Shown: in pieces, positions 1 to 43,121 of the stretch | How positions within the stretch are numbered: position 1 is the stretch's first letter | Layout: every line of letters begins with the position of its first letter | NCBI RefSeq assembly: GCF_013816785.1 | Contig: NZ_JACDDV010000011.1 | Span: forward strand, 1 to 43,121 | Source: Sphingomonas sp. | GTDB lineage: Bacteria > Pseudomonadota > Alphaproteobacteria > Sphingomonadales > Sphingomonadaceae | DNA length: 43,121 bases | Direction: 5' to 3' | Position numbers and translations under genes: made by a program | Notes under the pieces: generated by a model | Told to the model about the DNA's origin: nothing | The model's input: only the letters and a program-made list of their open reading frames with translations | Database searches by the model: none

Positions 1-2
1 AC

Positions 3-1277
3 GCCGCCGACGCGGTCTATGTCGGCGAGCGCTCGCAGGGCGTCACCGTCCGCTTGGGCGCGCTCGAGGATGTGCATCGGAGCGAAGGCGAGGAGATTGG
101 CCTGCGCCTGTTCCGTGGGACCTGCAGCGCCAGTGTCGCCTCGTCCGACCTCGGCGCCGATGCCCTCGCCGCCCTGGTCGATCGCGCCTACGCCATGGCC
201 GGCGAAGCGCCCGAGGATCCCTATGCCGGCCTCGCCCCCGAGGAGTTGCTGCTGCGCGCCGACCCGGCCGATCTCGACCTCGACGACGGCGGTGATCCGG
301 ACCCGGCCGAGCTGCGCCAGGCCGCGCTCGCCGCCGAGGATGCGGCACGGGCCGTCCCGGGCGTGACCAACTCCAACGGGGGGAGCGCTTCGGCCTCCGC
401 CTCGTCGTTCGCCATCGCCACCAGCCATGGCTTTTCGGGCGCGACCCGTGCCACCGGCTACAGCCGCTCGGCGAGCGTCGTTGCCGGTGAAGGCGAGACG
501 ATGCAGCGCGACTATGGCTGGCACTCGGCGCGCCACCTCACCGATCTCGAGACGCCTGAGGAAATCGGTGCGCGAGCCGCGACCCGCGCAGTCGCCCGGC
601 TCAGTCCGGTGCGGGTCAAGGCCGGAAAGATGCCGATCCTGTTCGACCCACGCGTCGCTACCACGCTGCTCGGCCATCTGGTCGGCGCAATCACCGGGTC
701 GTCGATCGCGCGCCAGGCAAGTTTTTTGCTCGAAGCTCTAGGCACGGAAGTCTTCGCCAGGGGTGTGACGATCCTCGACGATCCCCTGCGCCAACGCGGC
801 CTGCGCAGCCGGTCGTTCGACAGCGAAGGGCTTCCGGTCCGGCCGGTTGCCCTGGTCGAGGATGGCGTTCTCACCGCCTGGCTGGCTGACAGCGCGTCCG
901 CGCGCCAACTCGGCATCACGCCGACCGGCCACGCCGTGCGCGGCGTCTCGGGCGCGCCGGGTGCGGGTCCATCGAATCTCTACATCGCCACGGGCACTCG
1001 GAGCCGTGAAACAATGATCGCCGATTTGGGCGATGCAATCCTCGTTACCGAACTGATCGGGCAGGGGGTTAACGGCGTCACCGGCGACTATTCGCGCGGT
1101 GCGGCGGGGTTCCTGATTTCGGGTGGCGAGATAGGCCCGGCGGTCGCCGAAATCACCATCGCCTCCAATTTGAAGGCGATGTTCGCCACGCTGGAGCCCG
1201 CCACTGACCTCCGTTTCCGCCGCGGCATCGACAGTCCGACGCTGCTGGTGCCCGAAATGACGGTGGCGAGCGCTTAA
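3..1277 (+). CDS. pmbA: PmbA/TldE-family metalloprotease-like protein, 5' end cut off
   Basis: The reading frame is open from the first bases of the window (it begins AADAVYVGERSQ), so the true start lies upstream. The TTG at 54 is only an internal codon. The N-terminal stretch, with a V-R-G-L-E pattern followed by an 'IGLRLF' strand, and the C-terminal LIGQGVNGVTGDYSRG stretch are typical of the TldD/PmbA family. No HExxxH zinc motif is visible, which fits the TldE/PmbA partner rather than TldD. In characterised bacteria TldD and TldE form a heterodimeric peptidase that degrades unfolded peptides and matures some modified peptides. It is convergent with the CoA-binding gene; the two 3' ends overlap by four bases. 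Family assignment is firm; which tldD partner it uses is not visible here. Confidence 0.93.
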   Translation, partial: AADAVYVGERSQGVTVRLGALEDVHRSEGEEIGLRLFRGTCSASVASSDLGADALAALVDRAYAMAGEAPEDPYAGLAPEELLLRADPADLDLDDGGDPDPAELRQAALAAEDAARAVPGVTNSNGGSASASASSFAIATSHGFSGATRATGYSRSASVVAGEGETMQRDYGWHSARHLTDLETPEEIGARAATRAVARLSPVRVKAGKMPILFDPRVATTLLGHLVGAITGSSIARQASFLLEALGTEVFARGVTILDDPLRQRGLRSRSFDSEGLPVRPVALVEDGVLTAWLADSASARQLGITPTGHAVRGVSGAPGAGPSNLYIATGTRSRETMIADLGDAILVTELIGQGVNGVTGDYSRGAAGFLISGGEIGPAVAEITIASNLKAMFATLEPATDLRFRRGIDSPTLLVPEMTVASA

Positions 1278-1711
1278 TTTCGCTCGGAAATACGATTTAA
1301 GCCTAACCTGGCGAACTCGATCTTGGGGCAGTGGTTCATCACCACCTTGAGCCCCGCCGCCTCGGCCTTCGCCGCAGCCTCGGCATCCTCGACGCCAAGC
1401 TGCATCCACACCGCCTTGGCTCCGGCCGCGATCGCCGCGTCGACGATTGGGCCAACCTCCTCGGACTTCCTGAAAATATCGACGATGTCGATCGGCTCGC
1501 CGATTTGAGCCAGCTCGCGCCAGACATATTCGCCATGGACATGCTCGCCCGTAATGCGTGGGTTGACCGGGATCACGCGATAGCCCTGATCCTGCAGGAA
1601 CTTCATCACGCCATAGCTGGCCCGGCCCGGATTGTCCGAGGCGCCGACCATGGCGATGGTCCGCGCATTCTGCAGCAAGTCGGCGATGTCCTTGGGGTCG
1701 GTCAGCGGCAT
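1274..1711 (-). CDS. CoA-binding domain protein (YccU-like)
   Basis: A 145-residue single-domain Rossmann-fold protein. The N-terminal IAMVGASDNPGRASYGVM loop is the nucleotide/CoA-binding signature of the CoA_binding family (as in YccU), and a later VWMQLGVED strand and the C-terminal NHCPKIE motif also fit. The start at 1711 is preceded by AGGAGA about seven bases upstream; an upstream extension of the frame only reads antisense to mrp. It lies 28 bases downstream of mrp on the same strand, so it is probably the last gene of the ccdA-ccdB-mrp transcript. The family is usually fused to or associated with CoA ligases. The stand-alone form has no assigned reaction, so only CoA or nucleotide binding is claimed. 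Confidence 0.88.
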   Translation of the reverse strand: MPLTDPKDIADLLQNARTIAMVGASDNPGRASYGVMKFLQDQGYRVIPVNPRITGEHVHGEYVWRELAQIGEPIDIVDIFRKSEEVGPIVDAAIAAGAKAVWMQLGVEDAEAAAKAEAAGLKVVMNHCPKIEFARLGLNRISERN

Positions 1712-1739
1712 AAGCTTCTCCTGTCGCTGCACCAATGCT

Positions 1740-2693
1740 TCAGCCGCCGACTTTCTCCAGTTCATCGAGCAGCCGCTGCGCGATGGCCAGGAAAGCGTCT
1801 GCCGCCGGGCCTTCGCCCGCCGCCGGGGGAGTGCCCGCGTCCGACATTTTGCGCAGGCTGATCGATAGCGGCAGCCTCCCCAGGAAGGGCACGCCCATTC
1901 GCACCGCGCTGGCCTCCGCCCCGCCACTGCCGAACGGGTCGCTTTCCTCGCCGCAATGCGGGCACACATAGCCCGCCATATTCTCGACCAGGCCGATCAC
2001 CGGGACGCTGGTCTTGCCGAACAAGTCGATCGCCCGCGCGGCGTCGATCAACGCGAGGTCCTGGGGCGTCGAGACGATCAGCGCGCCGTCGGGCCGCGCC
2101 TTTTGGATCAGAGACAATTGCACGTCGCCGGTGCCGGGCGGCAGGTCGACCAAGATCAGCTCGGTGTCGCCCCATGCGCCCTCGATCAACTGGGTCAAAG
2201 CACCCGACGCCATCGGCCCGCGCCACGCCAGTGCCTGGCCGGCTGGCACCAGCTGGCCAACCGACAGCAATTTGACGCCATAGGGCGTATCGACCGGAAA
2301 CAATTTCTCCTTCTCGGCGCGCGGCTTGTCGTGCGAGTTGAGCAGGGTCGGTTGCGATGGCCCATAGATATCCGCGTCGATCAGCCCGACCCGCTTGCCC
2401 ATCCGCGCCAGCGCGACCGCGAGGTTGGCGGTCAGCGTGGATTTGCCGACCCCGCCCTTGCCCGATCCCACCGCCACGATCCGCCGCTCCGACTTCGCGG
2501 CAGTCATCGCGATGCGCACCGCCCGCGCCTCCGGCAACGCCGCCTTGATTTGCCCCTCCAAAACCTCGCGCCCGGCCGCATCGAGCCCGCTCGCATCGAC
2601 TACCAGGCTCGCCACCCCATCGACCCATTTGCGGCTGCGGATTCGCGGCGCATCGGCAAGTGCGTCGAGCGGGGCCAGCGGATCCGCCGCCAT
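1740..2693 (-). CDS. mrp: Mrp/NBP35-family iron-sulfur cluster carrier ATPase
   Basis: A 317-residue cytosolic P-loop ATPase that, by family knowledge, binds and transfers Fe-S clusters to apo-proteins. Residues 1-65 form a short MIP18/DUF59-like N-terminal domain. The deviant Walker A GKGGVGKS lies at about 78-85, the VDLPPGTGD switch at about 182-190, and the cluster-binding CPHC pair is C244/C247. The start ATG at 2691-2693 shares one base with the ccdB stop (TGATG), so its translation is probably coupled to the toxin gene. That is an odd arrangement for a housekeeping gene. A CoA-binding protein gene follows. Confidence 0.95.
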   Translation of the reverse strand: MAADPLAPLDALADAPRIRSRKWVDGVASLVVDASGLDAAGREVLEGQIKAALPEARAVRIAMTAAKSERRIVAVGSGKGGVGKSTLTANLAVALARMGKRVGLIDADIYGPSQPTLLNSHDKPRAEKEKLFPVDTPYGVKLLSVGQLVPAGQALAWRGPMASGALTQLIEGAWGDTELILVDLPPGTGDVQLSLIQKARPDGALIVSTPQDLALIDAARAIDLFGKTSVPVIGLVENMAGYVCPHCGEESDPFGSGGAEASAVRMGVPFLGRLPLSISLRKMSDAGTPPAAGEGPAADAFLAIAQRLLDELEKVGG

Positions 2694-2995
2694 CAGATGC
2701 CGCTCACCAACATGTCGAAGGCGTTTAAGATCGTAAGATCCTCATGCGCCAGCGAACCGACGATTGGGCCAAGCATGGTCTGTGGGACCGCTGCGGCCAA
2801 AGGGATGGCCAATACATATTCGTCGTTGCCGATCGCTACGACCGGCGCGAGCCGCGGCATCGACCATCTCGTATCCGCTCGCGGCATCAATGGAATGACG
2901 AAACAGGTTTCAAGCGATCCCAGCGCGTCAGCCTGGCAAATCACGACCAAGGCGCCATTGTCGCGCAACGAATGAACGTCGAACCGCGCCATCAA
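2693..2995 (-). CDS. ccdB: CcdB-family toxin
   Basis: A 100-residue protein matching the CcdB family: an N-terminal FDVHSLRDNGALVVICQADAL-like strand pair (about residues 5-25), a central ETCFVIPLMPR strand and a terminal DMLVSGI. Plasmid F CcdB poisons DNA gyrase and needs its last three residues W-G-I. Here the end reads S-G-I, a substitution I associate with some chromosomal homologues, so gyrase poisoning is not assured. Its start overlaps the ccdA stop by four bases (2992-2995), the standard antitoxin-first order, and its stop shares a base with the mrp start. Family call is strong; activity is inferred. Confidence 0.88.
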   Translation of the reverse strand: MMARFDVHSLRDNGALVVICQADALGSLETCFVIPLMPRADTRWSMPRLAPVVAIGNDEYVLAIPLAAAVPQTMLGPIVGSLAHEDLTILNAFDMLVSGI

Positions 2996-3240
2996 AATTG
3001 CCGAAAGCGCGCCAGCGGAACTCCATGATCGCGGATGTAGGCGTTGTAGGCTTCGATCGCTGGCCGATTTTCCTCAAGCCAGCGTCGCTCGCGCTCCGAC
3101 TTGACGGCGGCTGCCAGTCCCTGTTCGCACGACTGCGATAGGCTGATGCCCAGCGTCTTTGCTTCGTCGACCAGCGCGGCGTCGAGTGACACGTTCGTGC
3201 CGCGCCTCCTCAATGAGCGTTGGATATTCATCATGCGCAT
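2992..3240 (-). CDS. ccdA: CcdA-family antitoxin
   Basis: An 82-residue (or 79-residue) type II antitoxin. The N-terminal NVSLDAALVDEAKTLGISLS segment is the ribbon-helix-helix DNA-binding part, and the C-terminal WLEENRPAIEAYNAYIRDHG segment is the CcdA tail that binds the toxin. Three possible ATG starts (3240, 3234, 3231) lie within ten bases, none with a clear ribosome site. The palindrome at 3234-3252 overlaps them and is the likely autorepression operator. The gene is divergent from hflK, whose start is about 90 bases away, so repression here could also affect the hflK side. CcdA neutralises CcdB and, with it, represses its own operon. Confidence 0.9.
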   Translation of the reverse strand: MRMMNIQRSLRRRGTNVSLDAALVDEAKTLGISLSQSCEQGLAAAVKSERERRWLEENRPAIEAYNAYIRDHGVPLARFRQF

Positions 3241-3252
3241 ATACTATGCGCA
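3234..3252. promoter_or_regulatory. palindromic operator at the ccdA start
   Basis: TGCGCATA, three bases, then TATGCGCA: a perfect 8-bp inverted repeat that overlaps the ccdA start codons. CcdA-type ribbon-helix-helix antitoxins bind short palindromes over their own promoter, so this is the likely operator. The sequence is seen directly; binding is inferred. Confidence 0.6.
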
Positions 3253-3332
3253 CAACTTGGCGACAAGTGATGCTACTGGCCTTTTCGACCGGCCACACTG
3301 TTATTCGGCGAAAGCCTACCTATTATGGGGTC

Positions 3333-4427
3333 ATGACCATCTTACCGGGTTGGGGAGCGCGTTGGCGCGGCCTTTTCAGCGACATTAAGGGCCCCTGGGG
3401 CGCTTCTCCTCCAGGATCGGGCGGAGGGGGCGGCGAGGAGCCCCCTTCGGGCAACGGGCCCAAGGGGCCGTGGGGCGATCCGCCCAAGCGGCGTCCGTCG
3501 GGCAGCGGGCGCAATCCGGCGACGACGCTCGACGAATTCCTGCAGCGTAGCCGCACCCGCTTCGGCGGCAGCGGCGGCGGGTTCGGGGGACGGCCCGACC
3601 GATCGATCTTCCTGTGGGCTGCGCTTGCGGTTGCGGCGGTGTTGCTCCTGTTCAGCACCATGCACCGCATCTCGCCGGAAGAGCGCGGCGTGGTCACCCG
3701 CTTTGGCCGCTACAGCCACACACTGGGGCCCGGCATCGGCCTGACCCTGCCGTTCCCGGTCGACAGTGTGCAGAAATTGAACGTCGAGGAGATCCGCAAC
3801 ATCGACCTTGGTTCGGCCGCGGAGGAGACGCTGGTCCTGACCGGCGATCAGAACATCATCGATATCGCCTATCAGGTCCGCTGGAACATCCGCGACCCCG
3901 AAAAATACCTCTATGAGCTGGCCCAGCCCGAGGACACCATCAAGCAGGTCGCCGAAAGCTCGATGCGGCAGATTGTCTCGCAGGTGACGCTCAACGACGC
4001 CATCGGCAACAAGCGCGGCGAGATCGAGGCGCGGGTACGCGAGGAAATGCAGCAAACGCTCGACTTCTATCAGTCGGGCGTCCTGATCCAGGGCGTCGCG
4101 GTCAAGCAGGCCGACCCGCCGGCCGCGGTCAACGAGGCGTTCAAGGCGGTCACCGCCGCCCAGCAGGCGGCGCAGAGCGACGTCAACCAAGCCAACGCCT
4201 ATGCGCTGCAGCTGCGTCAGCTTGCGCAGGGCGAGGCGACCTCGTTCGACAAAGTTTATGCCCAATATAAGCTCGCGCCCGAGGTCACCCGCCGCCGCAT
4301 GTATTATGAGACGATGGAGCGGGTGCTTCGCAACGTCGACAAGACGATCGTCGAAACGCCCGGCGTGACCCCCTATCTGCCGCTGAGCGAAGTCAAGCGC
4401 TCGGTCCCGCGGGAGCCGGCCCAATGA
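3333..4427 (+). CDS. hflK: HflK, SPFH-domain subunit of the FtsH protease modulator
   Basis: A 364-residue type II membrane protein. Residues 1-90 are a Gly/Pro-rich disordered cytoplasmic tail, 91-109 a single transmembrane helix, and the remainder an SPFH/band-7 domain with the family motif EERGVVTRFGRY just after the membrane. HflK forms a large cage with HflC around FtsH and modulates membrane-protein degradation. The ATG at 3333 is chosen because the upstream extension is unlike the family; the ribosome site is only a GGGG stretch. hflC follows with an ATGA overlap at 4424-4427, indicating coupled translation. It reads divergently from ccdA. Confidence 0.95.
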   Translation: MTILPGWGARWRGLFSDIKGPWGASPPGSGGGGGEEPPSGNGPKGPWGDPPKRRPSGSGRNPATTLDEFLQRSRTRFGGSGGGFGGRPDRSIFLWAALAVAAVLLLFSTMHRISPEERGVVTRFGRYSHTLGPGIGLTLPFPVDSVQKLNVEEIRNIDLGSAAEETLVLTGDQNIIDIAYQVRWNIRDPEKYLYELAQPEDTIKQVAESSMRQIVSQVTLNDAIGNKRGEIEARVREEMQQTLDFYQSGVLIQGVAVKQADPPAAVNEAFKAVTAAQQAAQSDVNQANAYALQLRQLAQGEATSFDKVYAQYKLAPEVTRRRMYYETMERVLRNVDKTIVETPGVTPYLPLSEVKRSVPREPAQ

Positions 4428-5284
4428 TCGACACCATTCGCCGCCACCCGTTCGCCTCGGGGCTAATCGGATTTTTCGTCCTGATCCTGCTCTTGAGCAG
4501 TATCGCGGTCGTGCCGGAAACTAGCCAAGGCGTCATCTCCCGCTTCGGCCGGCCGGTGCGGATCGTCAATCGGTTCGACGCTGGGCAAAGGTTCGGCGAC
4601 CGCGGCGCCGGACTCGTCTTCCGCATTCCGTTCGCCGAAAACCTCGTCTGGATCGACAAGCGCGTGCGCGACATCGACATGGAAAAGCAGCAGGTCCTGT
4701 CGACCGATCAGTTGCGGCTGCAGGTCGATGCTTTCGCTCGCTACCGCATCGTCGATCCGCTGCGCATGTATATCAGTGCGCGCGGCAGCGAGGACCGGGT
4801 CGAAGAGGCGTTGCGCCCGATCCTCGGTTCACAGCTTCGCAATGAGCTTGGCAAGCGGCCGTTCGCGGCACTGCTCAGCCCTGAGCGCGAAGGTGCGATG
4901 GAGAATATCCGCGCCGGGCTAGACCGGGTCGCGCGGCAATATGGAGCGCAGATCATCGACGTTCGGATCAAGAAGGCAGATTTGCCCGACGGCACGCCGC
5001 TCGAATCTGCCTATGACCGGATGCGCACCGCGCGGCTTCAGGAATCGCGCTCGATCCGGGCCGAAGGATCGAAGCGGGCGCAGATCATCCGCGCCGAGGC
5101 CGATGCCGAGGCGGCGCAGATTTATGCCGCCGCGTTCGGCAAGGATCCGCAATTCTACGATTTCTACCGGGCGATGCAGTCCTATCAGACGACGTTCATC
5201 GGCGATGCCGAGAACAAGGCGGGCGGGACGACCATGATCCTGTCGCCGAACAATAGTTATCTGAAGGAATTTACTGGACGATAG
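4424..5284 (+). CDS. hflC: HflC, SPFH-domain partner of HflK
   Basis: A 286-residue protein with a transmembrane helix at about residues 11-29 followed by the SPFH motif ETSQGVISRFGRPVR and the long C-terminal helix rich in R-A-E-A (residues about 200-235) that builds the cage wall. It works with HflK as a membrane complex that regulates FtsH. The start overlaps the hflK stop by four bases, and length and order match the usual hflKC operon. A degP-like gene follows 81 bases downstream, so all three envelope quality-control genes may be co-transcribed. Confidence 0.95.
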   Translation: MIDTIRRHPFASGLIGFFVLILLLSSIAVVPETSQGVISRFGRPVRIVNRFDAGQRFGDRGAGLVFRIPFAENLVWIDKRVRDIDMEKQQVLSTDQLRLQVDAFARYRIVDPLRMYISARGSEDRVEEALRPILGSQLRNELGKRPFAALLSPEREGAMENIRAGLDRVARQYGAQIIDVRIKKADLPDGTPLESAYDRMRTARLQESRSIRAEGSKRAQIIRAEADAEAAQIYAAAFGKDPQFYDFYRAMQSYQTTFIGDAENKAGGTTMILSPNNSYLKEFTGR

Positions 5285-5365
5285 GCACCAGCCCTGTTCA
5301 ATTCGCGTTCATGCGCTTGACCTAGCGTCGCGACATGCATCGCAAAAGCCAAGCGAGGACCAAGA

Positions 5366-6931
5366 ATGAAGCCGACGAAGGAGTTTCGACCCGTGCGTTA
5401 TGCCTATGGGGTTGCCATGGCCCTGCTTTTGGGAGGGACCGCTTTTTCGGTAGCGACCGGGGAGGCCGGGGCGCAGGTCGCGCAGAACGCGCCTTCCGCC
5501 ATGTCGCCGCGCGCGGGCGCTCCGACCAGTTTTGCCGACCTTGCGGCCCGGTTGCAGCCGGCAGTGGTCAATATTTCCACCAAACAGCGGGTTCCGGTCC
5601 GCCGCCAGGTCGACCCGTTCGAGGAATTCTTCCGCCGCTTCGGCGGTCAGGTTCCGCAGGGACAGACGCCGGGACAACCTGGTGACGCCTCGCCGCAGAC
5701 CCGCGAGGCCGGATCGCTCGGTTCGGGCTTCATTATTTCGCCAGACGGCTACGTCGTCACCAACAACCATCTGATCGCCGGGGTCGACGGCACCGGGACG
5801 GTCGACTCTGTCACGGTCATCCTCACCGACCGCAAGGAATATACCGCGCGGATCGTCGGGCGTGACACCGCCTCCGATCTTGCGCTTCTCAAAATTGACG
5901 CGGCCAACCTGCCTTATGTCAATTTCGGCGATTCAACCCGCGCCAGGGTTGGTGACTGGGTGGTTGCAATCGGCAATCCCTATGGTCTGGGCGGCACCGT
6001 GACCGCCGGGATTATCTCCGCGCTTCATCGCGGCGGCATTTCCAATAATGGCGCCTACGATCGCTACATTCAGACCGATGCCAGCATCAACATGGGCAAT
6101 TCGGGCGGTCCGATGTTCGATATGGCCGGCAATGTCATCGGTATCAATTCGGCGCTGATCTCTCCGACCGGCGCGAGCGTCGGCATCGGCCTCGCCATTC
6201 CGGCCGAAGCGGCCAAACCCGTTATCGATGCGCTCCGCCGCGGCCAACGCCCTCAGCGCGGCTATCTCGGCGTTGGCCTTCAGCCATTGGAGGAAAGTAT
6301 CGCAGCTTCGCTCGGCCTGCCCAAAGACCGCGGCGAGCTAGTGCGTTCGGTCGTCCCGGGCGCTGCGGCTGCCCGCGCCGGCCTGCAGCAGGGCGATGTC
6401 ATCCTGCGAGTTGGCGGGCAGGATGTCACACCCGACGAGACCGTATCGTTTCTAATCGCCAACTCCACGGTCGGCGCTCGGGTCCCGCTCGACATCATTC
6501 GCGACGGCCGCCGACAGACCATCTTGGCGCAGGTCGGCCAGCGTCCGACCGAGGAAGAACTGGCCAAGCAGCAGGGCGGCGGCATCGACGACGGCCAACC
6601 GCTAGGCGATGAGGCCCCGGTCACGCCCGGCAGCGCGCTCGGCCTGTCGTTGCAGGCCCTGAACCCGCAGATTATTAGCGCGCTTGGCCTGCCCGCGACA
6701 CAGAAGGGGGTCGTGGTGACCTCGGTCGATCCCAACAGCGACGCGGCGACAAAGGGCATCGCTCGCGGATTTGTCATCGTCTCGGTCAACCGGCAGCCGG
6801 TTTCACGGCCGCAAGAAGTTCTCGCTGCGGTCGAATCGGCGCGAAAGGCGGGCCGGACCAGCGTTCTCATGCTGATCAAGCCGCGGACGGGCCCGGAGCA
6901 GTTTGTCGGCGTCAACATCGGCGCTCGCTAA
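5366..6931 (+). CDS. degP: Do/DegP-family periplasmic serine protease
   Basis: A 521-residue trypsin-fold protease with two PDZ domains. An N-terminal signal peptide ends near residue 37. The catalytic triad is visible as H135 (TNNHLI), D171 (SDLALLKID) and S246 (GNSGGP). PDZ1 spans about 297-390 and PDZ2 about 420-515. Members of this family degrade or refold misfolded envelope proteins as oligomeric cages. The usual family motif TNNHV reads TNNHL here, a mild change. The start is preceded by an AGGA stretch. The position after hflKC is common in alphaproteobacteria. It could equally be called degQ or mucD, as these subfamilies cannot be told apart by eye. Confidence 0.94.
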   Translation: MKPTKEFRPVRYAYGVAMALLLGGTAFSVATGEAGAQVAQNAPSAMSPRAGAPTSFADLAARLQPAVVNISTKQRVPVRRQVDPFEEFFRRFGGQVPQGQTPGQPGDASPQTREAGSLGSGFIISPDGYVVTNNHLIAGVDGTGTVDSVTVILTDRKEYTARIVGRDTASDLALLKIDAANLPYVNFGDSTRARVGDWVVAIGNPYGLGGTVTAGIISALHRGGISNNGAYDRYIQTDASINMGNSGGPMFDMAGNVIGINSALISPTGASVGIGLAIPAEAAKPVIDALRRGQRPQRGYLGVGLQPLEESIAASLGLPKDRGELVRSVVPGAAAARAGLQQGDVILRVGGQDVTPDETVSFLIANSTVGARVPLDIIRDGRRQTILAQVGQRPTEEELAKQQGGGIDDGQPLGDEAPVTPGSALGLSLQALNPQIISALGLPATQKGVVVTSVDPNSDAATKGIARGFVIVSVNRQPVSRPQEVLAAVESARKAGRTSVLMLIKPRTGPEQFVGVNIGAR

Positions 6932-6951
6932 ACACAGCCTTGTTGCGCTCC

Positions 6952-6988
6952 CTCCTTCGGCTTAGGCTTGCGCCAAATGCCGAAGGAG
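6952..6988 (+). promoter_or_regulatory. hairpin that includes the ribosome-binding site of the HerA-like gene
   Basis: CTCCTTCGGC at 6952-6961 is exactly complementary to GCCGAAGGAG at 6979-6988, and a GGC-TTGC-GCC mini-hairpin closes the loop. The 3' arm contains AAGGAG, the only good Shine-Dalgarno for the next gene. No T-run follows, so it is not a standard terminator. A translational control role is an inference. Confidence 0.5.
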
Positions 6989-7002
6989 TGAGACGCGACC
7001 CC

Positions 7003-8643
7003 ATGGCCAGCAATCCCACGACCAGCATCTTCATCGGCTCCGGCCCTGGCGGCGAGCATCCGCAACAGCTCGAGCTCAAACGCGCCAACCGCCATGGGCT
7101 GATCGCCGGCGCGACCGGCACCGGCAAGACCGTCACGCTGCAGGGCATCGTCGAGGGGCTGTCCGCCGCCGGCGTCCCGACCTTCCTCGCCGACGTCAAA
7201 GGTGACCTCGCCGGCATTGCCATGCCCGGCGCCGCCACCGGCAAGCCGCATGAGGCGTTCGCCGCCCGCGCCGCCGAGATCGGCTATACCGACTGGGCCT
7301 ATGAGGGCTTTCCGGTCCAGTTCTGGGACTTGTTCGCGGAAGCCGGCCACCCGATCCGCACGACGGTCAGCGAAATGGGACCGCTGCTGTTGTCGCGCCT
7401 GATGAATTTGAATGAGGTCCAGGAAGGCGTGATGGCGATCGCCTTTCACGTCGCCGACAAGGAGGGGCTGATGCTTCTCGATCTCGACGATCTGCAGGCG
7501 ATGCTGGTCAACATTGGGGAGCGCGCCGACGAGCTCACGCTAGAATATGGCAATGTGTCGAAGCCCAGCGTAGGTACCATCCAGCGCTCGCTGCTTCAGC
7601 TTCGTGCCCAGGGCGGCGACCATTTCTTCGGGGAGCCGGCGCTCGACCTCGAGGATTTCCTAAAGCTCGACGATAGCGGCAAGGGGATCGTCAACATTCT
7701 CGCCGCCGACAAGCTAATGGCCTCTCCGCGCCTCTACTCGACCTTTCTCCTGTGGCTCCTGAGCGAGCTATTCGAGCTGCTCCCCGAGGTCGGCGATGCC
7801 GACAAGCCCAAGCTTGCCTTCTTCTTCGACGAGGCGCATCTGCTATTTACCGACGCGCCCGCCGCGCTGCTTGAAAAGGTCGAGCAGGTCGTCCGCCTGG
7901 TCCGCTCCAAGGGGGTCGGCGTCTATTTCATCACCCAGAACCCGATCGACATCCCCGATACTGTCGCTGGGCAGCTCGGCAACCGCGTCCAGCATGCTCT
8001 GCGCGCTTTCACCCCGCGCGATCAGGCGGCGGTCAAATCGGCCGCCGATACGTTCCGCCAGAACCCGGCGATCGACGTCACCAGGGTGATCACCGAATTG
8101 AAGGTCGGCGAGGCGTTGGTATCGCTTCTGCTGCCAGATGGCGCGCCATCCCCGGTCGAGCGGACGCTGATCAAGCCGCCGCGCTCTCGGGTCGGACCGC
8201 TTACCCCGCAGGAGCGCGGGGTAATGATCCAGACCGATTCGATCGGTGCCAAATATGACACGCTACTCGACCGCGACAGCGCCGAGGAAATCCTCAAGGC
8301 CAAGGGCGACGAGGCCGCCGCCGCCGCCGCCGCCGTCCAAGCCGAGACCGACGCCCAGAAGGCCGCCGCGCTCCAGGCAAAGCAGGATGCCATCGCCGCC
8401 AAGGAAGCGGCCCGCGCCAAGCTCGCCGATGATCGGCTTGCCGCCCAGCAGATGCGCGAGGAGGAGCGCCGGCAGAAGGAGCTCGAGCGCGAGCAAGCCC
8501 GCGCCGCGCGCGAAGCAGCCAAGCCGACGATGACCGACAAGATGATGCAATCTGCCGGCCGCGCGGTGGCGTCGTCGGTCGGGCGGCAGCTCGGCAATTC
8601 CTTGCTGCGCGGCATTTTTGGAGGATTGATGCGTGGCCGTTGA
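7003..8643 (+). CDS. HerA-like ATPase, DUF853 (YjgR) family
   Basis: A 546-residue cytosolic ATPase. Walker A GATGTGKT lies at 36-43, Walker B FFFDEAHLLF in the middle, and the VYFITQNP sensor after it, as in the HerA/FtsK branch and E. coli YjgR. The C-terminal region (about 430-520) is a charged Ala-rich predicted coiled coil containing a pure GCC run (8314-8334) encoding seven alanines. The start at ATG 7003 is chosen from family alignment in memory; the AAGGAG stretch is 14 bases upstream, inside a hairpin. In-frame TTG 6940 and GTG 6988 are alternatives. The family's cellular job is unknown; DNA translocation is inferred from homology to HerA. Confidence 0.88.
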   Translation: MASNPTTSIFIGSGPGGEHPQQLELKRANRHGLIAGATGTGKTVTLQGIVEGLSAAGVPTFLADVKGDLAGIAMPGAATGKPHEAFAARAAEIGYTDWAYEGFPVQFWDLFAEAGHPIRTTVSEMGPLLLSRLMNLNEVQEGVMAIAFHVADKEGLMLLDLDDLQAMLVNIGERADELTLEYGNVSKPSVGTIQRSLLQLRAQGGDHFFGEPALDLEDFLKLDDSGKGIVNILAADKLMASPRLYSTFLLWLLSELFELLPEVGDADKPKLAFFFDEAHLLFTDAPAALLEKVEQVVRLVRSKGVGVYFITQNPIDIPDTVAGQLGNRVQHALRAFTPRDQAAVKSAADTFRQNPAIDVTRVITELKVGEALVSLLLPDGAPSPVERTLIKPPRSRVGPLTPQERGVMIQTDSIGAKYDTLLDRDSAEEILKAKGDEAAAAAAAVQAETDAQKAAALQAKQDAIAAKEAARAKLADDRLAAQQMREEERRQKELEREQARAAREAAKPTMTDKMMQSAGRAVASSVGRQLGNSLLRGIFGGLMRGR

Positions 8644-9031
8644 CGCGCCCTGCCTCGACGTCCGCGAGCTCGAGCGCGAATGGCGCGACGCGCTGATCGC
8701 CAAGGATGAGGTGACGCTGCGCCGTCTGATCCACCCCCTGTTCAAGCTGGTCGGCATCCGTTCGACCGGGTCGGTGACGGTCGATCTCGAGCAATGGATC
8801 CAGGCCTTGAAGCGGATGGACATCGCCAACCTAGAGGTTCGAGTCAGCGATTGCGTCGCGCTTGACGACACGCTGGTCGCGACCGTCGATGCCCAGTGGA
8901 AGGTGCGCTATCTCGGCCAGCTGATCGACGAGCGGGTGCTGCTGACCGATGTCTGGGTCCGCGTCGGCGCCAGCTGGCAGGTGGTGCGCCGCCACTCCTC
9001 GCCGGTGCCACCTGGGTGCAAACTCACCTGA
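8633..9031 (+). CDS. NTF2-like fold protein (DUF4440/SnoaL type)
   Basis: A 132-residue protein with the alternating helix and strand pattern of the NTF2-like superfamily: an N-terminal helix (LEREWRDALIAKDEVTLRRL), then strands ending in DVWVRVGASWQVVRRHSS. The GTG start at 8633 lies inside the end of the preceding ATPase gene (11-base overlap) and has GGAGG eight bases upstream, so the two are co-transcribed. The fold serves both enzymes and ligand-binding proteins. No catalytic residues can be assigned, so the function is open. Confidence 0.75.
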   Translation: MAVDAPCLDVRELEREWRDALIAKDEVTLRRLIHPLFKLVGIRSTGSVTVDLEQWIQALKRMDIANLEVRVSDCVALDDTLVATVDAQWKVRYLGQLIDERVLLTDVWVRVGASWQVVRRHSSPVPPGCKLT

Positions 9032-9099
9032 CCCATTGATTTTCACCGCAAACAGTCCATCATCCCGGCCGTCAATATGTCCGTTGGAGAGGTACGGAG

Positions 9100-9417
9100 A
9101 TGTTTACGCTGTTGTTGGCGATCGCGATGGCGGCGCCCAATCCATCGTCGATTGTCGCGCCGCGCCGGGCCTTCGCCACGTGCCTCAAGACGTTCGAGAC
9201 CATGAGCCGGCAGGGAAAAATCGACGCCGCGGCCTATAGCGCCGCGGTCAAGTCGGCCTGCCCGTCCGAAGCGGCGGCACTGATGAACGCGCTGGTCGCA
9301 TTCGACGTGGCGATGGGCAACAAGCGCTCGTCGGCGACCGCCAACGCGGCGCGCGACGTCGACGATTACCGGCTGACGAGTGAGGAGCGCTACCGCGACC
9401 TCGTCGGCCATCCCTGA
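9100..9417 (+). CDS. small exported protein of unknown function
   Basis: A 105-residue protein. The first dozen residues (MFTLLLAIAMAA) form a short hydrophobic stretch that could be a signal peptide, though it lacks a basic N-region. Two cysteines (ATCLKTF and SACPSEA) could form a disulfide. The rest is predicted helical and Ala-rich. A GGAG stretch sits just before the ATG. It has its own gap on both sides (68 and 44 bases). I do not recognise a domain; it looks like the small conserved hypotheticals common in sphingomonads. Confidence 0.6.
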   Translation: MFTLLLAIAMAAPNPSSIVAPRRAFATCLKTFETMSRQGKIDAAAYSAAVKSACPSEAAALMNALVAFDVAMGNKRSSATANAARDVDDYRLTSEERYRDLVGHP

Positions 9418-9461
9418 AACGGCTCGTTGAGGTGACGGGTCGCCGAGGCTAGGCTCGCGTC

Positions 9462-10652
9462 ATGCCCGCCGATCTCACCACCTTCGCCGATGCCGCCGAG
9501 TCGCAACGCGACGACCTCATCAAACTTCGCCGCGCGATTCATGCCGAGCCGGAGCTGGGCCTCGACTGCCCGACGACGCGCGACAAGCTTGAGACTGCGC
9601 TCGCCGGCCTGCCTCTCACCCTCCGCCGGAGCGCGCGATGCAGTGGCTTCGTCGCGGTTCTGGAAGGGGCAACCAAGGGTCGTACGGCCCTCCTGCGCGG
9701 CGACATGGACGCGTTGCCCATCCACGAGGCGACCGGGCTCGATTTCGCGAGCCGGACGGCGGGGTTGATGCACGCTTGCGGCCATGACAGCCATTCGGCC
9801 ATGCTGGTCAGCGCGGCACGCATATTATCGGCGCGGCGCGACCAATTGTCGGGACGCGTCTTGTTCATGTTTCAGCCGGGGGAGGAGGGGCACCACGGCG
9901 CGCGCACCATGCTCGAGGAAGGCTTGCTCGGCGATCCGCTCCCCGATGGCGCCTTCGCGCTCCACATCTGGCCGACGCTGGCCCACGGAACCATCGCCTG
10001 CCGCGCCGGGACGATGCTGGCCTCGACCGATACGCTTATCGCCCGCATCGTCGGCAAGGGCGGCCACGCGGCAATGCCCCACGATGCGATCGACCCGGTT
10101 CCGGTCGCCGCCGAAGTGGTGCTGGCTCTCCAGACCGAGGTCGCGCGACGCACCCCCGTGACCGACCCGATCGTCCTGTCGATCACCAAAATCGCCGCCG
10201 GCACCACCCACAACGTCCTGCCCGACTCGGTCGACCTGCTCGGCACGCTGCGCACGCTGTCGCCCGAGGCTCGCGCACGCGGCCGCGCCGCGTTCGAGCG
10301 GATCTGCACTCATGTCGCTGCCGCACACGGCTGCACCGCCGAAGTCGCCATCGAGCAGGGCTATCCGCCGACTGTCAACGATCCGCGCGCGGTCGCGTTG
10401 ATCCGTGAGTTGGCGGGCGACGCCTTTTGGGAGCCGCCCGCATCCAATATGGGCGGCGAGGATTTCGCCTATGTGCTCGAGCGCGTTCCGGGCGCGATGG
10501 CTTTCCTTGGCGTCGGGCCGGCGGGGGAGGAGGCCAAAGGCCGAGCGCCGCTCCACAATCCGGGGATGATGATCGACGAGGCAGCGTTGCCGATCGGGGT
10601 CGCGCTTCACTGCGCCTTCGCGACGCGCCTCCTGGCCGAGGGGTGGAGCTGA
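9462..10652 (+). CDS. M20-family amidohydrolase (N-acyl amino acid / hippurate hydrolase type)
   Basis: A 396-residue zinc-dependent amidohydrolase. Metal and catalytic motifs are RGDMDALP (79-86), HACGHDSHSAM (104-114) and the catalytic EE pair at 141-142, followed by the dimerisation domain (about 190-300) and the C-terminal MGGEDFAYVLERVPGAM motif typical of the M20D subfamily (AbgB/HipO/ILL-like). These enzymes remove acyl groups from amino acids or peptides. No strong signal peptide is seen, so it is likely cytosolic. The OPT peptide transporter gene that follows would fit scavenging of peptides or acylated amino acids, but that link is inference. The exact substrate cannot be read. Confidence 0.92.
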   Translation: MPADLTTFADAAESQRDDLIKLRRAIHAEPELGLDCPTTRDKLETALAGLPLTLRRSARCSGFVAVLEGATKGRTALLRGDMDALPIHEATGLDFASRTAGLMHACGHDSHSAMLVSAARILSARRDQLSGRVLFMFQPGEEGHHGARTMLEEGLLGDPLPDGAFALHIWPTLAHGTIACRAGTMLASTDTLIARIVGKGGHAAMPHDAIDPVPVAAEVVLALQTEVARRTPVTDPIVLSITKIAAGTTHNVLPDSVDLLGTLRTLSPEARARGRAAFERICTHVAAAHGCTAEVAIEQGYPPTVNDPRAVALIRELAGDAFWEPPASNMGGEDFAYVLERVPGAMAFLGVGPAGEEAKGRAPLHNPGMMIDEAALPIGVALHCAFATRLLAEGWS

Positions 10653-10729
10653 TTTTGCTGTCCTACACAGCGAATTTATGATTGATTTTGGCTCTGATCC
10701 GGCTGGGAGCGTCGAGAATCGTCGCTCAT

Positions 10730-10747
10730 CATCAACTTCATCAACTT
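10730..10747 (+). repeat. 18-base motif shared with 26539-26556, copy 1
   Basis: CATCAACTTCATCAACTT, itself a near-tandem of CATCAACTT, lies 19 bases upstream of the OPT transporter start. The identical 18 bases recur between mrr and rplQ. Function unknown; a leader or operator role is conceivable. Confidence 0.5.
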
Positions 10748-10765
10748 TCCCTTGGGAATTCTCCT

Positions 10766-12739
10766 ATGGCTTCGACCCCGATCCCCGCTCCCAGCCTTAA
10801 AGAGCTCACGCTTCGCGGCGTGATCCTCGGCGCGTTGATCACCGCCCTGTTCACCGCCGCCAATGTCTATCTCGGATTGAAGCTGGGCCTCACATTCGCG
10901 ACCTCGATCCCAGCGGCGGTGATCTCGATGGCGGTGCTCAAATTTTTTAACGACGCGACTATCCAGGAAAATAATATCGTCCAGACCATCGCCTCCGCGG
11001 CGGGGACGTTGAGCGCGATCATCTTCGTACTGCCCGGGCTCATCATGATCGGCTGGTGGACTGGGTTTCCCTTCTGGCTCTCGGCCGCAACGATTGCGCT
11101 CGGCGGCATCCTGGGCGTGATGTACTCGGTGCCGCTCCGCCGCGCGCTCGTCACCGGATCGGACCTCCCCTATCCCGAAGGCGTCGCCGCGGCCGAAGTG
11201 TTGAAAGTCGGCGCCGGCGTCGGCGGGGCAGAGGAGAATAGGCGCGGCCTCGCCGCCATCGTCCTGAGCTCGCTCGTCTCGGCTGCCTTTGCGCTTCTCG
11301 CCCAGACCAAGATTGCGGTCGCCGATGCGGCCCGAAGCTTCGGCTTCGGCTCCGGCGCGACAACTGTCTCGACCAGCCTGTCGATGGCCCTGATCGGGGT
11401 GGGCCACCTCGTCGGCATGGCCGTCGGCATCGCCATGCTGGTCGGCCTGATCATTAGCTGGTTCGTGCTTGTCCCGTGGCAGACCGGCCTCGCCGGAATC
11501 ACCGCCGGGGCCGACCTCGACACATTGGTCGGCACGGTGTTCCGCGAGAAAGTGCGCTTCATCGGCGCCGGCACGATCGGCGTCGCCGCGATCTGGACAT
11601 TGCTCCGCATCCTCGGCCCGATCGTCAAGGGCGTCACCTCGGCCATCGCCGCCAGCCGGGCGCGATCGGTCGGCGGGCAGGACAGCCTTCCCCTGACCGA
11701 GCGCGACCTGCCGATCGGTATCGTCGGCGGGACCATCCTGTTCTCACTCATCCCGATCGGCCTGTTGCTCCACGCCTTCGCAAGCACGAACCCAATCGCC
11801 GCGGCGCCGGGGCTGACGATCGGCCTCAGCCTGCTCTACATCCTGTTCGCCGGTGCGGTGATCGCCGCCATCACCGGTTATATGGCGGGCCTGATCGGCG
11901 CGTCGAACAGCCCGGTGTCGGGCGTGGGCATTCTGACGGTGCTCGGCATTTCGCTGATCCTCGCCGCCATTTTTGGCCGCGACATCGGGGTCGACGCTTC
12001 GAAAAGTCTGGTCGCGTTCGCGCTGTTCGTCACCGCAATCATTTTCGGCGTGGCAACCATCGCCAATGACAATCTGCAGGATCTGAAGACCGGCCAGCTG
12101 GTCGGCGCTACTCCATGGCGGCAACAAGTCGCGCTGGTGCTCGGCGTGATTTTCGGATCGCTGGTTATCCCGCCGATACTGACCATTCTCAACGACGCTT
12201 TCGGCTTTCAGGGGGCGCCGGGCGCTGGCCCCAACGCGCTCGCCGCGCCGCAGGCGGCGCTGATCTCGGCGATCGCGCAAGGCGTTCTCGGCGGCAACCT
12301 TAACTGGAATTTGATCGGCCTCGGCGCCGCGATTGGAGTGATGGCCGTTGCGGTCGACGAAATTTTACGAGCCACCAAACGCGGCTGCTTGCCGCCGCTC
12401 GCGGTTGGAATGGGCATTTATTTGCCGATGGCCCTCACCCTGCTGATCCCGGTCGGCGCGGTCCTTGGTTATTTCTACAATAAAGCGGTCGAGCGGGCCC
12501 CCGATCCGCCCTTCGCCCAGCGGCTCGGCGTCCTCATGGCCACCGGGCTCATTGTCGGCGAAAGCTTGTTCGGTGTCACCTTCGCCGCCATCGTCGGCGC
12601 TACCGACAATGACACGCCGCTCGCGCTGGTCACCGACTTCCCGCTCGCGGTCCCTATTGGCCTGACCGTCTTCACCGGCTCGATCCTGTGGCTCTACGCG
12701 GCAACACGGCGCAAGGCCGCGCACGCCCTGCCGGCCTAA
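10766..12739 (+). CDS. OPT-family oligopeptide transporter
   Basis: A 657-residue integral inner-membrane protein with roughly 15 hydrophobic segments. The first helix region reads NVYLGLKLGLTFATSIP, a hallmark of bacterial OPT proteins, and SDLPYPEGVAAAEVL in the second loop is another. OPT carriers import small peptides or metal chelates using the proton gradient. ATG 10766 is chosen over the 28-residue upstream extension, which is poor and includes the ATCAACTT repeat at 10730-10747. queF starts three bases after the stop. Substrate unknown. Confidence 0.92.
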   Translation: MASTPIPAPSLKELTLRGVILGALITALFTAANVYLGLKLGLTFATSIPAAVISMAVLKFFNDATIQENNIVQTIASAAGTLSAIIFVLPGLIMIGWWTGFPFWLSAATIALGGILGVMYSVPLRRALVTGSDLPYPEGVAAAEVLKVGAGVGGAEENRRGLAAIVLSSLVSAAFALLAQTKIAVADAARSFGFGSGATTVSTSLSMALIGVGHLVGMAVGIAMLVGLIISWFVLVPWQTGLAGITAGADLDTLVGTVFREKVRFIGAGTIGVAAIWTLLRILGPIVKGVTSAIAASRARSVGGQDSLPLTERDLPIGIVGGTILFSLIPIGLLLHAFASTNPIAAAPGLTIGLSLLYILFAGAVIAAITGYMAGLIGASNSPVSGVGILTVLGISLILAAIFGRDIGVDASKSLVAFALFVTAIIFGVATIANDNLQDLKTGQLVGATPWRQQVALVLGVIFGSLVIPPILTILNDAFGFQGAPGAGPNALAAPQAALISAIAQGVLGGNLNWNLIGLGAAIGVMAVAVDEILRATKRGCLPPLAVGMGIYLPMALTLLIPVGAVLGYFYNKAVERAPDPPFAQRLGVLMATGLIVGESLFGVTFAAIVGATDNDTPLALVTDFPLAVPIGLTVFTGSILWLYAATRRKAAHALPA

Positions 12740-12742
12740 GCA

Positions 12743-13189
12743 ATGGAGACCGTGCACCTTGGCCAGTCGAGCGCGCTGCCGGCATCTCCGGACGAGGCCA
12801 TGCTCGACTTTGTGCCCAACCCGCGCGCGGCCACACTTTACCTCGTCCGCTTCGCCGCGCCCGAATTTACCTCCCTCTGTCCGGTCACTGGGCAGCCCGA
12901 CTTCGCTCACCTGGTCATCGATTACGCGCCGGGCCAGACGATCGTCGAATCCAAATCCCTGAAGCTCTACCTAGGATCGTTCCGCAACCATTGCGGCTTC
13001 CATGAGGACGTCACCGTGGGCATCGGCCAGCGCCTGTTTGAGGAAATGAAGCCCAATTGGCTGCGCATTGGCGGTTATTGGTATCCGCGCGGCGGGATCC
13101 CGATCGACGTCTTCTGGCAATCGGGCGCCCCGCCGACGGGCTTGTGGCTGCCCGACCAGGGCGTCGCGCCCTATCGTGGTCGGGGCTGA
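12743..13189 (+). CDS. queF: NADPH-dependent 7-cyano-7-deazaguanine reductase QueF
   Basis: A 148-residue type I QueF that reduces the nitrile of preQ0 to the amine of preQ1 in queuosine synthesis. Catalytic C46 and D53 are in [10 protein letters not shown], the QueF motif ESKSLKLY is at 69-76, and the HE pair is at 87-88 ([10 protein letters not shown]). It starts three bases after the OPT stop and is followed two bases after its own stop by a sulfurtransferase gene with a GTG start, so the three are likely one transcript. No preQ1 riboswitch was seen upstream, which fits an internal operon position. Confidence 0.96.
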
Positions 13190-13191
13190 GC

Positions 13192-14019
13192 GTGGACGAT
13201 CTGGTTTCGACCGACTGGCTCGCGCATCATCTCGATGACCCCGACACCGCGATCGTCGATTGTTCGGTCTTCATGCCGGGCGGGCGCGATGGGCGCGCGG
13301 AATTCGAGGCCGCGCACATCCCTGGCGCGCGCTATCTCGACATCGACGCTTTGTCCGACTCGTCGCACCCAGCACCGCACATGCTGCCCCCCGCCGCCGA
13401 TTTTTCGCGAGCGATGGCGGAGCTCGGCGTCGGTCGCGACGATCGCATCATCGTCTACGACAACAGCCCGCTCAGGAGCGCGGCGCGCGGCTGGTTTATG
13501 TTGCGTCATTACGGAGCGGAACGGGTCGCCATACTCGATGGCGGGTTCGCCAAATGGCGCGGCGAGGGCCGACTCGTTGAAAGCGGCGAGGCGAGGCCGC
13601 GCAAGGCGCGCTTCGACACCCACCTCCGCTCCGACGTCATCGACAAGGCGGCGATTCTCGCTGGCACCGATCAGCCGCTGCTTGATGCGCGCGGCAAAGG
13701 CCGATTCGACGGCAGCGAGCCCGACCCTCGCCCCGGTGTCGCTGCCGGCCACATTCCGGGCGCGCGCAACCTGCCGTTTGGCGAATTATATCGCGCCGAC
13801 GGCACGCTGAAATCGGACGGCGAGTTGCGCCAGGCGTTCGCCGCGGCCAACGTCGATCCCGTCCGGCCATTCATCGCCACCTGCGGATCGGGCGTGAGCG
13901 CCGCCTCGCTGCTGTTCGCTGCGCACCGGCTCGGCGGGCGCGATGCCCGGCTTTACGACGGCAGTTGGAGTGAATGGGGCGCGGACCCGACGACGCCTAA
14001 GGAAAAAATTACAGGCTAA
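13192..14019 (+). CDS. sseA: SseA-type sulfurtransferase (3-mercaptopyruvate or thiosulfate)
   Basis: A 275-residue tandem-rhodanese protein. The N-terminal inactive domain starts at VSTDWLAHHL, and the C-terminal domain carries the active-site loop CGSGVSA with persulfide-forming C231. The CGSGV(T/S)A loop favours 3-mercaptopyruvate sulfurtransferase over rhodanese. The GTG start at 13192 sits two bases after the queF stop with GGGG upstream; the longer open frame only overlaps queF. It is convergent with the minus-strand hypothetical gene, and the ends overlap by 11 bases. Confidence 0.92.
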   Translation: MDDLVSTDWLAHHLDDPDTAIVDCSVFMPGGRDGRAEFEAAHIPGARYLDIDALSDSSHPAPHMLPPAADFSRAMAELGVGRDDRIIVYDNSPLRSAARGWFMLRHYGAERVAILDGGFAKWRGEGRLVESGEARPRKARFDTHLRSDVIDKAAILAGTDQPLLDARGKGRFDGSEPDPRPGVAAGHIPGARNLPFGELYRADGTLKSDGELRQAFAAANVDPVRPFIATCGSGVSAASLLFAAHRLGGRDARLYDGSWSEWGADPTTPKEKITG

Positions 14020-14359
14020 ACAGCTGGTCGATCGACTCGACTCCGCAGGTCAGCTCGCGCTTCAGCCGCTCGACCGCAGCCGGGTGGGCATCCTGGTCGG
14101 CGATCGCTTCAAGGCCCGCCGCGGCGCCAGCGGCAGTGCGTGCCGACCGCGCGTTGAACGAGCGCTGCCGCGCCGGCGACGCGACCGGCCAGCCGGCGGC
14201 GAGTTTGGCCTCGACCATCGTCTCGCTCGGCGGATTGCCCGCCGTTTGCTCGACGCAGGCCAGTGCCTGACGGATCGCCGACAGCCGGGCGACGGCCTCG
14301 GCATAGGGGCCAGGGACAGGGTCGTTCCGGTCGAACGAGTCGGGCATGAAATGGATCAT
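14009..14359 (-). CDS. hypothetical protein downstream of the CtrA-like regulator
   Basis: A 116-residue soluble, helix-rich protein (for example EAVARLSAIRQALACVEQTA) with no domain I recognise. It is on the same strand, 38 bases after the winged-helix gene, and its end overlaps the convergent sseA gene by 11 bases. Two starts are possible: ATG 14359 with GGCGGGG directly before it, or ATG 14347 with GGGG better placed. The codon pattern and lack of a better opposite-strand gene support it as real. The function is unknown; co-transcription suggests a link with the regulator. Confidence 0.55.
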   Translation of the reverse strand: MIHFMPDSFDRNDPVPGPYAEAVARLSAIRQALACVEQTAGNPPSETMVEAKLAAGWPVASPARQRSFNARSARTAAGAAAGLEAIADQDAHPAAVERLKRELTCGVESIDQLFSL

Positions 14360-14397
14360 CCCCGCCGTATCGCACGGCGCGGTAAACCAACCGTGAA

Positions 14398-14949
14398 TCA
14401 GGCTACCGACGAATTCTGGATATCGCGCAGAATCCAGCCGCGCTGCGGTATCGTCTCGATGAATTCCGCCCCGCCCGCCGCCGAGCGAAGCTTTTTGCGC
14501 AGTTTGGAGATGAACACGTCGATGATCTTGGGCTGCGGCTGATCGTCGGACCGGCGGTAGAGATGCTTGAGCAGCATCTGCCGGGTGACAACGTTGTTGC
14601 GGGCGAACGCCAGCAGTTCGAGCACCCGATATTCCATCTCGGTGATCCCGATCGGATGGCCGTCGATGCGGATCAGCCGCTGCACCGGATCGACCGCGAG
14701 GCGCCCGCCGCACAGGGTTGCGGGCAGGTCGCCGCCGTTGGCCTTGAGGCTCTCGAGCAAGCGCGACGCGGCTTCCTCATTATCCTCGGCCGACAGCGTG
14801 ACCGGCGAACCGAGCAACAGCTGCTGCACCTCGGCCAGTGACCGATGCGCCTCTTCGACCAGGCGCGAGCCTTCCTCGAATCGTCTCCGCGAGCGATCGA
14901 GCATCGCTTCGATCTCGACCAGTCGGGCCGATAATGTCTCCACTGCCAT
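14398..14949 (-). CDS. CtrA-like winged-helix DNA-binding protein without receiver domain
   Basis: A 183-residue protein. Residues about 1-70 are a charged helical stretch, probably a coiled coil, in place of a response-regulator receiver. Residues about 78-176 are an OmpR/PhoB-type winged helix with a stretch strongly recalling the cell-cycle master regulator CtrA: ITEMEYRVLELL, then KIIDVFISKLRKKL (141-154), then IETIPQRGWILRD. There is no phosphoacceptor aspartate domain, so activity cannot be controlled by direct phosphorelay to this protein. A GGGAGGGG ribosome site precedes the ATG. It is 17 bases after bamF on the same strand. It may bind CtrA-like sites; that is inference. Confidence 0.82.
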   Translation of the reverse strand: MAVETLSARLVEIEAMLDRSRRRFEEGSRLVEEAHRSLAEVQQLLLGSPVTLSAEDNEEAASRLLESLKANGGDLPATLCGGRLAVDPVQRLIRIDGHPIGITEMEYRVLELLAFARNNVVTRQMLLKHLYRRSDDQPQPKIIDVFISKLRKKLRSAAGGAEFIETIPQRGWILRDIQNSSVA

Positions 14950-14966
14950 GCGCCCCCTCCCGACCG

Positions 14967-15380
14967 TTAGTGCTGCGGCGTCTGGGCCGAGGCGTCTTTA
15001 CCGTCGGCCTCCGGCGCGGCGATGATCGTCTGCGTCGTCTGGCCCTTGTCGACGACGCGGGTATTGGGGTCGCCGACGGTCGAACGCACGCCCAGTGCCG
15101 AGCGGTCGCGGCCAGCGCTGTCGAGAATTGCCCTCTCGGTCGCGCTGCGCGGGGCGGGGCCGCCGAACAGCGCCTCGATCGCCTGGGTCTGCGCGTCGCT
15201 TGCCGACAGGTTCACCGTTCCGGCGACCGGGGGCGTGAGCGAATAATCGGGCGGGATGACCAGCGGCGCGTTGCGCGCGACCGCGAACTCGTCGAGCGAG
15301 GCGCGCTTCCCGCCAAGGACTCCGCAGCCGCCAAGCAGGATGGCGGGGGCAAGGAGGAAGATGGCCTTACGCATGTTCAT
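14967..15380 (-). CDS. bamF: BamF-like lipoprotein (DUF3035)
   Basis: A 137-residue lipoprotein. The N-terminal signal ends in the lipobox LLGGC with C19 as the lipidated residue, followed by the DUF3035 signature DEFAV.RNAPLVIPPDYSL. The family includes the alphaproteobacterial BamF subunit of the outer-membrane beta-barrel assembly complex described in Caulobacter. Its start overlaps the stop of lspA (ATGA at 15377-15380), which is fitting since LspA cleaves lipoprotein signals. The C-terminal half is low complexity and poorly conserved. Confidence 0.88.
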   Translation of the reverse strand: MNMRKAIFLLAPAILLGGCGVLGGKRASLDEFAVARNAPLVIPPDYSLTPPVAGTVNLSASDAQTQAIEALFGGPAPRSATERAILDSAGRDRSALGVRSTVGDPNTRVVDKGQTTQTIIAAPEADGKDASAQTPQH

Positions 15381-15865
15381 GGGTTCCTTTGAGGCGCCTT
15401 ATCCCTAATCAGGAAGGCGCGAAGCAGCAAGATCGCGACGCCGATGCTAATCGCCGCGTCGCCGACATTAAAGACCAAAAAGGGACGGAAGGCCCCGAAA
15501 TGCAGGTCGGCGAAGTCGACCACATAACCCAATCGGACGCGATCGACGATATTGCCGAGCGCGCCGCCGAGCACCAGCGACAAGGCGAGCTGGTCGCCGC
15601 GCCTGTGCTCGCGGCCGATCCAGTAAGCGACACCGACCGCGATCGCCGCGGTCATCGCGACGAGGAGCCAGCGGCCAAGCTCGCCATCAGCGTGGAGCAA
15701 GCCAAGGCTGATCCCGCGATTTTCGACCCAGGTCAGATTGAAGACCGGCAGCAACTCGATCTGCGCGCGTTGCTGCAGCTGGAGCGGACCAATGACGACC
15801 GCCTTGGTCAGTTGATCAAGCGCGAACACGGCAAGGGCGACGAGGTACGCGAGGCGCTTATCCAT
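15377..15865 (-). CDS. lspA: lipoprotein signal peptidase (signal peptidase II)
   Basis: A 162-residue inner-membrane aspartyl protease with four transmembrane segments. The conserved blocks are FALDQLTK near the N-terminus, WVENRGISLG, GNIVDRVRLGYVVDF and FNVGDAAI. The catalytic pair is D117 and D136. It removes the signal peptide from diacylated prolipoproteins such as BamF and BamB encoded in this window. It overlaps ileS by eight bases and bamF by four, in the widespread ribF-ileS-lspA order. Confidence 0.96.
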   Translation of the reverse strand: MDKRLAYLVALAVFALDQLTKAVVIGPLQLQQRAQIELLPVFNLTWVENRGISLGLLHADGELGRWLLVAMTAAIAVGVAYWIGREHRRGDQLALSLVLGGALGNIVDRVRLGYVVDFADLHFGAFRPFLVFNVGDAAISIGVAILLLRAFLIRDKAPQRNP

Positions 15866-18800
15866 TCACCACCGCCTCGCACCGAGCGCACAGGTCGCCG
15901 TCCTCGACGACCTCGGGAAGGTGGCGCCAGCAGCGGTCGCATTTCTCAGAGTTGATGATTGACACATCGGCATGATCTTGGGCGGTCGGTGACGGTTCAA
16001 CCGACGCGGTCGCGCAGATGAAAAGCTCTGACAAGTCGATGCCTTCGGTGACCGTTGGATCGAAGTCGGCGATTTGCAAAACGATCGCTGCTTTAAGGCT
16101 GGAGCCTAAGATCTTGTCCTTTCGATGCGGTTCAATCGCGAAAGTGGCGAACTGTCTCAAATCTCGGAGCGCTTTCCATTTCCGTGAGATCTCTTCATCG
16201 TGCCAGTCGCCAATCTCCGGCCACTCAAGCAAATGCACGCTGCCCGCATCCGGGAACCGCGTGCCCCATACCTCTTCCGCCGTAAACACCAGCACCGGCG
16301 CCGCCCAGCGGACCAGTGCGTGGAAGAGGGTGTCGAGGACGGTGTGGTAAGCGCGGCGCTTGTCGGTCTGAAAGCCCGTCGCCGGATTGACCTCGCAATA
16401 AAGGCTGTCCTTGCGGATATCGAAGTAGAAGGCGCTCAGATCCTCGTTGCAGAAATCGGCCAACGCGCGGGTGTAGTCGTTGAAATCATAATTCTCGACC
16501 GCCCGCCGCAGCCGCTCGTCGAGGCCCTCGAGGAGCGACAACATATAGCGCTCGAGCTCGGGCATCTCCTCGACCGCGACCTTCTCGGCCTCGTCGAACC
16601 CGTCGAGCGCGCCAAGCAGATATCGAAAGGTATTCCTGAGCTTGCGGTACTGGTCGGCGACACCGGCAAGGATTTCCTTGCCGATGCGATGGTCCTCGGT
16701 GAAATCGACGCTGAGCGCCCACAGCCGCAAGATGTCCGCGCCATAATCGCGCATCAGGTCGAGCGGGGTGATCGTGTTGCCGACGCTCTTCGACATTTTC
16801 AGGCCCTTGGCGTCCATCGTGAAGCCGTGGGTCAGCACGGCATCGTAGGGCGCCCGCCCGCGCGTCCCGCAGCTTTCGAGCAGGCTCGACTGGAACCAGC
16901 CGCGATGCTGGTCGCTTCCTTCGAGATAGAGGTCGGCGGGCCAGCGTTGCTCGGGCCAATGGCCGCTTTCCAGCGTGAAGACGTGGGTGCAGCCGCTGTC
17001 GAACCACACGTCGAGAATGTCGGTGACGCGTTCGTAATCGGCGGCATCATAAGCGTCGCCGAGATACTCCTGCGTTCGCTCGTCAGACCAGGCGTCGACT
17101 CCCTCGGCTTTAATCGCGGCGACGATGCGGGCGTTGACCACATCGTCGACCAGTGGCCGGTTGCCGCCTTTCTCGACGAACAGCGCGATCGGCACGCCCC
17201 ACGCCCGCTGGCGGCTGATCACCCAGTCGGGGCGGCCTTCGACCATCGAGCGGATGCGGTTTTCGCCCTTTTCAGGCACCCAGCGGGTGTTGGCGATGGC
17301 ATGAAGCGCGGTCTGGCGCAGGGTAGATTGAGGTGGGAGGTGGCCGCCTTCGTTTTCCCAGCGAGCGAGGGCGCGTTCGCCGCCTCCTTCTCCCCTTGAG
17401 GGAGAAGGTTGGGATGAGGGGCCGGCCGCGTCTGCGGCTAAAGGACTCTTTGCTACCCCCTCACCCTCCCGCTGCTTTGCATCGGGCCCCTCCCTCTCCC
17501 TCAAGGGGAGAGGGGAAAGCGGTGGACCTGTTTCCAGACTGCCCCCGGCAGTCTGGAGCGGTGCGTCCATCGCGATGAACCATTGCGGCGTGCAGCGGTA
17601 GATGACCTTGGCCTTCGACCGCCACGAGTGCGGGTAGCTGTGCTTATAGTCGGCGCTCGCCGCGAGCAGCCCGCCTGCTTCGCGCAGGTCCGAACAGATC
17701 GGTCCGTCGGGCGCATTGAACTTGTTGTTGATGACCGAGCCCTGGCCGCCGAGCCACTCCCAGTCCTCGCGGTACTTCCCATCCGCTTCGACCGCGAACA
17801 CCGGATCGATGCCGTGCGCCTTGCACAGCGCGAAATCATCCTCGCCATGGTCGGGCGACATGTGGACAAGGCCGGTGCCGGTGTCGGTGGTGACGAACTC
17901 GCCGGGGAGGAACGGGCGCGGCTTGGCGAAAAAGCCGCCGAGGTGGTGCATCGGATGGCGAGCAATGGTGCCGGCGAGATCGGCGCCCTTTATATGTCCT
18001 AGTATCTTGCTGCTCTTAATCTTGAGGCCCGGAACTGCACCTGCTCGTACAAGTAATGCGGCCCGCAGAACTCCAGCATACAACAGAGTTTGAGTCTCTC
18101 CGCTTGCGAATTCGAAGCATTCAAATTGGTAAACAACCTCCGGCCCATAGGCGATCGCCTGGTTGACGGGGATCGTCCAGGGCGTCGTCGTCCACACCAT
18201 CGCGTGCGCGCCGACCAATTCTGGGATCGGGCTTTCGACGATCTCGAACGCGACATCGATCTGGGTCGAGACGATGTCCTCATATTCGATCTCGGCCTCG
18301 GCCAGCGCGGTTTTTTCGACCGGGGACCACATCACCGGCTTGGCACCGCGGTAGACCTGGCCGCTTTCGGCGAATTTCATCAGCTCGCCGACGATGGTCG
18401 CTTCGCTGTCATAGGCCATCGTCAAATAGGGGTGATCCCAGTCTGCGAGGGCGCCGAGGCGCTTTAATTGGTCGCGCTGCACATCGACCCAATGCTGTGC
18501 GTAAGCGCGGCATTCGGCGCGGAATTCCTTGACCGGCACCTCGTCCTTGTTGAGCTTCTTCTTGCGGTACTGCTCTTCGATCTTCCATTCGATCGGCAGG
18601 CCGTGGCAATCCCATCCCGGAACGAACGGCGCATCCTTGCCCAGCAGGGTCTGGGTGCGCACGACCATATCCTTGAGCGTTCGGTCGAGCGCGTGGCCGA
18701 TGTGGATGTCGCCATTGGCGTAGGGCGGGCCGTCGTGGAGGATGAATTTCTCGCGTCCTGCCCGCGCGGCGCGGACCTGTGCGTAGAGATCTGCCGCCTG

Positions 18801-18929
18801 CCATTTGGCGAGGATCAGCGGCTCCTTCTGCGGCAGGCCGGCCTTCATCGGAAAGTCGGTTTTGGGCAGAAAGACCGTGGAGCGCCAATCAGGCTTGGAG
18901 GCATCGGGTTTGGCAGGCGCGTCGGACAT
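15858..18929 (-). CDS. ileS: isoleucyl-tRNA synthetase with an in-frame repeat insertion
   Basis: A 1023-residue class I synthetase that charges tRNA-Ile. HIGH is at 76-79, KMSKS at 711-715, and a C-terminal zinc finger is formed by two CxxC pairs (CDRC and CARC). The start ATG 18929 (MSDAP) fits the family; an in-frame ATG at 18965 adds twelve residues. About 75-79 extra residues (roughly 458-536) interrupt the sequence between the WFIAMD strand and the LRQTALHAI helix, just before the WVPEKG motif where the editing domain rejoins the catalytic core. This segment is low complexity (PLPLREREG, PSPSRGEGG) and is encoded by a palindromic repeat. The rest looks intact and the gene must be functional if it is the only copy. 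Confidence 0.97.
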   Translation of the reverse strand: MSDAPAKPDASKPDWRSTVFLPKTDFPMKAGLPQKEPLILAKWQAADLYAQVRAARAGREKFILHDGPPYANGDIHIGHALDRTLKDMVVRTQTLLGKDAPFVPGWDCHGLPIEWKIEEQYRKKKLNKDEVPVKEFRAECRAYAQHWVDVQRDQLKRLGALADWDHPYLTMAYDSEATIVGELMKFAESGQVYRGAKPVMWSPVEKTALAEAEIEYEDIVSTQIDVAFEIVESPIPELVGAHAMVWTTTPWTIPVNQAIAYGPEVVYQFECFEFASGETQTLLYAGVLRAALLVRAGAVPGLKIKSSKILGHIKGADLAGTIARHPMHHLGGFFAKPRPFLPGEFVTTDTGTGLVHMSPDHGEDDFALCKAHGIDPVFAVEADGKYREDWEWLGGQGSVINNKFNAPDGPICSDLREAGGLLAASADYKHSYPHSWRSKAKVIYRCTPQWFIAMDAPLQTAGGSLETGPPLSPLPLREREGPDAKQREGEGVAKSPLAADAAGPSSQPSPSRGEGGGERALARWENEGGHLPPQSTLRQTALHAIANTRWVPEKGENRIRSMVEGRPDWVISRQRAWGVPIALFVEKGGNRPLVDDVVNARIVAAIKAEGVDAWSDERTQEYLGDAYDAADYERVTDILDVWFDSGCTHVFTLESGHWPEQRWPADLYLEGSDQHRGWFQSSLLESCGTRGRAPYDAVLTHGFTMDAKGLKMSKSVGNTITPLDLMRDYGADILRLWALSVDFTEDHRIGKEILAGVADQYRKLRNTFRYLLGALDGFDEAEKVAVEEMPELERYMLSLLEGLDERLRRAVENYDFNDYTRALADFCNEDLSAFYFDIRKDSLYCEVNPATGFQTDKRRAYHTVLDTLFHALVRWAAPVLVFTAEEVWGTRFPDAGSVHLLEWPEIGDWHDEEISRKWKALRDLRQFATFAIEPHRKDKILGSSLKAAIVLQIADFDPTVTEGIDLSELFICATASVEPSPTAQDHADVSIINSEKCDRCWRHLPEVVEDGDLCARCEAVVNG
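17331..17561. repeat. palindromic repeat element inserted in frame in ileS
   Basis: Two inverted arms frame the element: 17386-17420 (starting CCTTCTCCCCTTGAGGGAGA) and 17457-17515 (ending TCTCCCTCAAGGGGAGAGGG). Each arm is itself partly palindromic around CCCTTGAGGG. A separate perfect 10-bp hairpin, CCAGACTGCC-CCC-GGCAGTCTGG, sits at about 17534-17556. Together they account for the extra residues of the IleRS protein and keep the frame open. A related arm pair lies between ileS and ribF. Boundaries are approximate because the parental ileS sequence is inferred from the protein family. Confidence 0.8.
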
Positions 18930-18973
18930 TGGCGCGGGCTCTAGCGGGGCTTTCGCGAGATGCAAAGCTTTAG

Positions 18974-19083
18974 CCCTCCCCCTTGATGGGGGAGGGTGGG
19001 GTGGGGGTGAGGGTGGACGAAGGGTAGGCCATCTCAGGAGGCATCACCCCACCCCAACCCCTTCCCATCAAGGGGAGGGGCTC
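18974..19083. repeat. inverted repeat element between ribF and ileS
   Basis: CCCTCCCCCTTGATGGGGGA at 18974 onward and its imperfect inverted copy (TCCCATCAAGGGGAGGGG, ending near 19080) form arms of about 40 bases around a loop of about 25. The core CCCTTGATGGG resembles the CCCTTGAGGG core inside ileS, so the two belong to one repeat family. The element supplies the last codons and stop of ribF and sits just upstream of ileS on the same transcript, where it could fold into a strong RNA hairpin. Confidence 0.8.
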
Positions 19084-20000
19084 AAGAGTTGCCGTGCTTC
19101 CGCCGCATCGGCATCCATTTGGGCCTTCAACGCGTCCAGTCCGTCGAACTTGGCTTCGGGCCGGAGGTAATGGTGGAGCGCGATCTCGATTGTCCGGCCG
19201 TAAAGGTCGCCATCGAAATCGAACAGCACCGCCTCAAGCAATTCGCGCGGCGGGTTGAACATCGGGCGGGTGCCAAGGTTGGCGACTCCGTCATGCTCGC
19301 TGCCGTCGTCGAGCCGGACGCGGACCGCGTAAACTCCATAGGCCGGCCGCTGGTAGGGGCCGAGCTCGACATTGGCGGTCGGCCAGCCGAGCGTTCGGCC
19401 GCGCTTGTTGCCGTGGATGACCGCACCCTCGATCGCGAACGGGCGGGTGAGCAAATGGGTCGCGGTCCTGGGGTCGGCGGCGGTGAGCGCGTCGCGGATG
19501 CGGCTCGACGACACCGGCTCGCCATCGAGCACGACCGGGGCAACCACCTCCGCTTTAATGCCGTGGGCCGCGCCGAGCTCGCGCAACACCTCGGCATTGC
19601 CGCCACGCTTGTAGCCGAAGGTGAAATCCTCACCGGTGACGACGCCTGCCGCGCCGATCCGCTTCGCCAGCAAGTCGGCGACGAACTCCTCCGCCGTGGT
19701 GGAAGCCAGCGCAGCATCGAACCGGAACACCAGCATCGCGTCGGCCCCGGCTTGGCCGAACAATCGCTCGCGCTGGTCAAGACTGGTTAGGCGAAAGGGA
19801 GGCGCGTCGGGCCTGAAATGCCGCACCGGGTGCGGGTCGAAGGTGGCGACGATCACCGGCCGCCGCTCGTGCGCGCCCCGCTGCACCGCCCGCCCGACCA
19901 CCGCCTGGTGGCCAAGGTGGAACCCATCGAAATTGCCAAGCGCCACGATCGCGCCGCGAAGTAGCTCGGGGATCGGCTTGTCGAAGGTCAGGCGCTGCAT
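19068..20000 (-). CDS. ribF: bifunctional riboflavin kinase / FAD synthetase
   Basis: A 310-residue enzyme that makes FMN from riboflavin and then FAD. The N-terminal nucleotidyltransferase domain has ALGNFDGFHLGHQAVV (about 20-35), the TFDPHPVRHF motif and SSSRIRDAL. The C-terminal kinase domain has HGNKRGRTLGWPTAN and FDFDGDLYG. The final residues and the TGA stop are contributed by the repeat element next to ileS, so the native C-terminus was probably slightly different. It is the first gene of the ribF-ileS-lspA-bamF series and is divergent from the rpsM operon. Confidence 0.96.
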   Translation of the reverse strand: MQRLTFDKPIPELLRGAIVALGNFDGFHLGHQAVVGRAVQRGAHERRPVIVATFDPHPVRHFRPDAPPFRLTSLDQRERLFGQAGADAMLVFRFDAALASTTAEEFVADLLAKRIGAAGVVTGEDFTFGYKRGGNAEVLRELGAAHGIKAEVVAPVVLDGEPVSSSRIRDALTAADPRTATHLLTRPFAIEGAVIHGNKRGRTLGWPTANVELGPYQRPAYGVYAVRVRLDDGSEHDGVANLGTRPMFNPPRELLEAVLFDFDGDLYGRTIEIALHHYLRPEAKFDGLDALKAQMDADAAEARQLLSPSP

Positions 20001-20046
20001 TGTGCTGGCGCATATAGTTTAGCGCCGCAGAATCAACCGCGGGTTA

Positions 20047-20075
20047 TTGACTCACCTGTTTGTTGATCCTATCTG
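20047..20075 (+). promoter_or_regulatory. predicted sigma-70 promoter of the rpsM operon
   Basis: TTGACT (20047-20052), a 17-base spacer, then TATCTG (20070-20075), in the gap between divergent ribF and rpsM. The leader to the rpsM start is about 125 bases. It is the best match to a housekeeping promoter seen here, but unproven. Confidence 0.5.
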
Positions 20076-20206
20076 GCCGCTATCCCGTTTCACCGGTCAC
20101 CGGCGGCGCATTCGTGCGCGCGCCGTTTTGCTGTCGTAATGGGACCGTCGCTTTGAGATGGGGCGCGCGTGCCACGCCGCCCTGTGGAGCTAGGAGAAAG
20201 TTTTTC

Positions 20207-20575
20207 ATGGCACGTATCGCGGGCGTCAATTTGCCCACCAACAAGCGCGTTGTCATCGCGCTCACCTATATCCACGGCATTGGCAACACCAAGGCCAGGG
20301 AAATCACCGAAAAGCTGTCGATTGCGCCCGAGCGCCGCGTCCAGGATCTCAACGATCAGGAAGTGCTGCACATCCGCGAGGCGATCGATGCCGGCTACAA
20401 GGTCGAGGGCGACCTCCGCCGCGAGACGGCGATGAACATCAAGCGATTGATGGACCTGGCCTGCTATCGCGGCCTCAGGCATCGCAAAGGCCTGCCGGTC
20501 CGCGGCCAGCGCACCCACACCAATGCGCGCACCCGCAAGGGCAAGGCGAAGCCGATCGCTGGTAAAAAGAAGTAG
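20207..20575 (+). CDS. rpsM: 30S ribosomal protein S13
   Basis: A 122-residue protein with the S13 N-terminus [10 protein letters not shown], the helix-two-turn-helix motif [10 protein letters not shown] and the basic C-terminal tail ([14 protein letters not shown]). It sits in the head of the small subunit and contacts the 50S subunit and P-site tRNA. The start has TAGGAGA about ten bases upstream. It is followed by rpsK and rpoA, the standard alpha-operon order. The usual upstream neighbours secY and adk are not adjacent; ribF is divergent instead, so the operon starts here. Confidence 0.98.
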
Positions 20576-20631
20576 TCCGCTCTGCTTCTTTCGCCGCTCA
20601 CACAGCTTTCGATTTTTAGGGATTTCCACCC

Positions 20632-21021
20632 ATGGCACGTGAACCCCAGCGCATTCGCCGCCGCGAGCGCAAGAACATTACTTCGGGAGTGGCGCACGTA
20701 AACGCCAGCTTCAACAACACTATGATCACCATCACCGACGCGCAGGGCAATGCGATTGCCTGGTCGTCGGCAGGGACGATGGGCTTCAAGGGCAGCCGCA
20801 AGTCGACCCCTTACGCGGCGCAAGTCGCAGCCGAAGACGCCGGCCGCAAGGCCGCCGAACATGGCGTCCGCACCCTCGAAGTCGAGGTCAAGGGTCCGGG
20901 ATCGGGCCGCGAGTCGGCGCTCCGTGCGCTGCAGGCGGTCGGTTTCCAGATTACTTCGATCCGCGACGTGACGCCGATCCCGCACAACGGCGTGCGGCCT
21001 TCGAAGCGGCGCCGCGTCTAG
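20632..21021 (+). CDS. rpsK: 30S ribosomal protein S11
   Basis: A 129-residue protein matching S11: [14 protein letters not shown] near the start, the [19 protein letters not shown] loop, and the C-terminal [17 protein letters not shown]. It binds 16S rRNA in the platform and helps form the mRNA exit region. It lies 56 bases after rpsM, with rpoA 85 bases downstream. No unusual features. Confidence 0.98.
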
Positions 21022-21031
21022 GCGACGACCG

Positions 21032-21093
21032 CTTGGCGAACCACCACGGTGGTCTCGCGAGTTTCATATGAAGGCGGGAGACGTTCCGCCAAG
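21032..21093 (+). promoter_or_regulatory. possible leader structure upstream of rpoA
   Basis: CTTGGCG (21032-21038) can pair with CGCCAAG (21087-21093), enclosing the small hairpin ACCACC-AC-GGTGGT (21040-21053). It lies between rpsK and rpoA, where it could influence rpoA translation. Only the pairing is seen; the role is unknown. Confidence 0.3.
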
Positions 21094-21106
21094 GGCAGGA
21101 AGAAAC

Positions 21107-22186
21107 ATGGCCGTCAACACTAAGAACTGGCAGGAACTCAAGAAGCCCAACGCGCTCGAGCGCAAGACTGGCACCGATGTGCGCCGCAAGGCGATCTTCG
21201 TCGCCGAACCGCTTGAGCGCGGCTTCGGCATGACGCTCGGCAACAGCCTGCGTCGCGTATTGCTCTCCTCGCTCCAGGGCGCGGCGGTGACCTCGATCAA
21301 GATCGAGGGCGTTCTCCACGAATTCTCGTCGCTCGCCGGGGTCCGCGAGGACGTCACCGACATCATCCTCAACGTCAAGCAGATCGCGCTCAAGATGGAA
21401 GGCGAAGGCCCCAAGCGGCTGCAGCTGAGCGCGACCGGCCCGGGCGAAGTCACCGCCGGGCAGATCGCCGCGACCGGCGATATCGAAGTCACCAACCCCG
21501 AGCTGGTGCTGTGCCACCTCGACGACGGCGCGACGCTCAACATGGAGCTGACAGCCGACATCGGGAAAGGCTATGTGCCGAGCGCGGCCAACCGCCCGGC
21601 CGACGCGCCGATCGGCCTGATCCCGGTCGACGCGCTGTACAGCCCGGTGCGCCAGGTCGCCTACAAGGTCGAGAACACCCGCGTCGGGCAGGAGCTCGAC
21701 TATGACAAGTTGACCCTGACGATCGAGACCGACGGCACCGTCACCCCCGAAGATTCGCTCGGCTATGCCGCGCGCATCCTGCAGGACCAGCTGCAATTGT
21801 TCGTCCACTTCGACGACAGCCAGGTTCGCGCCGCGCCGGCGGCGGGCATGGTTGGCGGCGTCGGCGGCATGGGCGGCGGCGCGACCGACACCGCGACCGA
21901 CACCAACCAGCTCAACCGCTACCTGCTCAAGAAGGTCGACGAGCTGGAGCTCAGCGTGCGCAGCGCCAACTGTCTCAAGAACGACAACATCATCTACATC
22001 GGCGACCTGGTCCAGAAGACCGAAGCCGAGATGCTCCGCACGCCGAACTTCGGCCGCAAGAGCCTCAACGAGATCAAGGAAGTCCTTGCCTCGATGGGCC
22101 TCCGCCTCGGCATGGACATCCCCGGCTGGCCACCGGAAAATATCGAAGAGATGGCCAAGAAACTGGAGCAAGAGCTTTTAGGCTGA
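21107..22186 (+). CDS. rpoA: DNA-directed RNA polymerase subunit alpha
   Basis: A 359-residue alpha subunit. The N-terminal dimerisation domain contains [20 protein letters not shown] and the assembly region [16 protein letters not shown] flexible Gly-rich linker (about residues 243-270) leads to the C-terminal domain, which has [13 protein letters not shown] and [17 protein letters not shown] and contacts UP elements and activators. ATG 21107 has AGGA upstream and fits the family start; the 13-residue extension does not. In nearly all alphaproteobacteria rplQ follows directly. Here a terminator and the 22341-26332 cassette intervene. Confidence 0.98.
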
Positions 22187-22198
22187 CCAGCCGGTCGG

Positions 22199-22217
22199 GC
22201 CTGTCCGGGGGACAGGC
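22199..22217 (+). other. hairpin just after rpoA
   Basis: GCCTGTCC-GGG-GGACAGGC, a perfect 8-bp stem 13 bases after the rpoA stop. It lacks a T-run, so it may stabilise the mRNA 3' end or be a remnant of a dispersed palindrome. Confidence 0.45.
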
Positions 22218-22262
22218 TCGAAAAACCTCTCTGCTCGGCTGACACGGTTCGGGAAGCGCAAG

Positions 22263-22290
22263 GGGCCGCCTTAGAAGAGGCGGCCCTTTT
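22263..22290 (+). terminator. rho-independent terminator after rpoA
   Basis: GGGCCGCCT, a six-base loop, AGGCGGCCC and then TTTT. The stem is perfect over 9 bp. It would end most rpsM-rpsK-rpoA transcripts before the restriction cassette and so separate rplQ from its usual promoter. Confidence 0.75.
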
Positions 22291-22340
22291 CATTTGGCGT
22301 TATGCTCGCCAATGTGCAGGCGCTCGGGTGAGGGGTGCGT

Positions 22341-25300
22341 GTGAGCCGGCAGTTGATCAACGAATATCGCGGCGAGCTGGACCGCCTCAAGTCGATTTCG
22401 GGCAGCCGTCGCGAAAGCGTTCTGCGTGAGGCGTTCAAGGATCTGCTCAAGCGCTGGGGCAAATCTAACGACCTTCAGTTCATCGCCGAATATGATCTGA
22501 TCACGCCCAAGGGCAACCGCATCGCGCTCGACGGCGCCTTGCTCCACAGCCTCCGTGTTCCGTTCGGCTATTGGGAAGCCAAGGATGAGGACGACGATCT
22601 CGCCAAGGAGATCGAGGCCAAATTCCGCAGCGGCTATCCCAAAGACAACACCATCTTCACCGACGACGCGACCTCGATCCTTTATCAGGACGGCCACGAA
22701 GCCGGCAGCGCGCCCATGGACGATACCGAAGCACTGTTTGTCCTACTCACCCATTTCTTCGCTCACGAGCGGCAGGAGGTCGCCGATTTCCGCAAGGCGG
22801 TGAAGCAATTCGCGACCGACCTTCCTGCCGTGCTCGCCGCCCTGCGCGACATCATCGCCGAAAAGCGCGCCGCAAGCAGCGCCTTCGCCAAGGCCGAAAC
22901 CGACTTCCTCGCCCACGCCCGCGATGCCATCAACCCGGCGGTCAACGAGGATGACGTGCAGGAAATGTTGATCCAGCACATTCTCACCGAGGACATCTTC
23001 GCCAAGGTGTTCGAAAACCCCGACTTCCATCGCCAGAACAACGTCGCAGCGGCGCTTTATGCGCTCGAGGAAAAGCTTTTCGGCTATGGCGAAAAGCAAA
23101 GGCTGCTGAAGGCGCTCGGCCCCTATTACTCGGGCATCGCCTCGACCGCCGCCGTGATCGAAAGCCATTCCGAAAAGCAGGGCTTCCTCAAGGGACTCTA
23201 CGAGAATTTCTACAAAGTCTATAATCCGCTGGCCGCCGACCGTCTCGGCGTCGTCTACACCCCCGGCGAAATCGTGCGTTTCATGATCCGCAGCGCCGAC
23301 TGGCTGTGCCACGAACATTTCGGCAAGCACCTTGAGGATAAGGGCGTCGAGATCCTCGACCCTGCCACCGGCACCGGCACGTTCATCGTCGAACTGCTCG
23401 AACATTTCCGCGGCAACCGGGAAAAATTGGCGCACAAATATAAGGAGGAGCTTCACGCCAATGAGGTCGCGATCCTCCCCTACTACGTCGCCAATTTGAA
23501 CATCGAGGCGACCTACGCGGCGATTACCGGCCAGTTCGCCGAATATCCCAACCTGTGCTTCGTCGACACGCTCGACAACGTCGCCGCGCTCGGAATTTAT
23601 GCGGGCCACCAGGGAGACATGTTCGGCTCGGTCAGCGACGAAAACCTCGGCCGCATCAAGCGCCAGAACGAACGCAAGATCAGCGTCATCATCGGCAACC
23701 CACCCTACAACGCCAACCAGCAGAACGAGAACGACAACAACCAGAACCGCACCTATGCGCGCATCGATAGCCGCATCAAGCAGACCTACATCAAGGCCAG
23801 CACTGCGCAAAAAACCAAGCTTTACGATATGTATGCGCGCTTTTATCGGTGGGCGACGGATAGGCTTGGCAAAGAAGGTATTGTTGCGTTCGTCACAAAC
23901 AATAGCTTTCTGGAAGCCCGCACATTTGATGGATTCCGCAAGAAGGTAGCAGAAGATTTTAGCGAAGCTTGGGTAATCAACCTAAAGGGCAACGCCCGCA
24001 ACAGCGGCGAGAGGCGCAAGCGCGAAGGTGGCAATGTTTTCGAAGACAAAATTAAGGTCGGAATAGCGATCGCCTTTTTTGTTCGGCGGAAGACATCAAC
24101 GCCCTTCCGTATTCATTATCTTGCAGTTCAAGACTTCGCCCGCGAGGACGACAAGCGTCAATTTGTTGATCAAACGCGGCTCGATCACAGTCTATTTACA
24201 ACCATCTTACCCAAAGCCGATGGGACCTGGCTTGGTCAAAATGAGAGTGCGGAGTGGGATGCAATGTTGCCCATTGCCAGCAACGCTTCAAAGCGAGCTA
24301 TAGACCGACGCAAACATGACGCAATTTTTCAACTCTATACACTCGGCATTGTCACGAATCGTGACGAATGGGTCTATGACTTTTCGGCTAAAGAAGTTCG
24401 CCGTCGCGCGCTTAAGCAGGCTAAGATTTATGACTCCGCAATCGCTGATCCTCGTCCTTTCGAAAAAAGCGACGACGCCGAAAAGCGCTTTTCTCCCGAC
24501 ATAAAATGGACCCGGTTGCTGAAAGCCTCTGCTCGGCGGCGGCGGCTACTTGGCGACGTGGCATCACAAGTCCGCAAGTCAGCCTATCGGCCGTTTGTTA
24601 GCAAATGGGTTTTGTTCAATACGCTATTGAATGAGTTCCAATATCAGACACCGTCGGTCTGGCCCGACGCCACGACGACGAACAGCTCGATTGCACTCGT
24701 ATCCGAAGAACGCGCACAGTTTGGCACTCTCGCCTTCGAGGATTTGCCCAACAAAGACATGTTCATGCCCAGCGCGTCGCAGGTCCTCCCTCGCCACCGC
24801 TACACCAAGTCCGGCGAGCGGGTGGACAATATCACTGACTGGTCGGTGGCGCAGTTCCGCGCGCACTATGGCGAGGCGTTCCCAGGCGAGAAAGACGCCA
24901 TCTTCGCTTACGTCTACGCCGTCCTCCACGACCCGTTCTACCGCGAGAAATATGCGCTCAATCTCAAGCGCGAATTCCCTCGCATCCCTTTCTATCCCGA
25001 CTTCGCGCAATGGGTGGCGTGGGGCGAGGCGCTGCTCAAGCTGCACATCGATTATGAGAAGCAGAAACCGTTCAAGCTGACCCGCAACGACACCCCCGCA
25101 CCAAAACGCGCTGCCGACACCCACCCCAAGCCCAAGCTGAAAAGCATCACCGATACCGGTACGATCGTCGTAGACGAGGACACTCAGCTTTCAGGCATCC
25201 CGCCGGAGGCCTGGGCCTACCGCCTCGGCAATCGCTCGGCCATCGACTGGGTGCTCGACCAGCACAAGGAAAAGACCCCGCGCGACCCGACCATCCGCGC

Positions 25301-25442
25301 CAAGTTCAACACCTACCGTTTCGCCGATTACAAGGAGGAGATGATCAAGCTTCTCGCCAAGGTGGTGACGGTGAGCATGGAGACGGTGAAAATTACCGAC
25401 GCGATGCGGGATCTCAAACGCGACACCGGAGAAGGCAATTGA
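22341..25442 (+). CDS. nuclease-methyltransferase fusion, type IIG / helicase-less type ISP-like restriction-modification protein
   Basis: A 1033-residue protein. Residues 1-130 look like a PD-(D/E)xK nuclease: D64 in RIALDGALL and E79-A-K81 in GYWEAKDED. A helical linker follows, then an N6-adenine methyltransferase with YTPGEIV (306-312), motif I DPATGTGTF (340-348) and motif IV NPPY (453-456). The C-terminal 450 residues should hold the target-recognition part. No DEAD/DEAH helicase domain is present, unlike full-length type ISP enzymes such as LlaGI. GTG 22341 has GAGGGG five bases upstream; in-frame GTG 22335 is less likely. About 23800-24720 is visibly richer in A/T than the flanks. mrr follows with a TTGA overlap. 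Confidence 0.85.
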   Translation: MSRQLINEYRGELDRLKSISGSRRESVLREAFKDLLKRWGKSNDLQFIAEYDLITPKGNRIALDGALLHSLRVPFGYWEAKDEDDDLAKEIEAKFRSGYPKDNTIFTDDATSILYQDGHEAGSAPMDDTEALFVLLTHFFAHERQEVADFRKAVKQFATDLPAVLAALRDIIAEKRAASSAFAKAETDFLAHARDAINPAVNEDDVQEMLIQHILTEDIFAKVFENPDFHRQNNVAAALYALEEKLFGYGEKQRLLKALGPYYSGIASTAAVIESHSEKQGFLKGLYENFYKVYNPLAADRLGVVYTPGEIVRFMIRSADWLCHEHFGKHLEDKGVEILDPATGTGTFIVELLEHFRGNREKLAHKYKEELHANEVAILPYYVANLNIEATYAAITGQFAEYPNLCFVDTLDNVAALGIYAGHQGDMFGSVSDENLGRIKRQNERKISVIIGNPPYNANQQNENDNNQNRTYARIDSRIKQTYIKASTAQKTKLYDMYARFYRWATDRLGKEGIVAFVTNNSFLEARTFDGFRKKVAEDFSEAWVINLKGNARNSGERRKREGGNVFEDKIKVGIAIAFFVRRKTSTPFRIHYLAVQDFAREDDKRQFVDQTRLDHSLFTTILPKADGTWLGQNESAEWDAMLPIASNASKRAIDRRKHDAIFQLYTLGIVTNRDEWVYDFSAKEVRRRALKQAKIYDSAIADPRPFEKSDDAEKRFSPDIKWTRLLKASARRRRLLGDVASQVRKSAYRPFVSKWVLFNTLLNEFQYQTPSVWPDATTTNSSIALVSEERAQFGTLAFEDLPNKDMFMPSASQVLPRHRYTKSGERVDNITDWSVAQFRAHYGEAFPGEKDAIFAYVYAVLHDPFYREKYALNLKREFPRIPFYPDFAQWVAWGEALLKLHIDYEKQKPFKLTRNDTPAPKRAADTHPKPKLKSITDTGTIVVDEDTQLSGIPPEAWAYRLGNRSAIDWVLDQHKEKTPRDPTIRAKFNTYRFADYKEEMIKLLAKVVTVSMETVKITDAMRDLKRDTGEGN

Positions 25443-26332
25443 ACATCCTCAACCTCCGCAAGGACGATTTTTATATCCCGGTTCTCAAGACGCTCGACGC
25501 GCTTGGCGGCTCAGGACAGATTGAGGAAATTGATTCCAAGGTCATTGAAATGACCGGCATGACCGCCAGCGACCTCGAGGCAACATATGAGAAAAGCGGA
25601 AGCCTCATCGTTCCCGACAAGATTAGCTGGGCGCGCTCCTATCTGAAGGAAGGCGGGCTGATCATCAATGAGGGGCGGGGACTGTGGGTTCTAACTGAAA
25701 AGGGTCGCGAGAAGCTAACGCTTGGCGAGCAAGCGGTGCGAGACGCCGTCACCGAGGCGATGCGAATCTACAACAAAAATTACAATGCCGCCAAAGCCAC
25801 CAAGAAGAAGAGCGCGCCGCAAGAGCCGAGCGAATTGGTGGATGCGGCAGCCAATATCGAGCTCGACGAAGTCGGCGAATGGGCCGACCAGTTGCTCGCC
25901 AAGCTACAATCGATGGACCCATATGCTTTCGAACGGCTGTCGCAGCGGCTGCTGCGCAAGAACGGCTTCGTCCAGGTCGAGGTAACAAAGAAATCGGGTG
26001 ACGGCGGGATTGATGGAAAGGGCGTGGTGCGGGTCAATCTGGTCTCGTTTCACGTGCTGTTCCAGTGCAAGCGCTATCAAGGCTCAGTGGGTGCAGGCAC
26101 AGTGCGTGACTTCCGCGGGGCGATGCAGGGTCGAGCCGACAAGGGGCTGATCATCACCACCGGCACCTTTACTCCTGATGCGCGTAAAGAAGCGACGCGC
26201 GATGGGGCGCCGGCGATCGATCTGATTGACGGCGCGGCGCTGTGCGAACTGCTTAAGGACAATCGACTGGGCGTCTCAGTTGAAATGGTCGAGCAGGTCA
26301 CGCTCATTCCCGAGTTCTTCGACGAGATTTAA
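25439..26332 (+). CDS. mrr: Mrr-type restriction endonuclease
   Basis: A 297-residue protein. Residues about 5-95 form the Mrr N-terminal winged helix, followed by a Lys-rich linker (115-135) and the Mrr catalytic domain: FERL (164-167), GDGGIDG with D192, and the QCK of FQCKRYQG (Q209, K211), the complete D-QxK active site. Mrr proteins usually cut methylated DNA (type IV restriction). The TTG start overlaps the methyltransferase stop (TTGA) and has GGAGAAGG in front, so the nuclease is translated only after its neighbour. Whether it acts as the restriction partner of that enzyme, or independently against foreign modified DNA, cannot be read from sequence. Confidence 0.92.
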   Translation: MNILNLRKDDFYIPVLKTLDALGGSGQIEEIDSKVIEMTGMTASDLEATYEKSGSLIVPDKISWARSYLKEGGLIINEGRGLWVLTEKGREKLTLGEQAVRDAVTEAMRIYNKNYNAAKATKKKSAPQEPSELVDAAANIELDEVGEWADQLLAKLQSMDPYAFERLSQRLLRKNGFVQVEVTKKSGDGGIDGKGVVRVNLVSFHVLFQCKRYQGSVGAGTVRDFRGAMQGRADKGLIITTGTFTPDARKEATRDGAPAIDLIDGAALCELLKDNRLGVSVEMVEQVTLIPEFFDEI

Positions 26333-26538
26333 GCGCGCAAGTTATAAGATCCTTGCAATCTGAAACCAAATAGGTTACGCAAATCTCGGCTCACAGTGGA
26401 AGAGTTGGGATGGGTTGTCACCGGAACATTGCGGCGCAGGCGGGACGCCCGAGCACCCTCCCGTTCGAACGCGCAACCCCTCCCGCCCGCACGCGCGCGT
26501 CAGTGCGACCATTGGGACCATTCGAATGTTCGACCCAC

Positions 26539-26556
26539 CATCAACTTCATCAACTT
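26539..26556 (+). repeat. 18-base motif shared with 10730-10747, copy 2
   Basis: CATCAACTTCATCAACTT, identical to the copy ahead of the OPT transporter; the following bases also keep a CC...GGAA pattern. It lies in the mrr-rplQ gap. Function unknown. Confidence 0.5.
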
Positions 26557-26705
26557 CGCCTCCGGAAAAATCCTTCGGCGGCGTGTCGTCCCGGCGTCAA
26601 CTTGCGCCCGTCCGGCCCGGTCTCGGCTTGACTTTCGCGGGCCGATCGGGTTGAGGAGCCGCTGATGAAGCGGGGCCGCGCGCTCCGCTTTCGCTTTTGG
26701 GTTTG

Positions 26706-26726
26706 GGCCGTCCCCTTTTGACGGCC
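26706..26726 (+). other. hairpin upstream of rplQ
   Basis: GGCCGTC-CCCTTTT-GACGGCC, a perfect 7-bp stem 48 bases before rplQ. It could be a leader structure or part of a terminator for the cassette; there is no downstream T-run. Confidence 0.35.
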
Positions 26727-26774
26727 TGGCCGGGGTTACCTGACACGGACCCCTGACGAACGAAGGACAAGAAA

Positions 26775-27194
26775 ATGCGACATCGTGTTGGCCATCGCAA
26801 ACTGCAGCGCACCTCGAGCCACCGGACAGCCCTGTTCCGCAACATGGCGGCGGCGCTGATCAAGCATGAGCAGATCACCACCACCACCGCCAAGGCGAAG
26901 GAGCTGCGCCCCTACGTCGAGAAGCTGATTACGCTCGCCAAGAAGGGCGGGCTGTCGAACCGCCGGCTGGCGCATGCGCGGCTGATGGACGATGCGCAGC
27001 TGGTCAAATTATTCGACGTGCTGGCGACGCGCTATGCGGGTCGCGACGGCGGCTATTGCCGGATCGTCAAGGCCGGCATCCGCATGAGCGACGCCGCCGC
27101 CATCTCGATCATCGAATTCGTCGATCGCGACGTCGCCGCAAAGGGTCAGGATTCGGGCCCGGTGATGACTGACGAGGAAGTCGACGCCGACTAG
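26775..27194 (+). CDS. rplQ: 50S ribosomal protein L17
   Basis: A 139-residue protein with the L17 start [20 protein letters not shown], the conserved [15 protein letters not shown] segment and the [12 protein letters not shown] helix. L17 binds 23S rRNA at the base of the exit tunnel. AAGGA precedes the ATG. It is separated from rpoA by about 4.6 kb, whereas it normally follows within about 200 bases, and is followed by a strong terminator. It therefore probably has its own promoter or relies on read-through of the cassette. Confidence 0.98.
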
Positions 27195-27221
27195 GCGCGC
27201 TCTCGCCCACGAGAAAAAAAT

Positions 27222-27252
27222 GGCCCGCGCTTCGGTTCGCGGGTCTTTTTTT
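27222..27252 (+). terminator. rho-independent terminator after rplQ
   Basis: GGCCCGCG, loop CTTCGGTT, CGCGGGTC, then seven Ts. An 8-bp stem with one G-T pair. A canonical terminator of the ribosomal transcript. Confidence 0.85.
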
Positions 27253-27412
27253 GTACCTGGCCGGAGCGCGAAAGAACAATCGGACTGCCGAAAAGGGGCC
27301 CTCAAGATGAACAATCGCCGCTGTTCAGGTTCAGCCGCGATGCACCCAAATGGGCCTAGTTTCGTTTCATTCCCAAGAGCGTAACTCTTTGGGCCTTTTA
27401 TAGGAATTTCAA

Positions 27413-28024
27413 ATGTCGAATATTTCCAAGCTTCTGGTCGGCGCGGCCGGCCTTGCGGCGGTGGTCGGCGTGGCGTCGCCGGCGATGGCCCAGGGCTATC
27501 CCTACGGCTATGGCAATCAGGGCCAAAGCACCGGCAGCGGCATCGTCGGCGCAATCATCAATTCGGTGACGGGCGGCGGCTACGGCCGCTATCCGCAAGG
27601 CAATTACGGCTATGGCCAGGTCAACGAGCGGACCGCGGTCAGCCAGTGCGCCGCCGCCGCCGAGCAGCGCCTCAACGGCGGCTATGGCCAGTCGAGCTAT
27701 GGCAACCAAGGCTATGGCAATAACGGCTACCAAAGCGGCTACGGCCAAGCCCGCGTCGTCGGCATCACCAACGTCGAGCGCCGTAGCAACGGCAAGCTGC
27801 GCGTGACCGGCTTGGCGAGTTCGGGCCAGGCATATGGCGGCTACGGCAACCAAGGTTACGGCAACCAGGGCTATGGCAACCAGGGCTATGGCAACCAGGG
27901 TTATCAGGGCGGCTACGGCGCCGCCGGCCAGGCCGACCTGAGCTTCACCTGCAAGGTCGATTACAGCGGCCGGGTGACCAGCCTCAATTTCAACCGCCAG
28001 ACGGCGTACGGGCGCGGTTACTAA
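27413..28024 (+). CDS. exported Gly/Tyr-rich repeat protein, paralogue 1
   Basis: A 203-residue protein with a clear signal peptide ending ASPAMAQ (residue 27). The mature part is rich in Gly, Tyr, Asn and Gln, with four perfect YGNQG units at residues 144-163 plus scattered variants. Two cysteines (C79 in SQCAAAAEQR and C180 in FTCKVDY) and the VVGITNVERRSNGKLRVTG strand pair suggest a small disulfide-linked folded domain interrupted by repeat loops. The adjacent gene encodes a paralogue with the same cysteines and motifs. I do not know the function; an envelope-associated role is inferred from the signal peptide. Confidence 0.8.
   Translation: MSNISKLLVGAAGLAAVVGVASPAMAQGYPYGYGNQGQSTGSGIVGAIINSVTGGGYGRYPQGNYGYGQVNERTAVSQCAAAAEQRLNGGYGQSSYGNQGYGNNGYQSGYGQARVVGITNVERRSNGKLRVTGLASSGQAYGGYGNQGYGNQGYGNQGYGNQGYQGGYGAAGQADLSFTCKVDYSGRVTSLNFNRQTAYGRGY
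27842..27901 (+). repeat. 15-base tandem repeat encoding YGNQG x4
   Basis: Four near-identical 15-base units (TAYGGCAACCARGGY) in tandem inside the Gly/Tyr-rich gene. Such in-frame repeats can expand or contract without shifting the frame. Confidence 0.85.
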
Positions 28025-28055
28025 GCCGAGACCGGCCGACAAGCTAATGAAGGAA

Positions 28056-28085
28056 GGCGCGGGTTAGTCTGGCCCGCGCCTTTTT
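28056..28085 (+). terminator. rho-independent terminator after Gly/Tyr-rich paralogue 1
   Basis: GGCGCGGG, a nine-base loop, CCCGCGCC, then TTTTT. A perfect 8-bp stem that separates the two paralogues into independent transcripts. Confidence 0.8.
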
Positions 28086-28236
28086 CTTGTGAAACGCGGG
28101 CGATCGATTGCGGTCGTTAACCAAGCTGAATGGCGGCAAACAGCCATATTCAGGGGAGATGCATAGCATATCACCTATCGTTCGTTACATGATCCGGGAA
28201 TCCTCGGATTTTGAGCGAATGACAAGGAGAAAGCCG

Positions 28237-28797
28237 ATGTCGGCGAAGACGAAAATCCTGGCCGGAGCCACCGGTCTTGCGGCCCTGGCAGGTGTAACGA
28301 CCCCGGCAGCCGCGCAATATTATCCTCAACCCAGCCCTTACGGCAACCAAGGCGGCGGCGTTGTCGGCGCGATCATCAACAGCGTCGTCAACGGCGGTCG
28401 CTACGGCCAGTATCCGTACGGCAATTATGGCTACAACCAGGGCTATGGCGGCCAGAGCACGGCGATCGATCAGTGCGCCCGCGCGGTCGAAGCGCGGATC
28501 AGCGGCCGCAGCTACGGTAACTATGGCTACCGAAACTATGGCTATAACGGCTATGACAGCGGCAACGGCGGCCGCGTGCTCGGCGTCACCCGGGTCGAGC
28601 GTAAGTCGTACGGCCTCAAGGTCGTCGGCGTCGCCAGCTCGGGCTACAACCGCTACGATGGTTACAACCGGGGCGGTTATGGCTCGTACGGCTACAGCAA
28701 CGGTGCGGATTTGAGCTTCACGTGCAAGGTCGACTACCGCGGCGGCATCCGTGACATCCACGTCAACCGTCGCAGCGCCAACTGGCGCGGCTACTAA
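28237..28797 (+). CDS. exported Gly/Tyr-rich repeat protein, paralogue 2
   Basis: A 186-residue relative of the preceding protein. It has a signal peptide ending TTPAAAQ (residue 27), the shared GxVGAIINSV segment, two matching cysteines (C80 in DQCARAVEAR and C163 in FTCKVDY), and the VLGVTRVERKSYGLKVVGVASSG strands, ending NWRGY as its partner ends YGRGY. The repeats here are irregular NYGY and GYN units rather than YGNQG. AGGAGA before ATG 28237 decides the start over the longer frame beginning at 28108. The two genes look like a tandem duplication in which the loops diverged faster than the core. Confidence 0.8.
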   Translation: MSAKTKILAGATGLAALAGVTTPAAAQYYPQPSPYGNQGGGVVGAIINSVVNGGRYGQYPYGNYGYNQGYGGQSTAIDQCARAVEARISGRSYGNYGYRNYGYNGYDSGNGGRVLGVTRVERKSYGLKVVGVASSGYNRYDGYNRGGYGSYGYSNGADLSFTCKVDYRGGIRDIHVNRRSANWRGY

Positions 28798-28821
28798 GCG
28801 TGAGCGCCTGAGGCGAACAAG

Positions 28822-28852
28822 GAGCGCGCGTCCCGGCAAGGGGCGCGCGCTC
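28822..28852 (+). terminator. GC-rich hairpin after paralogue 2, likely terminator
   Basis: GAGCGCGCG ... CGCGCGCTC, a 9-bp perfect stem with an inner CCC/GGG pairing. The following bases (TGTCCGTT) are only weakly T-rich, so termination may be inefficient. Confidence 0.5.
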
Positions 28853-28997
28853 TGTCCGTTCAGGCCAGCGCCGCAAGGCCGCGGGCGATCATCATCCTTC
28901 TCCATTTTCCTGTAGCGTCGAGTATATCGAGGCGGTCGGCGTGCGCTTCCAATTCCGCGCCGCTCGGCGATCCAGCCGTCCGCGAACGAGAGCGCAT

Positions 28998-29027
28998 TTG
29001 ACAGTCAAGGAGCTGCTTAACTTTACT
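28998..29027 (+). promoter_or_regulatory. predicted sigma-70 promoter of guaA
   Basis: A perfect TTGACA (28998-29003), an 18-base spacer and TTTACT (29022-29027), 30 bases before the guaA start. The -10 box is weak; this is a prediction from sequence only. Confidence 0.45.
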
Positions 29028-29056
29028 TCGCGGCGCGGCCTCCGTATCGGCCCGCC

Positions 29057-30631
29057 ATGACAGTCCAGGATCCTGCTGAAGTCTTTGGCGACACCATCCT
29101 CATCGTCGACTTCGGCAGCCAGGTGACCCAGTTGATCGCGCGGCGGGTGCGCGAGGCGGGGGTTTATTGCGAGATCGCGCCGTTCAACGCGTCCGCCGAG
29201 GCGTTCGAGCGGCTGCGGCCCAAGGGCATCATCTTTTCCGGCGGGCCGTCGTCCGTGATGTGGGAGGACTCCCCCCGCGCACCGCAACATTTCTTCGACC
29301 AGAAGCTGCCGATCCTGGCGATCTGCTACGGCCAGCAGACGATGGCCGAGCAGTTGGGCGGGCGCGTCGCCGCTTCGGACAATCGCGAATTCGGTCGCGC
29401 CTTCATCGAGGTGGTCGGCGACAGCGCGCTGTTCGATGGGCTGTGGAGCGTCGGCGAGCAGCACCAGGTATGGATGAGCCACGGCGATCGGGTCGAACAA
29501 TTGCCGGAGGGCTTTTCGATCGTCGCCAAATCCGAGGGCGCGCCCTACGCCATCGCCACCGACGAGGCGCGGCGTTTCTATTCGATGATGTTCCATCCTG
29601 AGGTGGTCCACACGCCGGACGGCGGTAAGCTGCTCGCCAATTTTGCGCGGCACATTTGCGGCTCCGCCGGCGACTGGACGATGGGTGCCTTCCGTGACGC
29701 CAAGATCGCCGAGATCCGCAAGCAGGTCGGCAAGGGGCGAGTGATTTGCGGCCTGTCGGGCGGGGTCGACAGCGCGGTCGCGGCGGTCCTCATCCACGAA
29801 GCGATTGGCGAGCAGCTGACCTGCGTGTTCGTCGACCATGGACTGATGCGGCAAGGCGAAGCCGAGCAAGTCGTCAGCCTGTTCCGTAACAGCTACAATA
29901 TCCCACTGGTGCATGTGGATGCCGAGGAATTGTTCCTGTCCGGCCTCGCCGGGGTCACCGATCCCGAGAAAAAGCGCAAGTTCATCGGCAAGACTTTCAT
30001 CGACGTGTTCGACGAGGAAGCGGGCAAGATCGGCGGCGCAAATTTCCTCGCGCAGGGCACGCTCTATCCCGACGTGATCGAAAGCGTCAGCTTCACCGGC
30101 GGGCCGTCGGTAACGATCAAGAGCCACCACAATGTCGGCGGTCTGCCCGAGCGGATGAACATGAAGCTGGTCGAGCCGCTGCGCGAGCTGTTCAAGGACG
30201 AGGTCAGGGTGCTCGGGCGCGAGCTCGGCCTGCCTGAGGCGTTCGTCGCGCGGCACCCATTCCCCGGCCCGGGCCTCGCCATCCGCATCCCGGGCGAAGT
30301 GACCAAGGAGCGCTGCGACATTTTGCGCAAGGCCGACGCCATCTACCTCGAGGAAATCCGCAACGCCGGATTATACGACGCGATCTGGCAGGCGTTTGCG
30401 GTGCTGCTGCCGGTCAAGACCGTCGGAGTGATGGGCGATCATCGCACTTACGACAGCGTGTGCGGATTGCGCGCAGTGACCAGCGTCGACGGCATGACCG
30501 CCGACATCTACCCGCTCGACGCCGCCTTCTTGAGCCGCTGCGCGACGCGGATCATCAATGAGGTAAAGGGCATCAACCGGGTGGTCTATGACTATACATC
30601 CAAGCCACCGGGGACGATCGAGTGGGAATGA
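29057..30631 (+). CDS. guaA: GMP synthase (glutamine-hydrolysing)
   Basis: A 524-residue two-domain enzyme that aminates XMP to GMP with glutamine and ATP. The class I amidotransferase domain has its catalytic C90 (ICYGQQ) with H180 and E182 (FHPEV). The ATP pyrophosphatase loop SGGVDS is at 234-239, and the C-terminal dimerisation domain has [12 protein letters not shown] and ends with the family KPPGTIEWE. The length is standard and the gene is free-standing, with a plausible promoter just upstream. The large opposite-strand frame across it is a shadow. Confidence 0.98.
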
Positions 30632-30715
30632 GGCTGCCGAATTCGCTTTTCAGTAGATAAGCTTGGCGCGAATTCCATCCCGCCTAAAAGACGGCGCCAT
30701 CGCCGCAACCATGTT

Positions 30716-30742
30716 TGACTCCTTTGCAGGGCCTCAATCGTC
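30716..30742 (+). promoter_or_regulatory. possible ECF-type promoter ahead of the SDR-sigma operon
   Basis: TGACTCC (30716-30722), 16 bases, then CGTC (30739-30742). ECF41/SigJ-type sigma factors recognise TGTCACA-N16-CGTC, so the spacing and -10 match while the -35 matches at four of seven bases. A TTGACT at 30715-30720 offers a sigma-70 alternative, without a good -10. Autoregulation by the downstream sigma gene is inferred. Confidence 0.35.
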
Positions 30743-30771
30743 CTAGCTATCTAGACAGAGGAGACTGAGCG

Positions 30772-31530
30772 ATGAGCCTTAAAAATAAGAGTGTGGTCGT
30801 CACCGGTGGAAGCCGCGGCCTTGGTCTCGGACTGGTCGAGGCCTTGGTCGCTGGTGACGCCAAGGTCACGGTCGTTGCTCGCGGCGCAGATGCGCTTGAC
30901 GCGGTTCGCGACAGGCTGGGCGTTGATGCCATCGCGGCTGACGTCACCGATAAGGCAGCTGCCGACCGCATTCTTTCAGGCGTCCGCCCGGACATCTTGG
31001 TGCTGAACGCCGGAACCCCGCCGCCGATGTATCGGCTGGATCAGATGGACTGGACAGATTTCTCAGCGACCTGGGAGACCGACGTCAAGGCTGGGCTCTA
31101 CTGGATCCAAGCGGCGCTCAACGTGCCGTTGCAGCCGGGAAGCCGGGTGTTGGTTGGGTCAAGCGGTGCCGCCCTAACCGGATCTCCGCTCTCGGGCGGC
31201 TATGGTGGCGCCAAGCGCATGCTCTGGATGATGGCCAATTACGCCAATAGCGTTTCTGAGCAGATGAAACTCGGGATTCGATTCCAGACTATCGTGCCAC
31301 GGCAGATGGTCGGCGGCACCGGAACCGGCGACGCGGGTTCTAAAGCTTATGCGCGCGCCAAGGGTATCACTCAGCAAGCGTTTCTTGACGGATTCGGCGC
31401 GCCGATGCCGCCACGGGCTTATGGAGATTACGTCATTTCGGTTTTGGAGAATCCAGCTTATTCCGATGGGCTTGCTTTTGGTATCAACGGCGAAACGGGC
31501 GTGACGGTGCTCGAAAGAGAGCAGGCTTGA
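30772..31530 (+). CDS. SDR-family NAD(P)-dependent oxidoreductase
   Basis: A 252-residue Rossmann-fold reductase. The cofactor loop TGGSRGLG is at 11-18, the NAG motif at 79-81, and the catalytic S130, Y144 and K148 (YGGAK) are in the expected order. The substrate is unknown. The stop overlaps the TTG start of an ECF sigma factor gene (TTGA), so the two are translationally coupled. Oxidoreductase or epimerase genes next to SnoaL-tailed ECF sigma factors are a known association. The ribosome site GAGGAG is strong. Confidence 0.9.
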   Translation: MSLKNKSVVVTGGSRGLGLGLVEALVAGDAKVTVVARGADALDAVRDRLGVDAIAADVTDKAAADRILSGVRPDILVLNAGTPPPMYRLDQMDWTDFSATWETDVKAGLYWIQAALNVPLQPGSRVLVGSSGAALTGSPLSGGYGGAKRMLWMMANYANSVSEQMKLGIRFQTIVPRQMVGGTGTGDAGSKAYARAKGITQQAFLDGFGAPMPPRAYGDYVISVLENPAYSDGLAFGINGETGVTVLEREQA

Positions 31531-32459
31531 ATTCAGGACGGCCCGCATTGAGCCAGGAACTCCAGGCAAATCTCTTCGTGCGGGCCGGCGAACTGCGCCC
31601 GGAGCTGCATCGCTATTGCGCCCGGCTCCTCGGCTCGGTCATCGACGGCGAGGACGTCGTTCAAGATACGCTCGTTCGGGCTTTCACGGCGTTGCAGGAC
31701 CTGGACGATGTGCCGCCGCTTCGACCTTGGCTGTTCCGGATCGCGCATAACCGGGCCCTCGACCTGCTCCGCAGCCGGGCGATACGAAAAGCCGAGCCGA
31801 TCGACGTTGCCTGGGACGTCGCGGACTTGGCGAATATCGATCCAATCGAGATGTTGATGCGACAGGAAGCGGTTAAAACGGCGGTGGCGCGCTTCGCCGA
31901 GCTTCCCCTCATTCAGCGCAGCGTCGTCATCCTAAAGGACGTACTCGACGAGCCTTTGAAGGAGATCGCCGCACTTCTCGACCTCACGGTCGACGCGGTG
32001 AAGGGTCATCTGGCGCGGGGTCGCTCGCGCCTTCGGGCAATCAACGCCAAGGCCGGCTCACTTCCGCCCGCCCGGGCGGCGTCTGCCGCAGTCGATCGCT
32101 ATGTTACGCTCTTCAATCAGCGGGACTGGGACGGCCTTCGGGCGCTTCTGTCGACGGACGTTAAGCTACAACAGTCGACGCGCGCGCTTCGCACCGGCGC
32201 GGAAGCAAGTTTATTCTTTACGATCTACGCGACTTATGACCGAATCTGGCTTGCACCGGCTTGGCTCGAAGGCCGGGAAGTGATCGCGGTTTTCGAAGAT
32301 CGCGCCGACCCGCGGCCCAGCTATTTTATGTGGCTCGAGTGGCGCGACGGAAAAATCATTTTCATCCGCGACTACCGGTATGCCCGCTATGTCGCCGCGG
32401 AAGCAGAACTGGTGCTTGCGCCGGTCGCCCAGGCGGAGGGTAACGGAAAAATGCTCTGA
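31527..32459 (+). CDS. ECF sigma factor with C-terminal SnoaL/NTF2-like domain (SigJ-like)
   Basis: A 310-residue sigma-70 family protein. Region 2 covers about 20-90 (GEDVVQDTLVRAFTAL, then PWLFRIAHNRALDLLR). Region 4 covers about 115-170 (LIQRSVVILKDVLDEPLKEIAALL, with a helix-turn-helix DLTVDAVKGHLARGRSRLR). Residues 185-295 form an NTF2-fold domain (VDRYVTLFNQRDWDGLRALL) as in SigJ, ECF41 and ECF56 factors, which use this tail instead of a separate anti-sigma factor. The DGGGR and NPDK motifs I recall for ECF41 are not visible, so the subgroup is uncertain. Start TTG 31527 overlaps the SDR stop; in-frame TTG 31548 is an alternative. Confidence 0.88.
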   Translation: MNSGRPALSQELQANLFVRAGELRPELHRYCARLLGSVIDGEDVVQDTLVRAFTALQDLDDVPPLRPWLFRIAHNRALDLLRSRAIRKAEPIDVAWDVADLANIDPIEMLMRQEAVKTAVARFAELPLIQRSVVILKDVLDEPLKEIAALLDLTVDAVKGHLARGRSRLRAINAKAGSLPPARAASAAVDRYVTLFNQRDWDGLRALLSTDVKLQQSTRALRTGAEASLFFTIYATYDRIWLAPAWLEGREVIAVFEDRADPRPSYFMWLEWRDGKIIFIRDYRYARYVAAEAELVLAPVAQAEGNGKML

Positions 32460-32548
32460 AGCGACGACCGGGCGGTTCTAAAACCCTCGTCTAATTAGGA
32501 CGTCAAGGTCGCTTCGTCGCCTCGCTCATGGGAGTAAAGTTTCGAGCT

Positions 32549-32564
32549 GCCCCCCGTGGGGGGC
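32549..32564. terminator. hairpin between convergent sigma and tautomerase genes
   Basis: GCCCCCC-GT-GGGGGGC, a 7-bp G/C stem midway between the two convergent stop codons. It has no T-run on either side, so a shared terminator role is only suggested by position. Confidence 0.35.
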
Positions 32565-32582
32565 AAGCCCGAATGCCTTGAA

Positions 32583-32981
32583 CTAGCTGTACGCCCTTGC
32601 TTGCTCTTCGACGCGTTGGACGTTGTCGGCCAGCAATCCTCCCTCGTGGGCGACGAGGTCGAGTGGGTATTCGTGAATGAATATCATGAAGTCAGGCAGG
32701 CGATATACCTCGGCGACGGCGGCGTTGATGTCCTTCAACATCTTCCGCTTTGCATCGAGGTCACCTCCTTGCGGTCCGTGGATCAGCATCACAGGCTTGG
32801 TAGGTTCGGAGCCGAGCCCGCCATTTTGGCTAGCGCTGTCGAGCGGCCATTCGCGCAGAAATATCCGATGGTCGTCGGGGAACGGGTAAGCCTCGTGCAG
32901 TGCGCTGTAGAGCGATTGCATGAGATGCTTCTTCTGATCCAGGGCTGCTCCGAGGGGGACGTCGAGATAGGCGATGGGCAT
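32583..32981 (-). CDS. tautomerase-family protein with two fused domains
   Basis: A 132-residue protein starting MPIAYLDVPLG, where removal of Met would expose the catalytic N-terminal proline of the 4-oxalocrotonate tautomerase superfamily. An internal duplication is visible: the first half ends IFLREWPLD and the second ends IFIHEYPLD, each after an amphipathic helix (DQKKHLMQSLYSALHEAY and DAKRKMLKDINAAVAEVY). This is the two-domain arrangement of the cis-CaaD and malonate-semialdehyde-decarboxylase branches. An AAAGGAAC site supports ATG 32981. It is divergent from an HxlR regulator across 80 bases, so it is probably its target. Substrate unknown. Confidence 0.82.
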   Translation of the reverse strand: MPIAYLDVPLGAALDQKKHLMQSLYSALHEAYPFPDDHRIFLREWPLDSASQNGGLGSEPTKPVMLIHGPQGGDLDAKRKMLKDINAAVAEVYRLPDFMIFIHEYPLDLVAHEGGLLADNVQRVEEQARAYS

Positions 32982-33061
32982 GCAATGTTCCTTTGAAGTA
33001 ATAGCTTTAAAATTATGTAGCAAATAGACTTGGAAAGCAAGCTCGTGCTATTGGCCGGTCG

Positions 33062-33709
33062 ATGGCGAAGCGGAGCTACAACCAGTATTGCGCCGTCGCG
33101 CGCGGGCTCGATGTCGTTGGGGACCGCTGGACGCTGCTCCTGGTGCGAGAGCTTTTGCTGGGCCCCAAGCGATATGGTGACCTGCTGGCGGCGAGCCCCG
33201 GTATCGGCACCAACCTGCTTGCCGATCGCCTGCGCGAAATGGAGGCGCAGGGTCTCCTTGAGCGAGTAACGCTTCCCCCGCCTGCGGGATCAAACGTCTA
33301 CCGGCTGACCGATGCTGGCGTCGAGCTTGAGACCGTGGTCCGGGCGCTGGGCCGCTGGGGGCGACGCTTCATGGGCCCGCGGCGGGAGGGTGAAAAGCTG
33401 TCGACCGGAGCTTATTTCGTCGCCCTTCGAGAGCGGTTTCGGCCCGAGCGGTCCGCGAACTTGCATGAAGCTTATGAGTTCAGGGTCGACGGGCGGGTTT
33501 TCGAGGTCACGGTGAATGATGGCACCTCCACAACTGGCGAGGGAAGCGCAGTCCGGCCGGCCGCGGTGTTCACGATGGATACGCAGACGCTCAACGACAT
33601 TTTCCTGGGCCAGGTCACGGCGCGGCGAGCAATCGCGGACGAGCGGGTGGAGGTCGCAGGCGACGCGAAAGCGCTCGGTCGGTTCCAGGCGATGTTCCCT
33701 TCCGTTTGA
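33062..33709 (+). CDS. HxlR-family transcriptional regulator with C-terminal extension
   Basis: A 215-residue regulator. Residues about 8-100 are the HxlR winged helix (CAVARGLDVVGDRWTLLLVREL, then GIGTNLLADRLREMEAQGLL, then VYRLTDAG). The additional 110 residues with AYEFRVDGRVFEVTVNDG form an SCP2-like sterol-carrier fold seen in a subset of the family. HxlR proteins commonly sense aldehydes, quinones or other electrophiles and control a divergent gene. Here the divergent gene encodes a tautomerase. The inducer cannot be read. The ATG has no strong ribosome site; the mRNA leader is short. Confidence 0.87.
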   Translation: MAKRSYNQYCAVARGLDVVGDRWTLLLVRELLLGPKRYGDLLAASPGIGTNLLADRLREMEAQGLLERVTLPPPAGSNVYRLTDAGVELETVVRALGRWGRRFMGPRREGEKLSTGAYFVALRERFRPERSANLHEAYEFRVDGRVFEVTVNDGTSTTGEGSAVRPAAVFTMDTQTLNDIFLGQVTARRAIADERVEVAGDAKALGRFQAMFPSV

Positions 33710-33850
33710 CGCCTCGGCGAGGCACCATCGCCCAAACCTGATCATCAGGAAGCCGGATACTGAGCAACCTCCGGACGATCGCTTGGCATGCCTTCACCGC
33801 GTGCCTCCCGTTGTTGTCTCGCCAAGGGTGGCGACTCGCTCACCTCTGTC

Positions 33851-33867
33851 CAAGGGTACGACCCTTG
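33851..33867. other. perfect inverted repeat upstream of membrane protein gene
   Basis: CAAGGGT-ACG-ACCCTTG, a 7-bp palindrome 50 bases before the 33917 start, in the 207-base gap after the HxlR gene. It could be an operator or small hairpin; nothing else is recognisable in the gap. Confidence 0.4.
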
Positions 33868-33916
33868 CGTGACGGGCACGGGAAGCGCAGTCTGGCGCTC
33901 CTCAAGGGGGGCTGCC

Positions 33917-34381
33917 ATGACAGACGAAACGGGCATTGATATCGAACCGGGCGCGTCGACCGCTGAAGCGAACGCCGTGCCCGGCTGGTTCTGGGTCGCG
34001 GCGGTGGCCGTGCTGCTGTGGGAGGCAGTGGGCTGCTTCATGTACGTCAGCCAGGTGACGACCGATCCGGCAACGCTGCCGCTCGACCAGCGGGCGATGT
34101 GGGCCGCGACGCCGGCGTGGATGATTGGGGCCTATGCGGTCGCGGTGTGGGTGGGACTGATCGGCGCGGTGCTGCTGCTGATGCGCAGGCGGCTGGCGGC
34201 GCCTGTGTTGCTAGTGTCGCTGATCGCGGTGGTGGTACAATTCAGTGCGCTGGCGCTGGTGCCGCAGCTGCGCGAGACTACCTCGTCGGATATGCTGGCG
34301 GTGCCGATTTTCATCATCATCGCCGGCTATATCATCTGGCAGTTCGCCAAGCTGTCGAGCAAGCGCGGCTGGCTGCGCTGA
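33917..34381 (+). CDS. small four-helix membrane protein of unknown function
   Basis: A 154-residue inner-membrane protein with four hydrophobic segments: WFWVAAVAVLLWEAVGCFMY, MIGAYAVAVWVGLIGAVLLL, APVLLVSLIAVVVQFSALAL and MLAVPIFIIIAGYIIWQF. A short acidic N-terminal tail precedes the first. The start at 33917 has AGGGGGG a few bases upstream, and the longer frame lacks one. No known domain is recognised; it resembles small sphingomonad membrane proteins of unknown role. panB follows 53 bases downstream. Confidence 0.75.
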   Translation: MTDETGIDIEPGASTAEANAVPGWFWVAAVAVLLWEAVGCFMYVSQVTTDPATLPLDQRAMWAATPAWMIGAYAVAVWVGLIGAVLLLMRRRLAAPVLLVSLIAVVVQFSALALVPQLRETTSSDMLAVPIFIIIAGYIIWQFAKLSSKRGWLR

Positions 34382-34434
34382 GGCCGAGGCCAAGAGGACT
34401 GGCTGCGCGGCGGGGCAACGGTTAGAACGCAACC

Positions 34435-35307
34435 ATGTCCACCTTCACCATCGACAGCGGCACCAGCCGCGCGACGCCCTCTCCTGTGCCCGGCAAGCGG
34501 GTGACCGTCCCCGCGATTCGGGCGCGCAAGAATGGCGGCTCTACCACCGAGCCGCTGGTCATGCTCACCGCCTACACGATGCGGATGGCGCAGCTGCTCG
34601 ACCCGCACTGCGACATTCTGCTGGTTGGGGATAGCCTGGGCCAGGTCATCTACGGACTGCCTTCGACTCTGCCGGTGACGCTCGATATGATGTGCGCGCA
34701 TGGCGCGGCGGTGGTGCGCGGCAGCTTTCACAGCCTGGTCGTCGTCGACATGCCGTTCGGCAGCTATGAATCCTCGCCCGAACAGGCGTTCGCCAGCGCG
34801 AGCCGGGTAATGGCCGAAACCGGCTGCTCGGCGGTCAAGCTTGAGGGCGGCGTGGCGATGGCCGGCTCGATCGCGTTTCTGGGCGCGCGCGGGATTCCGG
34901 TGATGGGCCATGTCGGGCTCACACCGCAGGCGGTCAACGCGCTCGGTGGTTATGGCGCGCGGGGCAAGAGCCAAGCCGAACATGCCAAGATTCTCGACGA
35001 TGCCAAGGCGGTGGCCCAGGCGGGTGCGTTTGCTTGCGTAGTCGAAGGGGTGCTCGAGCCGTTGGCCGACGCGGCGACCGCCTCGCTCGACATTCCGGTG
35101 ATCGGTATCGGCGCGTCGGCCAAATGCGACGGCCAGGTGCTGGTGACGGAGGACATGCTCGGCCTGTTCGAGCGCACGCCCCGTTTCGTCAAACGCTACG
35201 CCGACCTGGCGACCGAAATCGGCGAGGCGGCGGCAGCCTATGCAAGCGAAGTACGCGGCCGGAACTTCCCCACGGTGGAGCAAACTTACCAACCAAAGGG
35301 AGCATAG
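34435..35307 (+). CDS. panB: 3-methyl-2-oxobutanoate hydroxymethyltransferase
   Basis: A 290-residue TIM-barrel enzyme making ketopantoate for pantothenate and CoA synthesis. Family motifs are [13 protein letters not shown], the metal-binding [31 protein letters not shown] and MGHVGLTPQ, and the IGIGAS loop. The N-terminal 25 residues are variable and may be slightly over-long. panC is not adjacent. A hairpin without a T-run (35358-35380) follows. Confidence 0.96.
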
Positions 35308-35357
35308 CGCTGAGCTTTTGCTTGTAGCGCCGAAGTCGATGCCCGCGGAATAGCTTG

Positions 35358-35380
35358 GGGCGGAGGTTGACTCTCCGCCC
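35358..35380. terminator. hairpin between convergent panB and cupin gene
   Basis: GGGCGGAG, a seven-base loop, CTCCGCCC. A perfect 8-bp stem between two converging genes, with no T-run on either side. A shared terminator is plausible. Confidence 0.4.
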
Positions 35381-35409
35381 TGTCGCTCGCGGTCATATCG
35401 AGGATCAGT

Positions 35410-35892
35410 TTAGTGGCAGGTGGGGGGGGAATCCTCGTCACGAAAATCACGCGGATCGGTGCTTGGCGCGATTGAAGTTACATAAACAATGGCGCCTGCG
35501 GCGCTCGAGGCCTCGACCGCCATGTCCCCGCCTTCGACAAATACCGCCCCATTGGACAAGCCAGGGCCATAGTCTTTGGAGCCGCAATTTGCGTCGGTGA
35601 GAGTGAGACGACCCGACTGAACAGCCACGATTACCATGCCGGGATGGTGATGCCATCCACTGCGCGCTCCGGCCGCAAAAACAAGCTTCTGCATAGAAAC
35701 ATCTGTCGGGCCCTTGGTTTGGAACTTGATCCGGTCGCTGTTGATATGCCCTTGGCCATCATAGTCGGCTGCAACAAACGTAGTTGGCGTGATGCCGGAC
35801 GGGGATGTTGCGAGCGCCGCCGATGCCATCGGGATGGCCACGGTAAGTCCGAGTAACGCGGTGCAAAGCTTAAATTGTTTGGAATTCAACAT
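35410..35892 (-). CDS. exported cupin-fold protein
   Basis: A 160-residue protein with a signal peptide (TALLGLTVAIPMASAALA, cleavage near residue 28). The cupin motif is visible as SGWHHHPGMVIVAVQSGRLTL (metal-binding histidines) and a second strand pair NGAVFVEGGDMAVEA, with two cysteines (NCGS and the C-terminal PTCH). Cupins in the periplasm may bind metal ions or small ligands. AGGAGGG precedes the ATG. The gene is monocistronic and faces panB. The substrate is unknown. Confidence 0.82.
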   Translation of the reverse strand: MLNSKQFKLCTALLGLTVAIPMASAALATSPSGITPTTFVAADYDGQGHINSDRIKFQTKGPTDVSMQKLVFAAGARSGWHHHPGMVIVAVQSGRLTLTDANCGSKDYGPGLSNGAVFVEGGDMAVEASSAAGAIVYVTSIAPSTDPRDFRDEDSPPTCH

Positions 35893-36169
35893 GGTGCCCT
35901 CCTGCCAGTTTGAAAGGTCGGCACGTAAGCTAGTCGACCTGCAAGGGGTTTTATCAGTGAACTCCGAGTCGCGCCTAACAGAAAATTAACCAGGATTAAT
36001 GCGATGTTTATGCTTTGAATTGAGCCGGCGTTCGGTTGCGCGGTTCAAGCGCTTGCCCCTTTGCCTTTGCGCCGCTTGGCGCTAGACGAGGCGCCGCCAG
36101 CTTCCGTTCATCCAGGGTGGGGAAGGAAGCGATGCGGCGCATCCCACCAGTGCACTAAGAGGATCCACG

Positions 36170-36883
36170 TTGGCGCTTCCCCCCGATCAGGCCGAAACCT
36201 TCGTTCGCGAAGTCGACGAGAATCTGCGCCGCGACCAGGTGCGCGATGCCGCCCGGCGCTACGGCAAGTGGATCCTCGTCGCGGTCGTTCTGTTCCTCGC
36301 CGCAGTCGGCGGATACCTCTATTGGCAGTATCGCCAGTCGGAGCGCGCCAGCGACGATAGCGAAGCGGTCTCGGCCGCACTCGACAAGGTGACCTCGGGC
36401 AATGTCAAGGAAGCGGCGGCCGAGCTCGTGCCGCTTGGCGGGTCGACCAACGATGTCACGCGCGCCTCGGCCTTGCTCGCCCGCGCGGCGCTCGCGACCC
36501 GGCAGAACGACCGTAAGACCGCCAGCGATCTCTACCAGCAGGTCGCGGCGGACGAGGGGCTGCCGCAGCCGTTCCGCGACCTTGCCACGGTGCGCGGCAC
36601 GGCGGTCGATTTCGATACCATGAAGCCCGACGCGGCGATCGCCCGGCTCGCCCCGCTCGCCCAGTCGGGCAATGCCTTTTTCGGTACCGCCGGAGAGATG
36701 ACCGCGATGGCCATGCTGGCCAAGGGCGACAAGGCCGGCGCCGGAGCGCTGTTCGCCAAGATTGCCGCCGACAAGCAAGTGCCCGAAACCATTCGTAGCC
36801 GCGCGGTTCAGATCGCCGGCTCGCTGGGGGTCGATGCGTCGGCCTTCCTGCCCGGCGATCCCGCCGCCACTCCTGCCCGTTAG
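36170..36883 (+). CDS. YfgM-like TPR membrane protein
   Basis: A 237-residue protein with a short cytosolic N-terminus, one transmembrane helix (34-52, WILVAVVLFLAAVGGYLYW) and a periplasmic tetratricopeptide-type helical domain. YfgM of E. coli is an ancillary SecYEG/PpiD partner, and the yfgM-bamB-der order is conserved. The start codon is TTG at 36170, set by AGAGGA about seven bases upstream; no ATG or GTG is better placed. bamB follows after 12 bases. Function by family; the partner is inferred. Confidence 0.9.
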   Translation: MALPPDQAETFVREVDENLRRDQVRDAARRYGKWILVAVVLFLAAVGGYLYWQYRQSERASDDSEAVSAALDKVTSGNVKEAAAELVPLGGSTNDVTRASALLARAALATRQNDRKTASDLYQQVAADEGLPQPFRDLATVRGTAVDFDTMKPDAAIARLAPLAQSGNAFFGTAGEMTAMAMLAKGDKAGAGALFAKIAADKQVPETIRSRAVQIAGSLGVDASAFLPGDPAATPAR

Positions 36884-36895
36884 GAACGACGACTC

Positions 36896-38224
36896 ATGCG
36901 TCACTTTTCCCGCCTGACCCTCCTCATCCTGTCGGCCAGCATGATTGCCGGCTGCGCAGGCGGCCCGTTCAAGAAGAAGCCGCCGGCGAAGCTGCTCGGC
37001 GAGCGCGTCGCGGTGCTGGTCAACGAGGCCGATATTGAAATCGACCCGGCGACCGCCGCTCTTCCCGTCTCGCTGCCCGCGGCAGTCGTCAACGACAGCT
37101 GGGCGCAGTCGGGCGGCAACGCGCGCAAATCGGTCGGCCATGTCGCGCTCGGGGCCGCGCTCGGCGTCGCCTGGACCGCCTCGATCGGCGAAGGCAGCGG
37201 CAAGAAGGGCCGGCTCGGCGGCGGCCCGGTGGTCGCCGACGGCAAGGTCTTCACGATGGACACCAACGGCGTCGTGCGAGCCTTCGATGCGGCGCGGGGC
37301 ACGGTCTTGTGGCAAACGCGGTTCGGCGACGCCGGCCAGAACGCGAGCTCACTCTACGGCGGCGGTGTCGCCTTCGACGGTGGCCGAGTCTATGCCACCA
37401 ACGGTCTTGGCTATGTCGCTGCGCTCGATGCCGGCAGCGGCGCGGCGGTGTGGACGGTGCGGCCGGGCGGACCGATGCGGGGCGAGCCGTCGGTCGAGGG
37501 CGGCAACGTCTATGTGATGAGCCAGGACAATCAAATCTACTCGCTCAAGGCTACCGACGGGACGACCAACTGGTCGAACGCCGCCGCGCTGGAAATCGCC
37601 GGCGTGTCGGGCGCCGCGGCGCCGGCGATCGCGCTGGGCACGGTGGTCGCCGGCTTCTCGAGCGGCGAACTCAACGCCTATCGCTACGAAAATGGCCGTA
37701 TGGTGTGGCAGGACGCGCTGTCGCGGACGTCGATTACCACCAGCGTTTCATCGCTAAGCGACATCGACGCCGACCCTGTGATCGACAATGGCGCGGTCTA
37801 TGCGGTCGGCCAGGGCGGGCGGATGGTCGCACTCGACCTCAATTCGGGCCAGCGCATCTGGGAATTGAACTTCGGTGGCATCGCTACGCCGTGGGTCGCG
37901 GGCGACTGGCTGTTCGCGGTCAACGACCGGGGTCAGCTGATCGCGGTCTCTCGCGCGACCGGCAAGATCAAGTGGATCAACCAGCTGCCGCGTTACGAGA
38001 AAATGAAAAAGAAGACCGGGTCGATTACCTATGTCGGGCCGGTGCTGGCCGGCGACCGGCTGATCCTCGCCGGATCGAACGGCGCGCTGATCAACGTCAA
38101 TCCCGCCGATGGCAGCTTCCAGAGCCAGGTCGATTTGAAGCAGGGGATAAGCTTCCAGCCGGTGGTCGCCAACAATACGCTCTACCTTCTGACCGATGGC
38201 GGCAATCTGATCGCGTACCGCTAA
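36896..38224 (+). CDS. bamB: outer-membrane assembly lipoprotein BamB
   Basis: A 442-residue lipoprotein. The signal peptide ends at the lipobox MIAGC with C20. The mature part is a PQQ-type beta-propeller with repeated W-x-x-x-x-G blades (VLWQTRFGD, AAVWTVRPGG, MVWQDALSR, IWELNFGG, KWINQLPR) and the aspartate-rich turns between them. BamB scaffolds the beta-barrel assembly complex with BamA. It lies between the yfgM-like gene and der in the usual order, and lspA and bamF elsewhere in the window act in the same pathway. Confidence 0.94.
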   Translation: MRHFSRLTLLILSASMIAGCAGGPFKKKPPAKLLGERVAVLVNEADIEIDPATAALPVSLPAAVVNDSWAQSGGNARKSVGHVALGAALGVAWTASIGEGSGKKGRLGGGPVVADGKVFTMDTNGVVRAFDAARGTVLWQTRFGDAGQNASSLYGGGVAFDGGRVYATNGLGYVAALDAGSGAAVWTVRPGGPMRGEPSVEGGNVYVMSQDNQIYSLKATDGTTNWSNAAALEIAGVSGAAAPAIALGTVVAGFSSGELNAYRYENGRMVWQDALSRTSITTSVSSLSDIDADPVIDNGAVYAVGQGGRMVALDLNSGQRIWELNFGGIATPWVAGDWLFAVNDRGQLIAVSRATGKIKWINQLPRYEKMKKKTGSITYVGPVLAGDRLILAGSNGALINVNPADGSFQSQVDLKQGISFQPVVANNTLYLLTDGGNLIAYR

Positions 38225-38264
38225 GGTTGACGCCTAGCTGGGGGACGGGCAGGGGGTCGGCTCC

Positions 38265-39617
38265 ATGCCCCAACCTACCGTCGCCATCGTCGGCCGCCCC
38301 AACGTCGGCAAATCGACGCTGTTCAATCGCCTTGTCGGCAAGCGATCGGCGTTGGTCGACGACCGGCCGGGCGTGACTCGCGACCGGCGCGAGGGGACGG
38401 GCGAACTGCTCGGCCTGGAATTTCGGGTGATGGACACCGCCGGGTTCGAGGATGAAGATCCGCAGACCCTGCCGGGGCGGATGCGCGCGCAGACCGAGGC
38501 GGCGGTGCGCGAGGCGGATGTCGCACTGTTCCTGATCGACGGGCGCGAGGGGCTGACTCCGCTCGACGAGGAGATCGCGCGCTGGCTGCGCAGCGAGAAT
38601 ACGCCGGTGCTGGTCGCGGCCAACAAGTCCGAAGGAAACGCAGGGGAGAACGGCCGGCTCGAGGCGTTCGCGCTCGGATTTGGCGAGCCGTTTTCGCTGT
38701 CGGCCGAGCATGGCGAAGGGCTGGTCGACCTGTTCGAGGCGCTGCGCCCGCATATCGAGCGCGAGGAGGGCGAGGACGAGGAACCCGACGACGAGGAAGG
38801 CGGGCCGCTCAAGCTGGCCATCGTCGGCCGGCCAAATGCGGGCAAATCGACGCTAGTCAACATGATGCTGGGCGAGGAGCGGATGATCACCGGTCCCGAG
38901 GCGGGGATTACGCGCGATTCGATCACCATCGACTGGAATTGGAACGACAAGCCGGTGCGTCTGGTCGACACGGCGGGCCTCAGGAAGCGCGCGCGGGTCG
39001 AGGACAAGCTGGAGAAATTGTCGGCGTGGGACACCAAGCGGGCGATCGACCACGCCGAGGTTGTCGTTCTGCTGCTCGACGCGACACGGGGGCTCGAATC
39101 GCAGGATTTGCGAATCGCCGACCAAGTGCTCGAGGAAGGCCGCGCGCTGGTCATCGCCCTGAACAAATGGGATGTCGCCGAAGGCGCGTCGGCACTGTTT
39201 AACGGAGTCAAGGCGGCGCTCGAGGAAGGGCTCAGCCAGCTGCGCGGCGTGCCGCTGATGACCGTGTCGGGCAAGACCGGCAAGGGCATCGACCAACTGT
39301 TGGGCGCAGCGTTCGAGGTGCGCGAGAATTGGTCGCGGCGGGTGACCACCGGCGAGCTCAACCGCTGGTTCGAACGCGCGGTCGAGACCAACCCGCCGCC
39401 CGCGCCGGGGGGCAAGCGGATCAAATTGCGCTATATCACGCAGGTGAAAGCGCGGCCGCCGAGCTTCGTCATCTTCGGGACGCGGGTCGATCAACTGCCG
39501 ATGAGCTACCAGCGCTATTTGCTCAATTCTATGCGGCGCGATCTTAAGTTGGGTCCGGTGCCCCTGCGCCTGACTCTGCGCTCACCGAAGAACCCGTTCG
39601 ACGACAAAGGTCAATAA
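38265..39617 (+). CDS. der: ribosome-associated double-domain GTPase Der/EngA
   Basis: A 450-residue GTPase for 50S subunit assembly. The first P-loop, GRPNVGKS, is at 10-17 with DTAG (57-60) and NKSE (120-123) after it. The second, GRPNAGKS, is at 188-195 with DTAG and NKWD. An acidic linker (about 165-180, REEGEDEEPDDEEGG) separates them, and a KH-like domain with IKLRYITQVKARPPSFVIFG ends the protein. It is 40 bases after bamB. No unusual residue is seen. Confidence 0.97.
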   Translation: MPQPTVAIVGRPNVGKSTLFNRLVGKRSALVDDRPGVTRDRREGTGELLGLEFRVMDTAGFEDEDPQTLPGRMRAQTEAAVREADVALFLIDGREGLTPLDEEIARWLRSENTPVLVAANKSEGNAGENGRLEAFALGFGEPFSLSAEHGEGLVDLFEALRPHIEREEGEDEEPDDEEGGPLKLAIVGRPNAGKSTLVNMMLGEERMITGPEAGITRDSITIDWNWNDKPVRLVDTAGLRKRARVEDKLEKLSAWDTKRAIDHAEVVVLLLDATRGLESQDLRIADQVLEEGRALVIALNKWDVAEGASALFNGVKAALEEGLSQLRGVPLMTVSGKTGKGIDQLLGAAFEVRENWSRRVTTGELNRWFERAVETNPPPAPGGKRIKLRYITQVKARPPSFVIFGTRVDQLPMSYQRYLLNSMRRDLKLGPVPLRLTLRSPKNPFDDKGQ

Positions 39618-39693
39618 GGGATCATTTACCCTTTGGCGTGTAGGAAAGGCTCGTGGGACTGCGCCCCGATCGGGCGCGCGCGGGAGCGACGGG

Positions 39694-40131
39694 TTGGAAG
39701 ACGGGCTGGACATTGTCGATTGGGTGCATTTCGAGAAGAACCGGGCGGAGCTTGGCCCTAGCTTCATCAAAATCCTCAGCTATTTTCGCGAAGACGGCGC
39801 CAAGAGCGTGCTCGAGATCGAGCAGGCGATGCATGAGCAGAACACCATCGCGCTGGTCATTCCCGCCCACACGCTGAAGGGCGAGGCGCGCCAGTTCGGC
39901 GCCGAGCCGCTCGCCCTGGTCGCCGAAAATATCGAGCAGGTCGCGCGCTTCTGCATCGAAACCCATGCCTTTCCCGATCATCTAATCCCCGACGTGGTTG
40001 AGCTGCGCCGATTGTGGCGTGAGACGATCGAGCTGTTTGAGAAGGAAACCAACCCGCTGCAGACCCGCTCGGCAGCCGCCTCCGGGGGCTTCGGCCGCAA
40101 GGTCAGCAACCAGGGGTTCGGGCGAATCTAA
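39694..40131 (+). CDS. Hpt-domain phosphotransfer protein
   Basis: A 145-residue protein with a single Hpt domain: the phosphorylatable H59 in PAHTLKGEARQFGA and flanking helices FIKILSYFREDGAKSVLEIEQAM and LALVAENIEQVARF. Hpt proteins relay phosphate between histidine kinases and response regulators. The C-terminal 25 residues are low complexity. TTG 39694 has GGGAG about eight bases upstream and no ATG is well placed. No kinase or regulator gene is adjacent, so partners are unknown. It is separated from der by 76 bases and converges with the DUF418 gene, overlapping four bases. Confidence 0.87.
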   Translation: MEDGLDIVDWVHFEKNRAELGPSFIKILSYFREDGAKSVLEIEQAMHEQNTIALVIPAHTLKGEARQFGAEPLALVAENIEQVARFCIETHAFPDHLIPDVVELRRLWRETIELFEKETNPLQTRSAAASGGFGRKVSNQGFGRI

Positions 40132-41351
40132 CGGCGCATCGGTTGCGGTTGCCACCGCGCCAGACTTCGCCACAGCCATTCGAATGGACCGTAGTAGAAG
40201 CGCTTCAACCACGGTTCGGACCAACCCAGCATCAGCAGCCACATCGGCGCGACTATCAACCACAACTGGGCGCGGCCGAGCGCCCCGAACCAGCCAAGAC
40301 CATAGCCGTAGAACAGGCTGGTCATGGCGATGCTGGTGCCGAGATAATTGGTGAAGGCAGCGCGCCCGGTCGCGGCGATGCGATCGACCAGCCAGCCGCC
40401 GGGTCGCGTGGTCAGGATCACCAGCGCGGCGATCGCCACCACCATAAGCGGTCGAAATAGCGCGCTGACCGCCATCGACAGCATGATCGCGGGCACCGCG
40501 AAATCGCTTCCCCACTGGATCGCCGCCAGCACCAGAAAGACGGGGATGGTGATGGCAAACCCTATCCGCATTATCCGGCGATAATCGGCGTCGGCCCACT
40601 CGCCGGTAAAAAACCCATTTTTGAGCAACGCCATGCCGAACAGCAGGTTGGCGATCACTTCCCAGCCAAAGCGGCTGAGCGTTAGCAGCGGCTCGGTGGT
40701 GCGATGGGTCAATTTGTCGAACGAGATCGACCACCAATTGCTGCGATAGAGCGCCAGGCAGTGGGTTAGCTGGTCGGGTGTCGGCACGCCGATGCCCTCG
40801 CTCATTTGCGCCCACTGCCTCGCTGCCTCGACACTCGTACCGGCGGCGGCGCTGGCCTGGGCGAAGGCCATGGCGAAGAAGGCGAACAGCGCGAATTGGA
40901 CGGCAGTCAGGATCGCGCCCCATTTGATCAGAGTCGGCGCGGGCTGATCGCGGAAGAACCAGGCGATCATGCCGAGCGAGGCGTAGCCAGTAAGGATATC
41001 GCCGTACCAAATAAAGTAGAAGTGGAGGTAGCCGAACAGCAACAGCCACAGCATGCGGCTGAAATGGATTCGCGCCGCCGATTCTCCGCCGGCGCGAGCC
41101 CGATCAATGACCAGCAACATGCTTGCCCCGAACAGGAACGAAAACAAGCCGCGCATCTTGCCGTCGAACAGGACATAGCTGACCAGCCAGCTGATCAGAT
41201 CGGCCGGGCCGTTAGTGCCGTAGGCCCGCGGGTTGAGATAGGCCGCGTCGGGCATGGCGAACGCGACGATGTTCATCGCCAGGATGCCCACCACCGCCAC
41301 CCCGCGGATGATGTCGAGGGTGGCGAGGCGCTGCCCCCCGGCGGCGGTCAT
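40128..41351 (-). CDS. DUF418-domain membrane protein
   Basis: A 407-residue integral membrane protein of about ten helices. The N-terminus RLATLDIIRGVAVVGILAMN and the GKMRGLFSFLFGASM loop are the hallmarks of the YeiB/DUF418 family, and the C-terminal third carries the DUF418 region (TNYLGTSIAMTSLFYGYGLG). These proteins resemble acyltransferase-3 membrane proteins, but their reaction is not known. The start overlaps the stop of the preceding gene (ATGA, 41348-41351), a coupled pair. The long frame further upstream is antisense. Confidence 0.9.
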   Translation of the reverse strand: MTAAGGQRLATLDIIRGVAVVGILAMNIVAFAMPDAAYLNPRAYGTNGPADLISWLVSYVLFDGKMRGLFSFLFGASMLLVIDRARAGGESAARIHFSRMLWLLLFGYLHFYFIWYGDILTGYASLGMIAWFFRDQPAPTLIKWGAILTAVQFALFAFFAMAFAQASAAAGTSVEAARQWAQMSEGIGVPTPDQLTHCLALYRSNWWSISFDKLTHRTTEPLLTLSRFGWEVIANLLFGMALLKNGFFTGEWADADYRRIMRIGFAITIPVFLVLAAIQWGSDFAVPAIMLSMAVSALFRPLMVVAIAALVILTTRPGGWLVDRIAATGRAAFTNYLGTSIAMTSLFYGYGLGWFGALGRAQLWLIVAPMWLLMLGWSEPWLKRFYYGPFEWLWRSLARWQPQPMRR

Positions 41352-41797
41352 GCCGCGGGTTTGGCGCCCAGGCCTCGCGCCGCGATCAGCGCGATGGGGA
41401 TGCCGACCAGTACGATATGGCAGAACAGCTGGGTCGCGATCGACAGCGGCTTGGGCGGCCAGCCGCCGAAGCGCAGCGGCACGACGATCAGGTTCATCAC
41501 GACATAGGTGACAAGGCCGTAGATCACGCCCAATTTGATCGGCGCGGCGGTCAGCGCGGGCCAGTTGCGCGCGGCGAGCACGAACACCGCGGCCATGATT
41601 GCCATCAGTGCGAAGTGGGTCACAAGCCCAAGACAGGCGCCGCCCGTGCCCCACTGGGTCGCATCGGGGAAGGGACCGGAAGCGACGCCGCGCAGCATGT
41701 CGGCGGGGGCTTTATGATAAAATAAGGTGAGTAAGGTCGCGGCAAGAATGTCGAGCGTGCCCGCTGCCAGCGTGGCGAGTGCGATCGTGCGGCCCAT
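41348..41797 (-). CDS. small membrane protein coupled to the DUF418 gene
   Basis: A 149-residue protein with four hydrophobic segments (IALATLAAGTLDILAATLLTL, FALMAIMAAVFVLAA, LGVIYGLVTYVVMNLIVVPL and LFCHIVLVGIPIALIAARGL). An RFGG loop and conserved H/N residues resemble small YagU/DUF1440-like membrane proteins, but I do not assign the family firmly. It is the first gene of a two-gene transcript with the DUF418 protein, overlapped by four bases. Confidence 0.75.
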   Translation of the reverse strand: MGRTIALATLAAGTLDILAATLLTLFYHKAPADMLRGVASGPFPDATQWGTGGACLGLVTHFALMAIMAAVFVLAARNWPALTAAPIKLGVIYGLVTYVVMNLIVVPLRFGGWPPKPLSIATQLFCHIVLVGIPIALIAARGLGAKPAA

Positions 41798-41861
41798 CGA
41801 TTATTCCCCCTCTGATTGGATCGACGGAACGAATGCGAAATCGGCGGCGCTGTCAATCGGC

Positions 41862-42536
41862 TCAAAGCCAGCTGGTGATTTGGTCGAGCGTCTTCTTACG
41901 GGTGGCATGGACTGGGACAGTCGCATCGTCGGCGGGGAGCCCGGCGACGATGATCATCACCGGCTTCTCGTTGGCCGGGCGCCCGCAGAGGGTGCGCAGG
42001 AAGCCCATCGGCGAGGGCGTGTGAGTCAGCGTCGCCAGCCCGGCCTTGTGCAGCGCCGCCAGCATCAGGCCGCAGGCAATCCCGACACTCTCCATCACAT
42101 AGTAGTTCTGCTTGTCGTCGCCTGGTTCGATCCCGCCGCGGCGCTGCCCGAATACGACGATGTGCCATGGCGCGACGTCGAGATATCCCTTGTCTTCGTC
42201 GGTGCCGAGCGGAGCGAGTGCTTCGAGCCATTCCTGTCCCGCCTTGCCAGCGTAGAATTCGGCTTCCTCCTTCTCGGCGGCGAGGCGGATCTGATGGCGC
42301 AGCTCGGGTGAGGAGACGACCGCGAAGTGCCACGGCTGATGATTGGCGCCCGACGGCGCGGTCCCAGCGGCCAGGATCGCCTCCTCGATCACTTCGCGCG
42401 GCACGGGGGTATTGGCGAACATGCGGCAGGTGCGGCGCTGGGCAATGTCCTCACGAAAGGCGCGCGCGGCGGCGATGCGCTGTTCATCGGACAGCGCGGG
42501 GAGCGCGGTGTAAGCGATATGGGGGACGGGTTTCAT
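41862..42536 (-). CDS. nitroreductase-family FMN-dependent oxidoreductase
   Basis: A 224-residue flavoprotein. The RRTCRMFANTPVPREVIEEA start segment, the TAPSGANHQPWHFAVV FMN-binding region and the ESVGIACGLMLAALHKAG helix are characteristic. Such enzymes reduce nitro groups, quinones or enones with NAD(P)H; the BluB and iodotyrosine-deiodinase-like branch also fits the length and the THTPSPMGFL segment. The start at 42536 has AAAGG nearby. It follows vapC on the same strand with a 66-base gap. Exact substrate unknown. Confidence 0.9.
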   Translation of the reverse strand: MKPVPHIAYTALPALSDEQRIAAARAFREDIAQRRTCRMFANTPVPREVIEEAILAAGTAPSGANHQPWHFAVVSSPELRHQIRLAAEKEEAEFYAGKAGQEWLEALAPLGTDEDKGYLDVAPWHIVVFGQRRGGIEPGDDKQNYYVMESVGIACGLMLAALHKAGLATLTHTPSPMGFLRTLCGRPANEKPVMIIVAGLPADDATVPVHATRKKTLDQITSWL

Positions 42537-42602
42537 GGGCCTTTCTAACAGGAAGGCAGGCGATCGAAACCAGCTTAACCCGTCAGACAGCAATGAAAGC
42601 CA

Positions 42603-42980
42603 TCACGGCGCGTAGGCGATGCCCAGCCGTTCGGCCTGCGCATCAAGACGCTTGTCGCGTGTCCACAGCTTCGCGTCCGGCACTTGCTTCACCGACGCCA
42701 GTAAATGGCAATCGACCAAGCCGATGCCTCGATTGTAAAGCTCCAGCCATTCGACCATTGCGATTACTTCGGTATGCGAAACGTTTGGCGCGGCGGGCAA
42801 CGCCTTTAATTCTTCCAACACGATCTGTCGGTTGGGGATCGAGCCGAGGGCAATCTCGCCGACGATCATGGGGTGCAGCAAGATGCGTCGGCGGCGCAGC
42901 TGGGCCGCGAGTTCAGCATTGCCGTTGTTGATGTGGTCGATCCAGATAGACGTGTCAGCGACGATTGGCGGCCCGCGCAT
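42603..42980 (-). CDS. vapC: VapC-type PIN-domain ribonuclease toxin
   Basis: A 125-residue PIN-domain protein. The metal-binding acidic residues are D9 (VADTSIWID), E42 (VGEIALG), D90 (GLVDCHLL) and D109 (TRDKRLD), the complete active-site set. VapC toxins cleave specific RNAs, often tRNA or rRNA, when released from the antitoxin. The ATG at 42980 shares one base with the vapB stop (TGATG); a TTG at 42983 is a less likely start. It ends 67 bases before the nitroreductase gene on the same strand. Confidence 0.92.
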   Translation of the reverse strand: MRGPPIVADTSIWIDHINNGNAELAAQLRRRRILLHPMIVGEIALGSIPNRQIVLEELKALPAAPNVSHTEVIAMVEWLELYNRGIGLVDCHLLASVKQVPDAKLWTRDKRLDAQAERLGIAYAP

Positions 42981-43120
42981 CAACCTGGATTTATGAATTG
43001 CGGCGGACGGCGCCGTGGCGCCGCCTTTGCATGAGGGTCCGATCCGCCGAGCGCGATCAGTCGCTCGGCCGCGAGGCGCTGACGCATTTCGATCAGCGCG
43101 CGGCGGACCAGAGCGTTGGT
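42980..43120 (-). CDS. vapB: VapB-type antitoxin, 5' part outside the window
   Basis: The minus-strand frame is open from the window edge and codes for 46 residues, TNALVRRALIEMRQRLAAER onward, ending RRRPPQFINPG. The helical segment with ALIEMRQRLAAERLIALGG and the position directly before vapC with a TGATG junction identify it as the C-terminal part of a VapB antitoxin, whose missing N-terminus would hold the DNA-binding domain. It would neutralise VapC and repress the operon. Confidence 0.78.
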   Translation of the reverse strand, partial: TNALVRRALIEMRQRLAAERLIALGGSDPHAKAAPRRRPPQFINPG

Positions 43121-43121
43121 C

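Follow-up and report, generated by a model that had tools for sequence, protein, structure and literature searches.

Genes rpoA and rplQ are usually neighbours, and their neighbourhood is among the most conserved in bacteria. How does a restriction cassette come to lie between them in a Sphingomonas genome, and what becomes of the two essential genes on either side? The window analysed here is a stretch of 43,121 nucleotides (contig NZ_JACDDV010000011.1). In it, 4,588 bp separate the stop of rpoA at 22186 from the start of rplQ at 26775, matching the roughly 4.6 kb given by an earlier, sequence-only reading of this DNA. The left flank, rpoA (21068-22186, plus strand), encodes the RNA polymerase alpha subunit and has an RNA_pol_A_CTD match; the right flank, rplQ (26775-27194, plus strand), encodes ribosomal protein bL17. 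Between them and on the same strand are ORF1 (22341-25442; 1,033 amino acids, GTG start) and ORF2 (25439-26332; 297 amino acids), whose TTG start overlaps the ORF1 stop TGA as TTGA. Domain matches and coordinates confirm the earlier description of a 1033-residue nuclease-methyltransferase fusion coupled through TTGA to an Mrr-type nuclease.

ORF1 is a DrdV-like type IIG restriction-modification enzyme by its Pfam, PADLOC and PDB matches, with nuclease, coupler, N6-adenine methyltransferase and specificity domain following one another in a single chain. It matches ISP_coupler, N6_Mtase/Eco57I and Type_ISP_C in Pfam, scores 1135 bits against the PADLOC model REase_MTase_IIG, and aligns over residues 1-1022 (1013 bits) to PDB 7lo5/7lvv, labelled in the PDB table as an adenine-specific methyltransferase and which we take to be DrdV. 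Its nuclease part is assigned by the PADLOC model and by how the chain aligns with the solved enzyme, and not by a Pfam domain. GYWEAKDE in ORF1 stands opposite GYWESKDE of the solved enzyme, and IIGNPPYNAN and DPATGTGTF are present; WEAK/WESK is presumably the nuclease site and NPPY a methyltransferase motif. Against ten sphingomonad relatives, identity per 60-residue block is 18-52% in residues 601-840 (24141-24860, plus strand) and 48-97% outside residues 541-840; the fast-changing stretch is likely the exchanged specificity region. The enzyme is predicted to methylate host DNA and to cut unmodified sites. DrdV, a type IIG enzyme described in PMC10201449, resembles ORF1 in domain order and throughout the aligned residues, whereas ORF1 has a diverged specificity region and an Mrr gene overlapping its end.

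ORF2 matches Mrr_N (60.1 bits) and Mrr_cat (114.5 bits), both above cut-off, together with the PADLOC models PDC-S02 and mREase_IV, an mREase_IV model being aligned over nearly its full length; a sequence search at E 0.01 returned no solved relative. Both Mrr domains are common to ORF2 and the Mrr-type type IV restriction nucleases, but ORF2 is paired with a type IIG gene. It is predicted to cut foreign DNA bearing other methylation. The two cassette genes of the window are ordinary; the novelty is the site.

We searched 71 genomes of the genus, in 54 of which adjacency of rpoA and rplQ could be decided. The two genes are not neighbours in 32 of these and have no insert between them in 22. Among other genera of the order, they are apart in at most 3 of the 62 genomes listed (genus versus other listed genomes, Fisher p about 9e-11, counting genomes as independent of relatedness). 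Adjacency of rpoA and rplQ, which the sequence-only reading gave as the state of nearly all bacteria, is therefore not to be assumed for this genus. On the far side of rpoA the order is kept, with rpsK directly before it in 50 of 51 testable copies. Broken junctions take several shapes: in 17 genomes, rpoA and rplQ lie on the same strand with gaps of 1.4-23 kb, some of which share parts while most differ; in the other 15 they are far apart, on opposite strands, in reversed order or on other contigs, and where flanks were fetched the genes beside them are mostly ordinary. Insertion at one site does not by itself explain these 15 cases, nor the 12-kb gap of genome G009, whose genes resemble a rearranged neighbourhood. 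On a tree of 56 rows (without G010 and G343, and including G178 and G208 of other genera), the junction changes state 12 times against 17.1 in shuffles, with 6 changes forced by well-supported branches; because the changes are clustered, some broken genomes share one event. Other genera did not serve to root the two junction forms, since the genus is not one clade in the two-gene tree; gain and loss counts from that tree were discarded.

What fills the same-strand gaps varies. Genes were called on the fetched loci by a simple caller trained on those loci, and small genes are uncertain. Restriction or other defence genes adjoin rpoA in at least 5 of the 17 gaps and are of unrelated kinds: the type IIG and Mrr pair of the window, another type IIG enzyme, a C5-methylase with Vsr, PD-Lambda-5_A with PDC-S36, and an N4/N6 methylase. 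Three near relatives (G006, G196 and G002; clade 100/99) have another part of the gap in common; their rpoA-side slot differs, holding another type IIG enzyme, the C5-methylase with Vsr, or neither. Since 12 of the 17 gaps show no recognised restriction or defence gene among the genes examined, the site is not specific to defence. The site is empty in G328, the next relative beyond the sister genome. The comparison across sphingomonads thus finds the same core flanks, differing cargo between genomes and empty sites in others, in support of the earlier suggestion of a favoured landing site. An old fixed arrangement, with the same genes in all close relatives, is contradicted by the 22 junctions without insert and by the ORF1 enzyme, absent from all 36 other genomes of the genus searched for it (four have only distant matches, at 26-38% identity).

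The rpoA side of the broken junction carries an intrinsic terminator, in the window at 22262-22295 (plus strand; stem 22262-22287, then a T-rich tail). The 40 bases at 22258-22297 fold at -24.8 kcal/mol (z = -4.97), and none of 200 shuffles folded as well, which bears out the terminator placed there by the sequence-only reading; a consensus scan did not list this one. Across the genus, a terminator of -19 kcal/mol or lower follows rpoA at 28 of 29 broken loci examined, compared with 1 of 22 intact loci. A strict consensus is found after rpoA at 21 of 34 broken, split or unresolved loci and at 0 of 22 intact ones. It matches seven more times in the 458,664 bases fetched: one match is the window's own terminator read on the reverse strand, and five, judged by position, lie just 3' of rplQ in intact genomes, so that this terminator type is only partly specific to rpoA. 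It may be a common type in these bacteria, or an old operon terminator that was relocated.

On the other side, rplQ is preceded by a promoter-like element, TTGACT-N17-TTGAGG (26628-26656, plus strand), with an atypical -10 half. TTGAC is kept 125-206 bp 5' of rplQ at all 31 of 31 broken loci and at 1 of 22 intact loci, which supports the promoter side of the earlier claim that rplQ would need another promoter or read-through. The exact element matches once in the genome, at rplQ, leaving a genome-wide promoter family unsupported; the four copies of CTTGACT in the window are within chance. Directly before rplQ lies a probable L17 r-leader (26697-26774, plus strand), conserved in position and sequence across 57 aligned loci (46 of the 57 leaders are included in alignment A2) and marked by (A/G)CCTNNNACGG and ACGAAC. 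A pseudoknot is indicated in 43 of the 57 leaders (shuffles: mean 3.3, maximum 9 in 20 rounds). The window's leader shows none under that rule; folded by itself, it is no more stable than its shuffles (z = -0.49). A search of Rfam 15 up to E = 1 returned no leader. An L17 r-leader directly 5' of rplQ, the position seen here, has been predicted for Actino- and Proteobacteria and reported for Alphaproteobacteria, as far as PMC7247131 covers it; we liken the two by position and sequence conservation rather than by the published alignment. The terminator and the promoter-like element at the cassette's edges are like those at the relatives' sites, which argues against a chimeric assembly.

Because a strong terminator separates the cassette from rpoA, the site looks insulated, and we consider it probable that the junction exists in two forms, fused and insulated, of which the insulated one takes in and exchanges cargo. 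The fused form is 90-222 bp long and has the rplQ leader 3' of rpoA. The insulated form closes rpoA with a strong terminator and gives rplQ a promoter-like element of its own and the L17-type leader; these elements are present as sequence, and would act as promoter and leader. Foreign genes could then sit between rpoA and rplQ without cutting off either essential gene, while the cassette pair is predicted to depend on a promoter of its own or on weak read-through. Of the readings considered, an insertion hotspot with insulation on both sides fits the rpoA-rplQ site best.

A partly compatible explanation treats the junction as a general breakpoint: after rplQ had acquired a promoter of its own, selection for adjacency would be lost, and chance rearrangements would bring in passengers with no tie to defence. 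This is a real possibility, though one we hold at somewhat under even chances. The 15 dispersed or inverted cases with their mostly ordinary flanking genes fit it, as do the 12 gaps lacking a recognised defence gene; it sits poorly with unrelated defence kinds beside rpoA in at least five gaps and with close relatives differing just there.

It is improbable that the type IIG and Mrr cassette is a small mobile unit that chose the site by itself. Novosphingobium sp. BIN27 and Allosphingosinicella vermicomposti share this gene order and have an Mrr protein of 59% identity, and 306 plasmid records carry a relative of the type IIG enzyme, 303 of them less than 60% identical. However, neither rpoA nor rplQ is found at any of 80 fetched loci homologous to the cassette, and of the 66 such loci that extend over 1 kb further downstream, only 2 carry an Mrr gene there. 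Within the window, there is no integrase among the cassette ORFs, no tRNA and no convincing repeat flanking the cassette; a mobile unit marked by such repeats or a tRNA was therefore set aside. For the insulated hotspot, these same absences suggest that recombination within the conserved flanks was the probable route by which cargo was gained and exchanged.

That the cassette is read through from the ribosomal operon, at a site selected for high expression as the sequence-only reading proposed, is unlikely and was not borne out: the cassette shares the orientation of rpoA, and a simple scan for sigma-70-type promoters gave no match in the stretch from rpoA to ORF1, but the strong terminator precedes the cassette and is kept at nearly all broken junctions examined. 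The first defence gene 3' of rpoA is on the opposite strand in G026, and on the same strand in G006, G196 and G018.

Integrases acting at tRNA genes are a frequent explanation for hotspots. Hotspots that lack them are treated by Oliveira et al. 2017 (PMC5635113). As far as that source goes, defence is among the overrepresented functions of chromosomal hotspots without integrases, and double homologous recombination at flanking core genes is proposed. Those hotspots, like the rpoA-rplQ site, hold variable cargo between fixed core genes; here, in contrast, the flanks belong to one ribosomal operon, conserved transcription signals stand on both sides, and each species is sampled by a single genome, in place of many strains of one species. 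The E. coli defence islands, in the part of Hochhauser et al. 2023 (PMC10121019) that concerns them, likewise carry differing defence cargo at a fixed place, but usually on identified mobile elements, none of which was identified for the cassette here.

A highly conserved bacterial gene neighbourhood has been repeatedly opened in this genus. Each essential neighbour has transcription signals of its own, and the sequences suggest that this makes the gap between them safe for inserts. Tentatively, the genus may have made the alpha-operon junction an insulated docking site, in which the terminator and the rplQ promoter and L17 leader bracket a slot that swaps restriction and other defence cassettes between lineages, the two essential genes serving as homology arms. 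The site is a natural test case for operon splitting and for exchange by way of core-gene homology, and it is somewhere to seek unrecognised defence genes.

The sequence-only reading had proposed that a two-gene cassette splits rpoA from rplQ, and our analysis bears this out. The interval spans 4,588 bp (rpoA stop at 22186, rplQ start at 26775) and encodes a type IIG restriction-modification enzyme of 1,033 residues (22341-25442) and an Mrr-type nuclease of 297 residues (25439-26332); the start codon of the nuclease gene, TTG, overlaps the TGA stop of the enzyme gene. The enzyme scores 1135 bits against a PADLOC type IIG model, retains nuclease and methyltransferase motifs and aligns over residues 1-1022 (1013 bits) with PDB 7lo5/7lvv, which we take to be DrdV. 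The DrdV study describes nuclease, methyltransferase and recognition domain on a single chain, and cutting as a tetramer on several sites (PMC10201449). Compared with ten sphingomonad relatives, the enzyme shows 48-97% identity outside residues 541-840, 30-78% in residues 541-600 and 18-52% per 60-residue block in residues 601-840. This last, methyltransferase-to-specificity part is likely an exchanged target-recognition part; an AT-richer stretch (residues ~481-720, 47-51% GC vs 55-64% elsewhere) coincides with it only partly. The same type IIG and Mrr-type genes are also adjacent in two further sphingomonads (loci L019 and L021), at other places, suggesting that the pair occasionally moves as a unit.

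To determine how often the junction is broken, the alpha C-terminal domain and L17 (the rplQ product) were located in 71 genomes of the window's genus and their positions compared. Fifty-four genomes were resolved, the two genes lying on one contig or, where the assembly had no more than ~10 contigs, on different ones; the remaining 17 were fragmented or without one or both genes. The genes are neighbours, 90-230 bp apart, in 22 of the 54 and separated in 32: by same-strand gaps of 1.4 to about 23 kb (17), by more than 100 kb on the same strand (5), on opposite strands (6), in reversed order (1) or on different contigs (3). The sequence-only reading had suggested looking among sphingomonads for empty sites and for other cassettes at the same place, and both exist: G024, the sister of the genome that holds the window, has a gap of different content, and the next relative, G328, is one of the 22 intact genomes.

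In other genera of the order, 3/62 genomes with both genes among the matches listed (a subset of ~270 searched) are broken or undecided: two have gaps (G178, G208), and G157 has the genes on different contigs. The difference from the genus (Fisher p about 9e-11) is indicative, relatives being non-independent. As a control within the same operon, rpsK immediately precedes rpoA in 50 of 51 testable copies (six loci were too short, and the set may contain two loci of other genera), the lone exception being an incomplete second copy of rpoA from a fragmented assembly. The intact and broken states, placed on a two-gene tree, need 12 changes, at least six forced by well-supported branches, vs 17.1 on average in label shuffles, and are therefore clustered. 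The fragmented assembly of G034 contains two rpoA copies 5 kb apart (L160:5109-5636 and 10387-11457), one full and one partial; the partial copy lies near a NOV_C protein resembling the PDC-S36 one of G026 and may be a duplication or a misassembly.

Broken loci share a frame. A strong terminator lies 3' of rpoA in 28 of the 29 broken genus loci whose rpoA end was covered (exception G323), and in 29/34 of all tails scanned, undecided and other-genus ones included. Among intact loci, one of 22 (G019) has a terminator of -19 kcal/mol or better; by the same test that of intact G001 is weak. Similarly, TTGAC occurs 125-206 bp before rplQ in all 31 broken loci for which the region upstream of rplQ was covered (G338 is outside this set), followed at promoter spacing by TT(G/T)AG in 23; the reversed control pattern CAGTT occurs in 0/31. 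The same stretch of intact loci carries TTGAC in 1/22, again G019, and among 20 intact other-genus genomes sampled one (G301) has it at that distance, without the rest of the motif. G019 has terminator and TTGAC element, yet no gene within its 230 bp, and by its sequence reads as insulated but empty.

Restriction or defence genes adjoin rpoA in at least 5 of the 17 same-strand gaps, the window included. G006 carries a further type IIG enzyme, scoring 879 bits against a different PADLOC model, and G026 matches to the PD-Lambda-5_A and PDC-S36 models. In G196, a 299-residue protein (L105:6219-7118) unmatched in Pfam, PADLOC and PHROGs precedes a C5-cytosine methylase and a Vsr nuclease, and is perhaps the cognate restriction enzyme. 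In the same slot after rpoA, G018 has an N4/N6 DNA methylase arranged tail to tail with an 809-residue protein (L110:1980-5618), likewise with no match in Pfam, PADLOC or PHROGs and a candidate new defence or restriction partner. No restriction or defence gene was recognised among the genes scanned in the other 12 gaps; PADLOC on seven of their proteins gave one weak match (SduA, 3.6e-4, to the G330 kinase). In the other-genus gap of G178, a 346-residue protein matches viperin models (1.5e-10). A TIR-TPR protein (L132:359-2107) lies downstream of rpoA in G325, where rplQ has moved away.

Other scanned cargo includes acyltransferases (G004, G024), PAS/GAF histidine kinases (G002, G004, G330), a DEAD-box helicase (G002), a SpoU-type methylase (G023), beta-barrel proteins (G008, G341), a prolyl oligopeptidase and a thioesterase-like protein (both G009) and terminase-small-subunit-like proteins (G006, G009, G018, G024, G026). 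The latter (phrog_4044, ~250-340 residues) recur at L102, L103, L106, L108 and L110. A small helix-turn-helix-like protein (~59-67 residues) recurs near rpoA where the junction is broken or undecided (L116:4174-4356, L097, L100, L114, L128, L162); one was scanned, just above the Phage_terminase cut-off, and the others were matched by eye. Gap parts are common to G008 and G341, to G014 and G197, and mutually to G002, G006, G196 and G330. The supported clade of G006, G196 and G002 has the helicase part in common at 82-85% identity, but its members diverge at the rpoA-side slot, which begins immediately 3' of the terminator; this amounts to turnover at one place.

Whether attached to rpoA or detached, rplQ keeps a recognisable leader in the 57 loci aligned, with the motifs (A/G)CCTNNNACGG in 55 and ACGAAC in 56. 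It is known in kind, since published work predicts an L17 leader for Actino- and Proteobacteria (PMC7247131). An H-type pseudoknot pattern with compensating changes fits 43/57 leaders (shuffles 3.3 on average); under the same rule the window's leader (26697-26774) has none. After rplQ, the window encodes two similar glycine-/tyrosine-rich proteins with signal-like starts (27413-28024 and 28237-28797), and look-alikes, found by eye, lie beside rplQ or guaA in several genus genomes.

In the literature covered, mostly titles and abstracts with few subscription journals, we found no published report of the site; the one paper with the phrase 'between rpoA and rplQ' concerns strain building in Bacillus. 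Because the window's cassette has no integrase gene, no tRNA and no convincing edge repeats, cargo exchange via recombination in flanking core genes is likeliest, a route proposed for integrase-free hotspots (PMC5635113). From family knowledge, the type IIG enzyme is predicted to methylate adenines in host DNA, thereby protecting it, and to cut unmodified DNA; the Mrr-type protein would additionally cut DNA that bears foreign methylation. The gap would be tolerated because a putative terminator and promoter-like element flank it.
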